From contig JAHNUO010000012.1 of NCBI GenBank assembly GCA_019787685.1, forward strand, positions 372,001-436,000: a stretch of 64,000 bases of DNA, in the 5' to 3' direction. This stretch comes from Chiua virens (taxonomy: Eukaryota; Basidiomycota; Agaricomycetes; Boletales; Boletaceae). The position numbers and the translations under genes are program-made. Numbering within the stretch: position 1 is the stretch's first letter; each line of letters opens with the position of its first letter. The notes under the pieces were generated by a model, which was given only the letters and a program-made list of their open reading frames with translations, ran no database searches and was not told the DNA's origin. This document shows, one piece after another, positions 1 to 64,000 of the stretch.

Positions 1-1543
1 GTTGCGGTACCCAAAGACGAGCTCCGTGGCCCACCAGGAGACGGTGGCCATACCCACGCCAACGCCTCTGCCCGTGCTCCCAGTGTAGGCGGGTGGCGAG
101 GTGGTTCTCCCTGCGGCGCCATTGGCAGACCCGTTCGAGGGCGTCGGCGTACCGGGGAGCATGATCGAGCCAAACTGGGACTGTGGCTGCGCAGTCATTG
201 GGACCGGCGAGGACACGAATGACGGACGCGTCGCGGTATTGATCGGAGGTGGTTGTGAGGAAAATAAGTTCATGATATCGTCCATGGGGTTGGTATTTCC
301 ACTCGTTGATCCATTCGTGGCGTCTGCCGATCCGTCGTCAAAGTCGATGAGCGACGACCCAATTCCGGCAGCGCCTGAGTCGGACGCGATCATTGTTGGA
401 ATGGACGCTACTGCTGCAAAGTCGCCTTTCTGGAACGCCTCAAACCGTGCTAATGCGGTGTTGATCTGGTCATTGGCTTCCAAAAACGCATCTGTGTGGA
501 GGGATGAATAGGCGCGGAGAGACTGTTCGTGGAGAAAACTGACTTAGAGACTCTGGGTCGTCCGTTTCCGCGTCGGAGACCCATTTCTGCAACTTTGGAC
601 GCGCACTCCTTAGAACCGCTGCCACTTGATCATACGCATCCCCCTTTGCCCACCGTTCGCCGCTTTGTCCATCCACGTTGTCCAGCAGCTCATTCAACAA
701 CACCACTTTACTTTGGAGTTTCGCAAGTTCTGTCAGCGATTGACTCCGATAATCTGGTTTCGCATCTGGGTTCGCCCCAGCGAGGGCTTTCATCAGTTCC
801 TGCGCTGCAGCCAGGTCGCGCGGCGTCCCTCGTCGAATGAGTTCTTGTAGCTTGGCGGATTGTGCTTCTCTATCCTCGTTCTCCAGTTCCTCCGGGGATT
901 TTATAGTCTATAAAGACGAGTCGGTGACGGAAAGCGGACCGGTGGTTGAGCACTGACCATCGTGTTCTCCTGAATATTCCGCCCGGGCAGTTCCCTGAAT
1001 CGATACCCCTTGAACGTTAATAAGCGATACATGTCCCTGATATTCCCAAGGTCCTCCTTCCACCTTGACTCCGAACAGAGACTCTCCTTCCAGCCGTGGA
1101 TGAGATCCAATATTCGGGACATGACAGGACCAGGAAAGGGTGGTGGTCGTTCGGGGAATCGACGGACAAGTTCGTTTAGAAACTCCTTTGTCGCGATTTG
1201 GAGATGAAGGGGGTATCCACAAGACTGTACGAGGGTGTCGAGGAGGGCCAACGCCAGATATGGCAATGTGGGAATTCCGATGGTTTGCTAGCCGGGCAAT
1301 GAGCATGACGGCTTCACGAGGCCTTGGCAACCCATGCAAGAGAGTCAGAAGGTGCCATGTGCACAGATCAAACGGTTGTGAAGTAAGTAGCAAGACTCAC
1401 GTATTTGCCTTCTTGGAGTTTATCAAGTCAGCGATTTCGAGATGTTGGGCATAATTTGGTTCTGGGAGGGATGGTTCACATGCGTTTGTGATCAAGACGT
1501 CGAGCTTGGAGAGCTTGAACCATGGCGTCGCCTGAGAGAGCAT
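1..1543 (-). CDS. VHS-GAT domain trafficking adaptor (Lsb5/GGA/TOM1-like), 3' part outside window, one frame break
   Basis: Four exons are seen on the minus strand: 1543-1401, 1322-958, 907-544 and 491 to the window edge, with GT-AG introns of 78, 50 and 52 bp. Exons 1-2 give a VHS domain starting SKLDVLITNACEPSLPEPNY, with the helices PREAVMLIARLANHRN and PYLALALLDTLVQSCGY. Exon 3 gives a GAT-like helical bundle (EELENEDREAQSAKLQELI, then LQSKVVLLNELLDNVDGQ). Exon 4 is Ser/Pro/Thr-rich with a short acidic motif LIDFDD. VHS-GAT proteins bind ubiquitinated cargo and clathrin or actin factors at endosomes and the Golgi. The frame must change by one base near 1265, between HRNSHI and PYLALALL; no splice site explains it without deleting a VHS helix. 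The start ATG at 1543 is the first in frame before the VHS motif. The family call is firm; which subfamily is inference. Confidence 0.8.
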
Positions 1544-1911
1544 GCTGGAACGGATGCAACCTGGCCGCAGACACAGTCTCCGATGATGATGTGTCCGTGG
1601 GAATATACTAATGGCTTTGACGTGACAACAACAATTATAGATCATTCGAACTACGGTAAATCATCGTGGTGGTCACAAAGGTTCACCAGAGTGTGCAACC
1701 GAAAAGGACCACTGTCGTTATGTACGTATCTTCCGCTTTGAGCCCCAGTCCAGATACTGTCCACACCACCCAACAAGTGTGGACTCTAGAGGCATTTAAA
1801 TGCGGCACGGAGGGCGATCCGTCGCCCATACGCCCCTTCGAGTATCTGGCCATTCTCCTAGGTGTACCATACATATTCCAAAATTTACTACTGGAGCATC
1901 CATAGCGCACC

Positions 1912-2949
1912 ATGGTATGCCCGCTTCACTTCAGTCACGCTTTCTATTGATTGGTCTACTCCAGTCTTTTCCAGTTCCCTGTTTTCCTTGCCCTGTTGTC
2001 CATTGCAACGAGGCCTTCTCGACATCGCGCCAGCTCAAGGATCATAGGGTCATTCACGAACTAAAGTATGTGGAGATATGGTGCAGTTGACACGACCAGT
2101 CGAAACTAACGGTCATTTACAGCGTATATCGTTGCACCGAATGTAGTTTCTTCACTTTCACGAAAAGGGGTCTGGAAGTCCACGCCATGACGCAGTAAGT
2201 TTATGCTCTTGGCATCGTTGTCTTCCATGCATTTAGAATCCTGAATCCTTCTCTTATCTTCCAGCACCGGTGAAAAACGGTACCAATGTCCTGACATCAT
2301 TACTCTCGCTCGCACCTCCGCACCTGCCTCCCAAGTGCCCTGCAACTTCCGAACCCATGACCCTTCATCCCTCACGAAACACAGAAAGAAGGTCCATGGA
2401 CACGTTCCACCACCCAACCGCTCGCGCCCCTCAAAGGAAATTTCTGAGGTTGCCGCCCAGGTGGACGAGAGCGTTGCCCGATTTCTCCGGCGCTTGCAAC
2501 GTCCCGCTCCAGTCCCGCTTCGCACCATGACCGGCGTTCCACTGACACCCCGCTCCAGAGACAACTGCACCCTCGTTGCCATTACCGTCAGCTCGCTCGA
2601 TCAAACAGAAGAATGCACGCCAATGGACGTCGATTGGTGTGCAAATCCCGGCTGCGATTTCACGAACGCGGACTTGATCGGATCTGACGACCAAGTGGGG
2701 CTGGACGTCTTATACGACCCGACGTTGCGTACCGAGTGGATGGTCAAGTACGAGCAGACCTATAGCTCGTTCGACAGGACTAGGATGGCGTATACCTCAG
2801 AACCGGAGACTCATATTCGGTCTTCCTCGTTCTTGGATAACTTGAACTTCGCAAAGCAGAACAGTAGCCGCGAAGGATGTCTGTGTCCCGAGTGGATGGC
2901 CAATGTCGGGGTTGAGAGTTGGGATCACAATTCGTCGGAAGTGCTCTAG
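1912..2949 (+). CDS. C2H2 zinc-finger protein, paralog A (286 aa)
   Basis: Four exons are proposed: 1912-1914, 1965-2065, 2123-2194 and 2265-2949, an exact 287 codons. Finger 1 is C-X4-C type (CPVVHC then H-X3-H), finger 2 is C-X2-C-X12-H-X3-H (YRCTECSFFTFTKRGLEVH), followed by a TGEK linker. Finger 3 is degenerate, with about 14 extra residues between its first Cys and the rest. The tail carries LYDPTLRTEWM, a Y/F-rich stretch and REGCLCPEWM, shared with the paralog at 14129-15246. Likely a nuclear DNA-binding protein; targets are unknown. The one-codon first exon (ATG then GTATGC) is chosen because the other two paralogs also have an intron just before finger 1; an unspliced start at 1917 is the alternative. 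Confidence 0.75.
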
Positions 2950-3374
2950 GAATGCAGCTTGGTCGATGCCCCAACCCCAACGGTCGTGCACCATATTCTT
3001 TTTCAAGTTATTTATCATAATTCTTCCAGATGCATATTTGCTAATTGGACATCGTCACTCGATGGTCCCTCGCACTCATTTTAACCAAGTATCGTCATCA
3101 CTGGCATTGCATTTCACGTTTGTATTGTTAGTCGCATCACATCCTCAGTTCTTTTATTCAGACCAAGTGTACTATGTATTTAGATAGCAAGTGAACATAT
3201 TAGTCGCACTCAATGGAAAGTTCCGTAGTAATCTATCGTGCTTTGTCGTGAAAGTGGAGACTTCACACTGGTATTTGATAGTCTCAGATGCTATCGTAAT
3301 ATGAACGGTTAGGAAGTTACAGAAATGATGCTGAAAAACGATGAGTTACACTTACCATACTCGTCGAAAAAAGT
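2950..3374. other. Intergenic, AT-rich, no gene seen
   Basis: This is the convergent interval between zinc-finger gene A and the TPR-CHAT relic. It holds no recognisable coding segment and presumably contains the 3' ends of both. Confidence 0.5.
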
Positions 3375-6175
3375 TCAATGTCCCACATGAACGAAAGGGA
3401 ACCATTCCTCGAATCACCCCCTCGCAAATGCGCGATCGCGTGATGCAACGCCCGAGCAGCCTCTCGATAATCCGGCCGCCGCGCACCATCGCCACCCCGA
3501 CTGAGCAACTGTTCGTACACGTCCCTTGCCGCACTTGGCGCAAGCATGTCGCTGATCGACCATATCGTACCTACATACCCCGCAAACAATATTCCGGCTG
3601 CGATATGCACAGCCTCGTCCGACAGCGTTTCATCGCCCATCGCCGCCTGGCACACCGAGAGAAAGAGGAGCCCGCCGCGGGGTCGCGAGAGTGCGATCGT
3701 GTCAGACAGTTTCAAGCGGCGTCCGTCGCCGAGGCAGAGATCGCTTTGGGTGGGGTGCGTAACGTCTTCAAGTTGGATGCCGTGGCATGCGAAATGGACC
3801 CAGGTGGCGTCTTTCATCTGGGCGAGCACTTCCTTGATCGTGCCAGCGGATGATGTTATGAGGGGGGTTTGCGCGGGCGACGCGTTTTGAATGTGACAGT
3901 TTAATATGCTCCAATTCGACGGCGGCACCAAGAAGTGCGGGTTCACCGTCCAAGGATGGTTGACGGACCACGAGGAGGCGTAAATTACTGCTAGATTCAG
4001 CATTGGACGTGGGAGGGGATGCAAGAATACTTAGGGTCGGGATGTACGACGATATGACGAAATCGATTGTGTCCACGCTCTGAATATTGGATTCCGTAAA
4101 GACTGGCTGCGTGAATTGGAAGGAATACAAACGGTCCAGTTGGACACCTAAAAATGCGTGACAAGTCCCCAGGAGTCTGTTCGCGGATCAATGGAAATGG
4201 ACGGTCAGTACCTCAGCGATGGATAATATTTGGGATTCAGATGACGCGAGGACACGCACCGATAAATCTAGAGCAACCGCCGTGACTAATCGGACAGGTT
4301 GGGCGACATTGTTCCATAGTATGGACAATAAGGGCTCCCAGCTGCTCGGGCCCAGCTTCCGTCTTGCAGGTTTCCCCAACCTTTCATCGCAGCGTAGGTA
4401 GTGGAGGTAGCCATGTTTCTCAAGATCACCTTCAGGAGTGAGGTTGACAACATCCCTGTACGTCGAAATTACGTACTCGAGGTCACTGAGCTCTTCAAGG
4501 TGCTCAAAGCGTTATTTGAAACAACTGGCAAGGTTGTTTAGATACCCAGGTCGGAAGGGATGTCCTTCAGGAGTGAGGTGAAGAGCATCACTTAGCTTGG
4601 AAATCGCATGCTCGAGGTCGCCCAGTTCCCGGAAACGGTTGAAACGAATTCTGAAGCAGACGGAAAGTATATTTAAACACCGTCTGCCCGGGTCGCCCTC
4701 AGTGGAGAGGTCAGCAATGTCGTTGAACCTGAAGATCGCAGACTCGAGGTTCTTGAGCTCCCCGAAGGGTGGAAACGAGCACAGGAGCAGAGGTCGAGGT
4801 TGTTTAGGCACCAGGTATGTCGAGGTTCTCTTCAGGGCAAGGCAAATAGCGCCCATCGTCAATGAGATCGCTCGCTCGAATCTCGCAAGTCCCCAAGGCG
4901 TTCAAATAGATACCACAACACCGTTTCAAGATTCGCTAGCCTTCCGAGGTACCAGTCACGCCAAACTGGAATAGAGCAGACCGATGTCTCCAAAATTGCG
5001 ATTGTCCGTTGAAGATCAGCCAAATCTCTAGACTCCTCGAACCTACATAGCAATTTGACGCTCAGATCAAATAATGATTTTTCTCCTTCCAGTTCGGGAC
5101 GAAAGACCGCTCCACGGATGATTGTCCACCAGCTCGAAAAGAATCCGTGTTACGGTCTGCGTGCAGCTGAAGCGCGACTTGATTTTCGAGACTCTTTCCA
5201 GGGCTTAGCTTCAATGCCTCACAGAAGTGTTTCAGCCTTGGCTACGTCAACTGGATGCTGGAGTTCCTTGAATCGCCCCGGATGTACGATGACTTCTGGA
5301 TCAACGTTTGAGGTCGGTCTGAGTGGCCAGCATGACAAGCAACAAGGGTATCGAGATATAATGTCAAGGGAATGCTGTATGTCGTCGACCCAACAGAGGA
5401 TAAACTTTGCCATCGCTATGTTGGAAACGGCGACTGGACGGCACGGATCATTTAGCCAGCAAATATCCAGCGCACGTTCGAACTGTTCAATAGCACGCTC
5501 GAGATCCCGTTTTTTTCCTACGCTGTCAGAAACGTGACAAGGCGCTGTCGCCTTGACTTGTGTTCTGCCGCTGATTATGGATATCCACCATTAGCGGATG
5601 GTGCTTACACAAGTATATACCTACGCAATGTGGTTCGAGGACTTCCGACGTTGATAGATTGCCGCTCTTACGCTTCTGTTGCGCGACAGCCACCGAAAGT
5701 GAATCCTCGCCTGCTAGGTATAATGTGTACACTGTCGAAGAGTCAGAGCGTGTAACACACTTTCCAGGTTCTGTCTTGCTCACGAAGATCTTTCCGCTGT
5801 GGTCAGTAGCTACCTCAACGTAATCGACAACTTGCGTAGCCATTCCCCATCACCTGATATAGGCCGGATTTCAAAGATGCATAGATCTCTAGAGAAATGG
5901 TGGTAGACGGGTCAGACGGACCGTGAACTCCGTCAGAACTGGGGGTGTAACGGGAGGAGAGCGTCGTGAATCGGTTTGCTTTCGGTTCTTCACTCGCAGC
6001 CACTGTGCTGCACTGTTGCGTAAAAGCCAACGGGAGTTGGCGTAAGGCCAAGAACAACATCCACTTCTTGGCTGCCGAGAGTGACACTAGTTGTCTGGAT
6101 ACCTAGTGCATGTACCGCCATCAAGGACCGCTTGCAATGTCGAGCACGAAAAAGATTCCGTACTCGTTTCTTCAC
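3375..6175 (-). pseudogene. TPR-CHAT protein gene, multiply frame-broken
   Basis: The 3' half encodes a CHAT (caspase-like, HetF-associated with TPR) domain. It has a CPTGPFVFLPIHAAS start, the catalytic-His motif WVHFACHG, the catalytic-Cys motif LSVCQAAMGDE, the following LSDEAVHIAAGILFAGY block, and in another frame the usual terminal block FPFVHVGH before a stop at 3375. Upstream (about 4500-5500) are tetratricopeptide-like helices such as LESAIFRFNDIADLS, LEHAISKLSDALHL and LERAIEQFERAL. Around 5800-6150 is the C2-like N-terminal region (SLEIYASLKSG, GFYATVQHSG) often found in these fungal proteins. The pieces lie in order but in different frames; within the CHAT domain alone at least three shifts occur (about 4090, 3890 and 3415) with no splice sites. 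CHAT proteins are caspase-clan peptidases used in fungi in self/non-self and cell-death systems. Both catalytic motifs survive, so decay may be recent. Confidence 0.7.
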
Positions 6176-8865
6176 ACTCTCCCGGTTATACTGCGCCTGA
6201 GGAAGAAGGCACCACTGCCAGTGGATTCCTTTCTTCGGCCGTGCCTTCTAGGTCTGCTACCAGTGAATCAAAAAAGCTGGGGTTCGGTTGGATGGATCAG
6301 CCGGTTATGATGCAACTGTTACAGAGGCACGAAACCTACCCGAATGTTGAGTTCTAATTGCCGCTGTCGCTTTCTAACGCTTGAACCCAGCGTCACTTCG
6401 AAACGCTAGTAGTCGATGGAATGCTTTGAAATCGTGCATATCCATGTATGTTTCAAAACCCCTTCTAGTAATTTCAAAGTCGAATAAAATACCACGAGTC
6501 GGTCCAACGAGGCTGAGCGCTGAGCCGGGGAGTTCAACTTGAATTTCAACCACAACGTAACTTACCCTAGAAGAAGCGGGCTGTGTCGAACGCTTCAGCC
6601 GGCCCGGATGGCGTCAAAACTACTTTGAGTCGGAGTTTATCAGGCTGGTCCGCTGCAGCTGTCCACGGGGTCCTCACTGACTATTACATAGATCCCAGGT
6701 CCCAACTTCGGAACACGAGGCTGCGTGGGATACAATTCGTCATTCTCAAGTTTCCAACGAACTTCCCGAGAACTGTCAACTAGTTCTTGCCATACTCTGT
6801 CTGACCTCTATGATTATCAATGGGTTTCAATACGACACCCGGACATCCAGACAAAGCCAAAGCCCGGTACCCTCGGAGACAAGTGACGGGCTTTACATAT
6901 GACAAGTTTCAAAGCACGTTTGGCGATTGTATGTGGCTCTCCGGGCCGCTCTTCGAAGCGTTGATCTATCCAGGGAATCACTTGCGTTCACGCGACCCCA
7001 ACCGCTGTCTTTGCAAAACCAGCTTTGAGAGGAATGCTTTCGGACTTTCATCGCAGATAGGTGGTGTTCCGCGGATTTGATGCATCGGGGTCTAGCTGTC
7101 TGTTCTTGAAGTCTGTCTGTCTTTGGCCACGTTCTAACAGAGCTCGCCAGGCAGAGTGACACATAATTACAAGCTCCTTACACACGAGGTTGGAAATTCG
7201 CAATCGGTCCGAAATTTTTGGAAGAACATGCCAACGTCATAATATTGTTTAATGTCCATCTTTCATTGAGGACACTGATGAGTGATCTGTCCGATTAAAA
7301 GGCAGTGCTTCTACAAAGCAGGTTACAGTGGATGGGTCCGGGTACCTGAGCGATGTCAACTTATGCGCCGGTGTCTCTAGTTAGATGGCAAATACGTACG
7401 ACTCAAAGGATCGACGGCGTATTTGTGTCAAGGACAGTAAAAAATGCAAGGCACCGCTACGTCAACGAGGAAACGAGATTTTTGGGTTGGGAATGAGTGA
7501 ATTTACCGCGAGTGAGTTTCCAGGAAATACATATATCATCTCCCTAAGCACTCTGATTATAATGTTCAGGGAGAAATAAGTTATTATTACTCCCTGGAAG
7601 GAAGAAGGTTTTGTGCCTCAGAAAGAATGCGATGATTCACTTAGAGTGCACTGTCGTTTCTGAATGCTTATATGATCCATCTCAGACAAGATGGTACAGT
7701 CACTCCCATTCTCGTCGATCAAAAGCCAAGTTCCATGCTGTGACGTGCAATGACCAGTGACTAGCGTCATGCCCCGAAAATATTACCAGCCTTCCTACGA
7801 TCATGACGCGCCTCAGCCTGCCACAGCTGAATTAATATCAAAGTTCGCCTCAGGTTCGGATTGTTACTTCATCTCCAGCGGATCCAAACATGTAACAGCA
7901 GGCGCCTCAAAGCATTTTTGTTAAGATGTCGTAAGTAGATTGAAAGCTCTGACTGCCAGGTCGTGTGTCTACTGAATCATCAGGCTGTGACCTGCGTTTA
8001 CATCGCGAAGGACTTATCGTACACACATAATTTTGTGCAGTGCCGACTTCTTTGTGCTATGGACACCTTTCTGAAACGCTACGTGCACACGCGAGCGCAC
8101 GTGAGATAGTGGCGCTTCAAGGAGCGGGCTGTGGTACTCGCAACACGGTTCTATCCGCTTTTACTCTACGTAGCAGCGAGATCCGACCTGCATGTGTGCG
8201 GAACTCGTGGTGAAACGGACAAGTAGCCCCGGACAAGAAGACCCGACTCCACTTCCACTGGTAAAGTAGCTCTACACCCATCAGACACCCATGCATCTTG
8301 ACGCTAGCATGACTGCGGGATTTGAGATCATAATGCTTGTCCGACCATCATGACCACAGGACAGTTACACCGATCATGTTGGCAACGCGGGTGATTCATT
8401 GACACTCTGATTTGACAGGCTTCACGGATGTCTGTAAACCAACGACGAGAGTTTATTTCAAAATACATTACCAACACGATGTGAGTGGCATTACCAATCA
8501 ATGCACCCCCTTGATATAGCGATCAAGCGGCCCTTACGACAGTCAACAGTCGGTATATTGTGTATGTATAAGCCCTCACAGTTTCTACGAACTAAAACTA
8601 AACATGGATCCGGGATCGGCTTTGTTGACTCCTACAATTGGCAGTTGTCCCATACGGACAATTTGAGCCTCTTCATGGGATCGCAACTCCGATGTCAGCT
8701 CGGCCAGGTCCAGCCTGAGAGTAGTATCATCACTTCTAAAACACCCCTAGACACGACAGACCCAGGGATTACAACATCCGATATCAAATGAGGTCGGCCG
8801 ACATCTTCATTGAAAACCTCCCGCGCCCGTCAGTCTACCGGTCGGTCCCTTTACAGGACTCAGAA
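6176..8865. other. Gene-poor region, nothing recognised
   Basis: Only short open frames in several phases are present (for example 6820-7080 + and 6893-7162 -). None has family-like sequence or a coherent splice chain. The left end may hold the promoter of the TPR-CHAT gene. Confidence 0.45.
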
Positions 8866-8875
8866 GATAAAAGGG
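8866..8875 (+). promoter_or_regulatory. TATA-like box GATAAAAGGG of peptide precursor gene 1
   Basis: The 10-mer GATAAAAGGG lies about 80 bp before the ATG at 8955. The identical 10-mer occurs before the two related genes at 40146 and 59083, both on the minus strand. Confidence 0.6.
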
Positions 8876-8954
8876 AGCCAGTGGACAAGGAAGAGTCGCC
8901 CCCATTCCGCGAAGTATCAAGACACCCTCGAAATCCACCTACCTTCAGCCGATT

Positions 8955-9332
8955 ATGAAATCCTTCCTTATCCTTCTCGCTCTCACTGCGGGCGCTGTTT
9001 CCATTACGCTTCCTGTACGTTGGTCGTTCCTAATACCGTGATTATGTTGAGCTGACAATGATATCTTATCCCGTGTTGTGTCATTTTGGCCCGTGCACTC
9101 GGTTGGATGGTTTCTCTAATGCGCCCGTATCAATTCGAAGGTCGACTTATCAATGAAGCGGGAGGCTGAGCCCAGCTTTGAGAATAAAGATTGGAGGCGT
9201 GAGGCTGAACCAGAACCTGCCCTCCCTGTTCACGGTTGGAAGCGTAAGGCTGAACCCGAGCCCGCCTTCACTGGAGGACCCGAATCCGATTTGGCAGGCT
9301 TGCCCAGGTATGGCTGGAAGCGCGACAATTGA
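8955..9332 (+). CDS. Kex2-processed secreted peptide precursor (83 aa), gene 1
   Basis: Exon 1 (8955-9014) encodes 20 residues that are almost only a signal peptide (MKSFLILLALTAGAVSITLP). A 126-bp intron (9015-9140; GTACGT donor, CTAAT branch-like site, GAAG acceptor) follows in phase 0. Exon 2 (9141-9332) encodes 63 residues with three dibasic-bounded units. Dibasic sites are KR26-27, RR39-40, KR54-55 and KR80-81. Trp precedes the last three (KDW-RR, HGW-KR, YGW-KR). After the first three sites come EAEP, EAEPEP and KAEPEP, that is X-Ala/X-Pro dipeptide ladders like those removed from yeast alpha-factor by Ste13. Inferred products would be SFENKDW, ALPVHGW and AFTGGPESDLAGLPRYGW. There is no C-terminal CaaX box, so it is not a classical basidiomycete lipopeptide pheromone. 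The function (signal, pheromone-like peptide or RiPP substrate) is unknown. Confidence 0.75.
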
Positions 9333-11762
9333 AACGCGATAGGTCGCCTGTGACACCGTAAGATTGTCTGCTCAGTTTCCTTACTTTGTTTGCTTTTTAA
9401 CCTTGATCCTTTCAGGCGCCGACTCGGAATCGTTCAATTTACTGGCATCATTGAACTACTACTGCAGTGATGTCGTACCGCGCTGCCCAAGACCGCCACC
9501 TCGATATTACTCGTCTCGCCTTGACATTATCCTTGGTACTTTCTTCCTTATTTATCCTTTGACTACCAACCCTCGTTATGTATTACACGAGAACAAACAT
9601 CTGTTGTACGCACCGTTACGCCGTTACGCGACTTGGGTTAGCCCTTTATCGTGACTGTTTTAATTTGTTCTATTGCTCGGACTATCACCACGTGGCTCAG
9701 CGCTCAGCGCTCAGGACCCTTAGTAATAATTTATGTCGGTATCGACGTTGACCGTTAGACGAAAGTTATTCAAAATCAAGGGTCACACTGAACCACACTA
9801 CGCCACACTGCCGCCAGCTCAGTTGATGCAAAATGAAGTTGCCAAGGATACGATTCTCCGACAGAATCTCACGAACGGACAAACGTGCTCAGCTTTTTTG
9901 TTTTCTGGATTATAGATTCTTACTTGCAGGAACGAAGAGAATCGTTACTGTCACAGTAGCGGGATCCATGGTTGTTATGTATGGACCTTGAAGCTTGAAG
10001 GACTGAAGTTGGCAAGCGAGCGGATGAAACCTGTATTTAGCTGGGTGGAAGTAAATGGATACGATAGGATTACGACTAAGCTATTAAAGAGATTCGCTGT
10101 CATAGTAGTAAAACCGCCGACACTTTAGAAAGTCACATGAAATGGTGTCGGATAATGCGATAGATCCGAGCCTTGGCTTCCATGGGCCGAGATGCGAGAG
10201 CAGTACAGCTGGAAAGGTGGTCATCAGATCTCAACCGCACGGGTAACTTACTCTCCAGGTTGATTAACAAGGATCTGACGAGACTTGTCCGCCACTCTAG
10301 ATGAGCGGCGGGGGCTGTGAACACGTTCGAGAGGCTAAGTGTCGAATCTCACTCTGTCATAAACGGGCTGATGATGGATATTCTTTTTCGTGTGGAGGTT
10401 TGTTTATAAAGGCGATCAATAGGATGCATGGGAGTGATAATCCAGTAATGAAACTTAGTGGTACCAGTTATCCTGATTGAACTTCGACGGAATGTCCCAT
10501 GTGGGTTTTATTGTGTTTCCATCTACCAGGTAACCGCTTCTGAAGTGAAGTTGCCCAGGTGCACTGGACCAATTTGGGAACGGATCTATTTCCCACCACG
10601 TTGCAGCCACGCGACAGAGCTAAAATTGGTTTCTATTGTTTGCACTGGTTCAACTTTAACTGTAACGTTTCAACATCAAGCATCCGAATCCCTCGGAGTC
10701 TTGAAGCGTTGTTGAGCGCGACTTTAGAGGTATCACTACGACGTACGGTCTCAGTGACATCACTTTCCACCCGCTTCTCGAAGTAGCGTTCGACGCCTAT
10801 ATCGCAAAACACACGAGTCCGGTTGCACACAAACCGTGCCGCCCAGATCCACCATTCTTTGCTCTTTGAGTGTCACTGGCAAATGTAGCCATCGTTCTCA
10901 AAGGGAAATTTCCTTATTTTACACTCGACCGATCGAAATTCTAATATTCAGGGTTTGAGAAATTCCACGTGCCCTTCCCATAATCTGTGTGAATGGGCCG
11001 TCTCGCCCCGTGAGTCGATTCTTGCCATACTATCATTGGACCAGAAGTGCAAAACAGAACAACAATAAAGTAAGATATCACATAGGTCTTAACTAGCACG
11101 GGAGAATTTCAGTTTGGTGCTACAGAGTTTGCAGTCCCAGCGCGAGGATGTGGACATGCCCATGCCAGATTGATGTATGGAGATCATCGATCATCCAGCA
11201 GTGTCACATCATATATAGTCACCAGTACCTGTGATGCTCCGATTAGGAGACAGGAAAGTCGTGAGTTTCGTCCACACTGCCGAGTAGACCATTCCTCATC
11301 TTTATCATTTTTAAGCAGAAATTCCTTCTGCACAGTCTGCAGGTTATTCGAATATGGACATGGTCGGAATTTGCTTCGTTTGCACAGCGATATACTCCGT
11401 CATTGTATGAACTGCAGTGAGTACGCAGGGTAGGATGACCGAATTCAGAAGGAACACCAGATGTGATCTCTTCGATCGGTGGCTTTGTTCCGGGGACCTC
11501 GAGCCCTGAGTGAATATGCCAAGAGCGTGGATACTTGGTTCAAACCATTCAGCTTGAGGATACCCCCCAGTTTCTAGCATCACAACTATTGTTCGTGTCA
11601 CGTGGAAGTTTCTGTCTGTCAAGGTGAAAGAGCAACTTGTATGTGCTTTGACCCTCGTCCACAGTGTCCACACCGCATGGCTTGATGTGTCAAAGCGGCC
11701 GGATCGCTTTTTGACCTTGACAAAGAGGAGGTTCCGTCATGTCCACACTTGAACCGTCTACG
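9333..11762. other. Gene-poor region; start probably 3' UTR of peptide gene 1
   Basis: Shortly after the stop, a GTAAG...CTTTCAG pair at 9358-9417 could be a 3'-UTR intron. The rest (9.7-11.7 kb) holds only short, unrelated open frames with no recognisable family. Confidence 0.4.
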
Positions 11763-11769
11763 TATAAAA
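11763..11769 (+). promoter_or_regulatory. TATA box of zinc-finger gene B
   Basis: TATAAAA lies 110 bp upstream of the ATG at 11880, in a pyrimidine-rich leader. Confidence 0.45.
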
Positions 11770-11879
11770 TCTGGTACGTTTTCTGTCCACGAAGGCTTCA
11801 CTCTCTTGCGCATTCATTCTCCTGCTCACCCTTACAATATCATAACTTCACGCAAACATTTACATCGACTAGAACCATC

Positions 11880-12890
11880 ATGACCGAGGATGCTAATGTA
11901 ATTTCTTCGCTTGCTGTTGCGGCCATATAATTAATCGAGTCGTTCCAGATGTACACTTGCCGTGTAGATGGCTGTGGTCAGTCGTTCAGGCAAGAACACG
12001 AGCTCAAGAAACACAACGTATTTCACGATAATCCCGACAAGTATGTTGGTAGCATGAACTGTGCCGAAATCCAAGTTGACGACGATTAACAGATTACATT
12101 TCTGTCAGCACCCTGGGTGCGATTTCTACACCTTATATAAAAGGAATCTCGAGGGACATATGGGAAAACAGTGAGTCTTCCTCTACATGATAGTTCTACC
12201 GCATAACGCGATGGTTTACTTTCGTTTCCTGTCAGCACTGGCGAGAAGAGGTTCCCGTGCCCTCAGGAGGATTGCACATACAGAACGAATGATGCTTCCC
12301 TTTTAATAAAACATAGGCGGAGCTATCACGAGTACAAACCTAGGCGCGCATCCCCTACTACGACCATTGTACATCGTCCCTACCATCCGTCTGCAATTCC
12401 TGCCACCGATGACAACAAGGCTACCCCTGCTCTCAGTATGCCAAGAAGACCGGGAGGGGATCCATATCACAACTCATACTCGGCGCGTACAGCGCAGAAG
12501 TCGAGGGATTCCGGTGTCCCCGTCAATGCCATTGCCTCGCCGTCGTCCTCCACATCGATCTCGCAGGAAGGTGCCACGGTGCCGGGACACGCGCAAATTG
12601 CGGCGCAGAAGTCGAGGGATTCTGGTTTTCCCGTCAATGCCATTGCCTCACCGTCGTTCTCCACACCAATCTCGCCAGAAGGTGTCACGGTCCCGGAGCA
12701 CGCGCAAAATGCGGCGCAATGGACGAACTTTTATTTTAACCACGGGGATGCAATGTCTATTGCTCCTAGTTCATGGGGCATACCTGCAGACATGTACTCA
12801 GAATATCCAGATGGGGGTAGTTGGAATGACACCATCTCAAATGCGTTCGCCAACGACTACATGAACTGGTTACAGGCCCGCGCCCACTGA
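11880..12890 (+). CDS. C2H2 zinc-finger protein, paralog B (280 aa)
   Basis: Four exons: 11880-11897, 11949-12040, 12093-12170 and 12236-12890, exactly 281 codons. The short first exon (MTEDAN) precedes finger 1, MYTCRVDGCGQSFRQEHELK with H-X3-H. Finger 2 is FCQHPGCDFYTLYKRNLEGH, followed by TGEKRFPCP and finger 3 (C-X4-C-X12-H-X4-H, complete here). Intron phases and positions match paralogs A and C, so the three share an ancestor. The tail differs: it carries a direct repeat of 37 residues (12492-12713) and ends in SWNDTISNAFANDYMNWLQ. A putative nuclear DNA-binding protein; no target can be inferred. An open frame just after the stop (12929-13129) is also Ser/Thr-rich and could be an alternative 3' end, but no splice chain joins it convincingly. 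Confidence 0.8.
12492..12713 (+). repeat. Tandem 111-bp duplication inside zinc-finger gene B
   Basis: Two adjacent in-frame units (12492-12602 and 12603-12713) each encode 37 residues. Each begins AQKSRDSG and contains VNAIASPS, with about 10 amino-acid differences between copies. Confidence 0.85.
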
Positions 12891-14128
12891 CCAGGAATAT
12901 ACTGCGTGCACTACTACAATGGGAGACCTTGAACACACCCCGTACCGTCGGTAGTGCCCCGCCGTTAATGTTCAGCGAGGACGCTCATACACAAGGACAG
13001 TTGCACAATTCTGCAACAGGCTTTATTAATGTCGCCGATGCGACTGGTTCCGTCGCGACCACCGTGCCAATGGTCGCGAGCGAATGGGATCCACTCTCCC
13101 GTTCAACCTCGAAGACAATCCAGAACTAGATACGTCCATGGCGCGGACGACCCCACTCTCAACTTCTAGGCGCATCTCACTGACGCGGATCCCTTGGTTT
13201 CCTTCGACGCCTGCGGACGGCGCGGACGAGGGAGATGCTGGTCAGTAACCCCATATCCTATCATTCCTCAACGGATAGCTCTCTCCCTGTCGAGAAGTTT
13301 CTATCTTCTTTTCTACAAGGCCTATAATATTCCAGTTCGATGTATATCCCGGATTCCCGATACCCTGATCCCATGCTGCCGGAGACTTTTTCAGTCCCTA
13401 CCACATACTGTACTATACCTACGCAAATGTCATGATCCCGTGCTACTAGTAGAAAGAATGTTGATCTTGTCAATGTAGTGATGTATACGATTCACTGCTT
13501 TAAATTGGTGCTTTGAAATGGTATTTCGTCGTCCCAGGTTGTTCTCAAATCGGCTTGTTGTTTGTAGGAGGTTGGAAGAGAGGGCATGTTTACCCAGTCT
13601 ATGACTCATGTGTACATGATCGACGCTCACTGTGGTGCACCACTGAACGGACTTACCCCCTCACAATTAAAATTCGCCAACGACTCGGAGCATTTATTTG
13701 AGCTCACGTCTTGCACATCATCGTGCGCCACTGGGCGAGGCAACCTGTTTCCTTACCATTTTCCTTTGAATTTGTGAGCTTTCCGCATGCAAACATTGTT
13801 TTTTCCGACATGAGTGAAATGAAGGTTATGTTCCGGGCCGGTCTATTCCCGGTCCTCATACAAGCGAATTAAGTAAAGTGGCTCAGCTTCACGACGGGTG
13901 GAAATTAAACTGGGCGACATGACGTTCATGATAGCATTAGTACATACAATGTAAAGTCCTGTAAGATATCATCAATAAGGGCGTGGAAATGATGTTGTCC
14001 GTGAAGAGATGCAACGAGTGATCGTGTGAACAAGGAAAGGAAATACTAATGAGTGACCACGTAAATGACGAGTGGGAGAAGAAAAGTGGAATGGAATTAT
14101 GAAAGAGACGATGCATGGCAGCTCAACT
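12891..14128. other. Intergenic, no clear gene
   Basis: It contains a 66-codon Ser/Thr-rich open frame directly behind gene B (12929-13129) and scattered short frames. Nothing recognisable is seen; the 3' ends of genes B and C converge here. Confidence 0.4.
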
Positions 14129-15246
14129 TCAAGCAACGAGTCTCAAAAACTCTTTGTGAGCGTCCAACGCGGACTGATCCCAGCCCTCGATGCCAGCATC
14201 GACCATCCAGTCGGGACACAGACATCCCTCACGTCCCGTTCGTGCTTCGGAAGCAAGCGCATCTGAGAAGGGGCTAGCTATATTATAAGATTCCGGAAGG
14301 CAGCCCATCCAGTTCGTGTTGAATGAGCTGTAGGCCGCATCGTACTGTGCCATCCAGTGGGGATCCAACGTCGGGTCGTAAAGGGCGTCCAGTTTCGTGT
14401 TGTCCTTGGGTGCGGCAAATCTCGTTGCACTGCTGACAATGGAGGATTCCCATGCAGACGCGTTGGATGAAAGATCAGATCTATCAGAGACCACCGACGG
14501 CCATCCATATACGTTAACGTCTCCCTGTCGGATGAAAGGGGAAGAATCTTCTGACGACTCGGAGCAAATGGATGGGGGTTCAGGGCTATTGTCGGCACTG
14601 GTAGTCATGCTCCGAACGAGAGACGGTTCGCGGGACGGTGGGACAGAAGTCACAGGACGCCCGTACGGGTGATAGCGTTGAGAAATTATCCCATTTCCTC
14701 CTTTCCGGGACTTTGGCTCTAGAGAAGTAGAAGTTGCCTTTCCACGAGTGCGGTTGGGCGATGGCACATATCCATGCTTCTTCTTCCGATGCTTCGTCAA
14801 GGCAGCGGGGTCGTTGGTTTTGTAATCGCAGTGTTCAACGCAAGGTGGCGACCCATGAGAGCCAGGATGGCAAATCATGTCAGGACACCTATGGTTCTTC
14901 TCGCCTGTGCTGAACGAAAAGGAATAAAGTTCAGTGTATATCGAATGCGTTCAAAGGAGACTCACTGTGTTCCCAAGTGGATCAAAAGATTCTTCTTTTG
15001 ACAACTGTAGAAATTGCATCGCGGACAATAATGCAGACTATCAACAACATCGACTTGAACGGAGGTCATGTCACTATGGCGGGGCACGTACCTGTCGGGA
15101 GCTTCGTGTGCGATTATGTGTTTTTTCAGTTGATGTGCCCTCGTGAAGACCTTCTTACAGTCACGGTAGGTGCAAGGATAAGTCTGGTATTTCATTCAGT
15201 TTAAAGCCTGGCGAGGAAACAGGGGACGTACCGTTGGCTCAGCCAT
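14129..15246 (-). CDS. C2H2 zinc-finger protein, paralog C (319 aa)
   Basis: Four exons on the minus strand: 15246-15232, 15183-15092, 15037-14966 and 14909-14129, exactly 320 codons, with introns of 48, 54 and 56 bp. Exon 1 encodes MAEPT. Finger 1 is YPCTYRDCKKVFTRAHQLKKH, finger 2 is HYCPRCNFYSCQKKNLLIH, then a TGEKN linker. Finger 3 is enlarged (CPDMICHPGSHGSPPC before CDYKTNDPAALTKH). The C-terminal region shares LYDPTL...W, a Tyr-rich AYSSF block and REGCLCPDWM with paralog A, but not with B. Probably a nuclear regulator; function unknown. It lies about 1.2 kb from gene B in a tail-to-tail arrangement. Confidence 0.8.
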
Positions 15247-17228
15247 GATCTCCAGTTGATCCAGTCAAGCAAGGAGCGTGAAGAAAGGGTATCAGGTCAC
15301 GTCAAATGGAACGGCTAGATTATCAAGGAGGGTGGAAGGATGTGAGTAAAGTAATCTTCCGGTCAATCGCGTTTATATCTTTGTTCTCTTTGATTGTTCC
15401 GGAAGATATGGTCCATGTCCGAGTTTTCCATTCTTTGTCTACCACAAGAAAGCACCCCCATGTCCCAGACGTTTCAAGCTTTGAGACAAAGACATATGCT
15501 GAGGTGTATTTTGGACCCTTTTCGTTGGACAATGCGCGCCATTGGATACGACCATTCTTCCTGGGTGACTGTGGGGTAGTGACAGTCTAGGCTCGGTGTG
15601 ACGGTATCAATGGCAATCGCACTGTGTTGAAGGTGTTTGATCAACGTAACTTTCCGCCCCAAAACACGCACGATGGTGTCACAGGTGTGAACATGTTCTA
15701 AATTCTAATATCTCTTCTTTATCCACAAGAGCAGAAGCTGTGCCACTGCCGCACCGCCACGATGGCGGTTTTGGCTGAGCATTGTCGCAATAAGTACACC
15801 ATCCACAAAAGGACGGTCACAGCTGTCGACTGACTCGGATATAATGTCCTATCCTGACGTTTATTGCGACAGCCGGTACCTGAATGAACCTCAATGATGT
15901 AGCAGCGACTCGGACACACTGGCACGTGCAAGCGACTCGTAGAATGCAGGTCGAATAACAAAGATGCTTGAAACCCGGCTCGACAACTCGTCCGAAATGC
16001 AATGTTAAAGGTTATCGTTATCAGTTGAGTGATCGTCCTCATTTTGATAAAAATATCTGAATCTCCTTCGGGCTACGACGAACATATCTTAGAACTTTCA
16101 ACGCACACTAAATTTCTGCCGGAGGGTCTGACTGCAACTTGACTTGGCCAGTCCTGAAGGCCATGAGTCATGGACATTCGTCACTTAAATCGACATAGCT
16201 TCTCATATATCACGTCCGGGTCATAAGCCGGTCCATGTGCTATCGCTGAGGTTCTCCGCTACATTTTCCATTGACCGGTAGTGCGGAGAAGTGGTCCCAG
16301 CGCCACGGGCCGACCCGGGGCACTCATTTGTCTCGACTCTGGGAATTTGAGGGTGATTCGATCCGGACCTCGGAAAGAAACTCCTGACATTATGACCCCT
16401 TATCTGCTATTGGTTAGATGCACCAAACAACACCACCTGGTAGCCGTGGAAAGGGATGCTGGGTAATGGGATGTCCAACTTCCTGTTTTACAATCTCCGA
16501 AGTCACTGACCTTCGATGGTGTCTAGTGCACGTGTATCATATGTGGCTCGTGTAGGGAGCTGGGCTGGGGCATATGTACGTACGGGCCAGTGCCAAATGG
16601 TAAACAGATAAGAGGCACATGCACACAGGACCCCAAAAAGTATGGGCGTCCCGGGTATACCCTCTGCCACATCCGCGTAAATGGCTTCATGGAAATGGCA
16701 AGTCTGCTGATCAACATTTGTAGTTCCAGCGACTCTACAGCATGGTGTCGTAAAGCGCAACGGAAAGGGTATGAAGAAACTGGTACTTCATCAGGTGCGG
16801 TGTGCTGTGCACTTTCCAGTGTACACTGCGAGCGCCGGCCATCGCGAGAGATCCGAATATGCTAAACGCCATGATGGTGATGTGAATGCGTAAGCTGTTG
16901 GCCTGGTCTTTCCCTTGTTTGAATGATAAATAGCGACATATCGACGCTTCATATATAAGAGGATGTACGCATCGCACGTCGTGGCCGGGACAAATGTGGA
17001 GTGATCTATACATAATCGGATCAGAGAAATGTGTACGAAATTAGGCACGCAGCTAGCAGGTGTGGTTGGTCCAAATACGCGGACTGGCATCCTGCCATGC
17101 ACATACACCTAGTTCCAACTAGCTGTGTATGGAGGTTTATCAGGGATTCGAGGCAGACTTTGGGACTCTTGTAGCCCAAGAGCAAACGGAGCTCCAAGGT
17201 GAAGATTTCGTCCCTTTTGATCCCCATC
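15247..17228. other. Intergenic; possible small minus-strand membrane peptide at about 16500-16880
   Basis: Most of the interval shows nothing. On the minus strand, two adjacent frames contain a hydrophobic start (MAFSIFGSLAMAGA, about 16870) and a later membrane-like segment (PILFGVLCACASYLF, about 16630). They cannot be joined by a clean splice, so no gene is claimed. Confidence 0.3.
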
Positions 17229-18194
17229 ATGAGAACATTCTGGTTACTGGCATCCATTCTCACCATGACTGGAATTACGGCGACCTCCGCCGCGCCTACT
17301 TCCGAAATGAAGTCGCACCACACATCGAGACCTACGCCGACGGAGACACATGGGTCCAGGGACTTGGTTACCTCAAAGCCATGCCCATCGGGGAGTGCAT
17401 GCATGGACTCGGGATCGTACGTGGTGTGCAATGTTGACGAGTTGAAGGGACACTGAAATGCCGTTGTGCACACGTCATTTCCGTGGGGTCGGTGATTGCA
17501 GAATGCAAAACGTCGAACCTAATGCAGCAGGTCCAAGCAGTGTGGAAACTTTGACATTGTACGCAAGTCCAAGTGGGTCAGAAGTGGGAGTGCCGATCGT
17601 GAGCGGGACAGGATGGATTCTGGCTCCGAACTTGGAGGGTAAGTTAGGTTCTCCCGGACCGAATCTGTGGTCGGATCATATCGAGACGGTATTGACCAGC
17701 TTTCACAGAGGGCTCGATCGAGAATACGGCCACAGTAAGCGACATGAAATCTGGCATTCAGGCGCAAAACGGGACTGGTCCGACTGGTGTGATTGTTCAT
17801 GTCACTACGTGGGTGCTGGGGGAGGGGAGCGGGTTCAGCGAGGGTGTCATGTTGGTGTTGGGGGTATTGATTGGGGTTGTTATATTGGCAGTTGTGTTGC
17901 TGAGCATGGGTTGTCAATGCAGCCGGACCCTGTGGTGTTGGAGGGTGAGTCAGCCGATGTCAATGACGACAAGGTTGCTGACACGGTGCCAATGACTGGC
18001 AGAAAATGAGCGTGTCGCTGGAGGGACCCGAGGAACCACCGCTATGGACTGTACGGGTGAGACAGCCACTGGAGATGCCGTGGTCGAATATGCCAACACC
18101 ACCGTCGCCAGTGTCACCGCGCACAACGTCGTCGGACGCTGTATATAGTTTTAGCAACCAGCTTGGTGCATGGCGCAATCCACATGTAGTATAG
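17229..18194 (+). CDS. Orphan type I single-pass membrane protein (253 aa)
   Basis: Four exons: 17229-17416, 17502-17638, 17700-17944 and 18003-18194, exactly 254 codons, with GT-AG introns of 85, 61 and 58 bp. The start MRTFWLLASILTMTGITATS is a clear signal peptide. The lumenal part is Ser/Thr/Gly-rich with a few Cys (KPCPSGSAC). A single transmembrane helix VMLVLGVLIGVVILAVVLL is followed by SMGCQC, whose Cys residues are candidates for palmitoylation. The cytoplasmic tail is Pro/Ser-rich (PTPPSPVSPRTTSS). The architecture resembles small fungal cell-surface sensors or mucin-like proteins, but no known domain was recognised, so the function is open. Confidence 0.65.
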
Positions 18195-18352
18195 CTGGTG
18201 AGAATCACCACTAGGATTCTCATGAATAAAATGTAGTTAGTACTAGTGTCACAAGGCAGTGGGAGTGAGTCGAGGGCGCAGCCGACTCAGACACCTTTTG
18301 AAAAGTCAAGTCATCCCCTTTTCTTCCACTTCCACCACCATCGACACCGTAG

Positions 18353-21300
18353 ATGTCCTCCTCGGGCTACCATCCGTCGCCCCATCTACATCGTGTTAGT
18401 CTACACTCTCATGGAAAGCGCCCATTCGAGGAGTGTGGCGGGTATGATTCAGATCCTGACAACATGCCCATCCAGCCCACTACGACCAGTGGCTCCTCCT
18501 CTAATAACCATCGCTTTTCGTCCATCTCTACCCCAGCCCAAGAGACAAGGAATAAGAGAGCCCGGAGCACCAGTTCGTCCAGTACAGATGTCTCAAATCC
18601 ATCCTCCTCCAGTGGCTACAACACCGCCCAGTCCAGCTCACGCAGCGATCTCTCTTCCGATGGTCCGTCTGTGTTGCCTGCGAATGCGGTAGATTGTCCA
18701 GTACATCCTGTCATCTCCCTGCCTTCCTTTGTCTCAACCCATGATGTCCACATGTCCGATTTGCACCTTCCCATCCCCCCCATTCACCCTCAACGCACCC
18801 ATGTTCCGACCCCTCCTACTCCAGAAGATACCCTTCGGACCTCTCTCCAACGCTTCGCAGAGTTTGACCGCCAAATCGCGGCTCTCCGTACTTCCCTCGC
18901 AGCCACACGTTCCTCTCCACTGCCACCCTTGGGTCCTTCCGTTGGGGATCCAGTCCCTTCAGCCGACCATTGGCATCCTAATCCATCAAATTTCCTTTCT
19001 AACGCGAGTTCTGGCCTGCCTGCCTCCACTACTACAGGCATTGCCTCGTCTACCGAAGCTGTTGCACCGAGCGAAACACTCAATTCACTCAATTCATTAC
19101 CCGCATTCGCGTCTTCCAACGGTCAGTACGCCACACGTCTAGACCAATTGAATCAATTAACGCCCCTTCCTTTGTTCCATCATTTTTAGATAGTGCTAAT
19201 GTAATAACACCAACCTCAACTGATTCCGGGGGTGTCCCCTCTGCATCGTTCCCTCCCACATATAGTAATCTCCCGCGATATCCGCCCCATCCTTCTTATC
19301 GCCCCTCTCCTGGCGGCCTTTCTTCGCTTGTTGCAGACCAGCGCGTGGGAGATGCAATCGCTTCCAGCTCTACGCCTTCTTTCATGCGGCCCCCCTCCAA
19401 TGAAAACGCCCCTCGGGTGGCCATCAGATCGTCAGTCTCTGTCGAGGCATCTGCGGCCCCCGCCACTTCCCATATAAGACGCGTGCGAGGGAGCTTGTCC
19501 CCGCTAGTCTTTCCCCCTGATCTCTCCTCGCCACCAACCATCATTACTGATGACATTCTGCCCAGGCATCGCTCACTCAATGACGATAGGGATCCAGCCG
19601 ATGGTCGATCACATAGAAGGGGTATCGATAGCCCGGTTCCCGGCCTAGATCGCGAGGTCTTGTCCCGTTCGGAAGATCGTTCCGGGGAGCAACCATGTAC
19701 GTCTTCGCCTCTGACATTCAGATACGTCCTTACCTTTGGGCAATGGGCAACAGGGTTGTCGTCACAAACACGGCTTGGCCCTGGTGTCCGAGTCATCGGA
19801 GAACGCTCCACGGAGCGGGAAGCGGTTCCTTCTGTGTTCGACGTCTTCAACATTGGTGAATCTTCCAGTGACCGAATCAGGCCATCGTCCGTCCGAGAAC
19901 CTGTCACATCCCGTTATCCTTCCATCGCAGGTGTGTACACCGTCCTGGTGAATGGGTGCTTTCGAGCTGAATAATGTTTCTGACAAACAGAACCTGTGCC
20001 CCCACGTGTCCCCGGCACCCACAACGAGAGGTCGAGGGGACCTGTACCCACCGCGACTACTGTCAACCAAGGCCACTCACAAGACCTCCACACCCGCCTG
20101 CATTCTTCGTGGACGTCTATCCCGTCCTCGAACTCACTCATGTCTGAAAGTGCGTCTGAACGACGGCATGCCCTTGCTATCGAGCGGTTCCGCACACGAG
20201 CCCGTCGTTCCAGCATTGACGCGGATGACGAGTCAGACACTCGGTGGTCGAGCAGCTCGCGGGGCGAGCGGGAGCGGGAGAGTGCTCGTGATCTAGGTAT
20301 TGCGTCGCCAGTACCTCCGAGTCCGAGTGTGGAGAGCGTCCCGGGAACGAATTCGCATTTCCCATCGTTCAGGGTTACCCGTGTGGCACCGTCGATGAAC
20401 AGAGTAGAGCCGGCCAGTTCGGCATCTCTCCCACGTTCGGTGTCAGAGCTGTTTGCAGAGACGCATCGGGAGTTTGAGGGGGTTGAAGATTGGTTGCTTG
20501 ATTGGGGAGAAACACAACGAGGAAGGGGACGCGATCGCGATCCAGAACGGGAACGAGAACGGGAACGGGAAAGGCAATTAGATCGAGAGCGACAACGAGA
20601 ACGGGTATGGGAATGGGAGCGGGAACGCCAGAGGGAGCGGTCGAATCAAGATGTCCGAGGTAGGAGTTTCGCATCTGGGCTGAGTCTGGCGTTGACGAGC
20701 TCGGCGAGAGACGAATCCTCACACCCTCTTGTGCCAGCATCATCTGCGCTACCTCGACCGACCTTGGGTCAACTCGCCGCTGGGCCAAGCACTGCGATGT
20801 CGAATGTGACGGCGACGGCGACCAACAACAATCAACAGTACTCGTACAGCAATCTTAACCTGTCATCTTTCCAATCTGGGTTGTTCAGGGACTCGTTGAG
20901 GAGGAACGCCGAGGTCGACCAGCCTTCTTTCTCTTCGAACGGACCCGTGATACCCCCTGTGTTCTCTGGGGACTCTCGCGCTGCTTCACGACTGGGTTTG
21001 GAGGATAGTGGAAGCGAGATAGATTTTGATGACTTCGTGCGAACAGTACGTATTCTTACCACAGTGGCGGCCCTGGTCTGACAGCGATTTCCGCTTAGCG
21101 TCCACCTTCCCCTGAGTGGTCGAGGCCACAACCCTATGCTGGGTAAGTGAGATGGACTGTGATCGTGCTTCGTCACGCTAACGCTGCGTTGCTCGTAGAC
21201 GCACTCCTCCTCCTGATTATTCACCGCCACCTCGCAACTTTAGTCTTCGCCCTGGTGGCTTCTCTTATCTGCGTAGAGGTAGCATCATCGCATACGACCC

Positions 21301-23553
21301 TCAAGCACGCTCTCAACCTCCGACCCGAAACTCGTTCATCCCGCCGGTACAACCAGCTGCTTCTGGGCCAACAAGACCAATTCCAGCGAGAATCCTCGAG
21401 AGCATCTATCGTTCACAAGAAGATGGGCGGCGAAACGGGACGACAGGGGCCGGTCCGACATACCACTCACAACAAAATCACGCGCCTACACCCGGTACGA
21501 ATACCGCCTCTCGAAACGAACGGAACGATGTCGGTGGTCCGCGGGGTACAAGTGGGAATGGAAACGGAAACCGTGCCGGAAGTGAGGTTGTGAGAGAGAA
21601 CAGGCGAAGTTCGCTCGGGCTCGGCGGTTCGATACGTTCTCGGCTCGCGCGGTTTACGAATCCCCAGTCGTCTTCGAATACGTCGGACGCGTCTTCGCCA
21701 TCGCGGCAACGATCGCCACCGCATCCGATTGGGGCCCGTCCGCAGGCGACGGAACAGCATCCACATCGAAGGGCGTCTGTCCTTGGCGCTGCCATGGTCG
21801 AGCACGAGTCGCGCTCGGAAGGACGTGTCACAGGTCCGCCGCATTGGGCTGCGAATACTGGTTCTGCGGAGTCTGCGGTGACGCGGGATGTGCCCTGGCG
21901 TGCTTCGTCCGGTCCCCGATTCGCCCCCCCGCCCCCGCCTACGAGTAATTCTGTGCGCGCCGAGATGTCCGAGACAGCCGGCCGGGGAGAGGAGTCACGC
22001 TCGCGTTTACGGACGCTGCGGCAGCGATTCCAGCTGGATAGGGGTAGCGATGGTATGCGGGTCTTTAGACCTGGCATGTTGAGAGCTGCGATGGGCCGAC
22101 GTGGCAATTTTGGCGATTATGTGGTGCGTGTGCTGTCATATGTCTTGGTGTATACTGAGTTCAGCTGACACGTGTGACTTAGCCGGACGAGTTGTTTGAC
22201 GATTCGTACGAGGCATTGTTGTCGCTGTCGAGCATGTTGGGAGAGGTTCGTTCGAGAGCGACGCCGGAAGAGGTGATTGCGTCCCTTCCTACCGGAACTT
22301 TTAGAGAGTGGAAAAAAGCAGATAGTGAGACGAGATGTCCTATCTGCTTGGACGACGTATGTGCCATCGTTCATTCCATCGGTCTAGACTGATGCCCTCT
22401 GGATAGTACGAGCCTTCTGATGTTCTCACCAAGCTCATAGAGTGTACGCACTGGTTGCACAAGAATTGTTTGGAGGTGGGTTTCTTTGTGCTTACTCCTG
22501 GGTTGTCTCATGACATGGTGCGACGTATAGCAATGGCTGAGGACGGCCAATACGTGCCCTGTCTGCCGTGAAAAAGTCAAAACATCTCCCAAACCTGCGC
22601 CGGCCCGGAGACGTCCGTATCGGGACCCGTCTGGTCCGTCTGAGACGAACCATGGGGCGAGCAACTCCAGTTCCGGAAATGGTCAAAATAGTCAGAGCGG
22701 TAGGGCTCCGCCTACAAACCCGCCATCAAACAGTGGGAGACCGGTGTCGTTTGCAGCAATGGTGTTTGACCGGATGATGAACGATGGAAGAGACACGCCC
22801 GTGGAGCCTTGGTTGTCTTCGTCATCACCCGTACCGGCCCCTCCAGTGCCGCGAGATGTACGAGGCGCCTTTCTCGAGCGTGTACGGATTCAGGCTCAGC
22901 AGCAACAGCAGCGTGCGCGCGAACCACCTCAGCCACCACACACGCACGATTATCATGATGTATATATGTCGGAACCTCCTTATCATCTCAGGGCACGACC
23001 TACGAGTCAGTCTGGGTCGTCCCCGGCTCGTCAGATGGGAGGGGCTGGCACGAGTGGCATGGATGGGACCAGTGGGCGTCCATTTGGGTTCTTGTTGCGC
23101 GGACAGGGGTCGGATACGAGCATGAGTACTACGAGCTCGCGGTCGAACACGAACATGGTCGTTGATGATGTCAGTGCAAGGCACGAGCCAAGTGGACGTC
23201 GTTCGATGGCAGGCGGGCCGGGGTTCGATGGGCCGATGCCACGATGGGAAAACATGTTTCCGTTGATCCCGTCGTCGTCGTCCAATGCGTTCAACGGTGG
23301 CGGAGGGCCTGCGCCGTCGTCTGTGCCGACGACGCAGAGCGGGTTCGAAGCACACCCGCCGACGATGGTGATATCGAGTTCGACGGACTCGACGAGGGAG
23401 TGGCGGGACACGCGGATGTACGATGCACTGTTTAGCGGGGAGACGTCGCGTTCGTCCTCGTCCTCGTTAGGGTCGTTTTCGACAGGACATTTCTGCCTCG
23501 CTGGCGCCGAGGATGGAGCGTCCGACGGGGATGGTGAACCGGATTCCGATTGA
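18353..23553 (+). CDS. Large RING-H2 protein, putative E3 ubiquitin ligase (1580 aa)
   Basis: Nine exons: 18353-19121, 19190-19696, 19754-19930, 19991-21045, 21099-21142, 21199-22123, 22183-22356, 22407-22475 and 22531-23553, an exact 1581 codons. About 1200 N-terminal residues are disordered Ser/Pro/Arg-rich sequence, including an Arg/Glu-alternating tract near 20520-20640. The only clear domain is a C3H2C3 RING around residues 1210-1255: RCPICLDD, then ECTHWLHKNC, then CPVCR, split by two introns. RING-H2 domains recruit E2 enzymes and catalyse ubiquitin transfer; the substrate is unknown. The exon 2-3 intron (57 bp) has no in-frame stop, so it could be retained. Just after the stop, another frame (about 23490-23653) reads coding-like and acidic (NRIPIDEESPLEEFEFGW), suggesting a missing base near 23480 and a longer true C-terminus. 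Confidence 0.8.
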
Positions 23554-24850
23554 TGAAGAAAGTCCGCTTGAGGAGTTTGAGTTTGGGTGGCGAGGACGGT
23601 ATCCGTTTGAGGAGAGGCAAGGGAATGGGGAAGGTGCGAATTCGGGACTGTGATGAAAACACGGTTCATTCTCGCTATAATATACCTTGATCTCTGTTTT
23701 CAGACGCTTTCTTCATGCATCGTTCATTCCTTTTATTTTTCCGATTCGTGTTCGATTTGCACGTATGATGTATATGCACAAGGATTTGATTATTTACAGT
23801 ACATGTTGGCATGAGCTAGATGCGAGTTTGAATTGGCATTAGTGCCTCCGAGTCAAGATAACGATAATTTCAGGATCAGTCGGAGATCAAAGCGGCATGA
23901 TCGGCATCTCGAGGGGACGGAGATAAAAAAATACAATATCTTGCACTCGAAGTTCTCGAAAGGTCTTGATGTTATCTGATGGGTAGCTCATATGCATCAT
24001 ACATTCCGGCATTTGCGATAGTTGTACAGTGTGAACTATCTCACGTTTAGAGATTCAAGGCTGTTAGCCTCACTGAAACGCCGCTGTCCCATCATCCGTG
24101 TATGTAATGTGACAAACGGGACCGACATCCCCGCGTTTCTCGGGACATTTGAAGGTGAACAGGTCGGGGTATCAGTTTCAGATTGATCACTTTGAATGGT
24201 TGCGTGCGTGTCGAAGGCTGGTTGGGTGGAGATGCCGAGGCAGCCGAGACGGCATTGAGATTGATGTAATCATTGACAGAGTTTCGGGAAGTGACAGCGC
24301 CACCAAGCGCGTCGGTGACTTGGCCAATCGTGTCGGTGCCTGTTCTCGTTCAACCCTCCACTTGACCTGAAGACTCGACGACGACGTTGGTTCTGTGAAC
24401 GAGGCCGTTCGTAGACCCCCATCTATCAACATCTATAATACGCGTAACCCGTGGCCGCAATCCGTCTTGTCCAAGGTACGTGCAATGATCGCGTTCGTGC
24501 CTTGTCTGGACCTCTTTTTTTTTCCCTAGGGGCCCTGGTCACCACGCGGCATTCCCATCCGCCTGCGAATTCGTGAGTGACTCCCGGGTCCAAGGGTGGG
24601 TTGCGTAGGCCCATCGACATTTATCACGCGCACGTTACCCCCGTCCGTGCTTCGTTTTTCATTTTTCGTTTTCTCCTATCTTCTCTTTTGTTGCTGTCAT
24701 CACTTGCTCATTTCTCACGGCAGAACCAGACCGGACCTGGCACGATCCCCGTTCAAGAGACCCTCGTTGCAGGCGATCCCGTCCCCGTCGTTCACTCTTC
24801 CAAGCCCGCGCTCGTATCGTCCGTCACGCACACACGCTCACTATTCCAAC
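23554..24850. other. Intergenic: 3' end of RING gene and promoter of SH3-TBC gene
   Basis: The first 100 bp may still be coding in a shifted frame (see the RING gene). The rest is AT-rich then pyrimidine-rich (24640-24850), as expected for a leader. No other gene is seen. Confidence 0.45.
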
Positions 24851-27800
24851 ATGGACGCGCGCGAGCTTGCGCGGTGGACTCGGTTCGCTGCAAAGGGAGG
24901 GATTGGAAAGTGTACCGCCGTCGTGGATTGCATCGCGCAAGAGATGGGCGAGGACTTGATGTTTTTGAAGGCGAGTACTTGTGTTTGCTTGTTGATGTGG
25001 AGCGACCGGACGGAGGTTGAGTCGAGGACGCTGCGTCACGAGTGATGATGGTCGTCATGATGGTGGGACGGCGCGTGTCGTTCTGGACGCTCGAAGTGAG
25101 GGATGGGAGGCGTATCATGCGCTAGGCTGGACGAGGCTGCTCGGGGATATGACGTCCAAGTCTGTTTGCGTAGTGCTGACATGTCGCTTTTCTACAGGAC
25201 GACGAGATCACAGTGTTGATGCAATTACCCGAGCCCGGGATCTTTCTTGTGAGTATTCGTGTCGAATCCCGTTTTAGTCATGCCGATGTACTTTGTTTTA
25301 TACCCTAGGGTCACTGCGAAGGCGTCGTCGGTCGATTTTCTGGCAAAGATGTGCGATTTCATGGCAAATTGAAGAAGCCCGTTAAGGCAAAGAGAGGCAG
25401 CGTCACCGTTGGGGCCAGCGGGGTGGAGGGTAGAATGTCCATCTCTTTGATCGACGGAAGTAGTTCAAAGGCGGAGCTCGCTGAAGAGAGGTCATGGCGT
25501 ACGGAATCACCATCCGATTCGAGACCAGCATCTAGATCGAAGCGGACGCCTTCCCCATCTTACACCAAGTCCCATGCGCCCATGCAATCCTATTCAACGT
25601 CTTACTCACGCTTTTCGGAGGATCAGTCCGCAATCAACTCCCGGGACACTACCGTGGTTGGTACTTCGCATACACCCAGTATTAGAGATGCTTGCGCCTC
25701 CAGCGTCAAGGCAGGGCATGCTAAAACTCCACAAATGGCAACCTCAATTTCTGGCGCTTCCGTATTTTCGGTGGGGTCGATTTATTCGGAAGCATCGACG
25801 GCGACCTCCGTTTATGAATCGGCTGCCGACGCTGCTTCTGAACGCACAAGGTCTAGAAACGGATCAATATATTCCATCAAGTCAGGGGAGACGGAGAAGA
25901 ACGACCCTGCGGAAGCACAGTACGGCAATGCCGACGAAGTGAATGGCCATGGTGCCTCGAATTCACACAAGTCTCCTTCGCCGAATGTGGTGCTACCAGG
26001 GTTGGTGTCAAGCCCCACTTCAATGTCAGTGTCCTCCTCGACCTCGAGTACCTCACTGGCAGCGAGTTCGACATACGATCCAGATTGTCTGGATGGTTCA
26101 TTCGGTTCCATCGGGTCAATCTCGGAGCTGGAGGCAAAACAATTCGACCTTAGCAAGTTTGGCAAAGATACAGAGACGCAAACCGGCTTTGTACTTGTCC
26201 CGCCACCATTGGGAATAGGCGGCAATAAAAGTGGTCCAGCTTCCACAGTAGTTGCTCCCTTACGAGTGAGCAAGTCGCCCAGACTAACGCCTTCACCTGG
26301 TCTTCCTCCATCATCGCCACTGCCTGTGGCTCCCACAGCGTCACCAAGGTCTACGCCCATTTCCCCTGCATTACCCAGTCCGTTGTCACCTGGATTACCT
26401 GCGTCTCGACCCTCGTCTCGGCCATCAGTCTCTTCTTCTCTGGGGTTGCCTTTGTCACTTTCACCTGGTTTACCAGCTGGACAACGCTCCCCGGGTCTTC
26501 CAGGTTTGTCCATTTTTCTGCCGTGATCTTCCGTAATCGCTTAATTAGCTCTGTTCGGGTGCTCAGGCTCATTGTCGCCAGGTTTCCGTTCGCCAACATT
26601 TTCCCTTGCATCCAATACTTCCCAGTACACCTTTTCGTCTTCATCAGGCTCCAATAGCCCAAATCCAAATCCATCCTTCAAGAGCCCTTACGATTCAATT
26701 CCGTCCTCCACTCCCACAAGCCCACATGTGCTTGTAAATTCGAATCCCAATGACAGTGTACCTCCCAGCGTACGCACACCAATGTCTTCGTCCCCTTATG
26801 GTCCGGGTCAACCGTACAGTTCGCCTCTTTCGCCACCCCCGAGTTCACCGCTACCCCCTCTTCCAGCAGGGACTTTGCCTTGCCCTCCATTCTCCGCTAC
26901 AGCGTCTCCTACGGGAAGTGCCTGCGACAGCGGCTGCAAGTGGACGAACGTCCCCACTGACGACGCTCTCGGCCTCGTCTTTACCAACATCCATGTCAGG
27001 CACGTTGCACACGGATGACCCATATGGGCAGCGGAAGGCCGATGTCACTGTGAACGGGCAAAAAGACGAGTCGTGGGAGGATGGGGATGCGACGCGCTTG
27101 TCGACGCTGCACGCATTTCGCCGACAATTGGATGATTCAGCGGACGAAGACGAGATCGGGTATGGTGGCCATTCGGAGGACGAGGCGGAGGTGGTCCGCG
27201 TGGGTGACAAGGAGACCGAGAGGGGGGTGACGACGAACCAGGGGGAGAGGAAGGAGGTGGGGGAAGGAGAGGATGTGGATTCTGATGGGGAAGTCGGGAT
27301 TGGGTTGTCCTTGATGGGGGTATTCGGTGGTGAGGACGATAAAGATGAGGAGGAGGAGGATGCGGGCCGGGCGAGAAAGGCGAAGGGTGGTGATGATGGG
27401 GAGTCCGACGAGGATATCGTGAAGGTAAAGACCGATGGGAACGCATCGGATGCTCCAGCTGAGAAAAGTGGTTCGATTGCCATGCTATGGACGCGGTACT
27501 CGCCAACGTCGCCTATCAACCTGCAGAGTCCAAATGGGCATTCACGAACGGAAGAAGAGCAAGGCGAAGATGGTGGTGAAGTCCGTGAGGAAGAGGAAGG
27601 GGAGGAGGAGGAAGATGATGGTGCATATTGGGACGACATCTACGACGGCTACCGGTATTCGCGTTACTCTCTCGCATCCAAGTTTTCCGGTACTTCGAGA
27701 CGCGTCTCCGTCACCTCCAAATCGTCGGGCGCTTCCAAGTCGTCGCGAACACGCGCGAACGCACCTCCCATCCCAATTCCACCCGATCGGCCGAGTGTTG

Positions 27801-30800
27801 ATACGCCTCGGCCGAGCATTGGTAGCGATGGGACGGGTGGTTATCCAAGGCCTAGCATGGAGAGTAGGTCGAGCTCGTTATCTGCTTCGATGCCGTTATC
27901 GCGACCTTCGTTATCGCGGACAGCGTCGAGTGAGTCAGCCAATGTATTACCGCTAACTGCCCAGTTTCCCGCCGTTCCAGAGCACCTTCCAGTCCGGACA
28001 GAATCGCGACTGAGGATCGTTCACGATGTGTATACGCAAGGGGGTGATGCTCACGATGAGAGCGAGCAACAAGTGGAACATGGGTCGACGGAGGGGGATA
28101 TGGAAGAGGTCGGGCTGAATATCGAGGTCGTCGAGGCAACGGAGGAAGACCGCTCGCAAGGCCAGGAAGTGGTTGTGGGAAGACCCTTTACATCCGGGAA
28201 CGTCAACATGTCGCTTTCGCCGCTGTTGCATACGACATTTGGGTCGCCGCATTCGTCGAGATTCACGGACGGCGAGGATGGATCATCCGATCAGGATCAT
28301 GGGCGGCGGTATAGTAGCAAATCTGGCAAGTCGACCATGTCGTCTGTCGAGGGTCCGCCGCCGAAATCGCCGACGGATGGTGGCGGGATGACATCTGCGT
28401 TGAAAGTCAAGACGGAGGTCGAGCGTACGTTGCCATCTGGTACTGTTCCACCCCTCGCTGCACCTGTGTCTACATCGATCGTGGAACCCGGGCCGCGCGC
28501 GATCGTCGTCGGCGATGAAGGTAGTAAAGCGGGCATTAGTATTACCATCAACGGTCCCATTTTGGCAACGAAGCTATCGCCGCACTTGGCCATTCCGTCC
28601 ACGCAGCGATCGAATATAGTACCACCGACGGTCGCCGCGGAAACACCACAAACAAATCAACCAGAAGACGTAGAGAAGAGCTCTTTTTTACGGCCGCGTC
28701 CCCAGCCAAGCCAGTCCCCTCATCCTTTTTCACGGACGTCCATGTTCCTTCCACACCCAAACGCGCCCAAGGCAGTCCACCAATCGCCTGGGCCCATGTA
28801 CGGACGGACGGTACCCCAGCAGCACTCCTTCCCGGACCCTTTAGGACTTGGCGCGGGGACGACAACCCACCAGCCTACGCCCCCCGGCACAACGTTTTAC
28901 TCGATCCACATCCTTCACCAACTGCGCAACGTGTCGAACGCTGCCTCCCAGGGCCCAGCAAGACGACCGCCGATGACCCTCTTCGCGCGATGTCATCCCG
29001 AGTTGAACGTGAGCATGGGACCCGTACCGATCTTGTTCTCGCTAGACCCGTTCCCCCCGGTGCCTACCCTGCCGTTGCCCAAAGGCCCCCAGGTGAAGAT
29101 AGGCGGTGGAAAGGGGACGTCGCATCCGGGAGACTTGATGCCTATGAGAGCGGCGACTGTTTCTGCGCCTGTACGTAGAGGAGAAGGAGAGGGTGTGCTC
29201 CCGAGCGGGACTGCAATGGGTGCTGGGGACGCGTCTTTGAATATGTTGCGGCCGCCAAAACGGTCCGCGACGGCGGTGGCGAGCGCGAGCGCGGGTCCGT
29301 CCTCGCCGTTGTTGCCAATCCCGAGGGAAGGATTTATACCCCATGTTGGCGCCGCGCGTCCACGATCGAGGTCGTTTTCCGAGTTTGGTGCGCATGTCCC
29401 TGGACCTGTGTTGCAGAAGACAAGGTCAGTACGAGTTTTGTGTCTGCTTCGTGGTGGGTGCTTATTGGTGACAGTCGGGAAGAGCCTGTGATGGCGAATG
29501 TCGTGGCACCGCCGCGCAATGGGTCTCTCCCACCTGCGTTGATGCCTCGACGCGGACCGCCACCGCTTGTGTTGAATGGCAGCAACCGAGACCAGCCCGC
29601 CTCTCCTGTCGCATCATTGCCTATGAGCACACACGTCAGAGGAGCGCCCAGTTCACTCATACAGGAGCCTGTTGGTGCTCACTCGCCGCAACTTGTGGGT
29701 GCCAATAGCATACCAAACAGCCCGATTGTGAGTTCTCCGCTTGTGAACGGCTCGAACAGGGAGGATGCGTCACCTTCACCTTCATCGACACCTCCCAGTA
29801 TCACATGTCGAGCGTCGGTGTCGTCGTTGGACCCTCGTAGCGCAGCGTCACCCCATTCGTTGATGCCAAGACGGCAGGAGTCGCTGGATGTGCCTCGAAA
29901 TGGCTCGGTCGAAGGACGTCCACGTCAAAGTTCAGAGTCGAGCGACTCGCGGTCGTTGGTGTCGTCGCCGCCACTCCCAGAAGGAGCCTCGCAACACGCA
30001 CGTATATCGCCAGCCGCCCAAGAACTGGCGTTGAGGACCAAACTGAGTCTCCCCGCGCTGCGAATGAAGGCGAGTGTGCGATCCAAGCTGGACGACGCCG
30101 TCAGCATAATGTCGTTTCCGACGAGCGGAGAAAACGAGACCGTGCAAGTGCAAGACATGGATTTTGAGCTCGTCAAGCCGACGCTGCCTTCGGTGACGGG
30201 TCGGGCGAGTCAAGATTCAACGGCAACCAGTCGGGAGGTCGATGTCGGGAAGCCGGATGCATCGCCTATCCCGGGCGACGCGTCGTCGATGCATTCCCAT
30301 GCACCGCGGTCGCCATTGGTCCCGACGACGGTGCCGCCCACGGAATCTGCAGAATCGATCGACGCACATCGACAGCGCGAATTGAAATGGATGGCCTTGT
30401 TCCCGACCGTCCCGCCGTCGCAAGCACGGAAGAACAAAAAAGTGCGCAAGTTGCTGCAAGAGGGTGTGCCGTCGTCGGTGCGTTACCTGGTCTGGTGTCA
30501 CCTGACGGACAGCAAGGCGCGGGCGTTGCCTGGGGTGTATGCCAAACTCGGAAAGCGACCGCGTGTGCCGGCGTTTGGAGAGATTGAGAGAGATGCGGAG
30601 GAGGGGTTTCCGGATCAGCCTCAGTTGCATACGGCGCGAGGACCGGTTGCGTCGCTGCTGCAAGCGTATCTCAGCATGGTACCTGATATCCAATATAACA
30701 GTGGTAACGTGTTGTGTTTGTTGTCGTCGACACCCATGGGCTCATGTTTGGTTCCAATGCAGGGCTCACGTCTCTTGCTGGTCACTTGTTGTTGCTCGCG

Positions 30801-31460
30801 CCCGAGGAAGATGCGTTTTGGATCTATGCGTCGATGATGGATGCACACTTGCGTTCTTATTTTTCGACGAACACGACACAGATCGAAATCGATGCGGCGC
30901 TGTTTAGTAAAGCGCTCGAAGCAATTGATCCGATGCTCACGAAGAAACTGTACGTGCAACTGTCGATAGCGCCTGCGAACATCACACGGCCATGGTCAGT
31001 GCTGTTGTTTCATCAAAGTTGTCGAGGTTTGATGTCTTGCAGGTTTTCTTCGTTGTTCGTCGGAAGCCTCTCCATGGACCATTTGCACCGGGTGTGGGAT
31101 ATATTCCTGTATGACGGTGAGTTGGGTCTCGGGTCTCTTGGCGATTAGATTCTTACCGACGCAGGCATACCTTACTTGTTCCGTGTCGGTCTCGTCGTGA
31201 TCAACTGTGTACGGCATCTTTTATTGCAAGCGACCACGGAGGAAGCAGCATTGGCACATCTTGCACGTCCACCTGCGGCATGTCTACCTTCAGCGACGGA
31301 ACTCCTCGTGCTCGCCGCCAACGTGAAGCTTAAGGATGACGACCTGCGGAAGCAGCGCGTCAAGATGGAGCAACAACTCAAAAGGACGACGCAAGCGCGA
31401 CCGCCCAATGGCCTGTCGAGCGTGCAGATTGCTGCGATATCACTCCCGACAAGGGCGTGA
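24851..31460 (+). CDS. SH3-TBC domain protein, Rab-GAP-like but without catalytic fingers
   Basis: Exon 1 starts at 24851 (MDARELARWTRF). An SH3 domain spans exons 1-3: GEDLMFLKDDEITVLMQL, FLGHCEGVVGRFSGKDV. A very long Ser/Pro-rich and acidic middle part follows (25400-30360). A TBC domain starts near 30390 (RQRELKWMALFPTV, KVRKLLQEGVPSSVRYLVW) and runs through introns 30714-30772, 30995-31042 and 31117-31164 to a stop at 31460. Its blocks EEDAFWIYASMMD and MDHLHRVWDIFLYDG are typical. TBC domains normally stimulate Rab GTP hydrolysis with an IxxDxxR Arg and a YxQ Gln. Here these read IERDAEE and YNS, so GAP activity is doubtful. Intron 1 (24971-25197) appears to use a GC donor (AAG/GCGAGT). 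The frame change near 26770-26900 needs a 97-bp intron (26771-26867) or an indel. Total length is about 1900 residues. Confidence 0.75.
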
Positions 31461-33017
31461 AACGATGCGATGTACGTGTCCGTGTGTGTGTTTTGTTTTG
31501 CGAGCATGCTGTGTATGATCCTCGATGGTTGTTGCATTGTTCTCCTTTCTTTTTGGCATACCCACCCGATGTTCGCTTTCTCTCTTCTGTGCTGGCGACG
31601 CCCTTGTCTTTCGCTCTCACCTCTCATACCAACAAGCTCCGTTCCCTCTGCAATCTCGTACATTATCGATACCATTCCCTTGTGCAACCTTTGTGTGCAT
31701 GTCCTATTGGCCCATTTTGTGTTTTGTTCTCGTGCTGAGAACGCGTATGAATAGTAGAGCTCCACTAGTTTTGTCTAAATGAAACATTTAGTGCATCTCA
31801 CCTGGGTTAGCATCAACAAGCCTGGGCAAGTGGGGAATGACGATTCAGCCCGAGGTTGAAGCCGTCGGAGTGGATGGGGTGGTCGACGTTCTCGATCGTC
31901 GTGGCTTGCAGATGAACGGCGACGTTCAAGTTCCCATATGGCTGGATACGTTGGGAAGGGCCCGTGACTTCTCGATGGCCATATCATTGGCATTGGCTAG
32001 GCAATGAACAGCCCTGGACGTTCCTAAGGTGGCCCAATCATGATAACGAACTACCAAATCACTTATCTCAACGCGGCAGTGTACGAATTGAAACCCAGCC
32101 ACAGATGTGATTGCTCCAAGCGCACAGTTTCAGACTGCCAACGGGTTTGAAAAGGTTACCAGAGAAAGATTCAAACTGAAGCCATGCGATTAACTCAACT
32201 CGCGCCGCGGTCGTAAACGGGGAACATTCGTAGCTAGGCAAGCTAGGAAAACTAGAATCCCGCGGGCCACTGCCAGTGATGTCATGAACAAAGTGCTTCT
32301 TGATGGCCGGCCAACATCAGCTTGGCGTGGGCTGGGCCAGTTCAGTGAATAGCCTTTGACGGCGTTCTTTGGCCTGATGATTCATGACGAATCGTGTCAG
32401 GTAGCATGAAGGCTGTAAGCCTCATTCATTTTCAGACGTATTGATCAATCACTTATCTCGGTTCAGCGTACAAGTCCAAGCCATTACCGGTCACTGGCAC
32501 CGCAGATTTCTGCTCCAAGCGCCCAGTTTCAGACTGTCAATGGGTTCAGACAAAATACCGGAGAGCGAGCCAAGGTCTGTTCCATATCATATTCATCGAG
32601 TCTTTGGAATTCCGTGAGGCATCCCGTATGTGATCCATAGACGGGGACGAGATTTGTGATGACACAGAACAAGAACAGCTGACCTGATCTCGCGACAAGG
32701 AAATGGAAAACTGGTGCAGCATTGTTCGCCGTCAGGATATGAAATCACGAGCGATACTTAATTCTAGGCAAGCAGAGAGATCTCAATTTATTTCCGCAGT
32801 CATCATTACGAGTATGGATCATTTCAAAGGTGCGGTCGCCATCAAGTTCCAGTCGCATCAGCTTCATACTGTGTAACATGACTCGGATGTTCTGTAGGCA
32901 TCTGGATTCCGTGGTCTTATAAACTCATCGGTCTGAGTAGACAACACCTTGAGCCATAGTCGTTTGGTATCTCTCGCGCTTCTCATTATCTCTCTCTATC
33001 CGCACCTATTCAAGATC
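31461..33017. other. Intergenic with a diverged duplicated segment
   Basis: After the TBC gene 3' region no gene is recognised. Two related stretches of about 110-125 bp lie at 32057-32165 and 32451-32575. TATA-like GTCTTATAAACTC near 32918 probably belongs to the next gene. Confidence 0.5.
32057..32575 (+). repeat. Diverged direct duplication, copies about 390 bp apart
   Basis: Copy 1 (about 32057-32165) and copy 2 (about 32451-32575) share ATCACTTATCTC, then TGCTCCAAGCGC-CAGTTTCAGACTG, then GGGTT and ACC(A/G)GAGA. Differences and gaps are many, so it is old. Confidence 0.6.
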
Positions 33018-34816
33018 ATGTCCTCTGCTCTGCAGTCGACTCTCATTTTGATGCAATGGGGTGACTACGTGTCTCGTATGTTCTTCTACACTTTTGGAAA
33101 TCGGACTCTCAGTTTCATCTCTCAGTCACTATGCTCACCGCTGTCATATATGATTATCGTAAGCTGTTGCTTCTGCTCCAATGTGAGGTACAAACTTATA
33201 GCTCATGTGTCGTCAGTGCTAGTTTTTCCAAAAGAGGTACAGTTCATATCCATTCTAGTTTCCTGAGTCCTGACGCCAATCAATGCAGATAAAATACATC
33301 TGGGTCTGTTTACACCTACTCACGTAGTTGACATGTCCCTGATAAGATAACAGAGCAAACCATGGAGCTGGGTGTCGACACTATTCGTTCTCGTGGGTAC
33401 CAAGTCGCTTCCTAGTTTGGTGGCACATGCTCTAGCAAGGCTTTCACAGATTCGTTATTGTGGCCTGTTTGCTTTAGTGTGAGCCTATATCCACTGCAAT
33501 ATATTTACATGCTAGATACTAACCCGGAGCATTCATCAGGTGCAATGCCCTCAGTAAGTTGGTCTCACAAAATATGGATTTGATCCAACTTTCACTACAT
33601 TGTAAGATGGTACCACATTTGTACGTGGTCCTGAGGAGGTATGCTTCATTAAATATCAATCCCCTATGAATGTGCTGACACGGATTACTATGTCTCCAGA
33701 TGTGCGTATTCGGCCTTGATTTAAGCACTTACGCTTATTGTCAATTGACATCTTCAAATTTTAAGTTGTGAGTGTGCAGTCAACCTCCCTTCATCCACTC
33801 ACGAATATTTCAAGGTAAAATGGTGTATACTGCCTGGATATGGTCGAATTTCCTTTTTCTTAGCGCGGCTGACTGTGAGTAGCTATGTAGCTCAGATTGG
33901 AAAATGAACACTAAAATGGGGATTACAGTCATAATGATCCTGCGCGTATGCGCAATGTACAACCAATCAAGACTAATCCTTGGTATACTTCTCGTCCTGT
34001 TTTTCATTGAGGTCATTTCCACCGTGGTAGACTATTCCTTCCTGAGCGATCCGAAGGTTGTCTCATGTATGTATAGATGGCGTTCATTAAATGTACGCCA
34101 CACTAATCAATGGTCAGGGGATACCAGCCAAATACTACAATATTCATATTGCACACTGGTGGCGGTGCCAATTACAGAGGCCGTCTCGGGGCAGTTGGCT
34201 TACGCTGCGCAGATCACCTTTAGCGCAATATTGTGCATGCTCGCCACCATCCAGTTCGTGAGGCAGTCAATTCAAATGTACCGCCTGACAAAGCAATGGC
34301 AACTCAACCGATACATCAATATACTCGTTACTCAGGGCGTTGCCTACTTCTTTGCGTAAGTTTCTATCCTCGATTCCCTCCACTGTCAACGCCGACAGAC
34401 TCATTAGATATCGCTGATGATTGTTCTTGCATCACAGCTTCCTCCTGGTGAACATCATCGCCCTGTTGTATAATTGGGGACAGCTTCCACTGGCAACTGA
34501 CTATGGGTTGAATATCTTAGGATTTCTGCAGTACGTGCCCGTGTTCACTCTCCCCCCTCGATTCATCATAAGCATACGGGAAATGTACGAGCACGACGTT
34601 CAAGGCAAGCGTGGGGACGGGATCGACTCGGGGTTTGGCTTGTCGACGGTGTCTGACCGTGGTGCTGTCAGAACGCGCATTATATTCGCAAGTCGCGATG
34701 AGAGCGAGGCGGTGGAAAACACAGAGGGAGCTGAAGATACGGAGATGGATGTAGGGCCCCATGATGAGGGAACGGAAAGCATTCGAATGGTACCAAGGGA
34801 TGTTGAGTCGGGTTGA
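33018..34816 (+). CDS. DUF6533-type seven-helix membrane protein
   Basis: Many small exons follow the pattern of the basidiomycete DUF6533 family. Exon 1 is MSSALQSTLILMQWGDYVS. Splicing then yields LTMLTAVIYDYLLVFPKEIKYIW, SKPWSWVSTLFVL and IRYCGLF, the family's first helices. Later exons give DGTTFVRGPEE, VIMILRVCAMYNQSRLILG, the helix LAYAAQITFSAILCMLATI, VTQGVAYFFA and FLLVNIIALLYNW, and the helix QYVPVFTLPPRFIISIREMY. An acidic cytoplasmic tail of about 80 residues runs to a stop at 34816. These proteins are very numerous in mushroom-forming fungi and of unknown function, probably in the plasma membrane. The middle exons between 33480 and 33900 are the least certain. Confidence 0.7.
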
Positions 34817-35080
34817 GCGGTCCGAGTCACGCGGTCACGACGAAGGTGCCATGGAGTCTTCCTTTCAGACACTAGTACTGTAGCCAATGACCACGATGCT
34901 AGTGTGAGTCAACGCTTTTAGCCATAAGTCCACAAAGCTCAGCTTGCTGCAGCTCCACGACTGACGACTCAAATTAGATTCCCGCGCAAGTCACATTGGT
35001 TGCTTCTTCTACGCTGTGACCACTGACCATGGCCGAGCGGACCGCGCCAACATGCGGCGCATAGAGAATCTTCCGATCTT

Positions 35081-35088
35081 TATAAATA
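35081..35088 (+). promoter_or_regulatory. TATA box of GH31 gene
   Basis: TATAAATA lies 37 bp before the ATG at 35126, a typical spacing. Confidence 0.55.
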
Positions 35089-35125
35089 CCCCTAGTCACC
35101 ATGCCGTCAGGTTCACTGAATCGAC

Positions 35126-38100
35126 ATGGTGGTACTACCTGCAATCCTGGGTGGGCTTTCGCTCGCCGCAACGTGCGCATGGGCCAATCCTTCCTCTCTG
35201 TGGCAACAGCGTCAATCCGCTAGGAGTGCCACGTACTCGAAGAACGTCACCAGTTGCCCAGGTACGTTTACGCCACGACGCGCATCGGCAGTCCTCAATC
35301 TTAGACTCCACGCCACCAGGTTACACTCTTGAATCTCTGACTGAGTCCCAGTATGGTCTGACCGCACAGCTGTCGCTTGCGGGCATGCCTTGCGACGCCT
35401 TTGGCACGGATATTGCGGATCTCACCATTGAAGTGACCTACCAGTCACAGGCAACGTGAGTCCCTCGAGTATCCGTGGTTCTAATCTGCGTCGAACTGTC
35501 TGGTTTAAAGCATACACGTAAAAATCTATGATACTGCGAATCAGCAGTTCATAATCCCCGAGTCTGTCATTGAACGACCCCCTCCTCCAACAGAATCGTT
35601 CACTAGATCATCAGACCTCGTGTTCAACTATGACTCATCACCGTTCGCGTTTTGGATCACCCGCCGTTCGGATCCAGATGCGATGCCTATATTTGACACT
35701 AGAATTACCTCACTACCTCCGACACCTATCCCACCCTTCAACTCTTCGGACCCCAGCACGGCATTTGATGGCTTTCCTCTCGTATTTGAGGATCAGTATC
35801 TTCAGGTAAATAATTTTGTTCTTCATGCACCCTACGAGTTAATACAACGCGCCGCGTGTAGATTGCCTCAGCTTTGCCTTACGGTACAAACATCTACGGT
35901 TTGGGTGAAGTGATTGCTAGCAGTGGTTTCCGACGCGATATTGGCACGGACGGTGGGGTTGGTACCATCCAAACTCTCTGGGCTCGTGATGTCGCGGATC
36001 CAATCAACCAAAACATGTATGACAATACCACATTATTACCAATGCGTGGCTCAGGCCGTGGCTAACGTGTCGAGTGTAAAAGGTATGGCTCGCACCCCAT
36101 CTACCTTGAGCATCGCTTCAATGAGACCACCAACACGTCGTCGTCATCCGGAGTTTTGCTTCTTAGGTAGTGCAATCGAATTTCTCATCTGGACATATTG
36201 TAATGATCTAGCAGTTCTGCCGGGTCCGACATCTTCTTGCAAACCCCACCCGACTCGGAGGTATCGTTGATCGAGTATCGGTTGGTTGGGGGGATACTTG
36301 ACTTTTACTTCTTCTCTGGGCCTACGGATGCCGAAGTCATTGCTCAATACGGAGCGATAATTGGTTATCCCATGTGGCAACCAGCGTGGGGCTTTGGCTT
36401 CCATTTATGCAGGTGGGCCACTTGTATGCACTTTTACTCATGAACAGAAAATGATGGAGTGCTACCCAAGGTGGGGATACGTCAACATCAGTGAAGATAT
36501 AGCGAACGTTGCTGCGATGCGTGCAGCGAATATTCCCCTCGAAGGTGTGTTTCATCTTGTGCTTCATGATGACCCCCGGTAAAATGTGATATTAGTTCAA
36601 TGGAATGATATCGATCTGTATCATGCATACCGGGACTTCACAACGGACCCTGTAAGATTCCCCGCTGAAGAAGTCTACCAATTAATCGAGCAATTAGTGA
36701 GTAATCGTGTGCCATCGGAAATGACATGGTACAAACACCGAAATTATAGGCTGCAAACCACCAACACTGTAGGGAATTCATTGCAGCGTGATGTGTAGTA
36801 CATACTCAGCGGACTCATTTCCATAGACATCCCTATTGTCGACGTCGGTCTTGGGGTCACTGTCAATGCGACCGATGTGGTGAGTTTTATCTTCCGTTCG
36901 ATTTACTTGGTTTTATTCCTGATCGGATCGTAAGTATTACCCATTTTCTGATGGGGTCGCAAGGTGTGCTACATAAAGTGCTGCGTTAAGCCCCCCTCAC
37001 TCTGTATAGGGATACGTTCATAAAAAACCCGGATGGATCACTCTATATCGGAGAAGTTTGGCCTGGTTACTCGGTGAAATCCATCTTTCGCCGTGTTTAC
37101 TTGAATTAACCGTTTCGTGACCTATCAGGTTTGGCCCGACTGGTTCGCAGAAAACACCCTAGCATGGTGGACAGAGGCCCTGATGAACTGGACTGAGCTT
37201 GGAGTCAATTTCTCTGGCCTTTGGCTCGACATGAATGAACCGAGTTCATTCTGCAGTTACTCCTGGTAAGCTGGACTTTTGGACCGTTTCAGATCTGAGC
37301 TCATCTTGAAGACAGTGGTACCGGCGCGAATTTCTCGGCGTTGCAGCCATTCAGTGTGATCGGCACTGTCGTAACAGGGTACCCAGAATGGTTAGTTTTA
37401 GCTATGTATACAGATACCCTTACGGATTCTGATTGTGATTCTCCCAAAGCTACAACGAAACACTCTGGGGACCTAGTGGCAACATGACGATTAACGGAAC
37501 ATCAACAGACTCTTGCGTGCCTGGAACGACGGAGCCACTCTCAAAACGAAGCATTGGTGCTGGTGGCGAATCAAACCTTAACCTTACAAGCCCGCCGTAC
37601 GCCATTCACACCGGTCAGATCGTGTACTAGTGTATTGATTGGTCGACTGATTGATATTTGTCTTTCAGGGAACGGTGAACTTTCTGCGAACACAATAGCG
37701 ACAAATGCAACTCACTTTGGTGGTTACGTTGAACTCGATGTGCATAATATGTTCGGGATGATGGAGGAGAAAACTACACATCTTGCCTTGCAGACGATTC
37801 GTCAAGGCAAGAGACCCTTCTTGATTAGTCGCTCGACCTTCCCCTCATCCGGAAAGTGGACGGGTCATTGGGTACGTCTATTTATACCCCTGGAAGAGCT
37901 AGTTTTAGGCCTTGATGATTTTCTAGCTCGGCGACAACTACAGTAAATGGCAATATATGTACTTGAGCATCCAAGGTATTTTGCAATTCCAAATATTCCA
38001 GATCCCAATGGTCGGTGCCGACACCTGTGGTTTTAGTGAGATTTCATTTAACACGCCTGGAGTGCATTTATGCTAAATCCTCTCAGATGACAACACCGAC

Positions 38101-39063
38101 GAAGAACTATGTAACCGATGGATGCAGCTCTCCGCCTTCATCCCATTTTACAGGAACCATAACACCTATGGTGCTCTCCCCCAGGAACCCTACCGATGGG
38201 ACAGTGTCGCGAATGCATCACGCATCGCCATTGCTGCCAGATACTCGATGCTTCCATATTGGGTGCGTGCCATAGCAAATTTTGCTCCAGTATACTGAAA
38301 TGTACAATTACAGTACACTTTGTTCGCGAACGCCTCCACTAATGGTCTCCCCCCCGTCCGCGCCCTGTTCTATGAGTTCCCCGACGAGCCAGAACTTTTC
38401 AAAGTCGACAGTCAGTGGCTGATTGGAAGTGACATCCTCGTCACTCCTGTATTGGAACCAGGAGCCACCACGGTTCAAGGTGTGTCTATGCACTTACCTA
38501 CTCAAAGTTATATGACAGATTGAACGTCGATCGGCTCCCTAGGTATCTTCCCCGGGAGAGGCACTGTCATCTGGCGTGATTGGTGGACCCACGCGATTGT
38601 TCATACCGTTCCTGGTGGAAACACAACCCTGAGCGCTCCCATAAGCCACATTAACGTCCATCTTCGCGACAGCTCTATTTTGCTCTTGCACCAGCAACCT
38701 GCGTATACGATCTACGAAACACGCCAAGGACCCTATTCACTCCTCGCATCTTTGAATGCCGTAGGCACGGCGTCGGGCAACGCCTACGTCGACGACGGTG
38801 AAAGCTACCCTCCTGGCCCGAACCGCACGTTGAACTTTTATGCGAGCAATGGCGAATTGGAGATTCAGAGCCAGGGGGATTACGTTATCGATCAGAAAAT
38901 TGAGACGATTACAGTTCTGGGCGTAGCCCAACAGCCGACGACGGTGATATTGGATTCTGAGGAGATCCAGGGATGGACGTACGAGGCCGTGAAGGAGGAA
39001 TTGGTCATTTCGGACCTTTCTCTCGAGCTGAATGATGCTCAGACGACGTTAAGCTGGAAGTAG
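35126..39063 (+). CDS. Secreted GH31 alpha-glucosidase-like protein
   Basis: It starts with a signal peptide ([20 protein letters not shown]). About 18-20 short introns interrupt it, and every apparent frame break checked resolves to a GT-AG intron with the right phase. One example is AT/GTATGA...AAAG/G restoring [12 protein letters not shown]; another is T/GTAGGG...ATAG/AC restoring HQHYIPIVD. The catalytic nucleophile motif is [11 protein letters not shown] and the acid/base motif is GHWLGDNYS, both complete, followed by [14 protein letters not shown] and the C-terminal beta domains. GH31 enzymes release glucose from the non-reducing ends of maltose or starch outside the cell or in the wall. 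Many N-x-S/T sites agree with secretion. The joint near 36880-37015 (between NATDV and DTFIKNPDG) is the one uncertain place. About 900 residues, normal for the family. Confidence 0.9.
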
Positions 39064-39779
39064 CGCAGTAGATCTGCCAGTGCATGTGTATTCAATGAGG
39101 TACTTGCCATTTGAATAGAGTGCGTCGTCATTGGTGTCTACAGAACCCCTTAGCAAGCCAGTTGTCCTTGGTATCTTTCTCTTGGATGTATACACACCTG
39201 AATCCGAGTCCGATCTCTGTCCCATTGACAAACAAGACCGAGTCTGATTAATGATTAATTATTGCACGTGTGCACCCCCAGGCTCATGTAGTCACACTCA
39301 CGTTGCCCTCAGGCTTCCCCATCAACCTATGTGGTCGGAGTATCAAGATCATGATATCACATCTTTCCGAACTTCCCTCGAACATGCCAGCGTTCGACCC
39401 CATAAGCGTTCTATATGTGAGGTAAAGATTCGATATCGACCACCACTACTTACCATTCTTCAGGGTTGCCTCATCAAAATCTAGGAATCCACATATGCAC
39501 GCACAAGTCGACATTTCAAAGCTGCGGCATGTGGCATTGACAGTGCCTCCGCAAACAACTCGCTTTCGCGTTAGCTTCCGAAATGAGTGAAACTACCAGT
39601 TTGCATTTCATTCGACAAGCGACAGGACCGAAACCAAATATCTCTACTCATCAATGTTGTGAACGGCATGATCGAGTAATTTGTGCAACACTCGCGAATG
39701 AAATGAAGAAAGAACTAAAGTGGGGACTTTCGTGGCACACAGTGCCAGTTTGGAGCTGGGTCGCTGTTGCCCTTACAGC
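39064..39779. other. Intergenic, no gene seen
   Basis: This is the convergent interval between the GH31 gene and peptide gene 2. Only short frames without family resemblance occur. Confidence 0.45.
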
Positions 39780-40146
39780 CTACCACCAACCTCCGTAGCT
39801 GGGAGGTTGAGTTCCAGGCGGTTCCCTCCTCAGATTGTCGCTCCCGTTTTCGGTGGCCGCTTCGATGACTATGCCTCCCTCCCCCACAAGGTGTTCGGGG
39901 AGTCCATCTACGGACTACGGTTGACCGTGAGTAAGCTGGGAGAAAACAAAAGGTATTATGGGGTGGGAGTGGTGCCTGCTCACTCTGAGTTTGAAAGCCA
40001 GCCTCTCGGGAGGTTTAAGTGGTGCCTAAGAAGAACCTTGTCAGTCTAACCTATCATAACGGCATCACTTTGCAACAGCGACATACGGGAGTAGCGATGG
40101 CAGCGGAAGCCGCAGCAAGAACGAGAAGTATATGGGAGAAGTGCAT
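39780..40146 (-). CDS. Small secreted peptide precursor (78 aa), gene 2
   Basis: Three exons on the minus strand: 40146-40087, 40025-39984 and 39914-39780, exactly 79 codons, with introns of 61 and 69 bp in phase 0. Exon 1 is a 20-residue signal peptide (MHFSHILLVLAAASAAIATP), the same length as exon 1 of gene 1. Exon 2 (APLKPPERLAFKLR) resembles the middle exon of gene 3. Exon 3 has one dibasic site (LRR) followed by EPPGTQPPSYGGWW and the stop, so one C-terminal peptide rich in Gly, Tyr and Trp would be released. The gene resembles genes 1 and 3 in promoter, signal exon and intron position, but its repeats are lost or never existed. Secretion is well supported; processing is inference. Confidence 0.6.
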
Positions 40147-40201
40147 GTTGTAGGACGAAACTACCTTGGGGATTTCGTGAAGATTTGTCGTGTAGAGTGG
40201 C

Positions 40202-40211
40202 CCCTTTTATC
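40202..40211 (-). promoter_or_regulatory. TATA-like box GATAAAAGGG of peptide gene 2
   Basis: The same 10-mer as at 8866-8875 and 59112-59121, read on the minus strand, about 56 bp upstream of the ATG at 40146. Confidence 0.6.
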
Positions 40212-41477
40212 TTCATTAGCAAGTCATGCGGCCAGCAGAGATGAGCTTACTTGAAAAGCGGTTGGACCACGTCACACGGTGATGACCACATGACTCTCTT
40301 GCCTTGCCATCTCAGCAGCACACCTTTTACGAGCCAATGCTTGCGCCACTGATATTCTTGCCGATGGTTATAGGGGACTGCGCGTGGATTTCTGCTGGAC
40401 TTGCGACCCCCGGGGAAATTACATTCAATTGTGCATAATGGTTCGTCACGTTTTGAGCATGACTCATCACGCTTCAACTTGAAGAGCCTTCCGCCACACG
40501 TGCTCTACCGGTCGCGTCTGGAAACTTGCATGTTCGAGACGTGGCATTACCGATGCCGGGGACGATCCAAATATTAATCTTAGCAACCGCACCCATGCTT
40601 ACTCGACGGCTAATACTTTACGATCATGACAGAGCGCCATGCATCGCGAGTCGCCTACATATTCCAAGATTCAGTGTTGGCATGGTAGCGCATACCCGAG
40701 CCAGACTAACCTCGGCCATGTCTCACCTCGAGAGCACGCTTTCTGGGAGTAGCACAGGCCGGACTAGTCTGGTCTTGGTGGCGCAGAAGTTGAGGTGGAA
40801 ATTATTCGGGGATTGCCTCTTTTAATCTCGCCACAGGGATGGATGATGAGAGCATGAGTCAAATGCGAGATAGAACCACCAGTGTGGGATGGAATGCTGG
40901 AAGAACATGCTAGTGGTCCAAAAGAGATGCAATCGCCAAGGGAATCTTTTTGCACTGCAACATCGCGATTCTGGTTAGTATAGGATGAACAAGTACCTAC
41001 CATGATCTAGCTGTCAGCTGTGCTAATCATATTGTGATTGATTAAAAATTGCTGCTTTTTGTTGGATGTATTCCGCCTGTCGGCACCATGAAGTGCGGGA
41101 AGGCGAGTAAAAAAATGAAATTTTGAGCAGTAGTAGGTTGCCAGTGTAGATGATGGAACGAAGCAAAGAGTACTTGGCAAGCTTCAAAACGCCGGGCTGT
41201 ACAGCGAACGACTGAATCTCATTGACGAGTCTATCGTTTTGAAAGCTTCCCAAAAAAAGTCGATAATTAGTTGTGAAAGGCGATTTAGTCAAACAAAGTA
41301 ATCAGTGACCTCTGTGCCAAGGGGAGGCCGGACGGCTATCGGCGCGGCAGTGCATGTTCAAGTCGAAGAGCTATCGGTGCACCTCAAGGGTTCATCTATA
41401 TCACACAGTCAGGGTGGATTGATACAAATCCCGAGGCAATAGCACACAGCCCGAGTAGATCAGCTTTAAATTGCAAG
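40212..41477. other. Intergenic, no gene seen
   Basis: Only short unrelated frames are present (for example 40526-40825 +). It holds upstream sequence of peptide gene 2 and the 3' flank of the kinase gene. Confidence 0.4.
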
Positions 41478-43702
41478 TCAAAATAATCCAAGCTTCCTAA
41501 ATGTCTCCGACCATTTCTTCGGGCTCGCACTCCTTCGATTCTTCTCCTTCTCTGCGCTCGATAGATGAAAAGTCCCTGGCATCTTCAATTCTGATTCGTC
41601 ACTGCATGCAGCTTGTGTTTGCACACGTTCCACCGAGGGATCCGGTCTGGTGGGAACTGGCTCCGTTCTCTTCGCAACAGATTCTGCCAACGGACCCAAG
41701 CTCAGGCCCGGCTGCCTCGAAGCCTGTGTGCCCGACGAGGTGTCCCCTCGAGCGATGCCCTTCAAGCTGGCCTCACTGGTTCCAGTCAAGGTACCGTCAG
41801 CAGAAGAAGAAACTTCCGCCTTACCATCACCCTCTGTTTTTCCTTCTTCCTCAGGTGCAGTAACCTTGACATTGGCATTGGCCCCCGGGTCAGCGCTCCC
41901 GAGACTTAGTTTCGCCGGTGACCCTGAAACGTCAGTTGGGCTGACATCGCGGGAGGTAACAGCGCTGCTGACAACCTCAGCCTCAAAATTGATGTGATCT
42001 CTCCCCCATCCACCGCTACCAGTACTCGACGCACTCGGTGATCTGGTGTGCTTGCCAAAGCGGTGCAAAGCACGTGCAGAAGCGATGGCGGAGCGCCACC
42101 GCTTCTTAGCGTCAAAGTGCTCGCGTAAGCCAGCGGCGACGTCGTGCTCTGTCGAAGCTTCGTGTTCTGTCAACCACTGGAAATCCCATGTTATCAGTGA
42201 AACTGTGCCGTAGAAGTCGGCAAGACAATGTCTCACGTGATTATCAAGGGCTTCCTGTGCCGTCGGTCGTTGTGTCGGATCCGGACTGAGCAAGAGTTTA
42301 ATAAAGATTTTGGCTGTACATTAGTCAGGGAGAGACTCGAAGATGAAAAGCTGTTCATCTACCTTCATCGGATATTTTGCTCCAATAACGCTCATGGAAT
42401 TCGATTCTTGCCTCTGTCGTCTCGCGGATCATTTCTTTCGTGTCCTCTGCTCTGAACGGCGAATATCCACATAGCAAGACATATGTAATAATCCTACACA
42501 ATCGGATATCAGTTACAACCCCTGCGGGTCTATAATGGGAGGTATACCCCGTCGACCAGATGTCAACAGCCTTGCCATGGCCGGTTTTGTTCAAAACTTC
42601 GGGTGCGACATAACCGAAGCTGCCAGCTAGCGATTGCAACTGTTCCCCCGGGGAATGTAAATGTTTGGCACTGTCGATCCAGGTCGCTGTAAGTGGTCTC
42701 CCTGCAAATGGGGAAAGTGACATACATTCCAAAATCGGCGATGACGACGTCACTGTTCGGGTCCTTTGTACGGTACAGAATATTTTCAGGTCTATGATGG
42801 CGAGTTGAAAGAACGTAAAAAAGAGTACATTAAAGAGCTCACTTGAGATCGCGGTGGACAATATCGTGTCCATGGAGGTACTTCACCCCTGAAAATACAG
42901 ACCTGAACAGCTATGAAGTGAGACCAGATGCCGCAAGGCGTATCTCAACCAAGATAACGAACCGAACGACAGAGATAGCGTCTTTCTCTGTAAATTTACC
43001 CCTCTGTAATATTCGTTCAAACAGCTCGCCACCAGTGGCAAGCTCGAAAGAGAGGTAATATTTGCTCCTCGACTCGAACCAATCATAAAATTTTACCTGA
43101 CAAAGATAGGAACGTCATGGACAAATCAGCAGGCCGGTGCTTGAGCGAGAAAACGAGCAGCGACGGACGATATTCGGGTGATCGAGACCCTTCAAGACTT
43201 CCATCTCCCCCCATACAGCCACTTCGTTTCCCTTTACTTTCTTTTTCGGGATCACCTTGAGAGCGACTTCCTTAGTCGTCACGGCGCGCATGCTTGGCGA
43301 AGAAAAGCCCGAAGATGGGTGCAAGGCCGCACTAAATAGGGGTATTGTGGAGTGGCCATGAGTGTCGATTGGGCTTGGGCTGGTCGATGCAGCGGCACCT
43401 TGCCGGGCAACATCCACCTGGTCGGCTGGGACATGCCAGGTTGCTCTCTAACCATCAGAAGAAAGAGTAAATTTTGTTCAGAGCGGCGATAGAAAGCAAG
43501 AGGAAAGAAGGTATCCCGTGACCCAGGCACTGCCAAAGTCCGGGCCAGCGCCGGCTCCACGGCATATGGGAATGACTGCGCTACTCACCACGACTTTTCC
43601 AAACGTTCCAGTACCGAGCACTTCATGTAATTCGTATAGCTGTTTCTTGACAAAGCTGGGCGGCTGGGGTAAGAGTGCGTCTTTCAAGGACAGATGCTTC
43701 AT
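41478..43702 (-). CDS. Ca2+/calmodulin-dependent-type Ser/Thr protein kinase
   Basis: The start at 43702 gives [20 protein letters not shown]. The kinase domain follows across many introns: Gly loop [13 protein letters not shown] Lys in [25 protein letters not shown], catalytic loop HDIVHRDLK, then PENILY, metal-binding [19 protein letters not shown] and [14 protein letters not shown]. All residues needed for activity are present. A C-terminal tail of about 270 residues (WLTEHEAS..., Ser/Glu-rich) ends at 41478 with [13 protein letters not shown], a basic amphipathic end. The order and the CGYSPF block fit the CaMK group. The tail probably holds regulatory or calmodulin-binding sequence, but that is inference. 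An insert with Ser/Thr-rich sequence sits between the Gly loop and the ATP Lys. Confidence 0.85.
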
Positions 43703-44076
43703 GTTTAGGTGGTAGGACGTAGTGAGTGAGTTGATCAAAAGAGAATATGGGTTCTCCAAAATGTTAGATAAGAATGTCGGGGCGGTACAAGATAGCTGGT
43801 GGCCAGTTGCGAGAGCGAGTGGAGCGTTATTGTTTCGATTGATCACTTGGTTACACAGCTTCCTGAAGGTTGCTGTGCTTTGTCACTTCCGCGTATCTTA
43901 TCAGATATGGATGGTCTAAGGGATGATGCCCAAAGCACTACTCCTGACCAGGACTGGTTAGGAATGAGCGCATCGATAAGGAAAATGTCGCAGTGCTAAT
44001 TTATTATACATCTTAAAAACAGAATGATCGTACAAGCCGCGAGACCAGCTACATCAAATGATTCGCCTGCTAAAGT
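43703..44076. other. Spacer between kinase promoter and FAS1 gene end
   Basis: The 374-bp interval carries the kinase 5' flank and the 3' end of the FAS1 gene. No feature beyond this is seen. Confidence 0.4.
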
Positions 44077-45422
44077 TTATAAATAACCCCGCAACGACAT
44101 CAGCTTCCAGTTACTGGCTCCTGTTTTCACTGTTTCTCCTGACGTCGAGGGTGTAAAAGCGATTGGGCCGATATCGGTAGTATGAGCTGCGATAGACGTT
44201 GCAGAAGCATACCTATTATCGTTTGATCAGTGTCTCGTACGGAGGTCAAAGGTATTACATACGCCGTGCTGGCCAGTGCAGGATTTGCGTTGGTGTCAAA
44301 CATCACACCGCTGACGATGTGAATGACGCCGTTTGACATCAACACATTCTTCTTCAGAACTCGAACTTCGTTGGATCCTCCGACTGACACAAATTCGCCT
44401 GTAGAGTTGGCGAAGAAAGAGTAATTCTGACCGGCCGCTGATACAAATGTGGTCTGATTGGATATTTCGGTTGAGTAGTATGACGTTGCGTTAATGAACT
44501 GTTTGATATGATTACTGTCTGTTGCTGCGATATGAGGGAGAGAAACAGACATGATTGTTCACAACGTTTTGAAGCGCTGTCGTGTTCTTCGAAAGACTAG
44601 CAAGGGAACTCTGCGCTAGTTGCAAACCAGCATTGTTCGGTGCAAACAAAGTGATACCGTGGGCCGAACTCAGCCGATTGAGAAGCGAAGTGCCTTTTAC
44701 GTTCGTAGACTGTAGAAAATTTGCAAGGGACGTAAGGTTGCATGAGGGATTTTTCATAATAGTTGTAGTATCGGGTGGCGGTGTCAGTACACGATCGACA
44801 GTTAAAATCGCGGTGTCCTCGTAGGTCGTCGTATTCACGACTGTAACATTCGACCTAACATCAAAGGTGTGAGAGGGAGTCAACTTGAAGGAGGCGCAGT
44901 ACACCTAACCCTCTGTTCGTAACAAAAAAGGACCCATTATTCGACTTGGACCATATAAGGACCTGGGACTGGTTTCCTTCAAGTGTAACGAGGTTCGAGG
45001 CGTTAAGTAGTGTACGTCCGATTGGCAAATTGGGATACGTTTTCGTCTGGTTGACGAAATTGGCTGGGATAATGTGATACGAGACGAGATCTGCTAGTGC
45101 GCTTTGATTGTTCAAGATAGCAGGGTCGGCACTGGAAACTGGGAATACGGTGAGGAGAACGTCACACCATCAAGAGTGGCGCACAAGCAATGTCCGTGGG
45201 AGCGAAGATGGTCGAGTTTCCTTGCGATAGTTCAGTGAGCACATATTTTCCAGTGCTGGTACTATTCAAGCGCGCTGTAGCGTTGACCAGCTGATGCAGA
45301 TTACTTGCATTGAGCACCTGCAAGAGACCCGTGAGATTGTAGTTAGACTGTGCGAGTACAGCGGGAATGAAGATGAGCGCTGCGAGTGAAGCGACGAGCA
45401 TGATGAACGGATGCCGAGTCAT
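44077..45422 (-). CDS. Secreted fasciclin (FAS1) domain protein
   Basis: The start at 45422 gives a signal peptide (MTRHPFIMLVASLAALIFIP). Two FAS1 domains follow. The first has STIFAPTDIA (H1 box) and LADLVSYHIIPANF (H2 box). The second has GITLFAPNNAG (H1) and, after introns, ALQNVVNNH with VLKKNVLMSNGVIHIVSGVM. Many N-glycosylation sites (NLT, NAS, NQT) agree with secretion. FAS1 proteins mediate cell adhesion and in fungi are often wall- or membrane-attached. The last exon (YASATSIAAH to a stop at 44077) is hydrophilic, so no GPI-anchor signal is evident. The exon joint near 45170 (after APLLM) did not resolve to a clean in-phase intron. Confidence 0.8.
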
Positions 45423-45900
45423 CGTAGATGTAGAAGAGGGTTTTTCTGACAACGAGTCGCAGGCTCTATGACGCAATGCGCAGCGCGATCGAAGTTGGTC
45501 ATCACTGCGTCATTTTCGTCCAGTCCCATTGAATGTGATCATACAGTGAATTGACTTGACATAATAACGGACCTCATAAGAGTTTTCAGACCAAGTTCGT
45601 AGTAAGAATCATGTGTATGTTACCTGCCGTTTAGAAAAGTCACGAGAAGAACTTCAGCCAGCCTAGATGATGTTTTTCATCCAAGACCCAAGAAAGAAAC
45701 CTTTGACTTTACAACTGCCACAATACTGTTAGTCTGGTGGACAAAGTAGATGAGTCATACTTCGAAGCATTGCAGGAAGTGAGTTTCCTTATTGGTGCAA
45801 ACTCGGCAATTGCCGGTATACTCAATTTTCCACAGCGAGTTGTTTTCAATACTACGCTTCAAACTCGAGCAAAAGTCTTAAACCATCGTTGTAACATTCA
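45423..45900. other. Intergenic, divergent spacer
   Basis: Upstream region of the FAS1 gene and of the TOM6-like gene. A short open frame at 45737-45967 precedes the latter but is not recognised. Confidence 0.4.
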
Positions 45901-46126
45901 ATGGCACGCCGGGAACCCCCTCAAAATGCAGCCATGTTTGGCATACCTCAGCCTCGACGCGCTTTAAATGACCCTAACGAGTCCACGTTTTCCCGCTTTA
46001 TCCGGGAGGAGGTCTTTGCACCAGACAAGCTTATGGGCAATATCAACATGTTCGCAGCAAGTGGGTGTGTTTGCCGCCGGAGTCTTCGCAGTCAGGACAT
46101 GGGGTGACCTTCTTGTGCCTGCGTAA
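45901..46126 (+). pseudogene. Small TOM6-like mitochondrial outer-membrane protein gene with one-base frame break
   Basis: From the ATG at 45901 the frame reads MARREPPQNAAMFGIP, then FSRFIREEVFAPDKLMGN and NINMFAA. One base too many at about 46060 then shifts the frame. The +1 frame continues naturally as VGVFAAGVFAVRTWGDLL with VPA before a TAA at 46124. The combined layout (soluble N-terminus, one C-terminal hydrophobic helix, about 74 residues) resembles fungal TOM6, a small subunit of the mitochondrial import pore. The family call is from memory of that layout and is moderate. The break could be a sequencing indel or real decay of a duplicate. Confidence 0.45.
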
Positions 46127-48587
46127 CTGGGTACGGGGGTTATGGTCAGGTGGTGCGGGCCGAACTTTCCTGGAACGATGGCTCACAGTGAGTGTCATCC
46201 TTTATGCGTTAGCATTTCTAACCCAATCCCACATAGATTCTCCTGTGCATTTGTAGTTTCACCGTGCAGTCGCCCTTCTCCACACAGAACATAGCTATGT
46301 TCCCATTGTAATGTTATTCTCAGTCATATCAATAGAGAGGATTACAAGCACTAATATAGTGTGAAATCCTATCGTGGATGTTCTTCGTGCATCTTTGATT
46401 CCGCAATCCTGGTTTCTGCGGCCAGGCGTTAAATAGCACTGAAACCTTGATTTTTCTTCAGTTTACGGTCATGAACGCGACTACTGCTGGTGTAAGGCCG
46501 CGTGTCAGCTGGTGCTCGTGTCCTGCTAAGTCCAGCGGTACACAGTAACCAACTCGCTGACCCACTGGGCTGATGGGCTGTAAGTTGTTCCCGAAACACT
46601 GACACATGACTAGATTCCCTCGGTAACTTGCGATCAGCCGTGCCGTAGCGATTGAATTGCTTTTATTCTCAGTGACAAATTTGTCGGGAATAAGGTGCGT
46701 CTGGGCTTTGTTTTCCTCCAATCTTCAAACCTTGTTCTAGAATATTACTGTCGCCGAGCACACTTTTCGAACTCTAATGCCGTCCACGCGGCTCTACGTG
46801 TCACACGCATTATCTGAAGTATTATTTGAAGTATTACATAGCTCGAACAGGTCAGAAGGACCGCGTCAACGCCCTCTGTCAATCGCCTGTCTCACGATCT
46901 AGCCAGCGCGCAAAAGCAATGATTCAATTGTTTCTACCCGAGAAGCCGCTTGATTATATTCACTGTGACCCTTGTATTTCTTTCTTTACCGCTGACCAAC
47001 CAAGGGACGACACAGGTGTTTGGTCTCTTGGTTCTAAAAGACACGCGCGGTTGAAACGTGCTCCAGCCGATGTAATGGTCTCGGCCCCCTTTTTTGCCCA
47101 CACCTCGTCGCGCTTCCGACTTGTCACCATCTGTTAAACCGCAGAGTAATCTCCCAGTACAACGCTCAACGAACATGTATACTCCCGTTTGGTGTTCGAG
47201 GTAGCTATCTCATACACATGTTTCGCACACAATTTTTGACCTTGTGTTGCATGGATTCGACTGTTTGAAAAAGACAGACCACAGCCGATCAATATACTAG
47301 CACTGTGGCCAATTTTCTTGCCCTGGAGTCTTGATCGTGGCGTTGCTATTTGGTGATCAGCAGTCACTAGTCATCCACCAGCCACCACGGCTCGAGCTGT
47401 CCAATGTAGTTGTCCTGTCTCTTCGGATCATCAGAGAAGAACGTATGCACTATCGCTATTCCGTGGGGATTGTTTTGCTGACCCGTTACGTGACACAGCA
47501 AACCCATAGGAGTCCACCGTGTTTCTCATTCGAGTTTACCGCAGGGAGGATAAAGGACACGAAAGCTTCTATGCGTGGATGGTATATTATTATTATTTTA
47601 TGAATATCTTTGTGAGGAGCAAGCTGACACAGCAGTACAGATCGGATCATGTTTCATCGCCTTGCTGGCGTCGCCCTGTCAGAGCTGGAAACAGTGGAGA
47701 AATGTGTAGTTGTCAAGTTGTGACTCCCCTACGCGCGTGCGTGACGGCGCACGGTGTGTCCAAGCCCCATCTTTCGTGTCTCGTTTCTCGAAACCGACCG
47801 ACTTCGAACAGAGAGGCTCCGTCAAAAGCGGGCGCGTAGGGTCTGGACCACAGGAAAACAAAGAGTCCGATTCCCTCACCCGAGTATGATCGGAGTATCT
47901 CCATTTACCCCCGCCGTGTGCCGAGGTGTACGCCGGCTGTGCTACCCGCGGCCTTCTGGTCGCCTCATGTCAGCTTGGGACCCTTGTAACGTCCACCCGC
48001 GGCACACCCACTTAGATTCCGAAACACGGTTCACACATGGTCATAGATTACCCACACGCACAACCGCGATGTTTTCATTTTCTGGGCGTGATGAGCTACG
48101 ACATGGTCTGGATTCTGGAAGCATTTCATTCGTGGGGAATCGGCCATGGATGATACATGTGCATGTATGCTGCGCGTCATCCATGGAGGAATGCCACCGA
48201 AGGTCCACCCTCAACCCTGATTGTCGCTTGTAGTGAAACCTGATCCATGGCGGGATCGTCGACCTTGTTAGGAATTTTTCAGCTCGACGCCATGATCGAA
48301 CAAGAAAAATACAATAACTCCGTGATGCACGCAGCATGCACGTATGTCGGATGACGGCAGGACTATTATTTGACAGTGGTAAAATACAATTGCGGGGACA
48401 CATGGGCAAAGCAGTAGCGATGAAGATGCGAGGACAACACGATGATAGCAGTAACCACATCAAGGAGAACGATAGGGGAAAAAGGAAAGGAAGACCAAAA
48501 ACAGAATGCGCAGTTCAATTCAAGAGTATTGGTTGTTCGGTTGCCAAAAATCTATACGACGACGAAAATATATTGTTTCTAGATGAG
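46127..48587. other. Gene-poor region, nothing recognised
   Basis: Several open frames of 60-159 codons occur (for example 47754-48233 +), but they overlap in many phases, lack family resemblance and lack coherent splice chains. Confidence 0.4.
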
Positions 48588-50141
48588 TTATCTATCCCTT
48601 GACCAATAACGCAACTGCGAAGGGTCACTCCCTGAACCACCGGGGGGTGGTGGGCTGGCCGATTGTTGCGCTTGAGAGTAAGAGGACCCAGACTGACCGG
48701 AGGGAAGGGCAAGAGGAACAGCCCTTGCCAGCGGTTGATATGGGCCAACGGCAGAAGGGGAGCCGGAACCATACGCTTGTTGCAGGGATGAGTATGATCG
48801 CCCTGAAACGGGGTTCCCTTGGATAGGCGTGATCGCACTGTAAGGCTGGGGCGGGACAGAAATAGCCTGAACGGAAGACGACGGGAAACCCTCCTGGGGA
48901 GTATTATGTGGCGGATAAAATGGTGCAGTGAGCGTGGGGAAACTGTAGCCAGCAGTAGATGCGCCCGAGGAGCTAGATGAAGGCACCACCTCTGATCCGC
49001 TCGTGTTGGTGGTCCAGGCATGCGGAGACACAGCCTGGGGATACCCACGGTGTCCGTCATCTGCACTGAGGTCTTGGCTACTCTGCTGCCACGGCTGTAT
49101 GGGGATCCGGCTTTGATCATCCCTTGCGCTAGACCACACCTCGGCAGTAGAACCAGATTCGGCGAAATAGGATGATGGTTGTGCGTGATGTTGTTGTTGA
49201 GCTGACAAGTACGGATGGTAATAATTTGCAGCATGTTCTGATCCGCGGGAGGCGGACGAGATAGACGATACCATGCCAGTGTCGGGTGTGGTACGACCAG
49301 GGCGAGATGCATAGGAAACTCGCGTGTCACCAAGGGGACGATAGGATGGATCCGGGGGCTGGTAACTGGATGACCGTGACTGCGTGACCGAGTACGTCCC
49401 ACTGGCAGGGTCAGCAGGTAAGCTCGCATAACGAACGTCCTGCTCAGCGAAGCGGGGATCTTCTGTGTCTGCCACGTCGACAGGAGATACGTCACTGTAG
49501 TCTGCATTTCCAGAAAAGTCGTCCACGAGGTCTGAGGTAGATGCGTGGTCTGCGGAGAGACTAGGAGAAGGATCAGGCTTGCGACGTTTCCGGCTGTTGT
49601 TCGGTCGCCTCTTGTACACATAGTCTGGGTACTTCTGATTGAAATTATCTTTCAGGATTTTGGCTTGATCGAGGTAGAACTGTTTGTCGGACTGGAAGAT
49701 CACGGAATCAGGAGTCAGATGACGGAAGACGGACGTATACGAGTGGGAGCCCTGACCAAACTCATATTGTTCCATTCTCGACTGAGAATTTTGCTAACCT
49801 CGCCTGTGCGCATCGATTGGTTTTCTGCAGCGACTTGTGGGCGACGTCGGCGAGCAAATATCATGAAAGCATTCATCGGCCGTTTCGGAGTGCCATCCGC
49901 GTTTAGCGTCTGCAACGTTAATGCAGCGTTTGAATCATCTGCGAGAAAGTGAAGGAATGTTGACATGGCGAAAAAGCAATGAGTGCGTACCGTCGCCAGG
50001 TTCCGTTTTGTGTGACTCAGGGTACTCCAGGTAACCGGCGTCATCATCCGAGCCAGAAGGGGACCCTCGGCCAGGCAGTAGCCCGGAATGTTGCGCCACA
50101 GCATGATGTTGCCCTTGAAGGTCTGGGTAGTAGCCTTGCAT
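48588..50141 (-). CDS. HMG-box transcription factor (478 aa)
   Basis: Three exons on the minus strand: 50141-49991, 49938-49757 and 49691-48588, exactly 479 codons, introns 52 and 65 bp. After an acidic N-terminus (MQGYYPDLQGQHHAV) comes an HMG box of the SOX/MATA type at residues about 70-140: PKRPMNAFMIFARRRRPQV, SKILSREWNNMSLSDKQFYL, KDNFNQKYPDYVYKRR. A basic patch NNSRKRRK follows and probably serves nuclear import. The remaining 300 residues are Ser/Pro/Gln/Tyr-rich, like a transactivation region. Such factors in basidiomycetes control mating, fruiting and development; the exact ortholog is not identified. The intron inside the box sits before SDKQFY. Confidence 0.85.
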
Positions 50142-53100
50142 GTCAACAACGGAAGTGGAAACTTGGCTGGGCCACTCGAAGAGAGCAGACGAAATATGTC
50201 AAAGCTGGAGAAAGGAGGAATGCGATTCACTTCTGTGAAGGTCAGTGATCGGCAGGGAATTGAGTCCAGTCGGATAACAAACTGGACGGGTTGGGGCTGA
50301 ACCTGAAACAGAGCAATAAGCCAGAGTTTTCTAGGCCGGGATTGGTGGCATACGGTAGCAAACAAAAGCATGGCAAGATAGACGAAAAACAACTAGCGAA
50401 TTTAGTTTGATCGTACATGGAGAGTGAACCTTGGTCCCTAGGATTCGCGGAGTCGTGGCTTGCGGCATTGACACCGCTTGGTCCATGATTGAAACCGAGC
50501 GCTCACAGGAACAACTTCCTCACCCATTGGAATCACACTCGCATCTCGGCCTCGAGGAATCTCCAAACACAGGCCATTCGTTGTTCAGGTCCAATCTTGG
50601 ATCGATTCCTGCTTCCTACTTACGCCAGCTGATCTGGAGTTCCCTTTTGGGTTAGATAGGTCGTGCAGGAGGCTCTTTTTCTTTTTCAGGCGCTCAAGAC
50701 CCCCGAAAACGCACGACGCATGTTTCCGAGACTTGGCCAAGGAAGGCTATACTCCCGGGCCAAATTCAACTCGTGTGTTTTGCGAGGCTACACTTGTGTT
50801 CCCGGAAACCGGCGGTCGAGCTGCTACAAAGAAAATTTTAATCTTGTAAAATTGTGCACTCTACAGTTGATAATATGTTTACCGCACCACGGCATTTGTC
50901 TCTGTCCCCGTCGCGTAGGGACCCGCGGCGGAGATTGTTGAATGAACGTGTCTACGCTAGTGCGCAGTTCCTGTCAAAGGACATTTCATCTGACTCCTGA
51001 GTGATTCCGCCAAACCACTGCCAGGACCCTGACATATCCTCGTCCATACAGGCGCAAATGTCCTAGATCTTGTCAGTTCGGCCCCGTAGACATGCGTCCA
51101 GTCGGAAAGTACCTAGCGGACATTGCATGAGCTCCGACCCGGAGAGTGCCGACTGAGTCACTCCGTCGACCTTCTGCCTTGCCCAAGGGACGTGTCCTGC
51201 ATCTAATCATGATCAGAAAAGAAAAAAGGAAAAGGAAAGAAATCTACCTCAGGGTGCACCCTAGAATTCATAAAGTTTCGCTCGCAGGGGTTATTATGTA
51301 TCGCTTTGCCGCCGTGTCAGCTGCCTCAGGCTCCTTCTGCTTCCGATCACAGTCACATCGCAAAAGGCTTATTGGCTAGCAGAATAACGTTTCCAAGAAG
51401 CTCGTGTAAAATCGTATGAACGGCATGGAGGCAACGTTACAGAATATGCTGTGGAGCTCTTCAGCGCCACTGCATCCATCCCACTTCTTTTCCCGTTCTC
51501 TAACTTTAGAACTTTGTGTCATGTGGTAGTCGACTCCCCCGCACACTCAAGCCAGCAGATCTCCAGGATGAAAGGCACTAACCCGCGGGTAATTTGAAAT
51601 ACCCTAACTCTTCTCGTACCTCAGCGTCCCGCCTTGCTCGTTCCCAGCGGACGAGGCGAGTATGGTGCTTGATTTGGTTGACTTACTGTGTCACAGTCCC
51701 GCCCACAAGTTCGGACTGTGATCCGGTTGTATTATGTATGTTTGCAGCCGGTGTTACGACCCACCTTAACGCACGAGGTCAAGATGATCTCCGTCTCGGA
51801 ACTTTGTTCTAATCATTAATAGATGCCATCATGCGCGTATCACAAGAACTTCATTTAAGTGACAAGGATATACGTGTCTGCCAGTGGCTTCACCGATGAG
51901 GTTGACGAGGAACCGGGCTCGGATATCCATATCGCGGTATACGAGGGACCCGAGGAAGCCAGATTTCGCAACCCGCCGTGGCTCAGCATCAAGCTATGGA
52001 AGATGCGGACACGTCGAGTGTGCCTTGCATCAAGACTGGGTTCCATTGCTTCATTATTACAATGAAAACCTGCCCTCGGGGAAACGCGGCCATCATTCTC
52101 GCTGTCAAGGGCGACGTAAATGAAGAAACGTGGAAAATGCTCAGTGTCGCACTTTGAGGAACAGATCCGATGACATCCGGGGCTGGACATCCGCGGTGAC
52201 TTGGTTGCTTCTCTCAAGGACTTGAGTGATCTTTCTGAGAAGATGGTACATCCTAACTATGACTCCTTGCTAACGTAACGTAGTCCATTTCACGAAGCAG
52301 CTGCTGGGTGAGAGATTTTACCTCAATTAGTCAAAGATCACTAGACCCTGTCTCCCGACCACCCAATGCCACACAGGGTGGTTGAAACCATACCGAGCAG
52401 TCATGCAGTCTCTCCGACTTCCATGGGTTGTGTGAATCGATCAATGTGTCGTCGCACGCTTGCAGTGTTGGCAAGCCTTGAAGGAAAGTCATGTACCTAG
52501 CAAGAATCGGTCAGGAACCCGCGATCCACAGGAGACGCAAGCCCTTCTCCCTGCCCCTGCGAAATTCCAGGGTCCTCCAGGGTTTCGGAGGCCAACTACA
52601 CTACTAGTACGTTATCGGTCCCCGCGCCGAAACCACGAAATAACCCTCTTCTGGGCGCAAGAGTAGATCACCTGCCTTGTGAATTCCCTGTGTGAACACG
52701 GACAACAGTCCGAGCTGCAGACGCGAGGCCACAGCAGGGTTTCCATTACATCTCGTGGGTTAGAGTCAGAGGCAAAGCAGGTGAATTTGGGGATAAATCG
52801 TTGGGGTTTGCCATTGTAAGGCAAGAGAAGATCTCAACTTGATCCTTTCTGAGTTGAATTATGCGGCAGCTGATGAAACAACGATTTGGGATCCATCAGT
52901 TGGCATGGTCGTTTGCTTATCACCAGGCTGGGGCTAGGCCTAATGGAGTGCACCTGAAGTGTGACCGCCAAGACGTGTGTGGACCTGTGGATTCAGGAAA
53001 AGCGGGGAGAAGACGTAACAGTTACCTTCATGCTGCGGCAGCCAGTGATAATGCTCAAGAGCGACTAAAAATGTGGTCAAAAGGTTCGGGCTATGCTAGT

Positions 53101-53352
53101 AACCTGAGCCTGAGTCAGCGAATTTACTTGACAAGGTATTAATATATTTGGAACGGTGCGTTACCTTGGTCTTGCAAAGAGCAAGTTAATCATCCTATTA
53201 TACTTAGTTCAAACATTCATGTTCGAACGAATACGACAAGTCTAAGCATTGATTGAATATATTTGCTTAGTCAGAACAGCATTGCCGCTTCATGTCCATT
53301 TCCACGCAACGTTTTGCTCTTCCCAAGTTCTGTAACATTTCCCATTATCTGG
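50142..53352. other. Gene-poor region with a possible gene relic near 51860-52150
   Basis: Most of the 3.2 kb shows nothing. At 51859-52065 (+) an open frame reads IHIAVYEGPEEARFRNPPW, and a second frame continues with MKTCPRGNAAIILAVKGD at 52068-52121. A similar motif occurs at about 61650. The segments lack a start and a splice chain, so no gene is called. Confidence 0.4.
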
Positions 53353-54886
53353 ATGAAACATACCGTCATAGACGCTAGTAAGTTCCGACCTAACGACGTA
53401 CGAGTCCACGTTTCTTACTATAATCAGACTTTCCGAAGACTGAAAATGGACGGGTATACCATCTCGGGATAAAATCGGGCGAGGTGGCCAATAGAATTGT
53501 GAGCCTCAGTCATACGACCACTCGAGTTGGATACACTCAGGATGTCCTCAATCATCATGTCTGTTTCATACCATAGGCTACCGTTGGCTCGCTCTCCCGT
53601 GCCAAGGACATGGCAACATACCTTGATGCATACCCTAGACCCTTTTCACTACACTCCGAACGTGGATTTCTGACAATTACAGGACGGTATCGGGGTTGTC
53701 CCGTGTCTATCGTGTGCATCGGCATGGGGGGACCCAATGTAGACTTTTTTATCCGTGAAGTGAGAGAGTGCCTTCGAGGCGACATGTTGGTCATAAGGTA
53801 GATTCCCCGACTCATTTTTTATGTCATCCCTCGAATTTCCGTTTTCATCCATGTCTGCAAGGCTTGGGTCGTGTGGTTGTTTGATAGATCTACCGGTTGG
53901 ATCTCTCGTTTTACCTAAATCCAGCATTGCGGTTACAAGAAACCTGGACTTTGATTTTGCAAATGGGGACCACTGGAGGGTTCCATATATACTGAGTAAA
54001 CCGGTGAGGCGAATAACACATCGTCATTCTTTTGACAAATCATCTAATTTGTCTTGAAAGATACCCGCAGATTCGGATCTCGTGATGACCGTAAGTCTCG
54101 TGTATAAATGATCGTTTGGAGATGCAACTTAGATATTCGTGGTAGCTTCAACGTACACTGGAATCCACAAGGCCAGTGGGGGCCTCGAGCCCCGTAATTC
54201 TCAATGCCGTGAACGCATCTACCGACAGGTATGCACACGCCACCCGTGTTCAGACGTCTTTCAGGAATTAACGCAACTGTGACAGTTTTTACTCTTCGCA
54301 AGGCAGGCAAACGTCATTCGAAGACTGCAATTCGGGGTTGATTGATCACCTGAAAGAGACGATACCAGACATTGTTACCTTTGAGGTGAACCGCACTGCC
54401 TTTCGAGGGTCTTTTATTTTCTTTCTTATTTGATGGAAGAGTCTCACTGTCGTGTTGTTCGTATAGATGGAGACTTATTGGATTTTTCATCTGGCGGCAA
54501 GTTGGCGAAGCGGTTTGACCCCATCGCCCGCACTGAACCCGCGGTTTGCCGCTGGTTCTCTGTTTCCGATTGCTACGTCCTTAGATCCAGAAAGCGCCCT
54601 CACTGCACCGCCCGTAATGGATACAATACCACGACCATCCATAAGAGCGGCGGCCGTTCAGATGGTATTTGCTTCTCGATCGTCCCGAGAATTTATTACC
54701 CCCGAGCTTGTCACAACACTGGAGGCATGGTGTGGTCAAGCAGTATTAGAGGCACTTTGCGCCATGGATATCCCGCTGGACGTATGTATCAATGGGCTCG
54801 TGTCCGTAGCCCGTCCCACTGATGAGTCTTTGTATGGCATAGCGATTGCATCCTCAAGAAGGAAGTGTTTGGAACTTGGAGGATAG
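53353..54886 (+). CDS. Uridine/purine nucleoside phosphorylase family protein (363 aa)
   Basis: Eight exons: 53353-53377, 53428-53498, 53577-53797, 53862-54003, 54061-54090, 54146-54228, 54286-54385 and 54467-54886, exactly 364 codons. The PNP_UDP fold is seen in order: NFPKTENGRVYHLGIKSGEV, VGSLSRAKDMATYLD, GFLTITGRYRGCPVSIVCIG, MGGPNVDFFIREV, LGSCGCLIDLPVGSLVLP, SSQGRQTSF, VTFEMETYWIFHLAASW and AAAVQMVFASR. MGGPNVDFF and FEMETYWIFH cover the substrate-binding and Glu-Met-Glu regions. Enzymes of this family split uridine (or related nucleosides) with phosphate to base and ribose-1-phosphate in pyrimidine salvage. The substrate cannot be fixed from sequence. The start could lie further upstream in another exon, since the frame is open to 53263. 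Confidence 0.85.
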
Positions 54887-55397
54887 ACCTTTGAAAGCAG
54901 CCCTGTAAAGCACGCTTATCTGGGGTACCCCAGAGCGATATGTACACGAGTAAAAAACCTATGAATCATTTCCGGATTTTGCCGTGATAAGCAATGTAAC
55001 GCCACATCTCCTTCAGAACAAAATTGAACTATAAAGCATCTTTGGAAGGCCGATATCTGAATTCGCAAAGAATAATTTTGTCCACTCCACCTGCGCCAAC
55101 CAGCGGCCCGCGGGTGGTGGAGGTTGGCGATACACGTTCCTGTTCTAGACTATCAAACAAGCGAAGCTGCAGGAACTTGCAATTACAGCCAAACAAACGG
55201 CATTCGAACATCACCTGGCCGGACAACATTTACGAGACGAGGCCCCGGTGGGTGATCAACGGATATTACTAGAAAACGCTGATTATGTATGAAAAACAGG
55301 CTGCAATGTGACGTAGTTTCGGTAAAGTGCGGCTACCGTTGAGCGATGAAAACGACTCACGATCCACATTAATGCTACCGAGGTTATGGTCACCTGT
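54887..55397. other. Convergent intergenic interval, no gene seen
   Basis: 3' flanks of the phosphorylase and F-box genes. A short frame at 55024-55272 (+) is unrelated to any family seen. Confidence 0.4.
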
Positions 55398-57470
55398 TCA
55401 TTTGTAGATGACGATTATCCCCAACCTCCCAAGAGACAGAGCTTCCTGATGGCTAATTTGTGGGCAGTCTTCTAGATGGAGACAAACGAGGCGGGTAGGG
55501 TGCAATGCGTCCTGCATGGGGATGAGAGTGGATCTTGATGAATCACTCGCAGAAAGTCCACTAGCATTAGGTTCGTCCACAGGGTGTGACGAGTTAGCCC
55601 CGAGATAACGCTTCTTCTTGAGTGGGCGTATCTCGCGCCCCAGCACTGCCGAAGCGAACACCTCGGCTTCGAGCGCCTCTTCCTTGTGATCTTGTTCGTT
55701 TCCGTCGTTGTCTGGAGTTAATGTCCTCATGTGCACCATCGACCATAGGGGGCGAAAGCCAACGTCGGGGCAACTCCACAAGATAAGATCTTCCAGCCGC
55801 GGGCATACCCGTACACCGCACAGTCGGGTACGAACACCGCCTGTGGCGGGGGCACATCCGTACGCTTCTGCTAGTGCGTCCAACACCACATTTGCCCCAG
55901 TGCAAGCTCCCAATGTTAGCGAAACGAGGTTGGGCATGTATCCGAGCATTGACCTGCCGTGAGTAGGTGGGATGTCGAAGTTGGATATCGAAAGGTAGGT
56001 GAGGTGAGGGAGGCGAGGATCCCTGAAGATCGATTCCAACCTCGGAAGAGAAGGAACCCCTGGTTCTTTGCGTACATTTTGACCGACAAAGGTGATATCA
56101 AGTTTAGCGAGGGAGGGGAATATGAATTGACGAAGCGAGGAACCAAGCATGTCTTCGTTCTGACAGTTCACGTTGAGTTCTTTAAGGGCGTCAAACAGGA
56201 GGATGTTGGAGAGTGGCTCGGTCATGATGAACGAATCCTGGTCATGGTTATGGTTACCGCGAAATTGGGTCACATCGAAACGCTTAGTCGGGGACTGAGC
56301 AATCAAAAGATCCCAACGTTCGAGTCCGGGGAGTGTTACAAGCGACATAAACGGAAAGATATCCCTATGGTATGCATATTTCCATTCGAAGCGTTTCAAT
56401 TCCGGCAATTCAAAGGGAGAGGCGAATGCCAAGTCGTTTGGATGGAGGGGCTCGCTGGTATGATAGGCTAACTGCCCGTTCGTTTTCGTGATCAGGTCCC
56501 ATATTGGCGTTACCCCTATCAAAGAAAGCTCGTGAAGCAGAGGGGTATGTCTCAGAAGCTTGATGAGATGTGATATCTTGAGCGCAAAATGGTGTAACCG
56601 CGTCGAATGCGATTTCTTAGGAGGATATGAGAGCTCGAGAGTACGCGTGGTCCGAACAAAGAAGGCCGGAAGAATAGACAAGGGAATCTGTTGCAGACGG
56701 AGATGCTTAAGCATGGTCGGATTCTCTGGGGAAGTTTGATCGGTTGATAGCAGATCAGCAGCGAGGAGTTGTGTGCCTTCAAAAGAAGGATCCAGGATGC
56801 TGAGCGCGAGGTCTAGGGACTCCAGGTCGTGAAGGTGTTTGTGAACACGAGAGATACCCGTAAGGACGTGTTCCATGCTTTTAGCGAAGCCACATTCAAA
56901 GGTAAGTGAACGGAAGCGTCGATCCTGAGAACACAACGTGTCGATAATGTTAACTGTGGTGGCTGCTTCGAGAGTCGACATAGTCAAGTCATCGGAAGTG
57001 CTAGTACTGGGATTGGAGATAAAATTGAAGGATATGGGTGACGTCCCTGCGCGTTCCAAGAACACGGACAGAGGCTGGGGTACCCAGTGAGGTGTCCGAT
57101 ATGATATAAATGTCCAGAGAAGCGACGTCGAGAGAGCGAGCTCACGCCACTTGTGGCAAACGTGTGAGATGACGATTGGCGCTGAATTGTATGGTAGTCC
57201 GGTTTCTAGGTCAGCACTGTCGTCCTGGGTGCGAATGAGGAAGATCTCGATGAGGAGTTCCGTTGGGAGCCAGATGATGGGCTGCTTCTGGCGTTTGAGA
57301 TCTGTGATTTTTGAATCCAAAGCCTCTATTTCTTCTTTGACGGAGCTTTGAAGCCTAACCATTTCCTCCAGTACGCGGGTGAAGTCGTCCTCTCGGCGTC
57401 GCAAGACACTGAGTTGTGCGGTGAGCAGTTCGATTTCCTTGTCGACCATTACCGGAGGGCTTTTGACCAT
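55398..57470 (-). CDS. F-box protein with N-terminal coiled coil (690 aa)
   Basis: A single exon of 690 codons. Residues about 8-65 form a coiled coil (DKEIELLTAQLSVLRRREDD, then EEIEALDSKITDLKRQ). An F-box-like motif follows (IIWLPTELLIEIFLIRTQDD then VISHVCHKWRELALSTSLLW). The rest has leucine-rich patches such as LEVLTGI-like and LPHLTYLSISNFDI, suggesting irregular leucine-rich repeats, and ends with CLHLEDCPQISHQEAL. F-box proteins link substrates to SCF ubiquitin ligases; this coiled-coil/F-box layout is very common in Agaricomycetes, with most members uncharacterised. Lack of introns is usual for these expanded families. Confidence 0.88.
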   Translation of the reverse strand: MVKSPPVMVDKEIELLTAQLSVLRRREDDFTRVLEEMVRLQSSVKEEIEALDSKITDLKRQKQPIIWLPTELLIEIFLIRTQDDSADLETGLPYNSAPIVISHVCHKWRELALSTSLLWTFISYRTPHWVPQPLSVFLERAGTSPISFNFISNPSTSTSDDLTMSTLEAATTVNIIDTLCSQDRRFRSLTFECGFAKSMEHVLTGISRVHKHLHDLESLDLALSILDPSFEGTQLLAADLLSTDQTSPENPTMLKHLRLQQIPLSILPAFFVRTTRTLELSYPPKKSHSTRLHHFALKISHLIKLLRHTPLLHELSLIGVTPIWDLITKTNGQLAYHTSEPLHPNDLAFASPFELPELKRFEWKYAYHRDIFPFMSLVTLPGLERWDLLIAQSPTKRFDVTQFRGNHNHDQDSFIMTEPLSNILLFDALKELNVNCQNEDMLGSSLRQFIFPSLAKLDITFVGQNVRKEPGVPSLPRLESIFRDPRLPHLTYLSISNFDIPPTHGRSMLGYMPNLVSLTLGACTGANVVLDALAEAYGCAPATGGVRTRLCGVRVCPRLEDLILWSCPDVGFRPLWSMVHMRTLTPDNDGNEQDHKEEALEAEVFASAVLGREIRPLKKKRYLGANSSHPVDEPNASGLSASDSSRSTLIPMQDALHPTRLVCLHLEDCPQISHQEALSLGRLGIIVIYK

Positions 57471-58659
57471 CCTGACGCACAGTTTCAGAGCAAGAGATAA
57501 GTGTAACTTGGAGAGGAAGACAACCTGGTCGTAGCGTTGTGGCCGCGATGTCGACGGAAGGCCGGAACAAACGAATCCCCTTTATGTCGAGCTTGCGCGG
57601 AGTTTCGCACGGCGGTCGCACAGCGCTCGAGTGAACTGGTTGACTTGTACTTGACCTGTATATGATCCAAAAGCAATATCGCCTTACTTGACTACTTGTC
57701 TTCACGTTACGGGTATTTTCAGCCACAGTGCTTCTTGAGATCCTTCCCAAAGAACGAGTAGGACCGCGATGCGGGACGAGGAGATTCAGATGGGCAGATG
57801 GGCCTGGGTCGCAGTCCGAAGCAACGAGGTAAGCAAGTCTGTCTTTCATCATGCAATATCGTCGTTGCCTCGTATTCACGAGGAGCGGTCCGTAGCTGTT
57901 CCCAGTGGACTGCCAATGCTAGTCTTTTGGACTCCTGCACATTTGGAGTCCCAGTGACTCTGAGTGAATCAACGCGGTTGGTACCTTGGACGGCAAAGTC
58001 AGGGTATTGCATACGGTGCATACGCCAGACAACGTACGTTGCCCTAGTAGACTCCCGTGGCAAGGCAGGAGAGGCACTCAATTTAATACAGTAAATTCTC
58101 CGTGATTACGCGCTCAGCCTCTTAGGAGACCAGCCGACTATGCGGCTCTATCGGCTCCGCACTGTACGACGCCAAATTTCAAGTATGATTTCATTGGGGA
58201 CTAAATGTATTATTTAACCATCACGCTCAGCGGAGAGGGCGATCACTCTGGCGCGTACAACTGTCGAGTTACTGTTACAGGCGAGAATAACCTGCAACTA
58301 TATCCGCTCAGCTTGGCGGTTTCCTCGCTTCCACTTGATAACTAGTGTGAATCAGTACATGGTTCACGACGCTTGTTCACGCTGTGTTAAAGGTACCCTT
58401 TCACAGGTGCCTTGGAGTGACGCTGTTGTGCCCAGATCAGTGGCAACGCAACACAAAATGATCCAAACACCAGGGGAAATTTCAAAGTCTCTGATCGACT
58501 GCAGACTGCAATTACTTCGTTATGCACACGCGCTCCCAGTTACAGTGGCAACCTGGCAGGTGACCTCCTTGTTTCTAAGATAGTTACTACTTGAATCTCG
58601 CTTGCATTCAGCTGACATGGATACCGATCTTGGCATACTTGAGATTACGATCGAAAAGG
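57471..58659. other. Intergenic, no gene seen
   Basis: Upstream flank of the F-box gene and downstream flank of peptide gene 3. Overlapping short frames only. Confidence 0.4.
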
Positions 58660-59083
58660 TCAGCTCATGAACGCTTCTCCCCGCTTCAAGTCATCGTGTA
58701 CGGGGAAGGGGTCGGAATCGCGCATCCAACCTTTCCCCCCAAAGGCGTCTGTTCCAAGGTCCCGCTTCCAACCCTTTCCCTGAAAGGCACTATTTTCAGA
58801 ATCGCTCTGCCGTAAAGAGGACAGTTAGAGAAACAGAGTTGCGCATGCGATCATGAAAGTATAAGCAAGGATGGCATCACCAAGAGGCTGCACATCGACA
58901 TACTCTGAACTTCAAGTTGAGTCCTGGCGGTGGCCCACTTTCGAGCTCTCCAAGGGAGACCTGATAACGTTGATCGTCAGTACTTCAGTTCAACCAAACG
59001 CAATAGGCGACCAACGTACGGGAGCAGCGATAGCAGCGGCAGCAGGCAGCAACCGCAAGAATGAGAGGAATGGAGGACTGCAT
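58660..59083 (-). CDS. Kex2-processed secreted peptide precursor, gene 3 (one-base break in signal peptide)
   Basis: Three exons on the minus strand: 59083-59020, 58960-58904 and 58806-58660, introns 59 and 97 bp. Exon 1 starts MQSSIPLILAVAA and then needs one base removed to stay in phase with exon 2. Corrected, it would end in an Ala-rich signal peptide finishing in Pro, as in genes 1 and 2. Exon 2 ends GLNLKFR, like FKLR in gene 2. Exon 3 has repeated units: SAFQGKGWKR, then DLGTDAFGGKGWMR, then DSDPFPVHDDLKR, then GEAFMS and the stop. Two units share AF-x-GKGW before the cleavage site, and Asp follows both sites (GW-KR-D, GW-MR-D). The intron starts with the same 12 bases as in gene 1 (GTACGTTGGTCG). 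No CaaX box. Function unknown. Confidence 0.65.
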
Positions 59084-59111
59084 GTCGTGATGATTTTGAG
59101 GTAGAGCGTCT

Positions 59112-59121
59112 CCCTTTTATC
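59112..59121 (-). promoter_or_regulatory. TATA-like box GATAAAAGGG of peptide gene 3
   Basis: The identical 10-mer to those of genes 1 and 2, on the minus strand, 28 bp upstream of the ATG at 59083. Confidence 0.6.
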
Positions 59122-62100
59122 CCTAGAATCGCTCAAGCCTGAAGCCATGTAAGTGGATGACATGGAGATCTGCCACTGACATATATTTTATATATGGGCA
59201 TGTGCCGCATGGTGCTTCCGGAATATTGCGTAGGATGTTTTACTGTTCCAATACACCTGTCAGGTACTACAATGACAAGTTGTCGCAGTTCGCTTGCAGT
59301 ATCGTTGATTTTGATCGCCGTGACATGATAAACATTATTATTGCTACAAGTCTTGGTCAGCACCTGCTGAGACCCGTTCGACCGGGGAATGAACATCTCC
59401 ACCTCGAAAACGACTCATTCATGCACTTAGTACATCTGGTGGTCTGTGCCGCCGAGACAGACCTTCATCCCTCTCGTACAACAACCCACTGCTTGCAGTC
59501 GTCATTCACACCGCGCCGACTCGGATGTTGAATGCCACACATACCGGCGACTCGGACGTAATCGAATTGGAAAAGGTGATCGTGTTGTGCGAGCCTGGAT
59601 AACTACAGTCTCGCGCCGCACAATCCCTATGATAAGTATCACTGAAACATGCTGAGGGAGTGATTATCAAGCATGATCGAGTATGTAAAATGGCATAAAA
59701 TAGATTATATCACATTGTCAAGGTCAGTATGTTTCAGTGCTTTGAAATGTTCAGTCTCGGCCTATCGTTCCGGTCCCACCCTAGGCTACGGGTACCTGTC
59801 TCGAAATCGGCATCTCAACCACTACCGATGTCTTCCCGTCCACACCATAATGTTACGGGGGTTGTAAATCACAGGGCCCATCGGCAGTGGCGGTGAACAA
59901 GACGTCTACTATAGCCAGTATCGGTCCGTAGGTCAGCGAGGTCCCCATCGAGACGAGTCTTATACCGAATGTGATTAATTGTTGAGAACTCACCTGATCA
60001 CGTAAAACTCGATGTGTGTTGCCAGTAGTGCAGCACCCGGACAGGTGGCATCAACTTACTCATCCCTTCGTTCCACCATCCAAGATTCCAAGTACTAGTA
60101 CATTCCTCTTTTCCGATTCCCCATAGTGATTTGTTTAACGCTCAAGCGCTCAACACTCGACGTCTCGGAGGTCAAGACTTTCAGCGGCCATTTAGGTGAG
60201 AGCCATGCTTTGGTTGCAAATTGTCCGGACCATGCTACACCGATGATGCTCGTTGGCAGAAACGTATAATCGGCCACTGAACGCCCCTCACGCTGACTAC
60301 CTGACCTTGTGTCATTCAATGTTTATAGGTATGGGCTAGTACGATTGCACTGCACCTGTATGACTGAAAAAATGACAACGGACAGCCGCGCGTTGCGAGG
60401 CTCCAAATGCAGCTTGTAGTGGTGTAATTCGACCTCTAATATATGATTTGAGAGTTCACATTTGAAGACAAGTACCGTTCGTTTGCCCCTTGGAATACTT
60501 GGAATACTTGGGTCCATCTAATCCGAGCGCAAGAGTTCTACGAAAAATATTCAAGATTGAAATCGCCTTCAATTGAACCCTAGGTTCACAATTCACGACT
60601 TCGCAAATTTTACTAAAACAGAACATTAATTCAGAACTCAAGTCCACGGCGTGGCGATGGTCACCTGGTCGGTTTACTTGTGCTAAAACGCTTTTTTAAA
60701 CCTGTCATTGGGATGTTGTCCAACCCAATCCTTCGGGAAATCACAGTATACAGCGGTTATAATATTTTTCCGATCAGAATTCATGACGTCATGTAAGTGT
60801 TATTGTATGAAAGCAAACACCAAACACCCACCTTGGGATCTCATTTCCCTAATTGCGCTTGATCACATTCCATCGTATCAACCAGTGCCACGACGCGCGA
60901 CTGCATCCCCTTGATAGCAGCATAGTCCTCTGATCATCTCGGGGTGTGGGATCCGGGACGTCCAGGCTTTGCCGAATGACTTTGGCCTTGCTCGTCTCAG
61001 GCTGCTTCTCTGGCGAGCAACAAGATAGCACACGAGCACTTAGCCATTGGTTCCGGGGCCAGCGCTGAAGCCAATGTTCGGTATGTTGACCAGCGGCATA
61101 GTACGGGTGAAATATGCCTTACTACAACTTTACATTTCCACGGAGTTATGCTCTACCTCCGAGTCACGCTACTAGACATTCGCAGAGCATGGTCTAGGGA
61201 TTCGTGATATTGGTACCATATTTTTGATCGATTTCTTGGTACTTGAATCTTTGACAACTGCTAATGATTTTGACACCCTCCTGCCGGCGTAGGACAACAC
61301 AGAATAGCTTCACCTTGAGCGATGACACAATACTCTCATCGAATGACAGTAGGATCCATTCTGGTTCAGAGACTGCGCAGATAGTGCGCCGTTTACAACA
61401 TCTTTGGCATGTCACCTGGCTCATTTTTTTGACAGGAATTGAATTACCGCGGACATCACCCCATTCAGATTATCAGATTATCTTACTGACCCGTTCTACA
61501 GCGGCTGAATCTCATAATCGATTAAAGATGAGTCGAGTTGAGCTTCATTCGTATGTGACTCGGAACGTTGCCGCACTTAGTTGAGCGGTAAGCCCTGTCC
61601 GCCGGTTACTAGGAGGACCTTCCGAAAGGTACGGTGAACTCCGTGTCGAAGTGCAGGCATTGGAAGGACCCAAAGAGGCCGCTGATTTCAATCCTCCGAA
61701 GTTCGCTACCCACCTATGTGTGTACTCCACGAAGTATCATGCGCACCTTCTTACTAAGTTCTTAGATGGAGTCTCTATGGTGCCAGTAATTAGACCGGTG
61801 TAACGGCGGCGTCGTTCCAGTACACGTCATATCATCGCCTTCGCTTCTACCCCCTGTTATTTATTGACCGATCACCTCGGTTCCCTTTAGGCGGTGATGA
61901 TACGGTTAGGCCCCGTCACGCCTGAGGCATTGATATTCCTTCGAAGATTGGACCAAACAGACACCAACTTTTCCAGTCAATCTACGTTTTTGTCTCATAT
62001 CGCGCTACGTTGATCCGATCACAACCATTGTCACTTTCGTGGGTATGCACGAACGTACGAGGTGATATCACGTTGTATACCTCTGTTAGAACTCCATAAG

Positions 62101-64000
62101 TCATTGCCTCAACATCCGATTCGTCAAACAATGCCAATTCCTTCATTGTACATTCTGAAGCTATTCAAGCACATATGTTTCTCTTTACATAAGAAAAACA
62201 TTTCATTTGAATGATATCTGCTAGTAATTCCTTTTGTACTTGCTTTCAAATTTGCAAACTCGGGCCGAGCTCACTGGCACTGCGCAGCACGTTGTTCACG
62301 AGTAAAGCTAAAGATACTCATTTGGATACAATGTCCCTGAGGGATGAGAGGTTCCGGTTAGTGTTCAATTTCAGAACTGTGTTTCCAATGCTTCCCCGGA
62401 TAGTACGCATCGGTTTCGGAGTCGCTCTGTAAACGAGCGAAATAGGATCAGACGGCGACAATGAGGTATGAGAAAAGTAGTGCATCATCTAGGTAAGCAC
62501 TGGCAGTGACCTACTCTACTAGCTGAGCCTGAATGTTGCGATGGGCATCTGAAGCTGTCGTCAGCCCATTTTCAATCGATCACGATGACAGCGCAAACGC
62601 ACACTCGGAATGATGGCCGACTCGAAGGGCAACGGAGACGGCAATGCTTATTCTCGTATCGACGCTGCACTTGCCACATCATGATTCATGATCATGATCG
62701 TATGTTTATTTTGAGAAACCCTTGCCAGTGCCAGCAACGTATGTATAATAGGGAGGCTAGTCGAACTCAACCACTGGCAGCTCAAGTTTGATACCTGGGC
62801 CGGTTCGCAAGTGCATTTATGCGATAACATGCACACACCTCGTTTGTGCGAGTCGCTTGGTAAGTCTAATAGTATTTGCCTTTCGGCAATGCCCAGCTCC
62901 GTGTCGTCGCCTCGGTCGTAGCACAATGCGGTCCAGTCTTCGGATTGGATTGCACATGAGCTGGGGGAATTGTGAACTGGCATGCAATCATCTAGCAATG
63001 TTGCATAGTACTCTAGTAGGTACTGCGTCGGACTTCCAATCTGAGCGATGAGCCTTATCGCATGATCCACTTGAGGACGCCCTCAGACTTATCTGATAGT
63101 GTGGGAAGTGAGAATCCGGGCCAATCGCAGGCCAATGGCCCAGGAGTGAATGGCCTGGGTATGAATATGGTGCATGGGCAGGTACCGGACCATGCCAGTG
63201 GGAACGAGTGGTCCATGTCCGTATGGTGGCATATAGTATGGTCACTATGGTGATGCCAACCCAAGGTATCCGTACTAAGACGGCAGCGGCTGTGGAGCAT
63301 ATCCAAGTGGATACATGGGATGGTTCTATTGGCCACCGCGGACTCGGATGGAGCATGGACTGGCAGTCCCATGGAGGTACTGGCAGGATTCACAGGCTCG
63401 GACAGATCCATCTTGGGAATCTTGAGGCGTTGATCCTCGTTGAAATGTGGATTTGTTGGTGGGACTGAAATGTCTGCTGTTCCAGCAATCTAGGATGAAA
63501 TGACATGGGACTCCAGGGATAAAAGAAGTGCCACTGTGCCACTGGCCTACAATAGAATTTGCCCATGACTAGTGACTCTTGATCCGCAGCGGCATCAACT
63601 CGATATAGCTGCCTGTCGTCTTGTTCTGCCACACAGATTTGTCAGGGAAGTCTTGACGTTCCCAACCGAATGTAGCCTACGATTGCATATCATCACTTCT
63701 CACTGGTTGCCAAGTCATGCAGCTACCCCGCCAGCGAGATCTTGGTGCAGCAGCGGATATACTTCCACCAGTTAGCCAGTGTCACCCTTGAAGTTTGAAG
63801 CTTGACGTGCTTGACATTCCACCTTTCTCACGTCACTGGAGGTTCAAACGTTCAAGGTTCAGAACGTTCAGATCTCAGATCTCAGATTCAAACCTGTACA
63901 ATCGCCGTGGCGAACGCCTCGTGAAATAGCTCAAATAATGGCCATACGACCAGAGTAGAGTAGAGCCATGTAAAGCGGTCGTCATGCCGTGGCGTATGTT
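59122..64000. other. Gene-poor right end with possible relics
   Basis: No intact gene is recognised. At 61640-61760 (+) a frame reads VEVQALEGPKEAADFNPPKF, similar to the 51.9-kb relic. At 63000-63420 (-) mixed frames are Pro/Tyr/His-rich (MYPLGYAPQPLPS, YYMPPYGHGPLVPTG), perhaps a decayed regulator. Near 63870-63892 there are small direct repeats (CAGATCT). Confidence 0.35.

Follow-up and report, generated by a model that had tools for sequence, protein, structure and literature searches.

Kex2-processed repeat proteins (KEPs) with dipeptide ladders of the Ste13 type are already described from mushrooms. According to Le Marquer 2019 (PMC6339444), some KEPs of Basidiomycota carry a very clear STE13 signature and have the structure that is canonical for alpha pheromone precursors. 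For the six KEPs that Le Marquer gives as Basidiomycota examples, Umemura 2020 counts 76 homologous KEPs, 17 of them with nearby DUF3328 genes. Vogt 2022 (PMC9769878) describes STE13 motifs together with C-terminal Trp in many basidiomycete KEPs. Mass spectrometry there detected trimmed Trp-ended peptides (e.g. SGVAADW) in fruiting bodies of Pleurotus, and Trp-ended trimmed peptides were also obtained from a Coprinopsis KEP expressed in Pichia. The same source reports six kep knockouts of Coprinopsis cinerea without a phenotype.

Here we describe a KEP-like gene from Chiua virens. The window, i.e. the whole stretch of 64,000 nucleotides that was analysed, corresponds to positions 372001-436000 of contig C12 (C12:372001-436000; other contigs are denoted likewise) in a genome of 48.3 Mb and 136 contigs. 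Among described precursors, KEP 490115 of Coprinopsis cinerea (QMRPPSW, QYKAPSW; Vogt 2022) has a signal peptide, for which the window gene has a putative counterpart, and likewise combines Kex2 sites of the RR type with Ste13 motifs and seven-residue cores that end in Trp; unlike those of the window gene, its cores begin with Gln and are alike, as far as its published description goes. KEP 1091723 of Pleurotus ostreatus and KEP 1439342 of P. eryngii (SGVAADW) share the Ste13 motifs after dibasic sites and cores ending in DW, as core 1 does here, but repeat near-identical cores, again by published description. Ascomycete alpha-factor precursors follow the same processing logic of Kex2, Kex1 and Ste13, but their peptides are different, the gene described here has no Pfam match and a mating role would be unexpected in Basidiomycota. 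The dikaritins (ustiloxin type, UstYa/DUF3328) also derive from KEP-like precursors, and UstYa genes lie beside the paralogue of the window gene; the window gene itself has no UstYa match in the 72 kb examined around it. MiSSP8 of Laccaria bicolor, compared by its description in Umemura 2020, is another Kex2-cleaved repetitive secreted precursor.

Gene model and layout of the precursor

The sequence was read as a two-exon gene on the forward strand (window 8955-9332) encoding the 83-aa product MKSFLILLALTAGAVSITLPVDLSMKREAEPSFENKDWRREAEPEPALPVHGWKRKAEPEPAFTGGPESDLAGLPRYGWKRDN, with a 126-bp GT-AG intron between the exons (Table 1). The intron is inferred from its GT-AG ends, from the reading frame and from the conservation of both ends in the paralogue. 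The N-terminus MKSFLILLALTAGAVS, with a basic start and a hydrophobic core, resembles a signal peptide as judged by eye. With that judgement for the signal peptide, every part of the layout given in a preliminary description, a signal peptide followed by three units bounded by KR or RR, was borne out.

Table 1 Features of the window gene, and UstYa matches beside the paralogue locus
Feature	Position	Strand	Remarks
Probable core promoter and 5' leader	8866..8954	+	TATA-like GATAAAAGG at start; paralogue homology begins here (blastn block from 8866); promoter role putative
Exon 1	8955..9014	+	signal-peptide-like MKSFLILLALTAGAVSITLP; 53/60 aligned bases identical in paralogue
Intron	9015..9140	+	126 bp, GTACGT...TTCGAAG, phase 0; in-frame stop if unspliced
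Exon 2	9141..9332	+	propeptide end, 4 dibasic sites, 3 core units; stop 9330-9332; encodes VDLSMKREAEPSFENKDWRREAEPEPALPVHGWKRKAEPEPAFTGGPESDLAGLPRYGWKRDN
Kex2 site 1 (KR)	9156..9161	+	followed by EAEP ladder 9162-9173
Predicted core 1 SFENKDW	9174..9194	+	RR site 9195-9200; EAEPEP ladder 9201-9218; cuts predicted by Kex2/Ste13 rules
Predicted core 2 ALPVHGW	9219..9239	+	KR site 9240-9245; KAEPEP ladder 9246-9263; cuts predicted by Kex2/Ste13 rules
Predicted core 3 AFTGGPESDLAGLPRYGW	9264..9317	+	KR site 9318-9323; C-terminal DN 9324-9329; predicted
UstYa matches beside paralogue	C22:479485-479715 and 479808-479969	+	one gene
	C22:480609-480752	-
	C25:44607-44747	-

The four dibasic sites (KR, RR, KR, KR) bound three units, and Trp stands directly before three of the four. 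The translation confirmed this arrangement as previously claimed, including the EAEP, EAEPEP and KAEPEP ladders after three of the sites. The ladders vary in length (two, three and three dipeptides), and each stops before a pair, SF, AL or AF, that could not be trimmed by Ste13 rules. The three cores differ from one another, while ladders and Trp ends recur; at the DNA level, exon 2 holds a 19-nt repeat in three copies and a 38-nt repeat in two.

Such a layout is rare by chance. When the residues of the exon-2 product were shuffled 200,000 times, a single shuffle contained three or more [KR]R(X[A/P])2 motifs, none contained three or more W[KR]R, and none combined the two. Reading the window in six frames gives 979 stop-to-stop ORFs that reach 40 aa; one has the first motif three or more times and one the second, and the precursor ORF has both.

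The precursor would enter the secretory pathway by its signal peptide and be cleaved by Kex2 after KR and RR; Kex1 would then trim the basic residues, and a dipeptidyl aminopeptidase of the Ste13 type would strip the EA, EP and KA dipeptides. Release of SFENKDW, ALPVHGW and AFTGGPESDLAGLPRYGW as linear secreted peptides would result, and the three products named in the preliminary description do follow from the confirmed anatomy by Kex2/Kex1/Ste13 rules. Their calculated [M+H]+ values are 925.405, 779.420 and 1893.913, and an oxidative cross-link would lower each by 2.016. Core 3 could be cut once more at the single Arg that precedes YGW; cuts after single Arg are reported in KEPs by Vogt 2022.

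A profile search of the genome yielded one partial match to the Kex2-type P-domain (56 of 86 positions) on C1, and four DPPIV_N matches in one gene of the Ste13/DPP-IV type on C8. One of the latter crosses a TAG, possibly an intron, and the frames before it contain a possible membrane segment (judged by eye).

Of the 198 window ORFs of at least 90 aa, 26 were compared with Pfam; those near the peptide gene matched GAT, CHAT and sub-threshold zinc fingers, none of which suggests a peptide-pathway gene. A partial CHAT-domain gene lies upstream of the peptide gene (window 3320-4030, minus strand; Pfam 1.1e-13), and an HMG-box gene fragment was seen at window 49718-50392 (minus strand; Pfam 1.4e-12). 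Rfam gave no match in window 7000-12000. Bacterial-type promoters and terminators were not found, in a search that is uninformative here.

A paralogue and its interrupted allele

Searching the genome with the protein sequence returned three matches, namely both exons of the window gene and C25:47525-47641. The latter belongs to a paralogue at C25:47344-47647, with exons at 47344-47406 and 47540-47647, separated by a 133-bp intron whose GTACGT and CGAAG ends are those of the window gene; its translation is MKSLLVLLALTAGAVSVALQP / VDLPLKREAEPGFAAGGWKREDDPGFATSGWKRDD, followed by a stop. Leader, splice ends, frame, KR sites and Trp ends are kept between the two genes, and the cores differ. The window gene has three units; the paralogue has two cores, GFAAGGW and GFATSGW, which are alike. 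Under Ste13 rules its second ladder, EDDP, would not be removed completely.

The homology between window gene and paralogue starts at 8866 and runs in blocks to about 10638 (blastn). Identity over aligned bases is 53/60 in exon 1, 102/123 in the intron, 80/108 in exon 2 and 276/411 in the 3' region to 9800. Conservation of the intron thus exceeds that of exon 2 and comes close to that of exon 1, and hence identity alone is no proof of coding constraint. The exon indels measure 3, 45 and 39 bp, all three multiples of three, versus 13 of 34 indels outside the exons (upstream, intron and 3'). Over 43 aligned codons, picked by hand in a way that favours conserved parts, the 17 differences fall 7, 0 and 10 at codon positions 1, 2 and 3; the same codons, with the same bias, give dN 0.087 and dS 0.362 (NG86). 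Indel and codon-position patterns point to coding constraint, on the basis of one paralogue in one genome. Further downstream in the window, a 65-bp stretch (9853-9917) that the 3' region of the paralogue lacks has matches of 91-98% on C63, C53, C14 and C1 and has the look of a small repeat insertion.

C22 holds an allelic version of the C25 paralogue locus, in five blocks that are 94.9-99.1% identical. There, an insertion of about 16,468 bp (C22:460338-476805) splits exon 2 immediately ahead of the first core's Trp codon. The ends of this insertion, TATCACG and CGTGATG, resemble short inverted repeats, and a 2-bp duplication may be present. For the window locus, no allele-like second copy appeared among the 20 best matches listed in a 5-kb DNA search of the genome.

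Pattern, protein and DNA searches of the genome confirmed no family member beyond the window gene, the paralogue and the interrupted allele, which leaves the absence of others unproven. One pattern gave 62 genome matches, 30 of which were obtained as loci, and its reversed-pattern control gave 25; a second gave 21 matches outside the window gene, with 10 for its control. Most matches of these two patterns are therefore chance. One of the 21, on C8, showed no KEP layout in the 500 bases examined. The five matches of a third pattern outside the window gene were counted only. The six-frame scan of the loci (other than L046-L051) required at least two [KR]R(X[A/P])2 motifs per frame, a threshold that leaves out the paralogue itself.

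UstYa genes and the nature of the product

The window gene is very likely a KEP of the Ste13-signature, Trp-ended type, which would yield linear secreted peptides. Its filing as a KEP carries a reservation, since KEP screens ask for repeated cores and its three cores differ. The peptides most probably serve in signalling outside the cell or in interactions with other organisms, rather than in mating.

Another explanation is a dikaritin-like RiPP precursor, cut by Kex2 and cross-linked at core Trp, Tyr or Phe by UstYa (DUF3328) oxidases encoded elsewhere. The UstYa family has at least 18 matches in the genome, four of which adjoin the paralogue locus (Table 1). Beside the paralogue allele, C22:479473-481057 holds two UstYa-type (DUF3328) genes on opposite strands, the first about 2.3 kb from the allele, itself interrupted there. 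Without its introns (479626-479673 and 479756-479808), this first gene reads ...YHHIHCL / DMLRKYL...HPHLGHCVEILRQKLMC... and contains two HXXHC motifs (HHIHC, HLGHC), described as a mark of RiPP-related DUF3328 proteins (PMC12048977); two open pieces of it match Pfam UstYa with 97.2 bits (1.6e-27). By our own arithmetic, a random point would lie within 3 kb of any of the 18 UstYa places with a chance of about 0.2%. A UstYa-type gene near the paralogue makes a cross-linked RiPP product possible for the family, in line with the DUF3328 genes near KEPs in Umemura 2020. Against this stands the fact that the precursor beside the UstYa pair on C22 is the interrupted one, whereas next to the intact one on C25 the homology with C22 breaks off within the first UstYa gene (at C25:44379) and the second had no match in the 39 kb of C25:33001-72000. 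Around the window gene, no UstYa match below E 0.1 was found in 72 kb (C12:364001-436000), nor did the genome search place one on C12 among the matches listed. In Vogt 2022, moreover, the KEP peptides detected from Agaricomycetes are described as linear and minimally modified. A dikaritin-like product of the window gene is unlikely.

The preliminary description had proposed "a different peptide-signalling or RiPP-like route". This was right in kind and is not new, as Ste13-signature basidiomycete KEPs described by Le Marquer 2019, Umemura 2020 and Vogt 2022 had put the seemingly unexpected route in print; its RiPP-like option gains indirect support from the UstYa genes beside the paralogue on C22. 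What is new here are the two sequences, window gene and paralogue, and the place of the paralogue about 2.3 kb from a UstYa-type gene on one haplotype.

In function, the product of the window gene may resemble MiSSP8 of Laccaria bicolor and act as a secreted effector or symbiosis peptide, which would not conflict with the linear secreted peptides favoured above. Core 1 with its following site reads DWRR, and a DWRR motif occurs in MiSSP8. As described in Umemura 2020, MiSSP8 is made from a Kex2-cleaved repetitive precursor and is needed for mycorrhization. The likeness is one of description and of a short motif, and we regard this role as rather unlikely.

A bolder and decidedly unlikely proposal is that the family joins dipeptide trimming of the alpha-factor type with oxidation of the UstYa type. 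Its products would be RiPPs with cross-linked Trp and a trimmed N-terminus, the window gene product would be modified in trans by the UstYa enzymes of the paralogue locus, and the haplotypes would supply different working parts (the intact precursor on C25, the UstYa genes on C22).

An alpha-type mating pheromone acting on an unrecognised receptor would fit the processing signals, which follow the logic of ascomycete alpha-factor precursors. Yet the peptide precursor has no Pfam family at E 0.1, including the alpha-type pheromone, and STE3 has 23 matches in the genome (on C13, C2 and C7) while STE2 has none, although the STE2 control also matched nowhere. With that limit on the STE2 result, the receptor matches agree with a basidiomycete host. 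Basidiomycota use a-type pheromones only, according to Le Marquer 2019, and we consider this reading very improbable. Several of the STE3-type receptor matches lie within about 20 kb (C13:673075-693064), an arrangement that resembles a mating-type receptor locus. We claim no canonical CaaX pheromone close to these receptor genes; four 3.4-kb loci at STE3 genes gave one weak candidate, versus 1.08 per simple shuffle.

A degenerate or chance reading frame, which would agree with divergent cores and with an intron and flanks that are also fairly conserved between the paralogues, is scarcely credible given that both motif criteria jointly appear in none of the shuffles, that all exon indels are multiples of three versus 13 of 34 elsewhere, and that none of the 17 differences in the 43 picked codons falls at a second position.

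The window gene and its paralogue thus offer a compact case: a small family with quickly changing cores in a constant processing frame, and with UstYa genes beside one copy. The question posed by this family is whether the alpha-factor-like peptides of mushrooms are linear signals or oxidised RiPPs.
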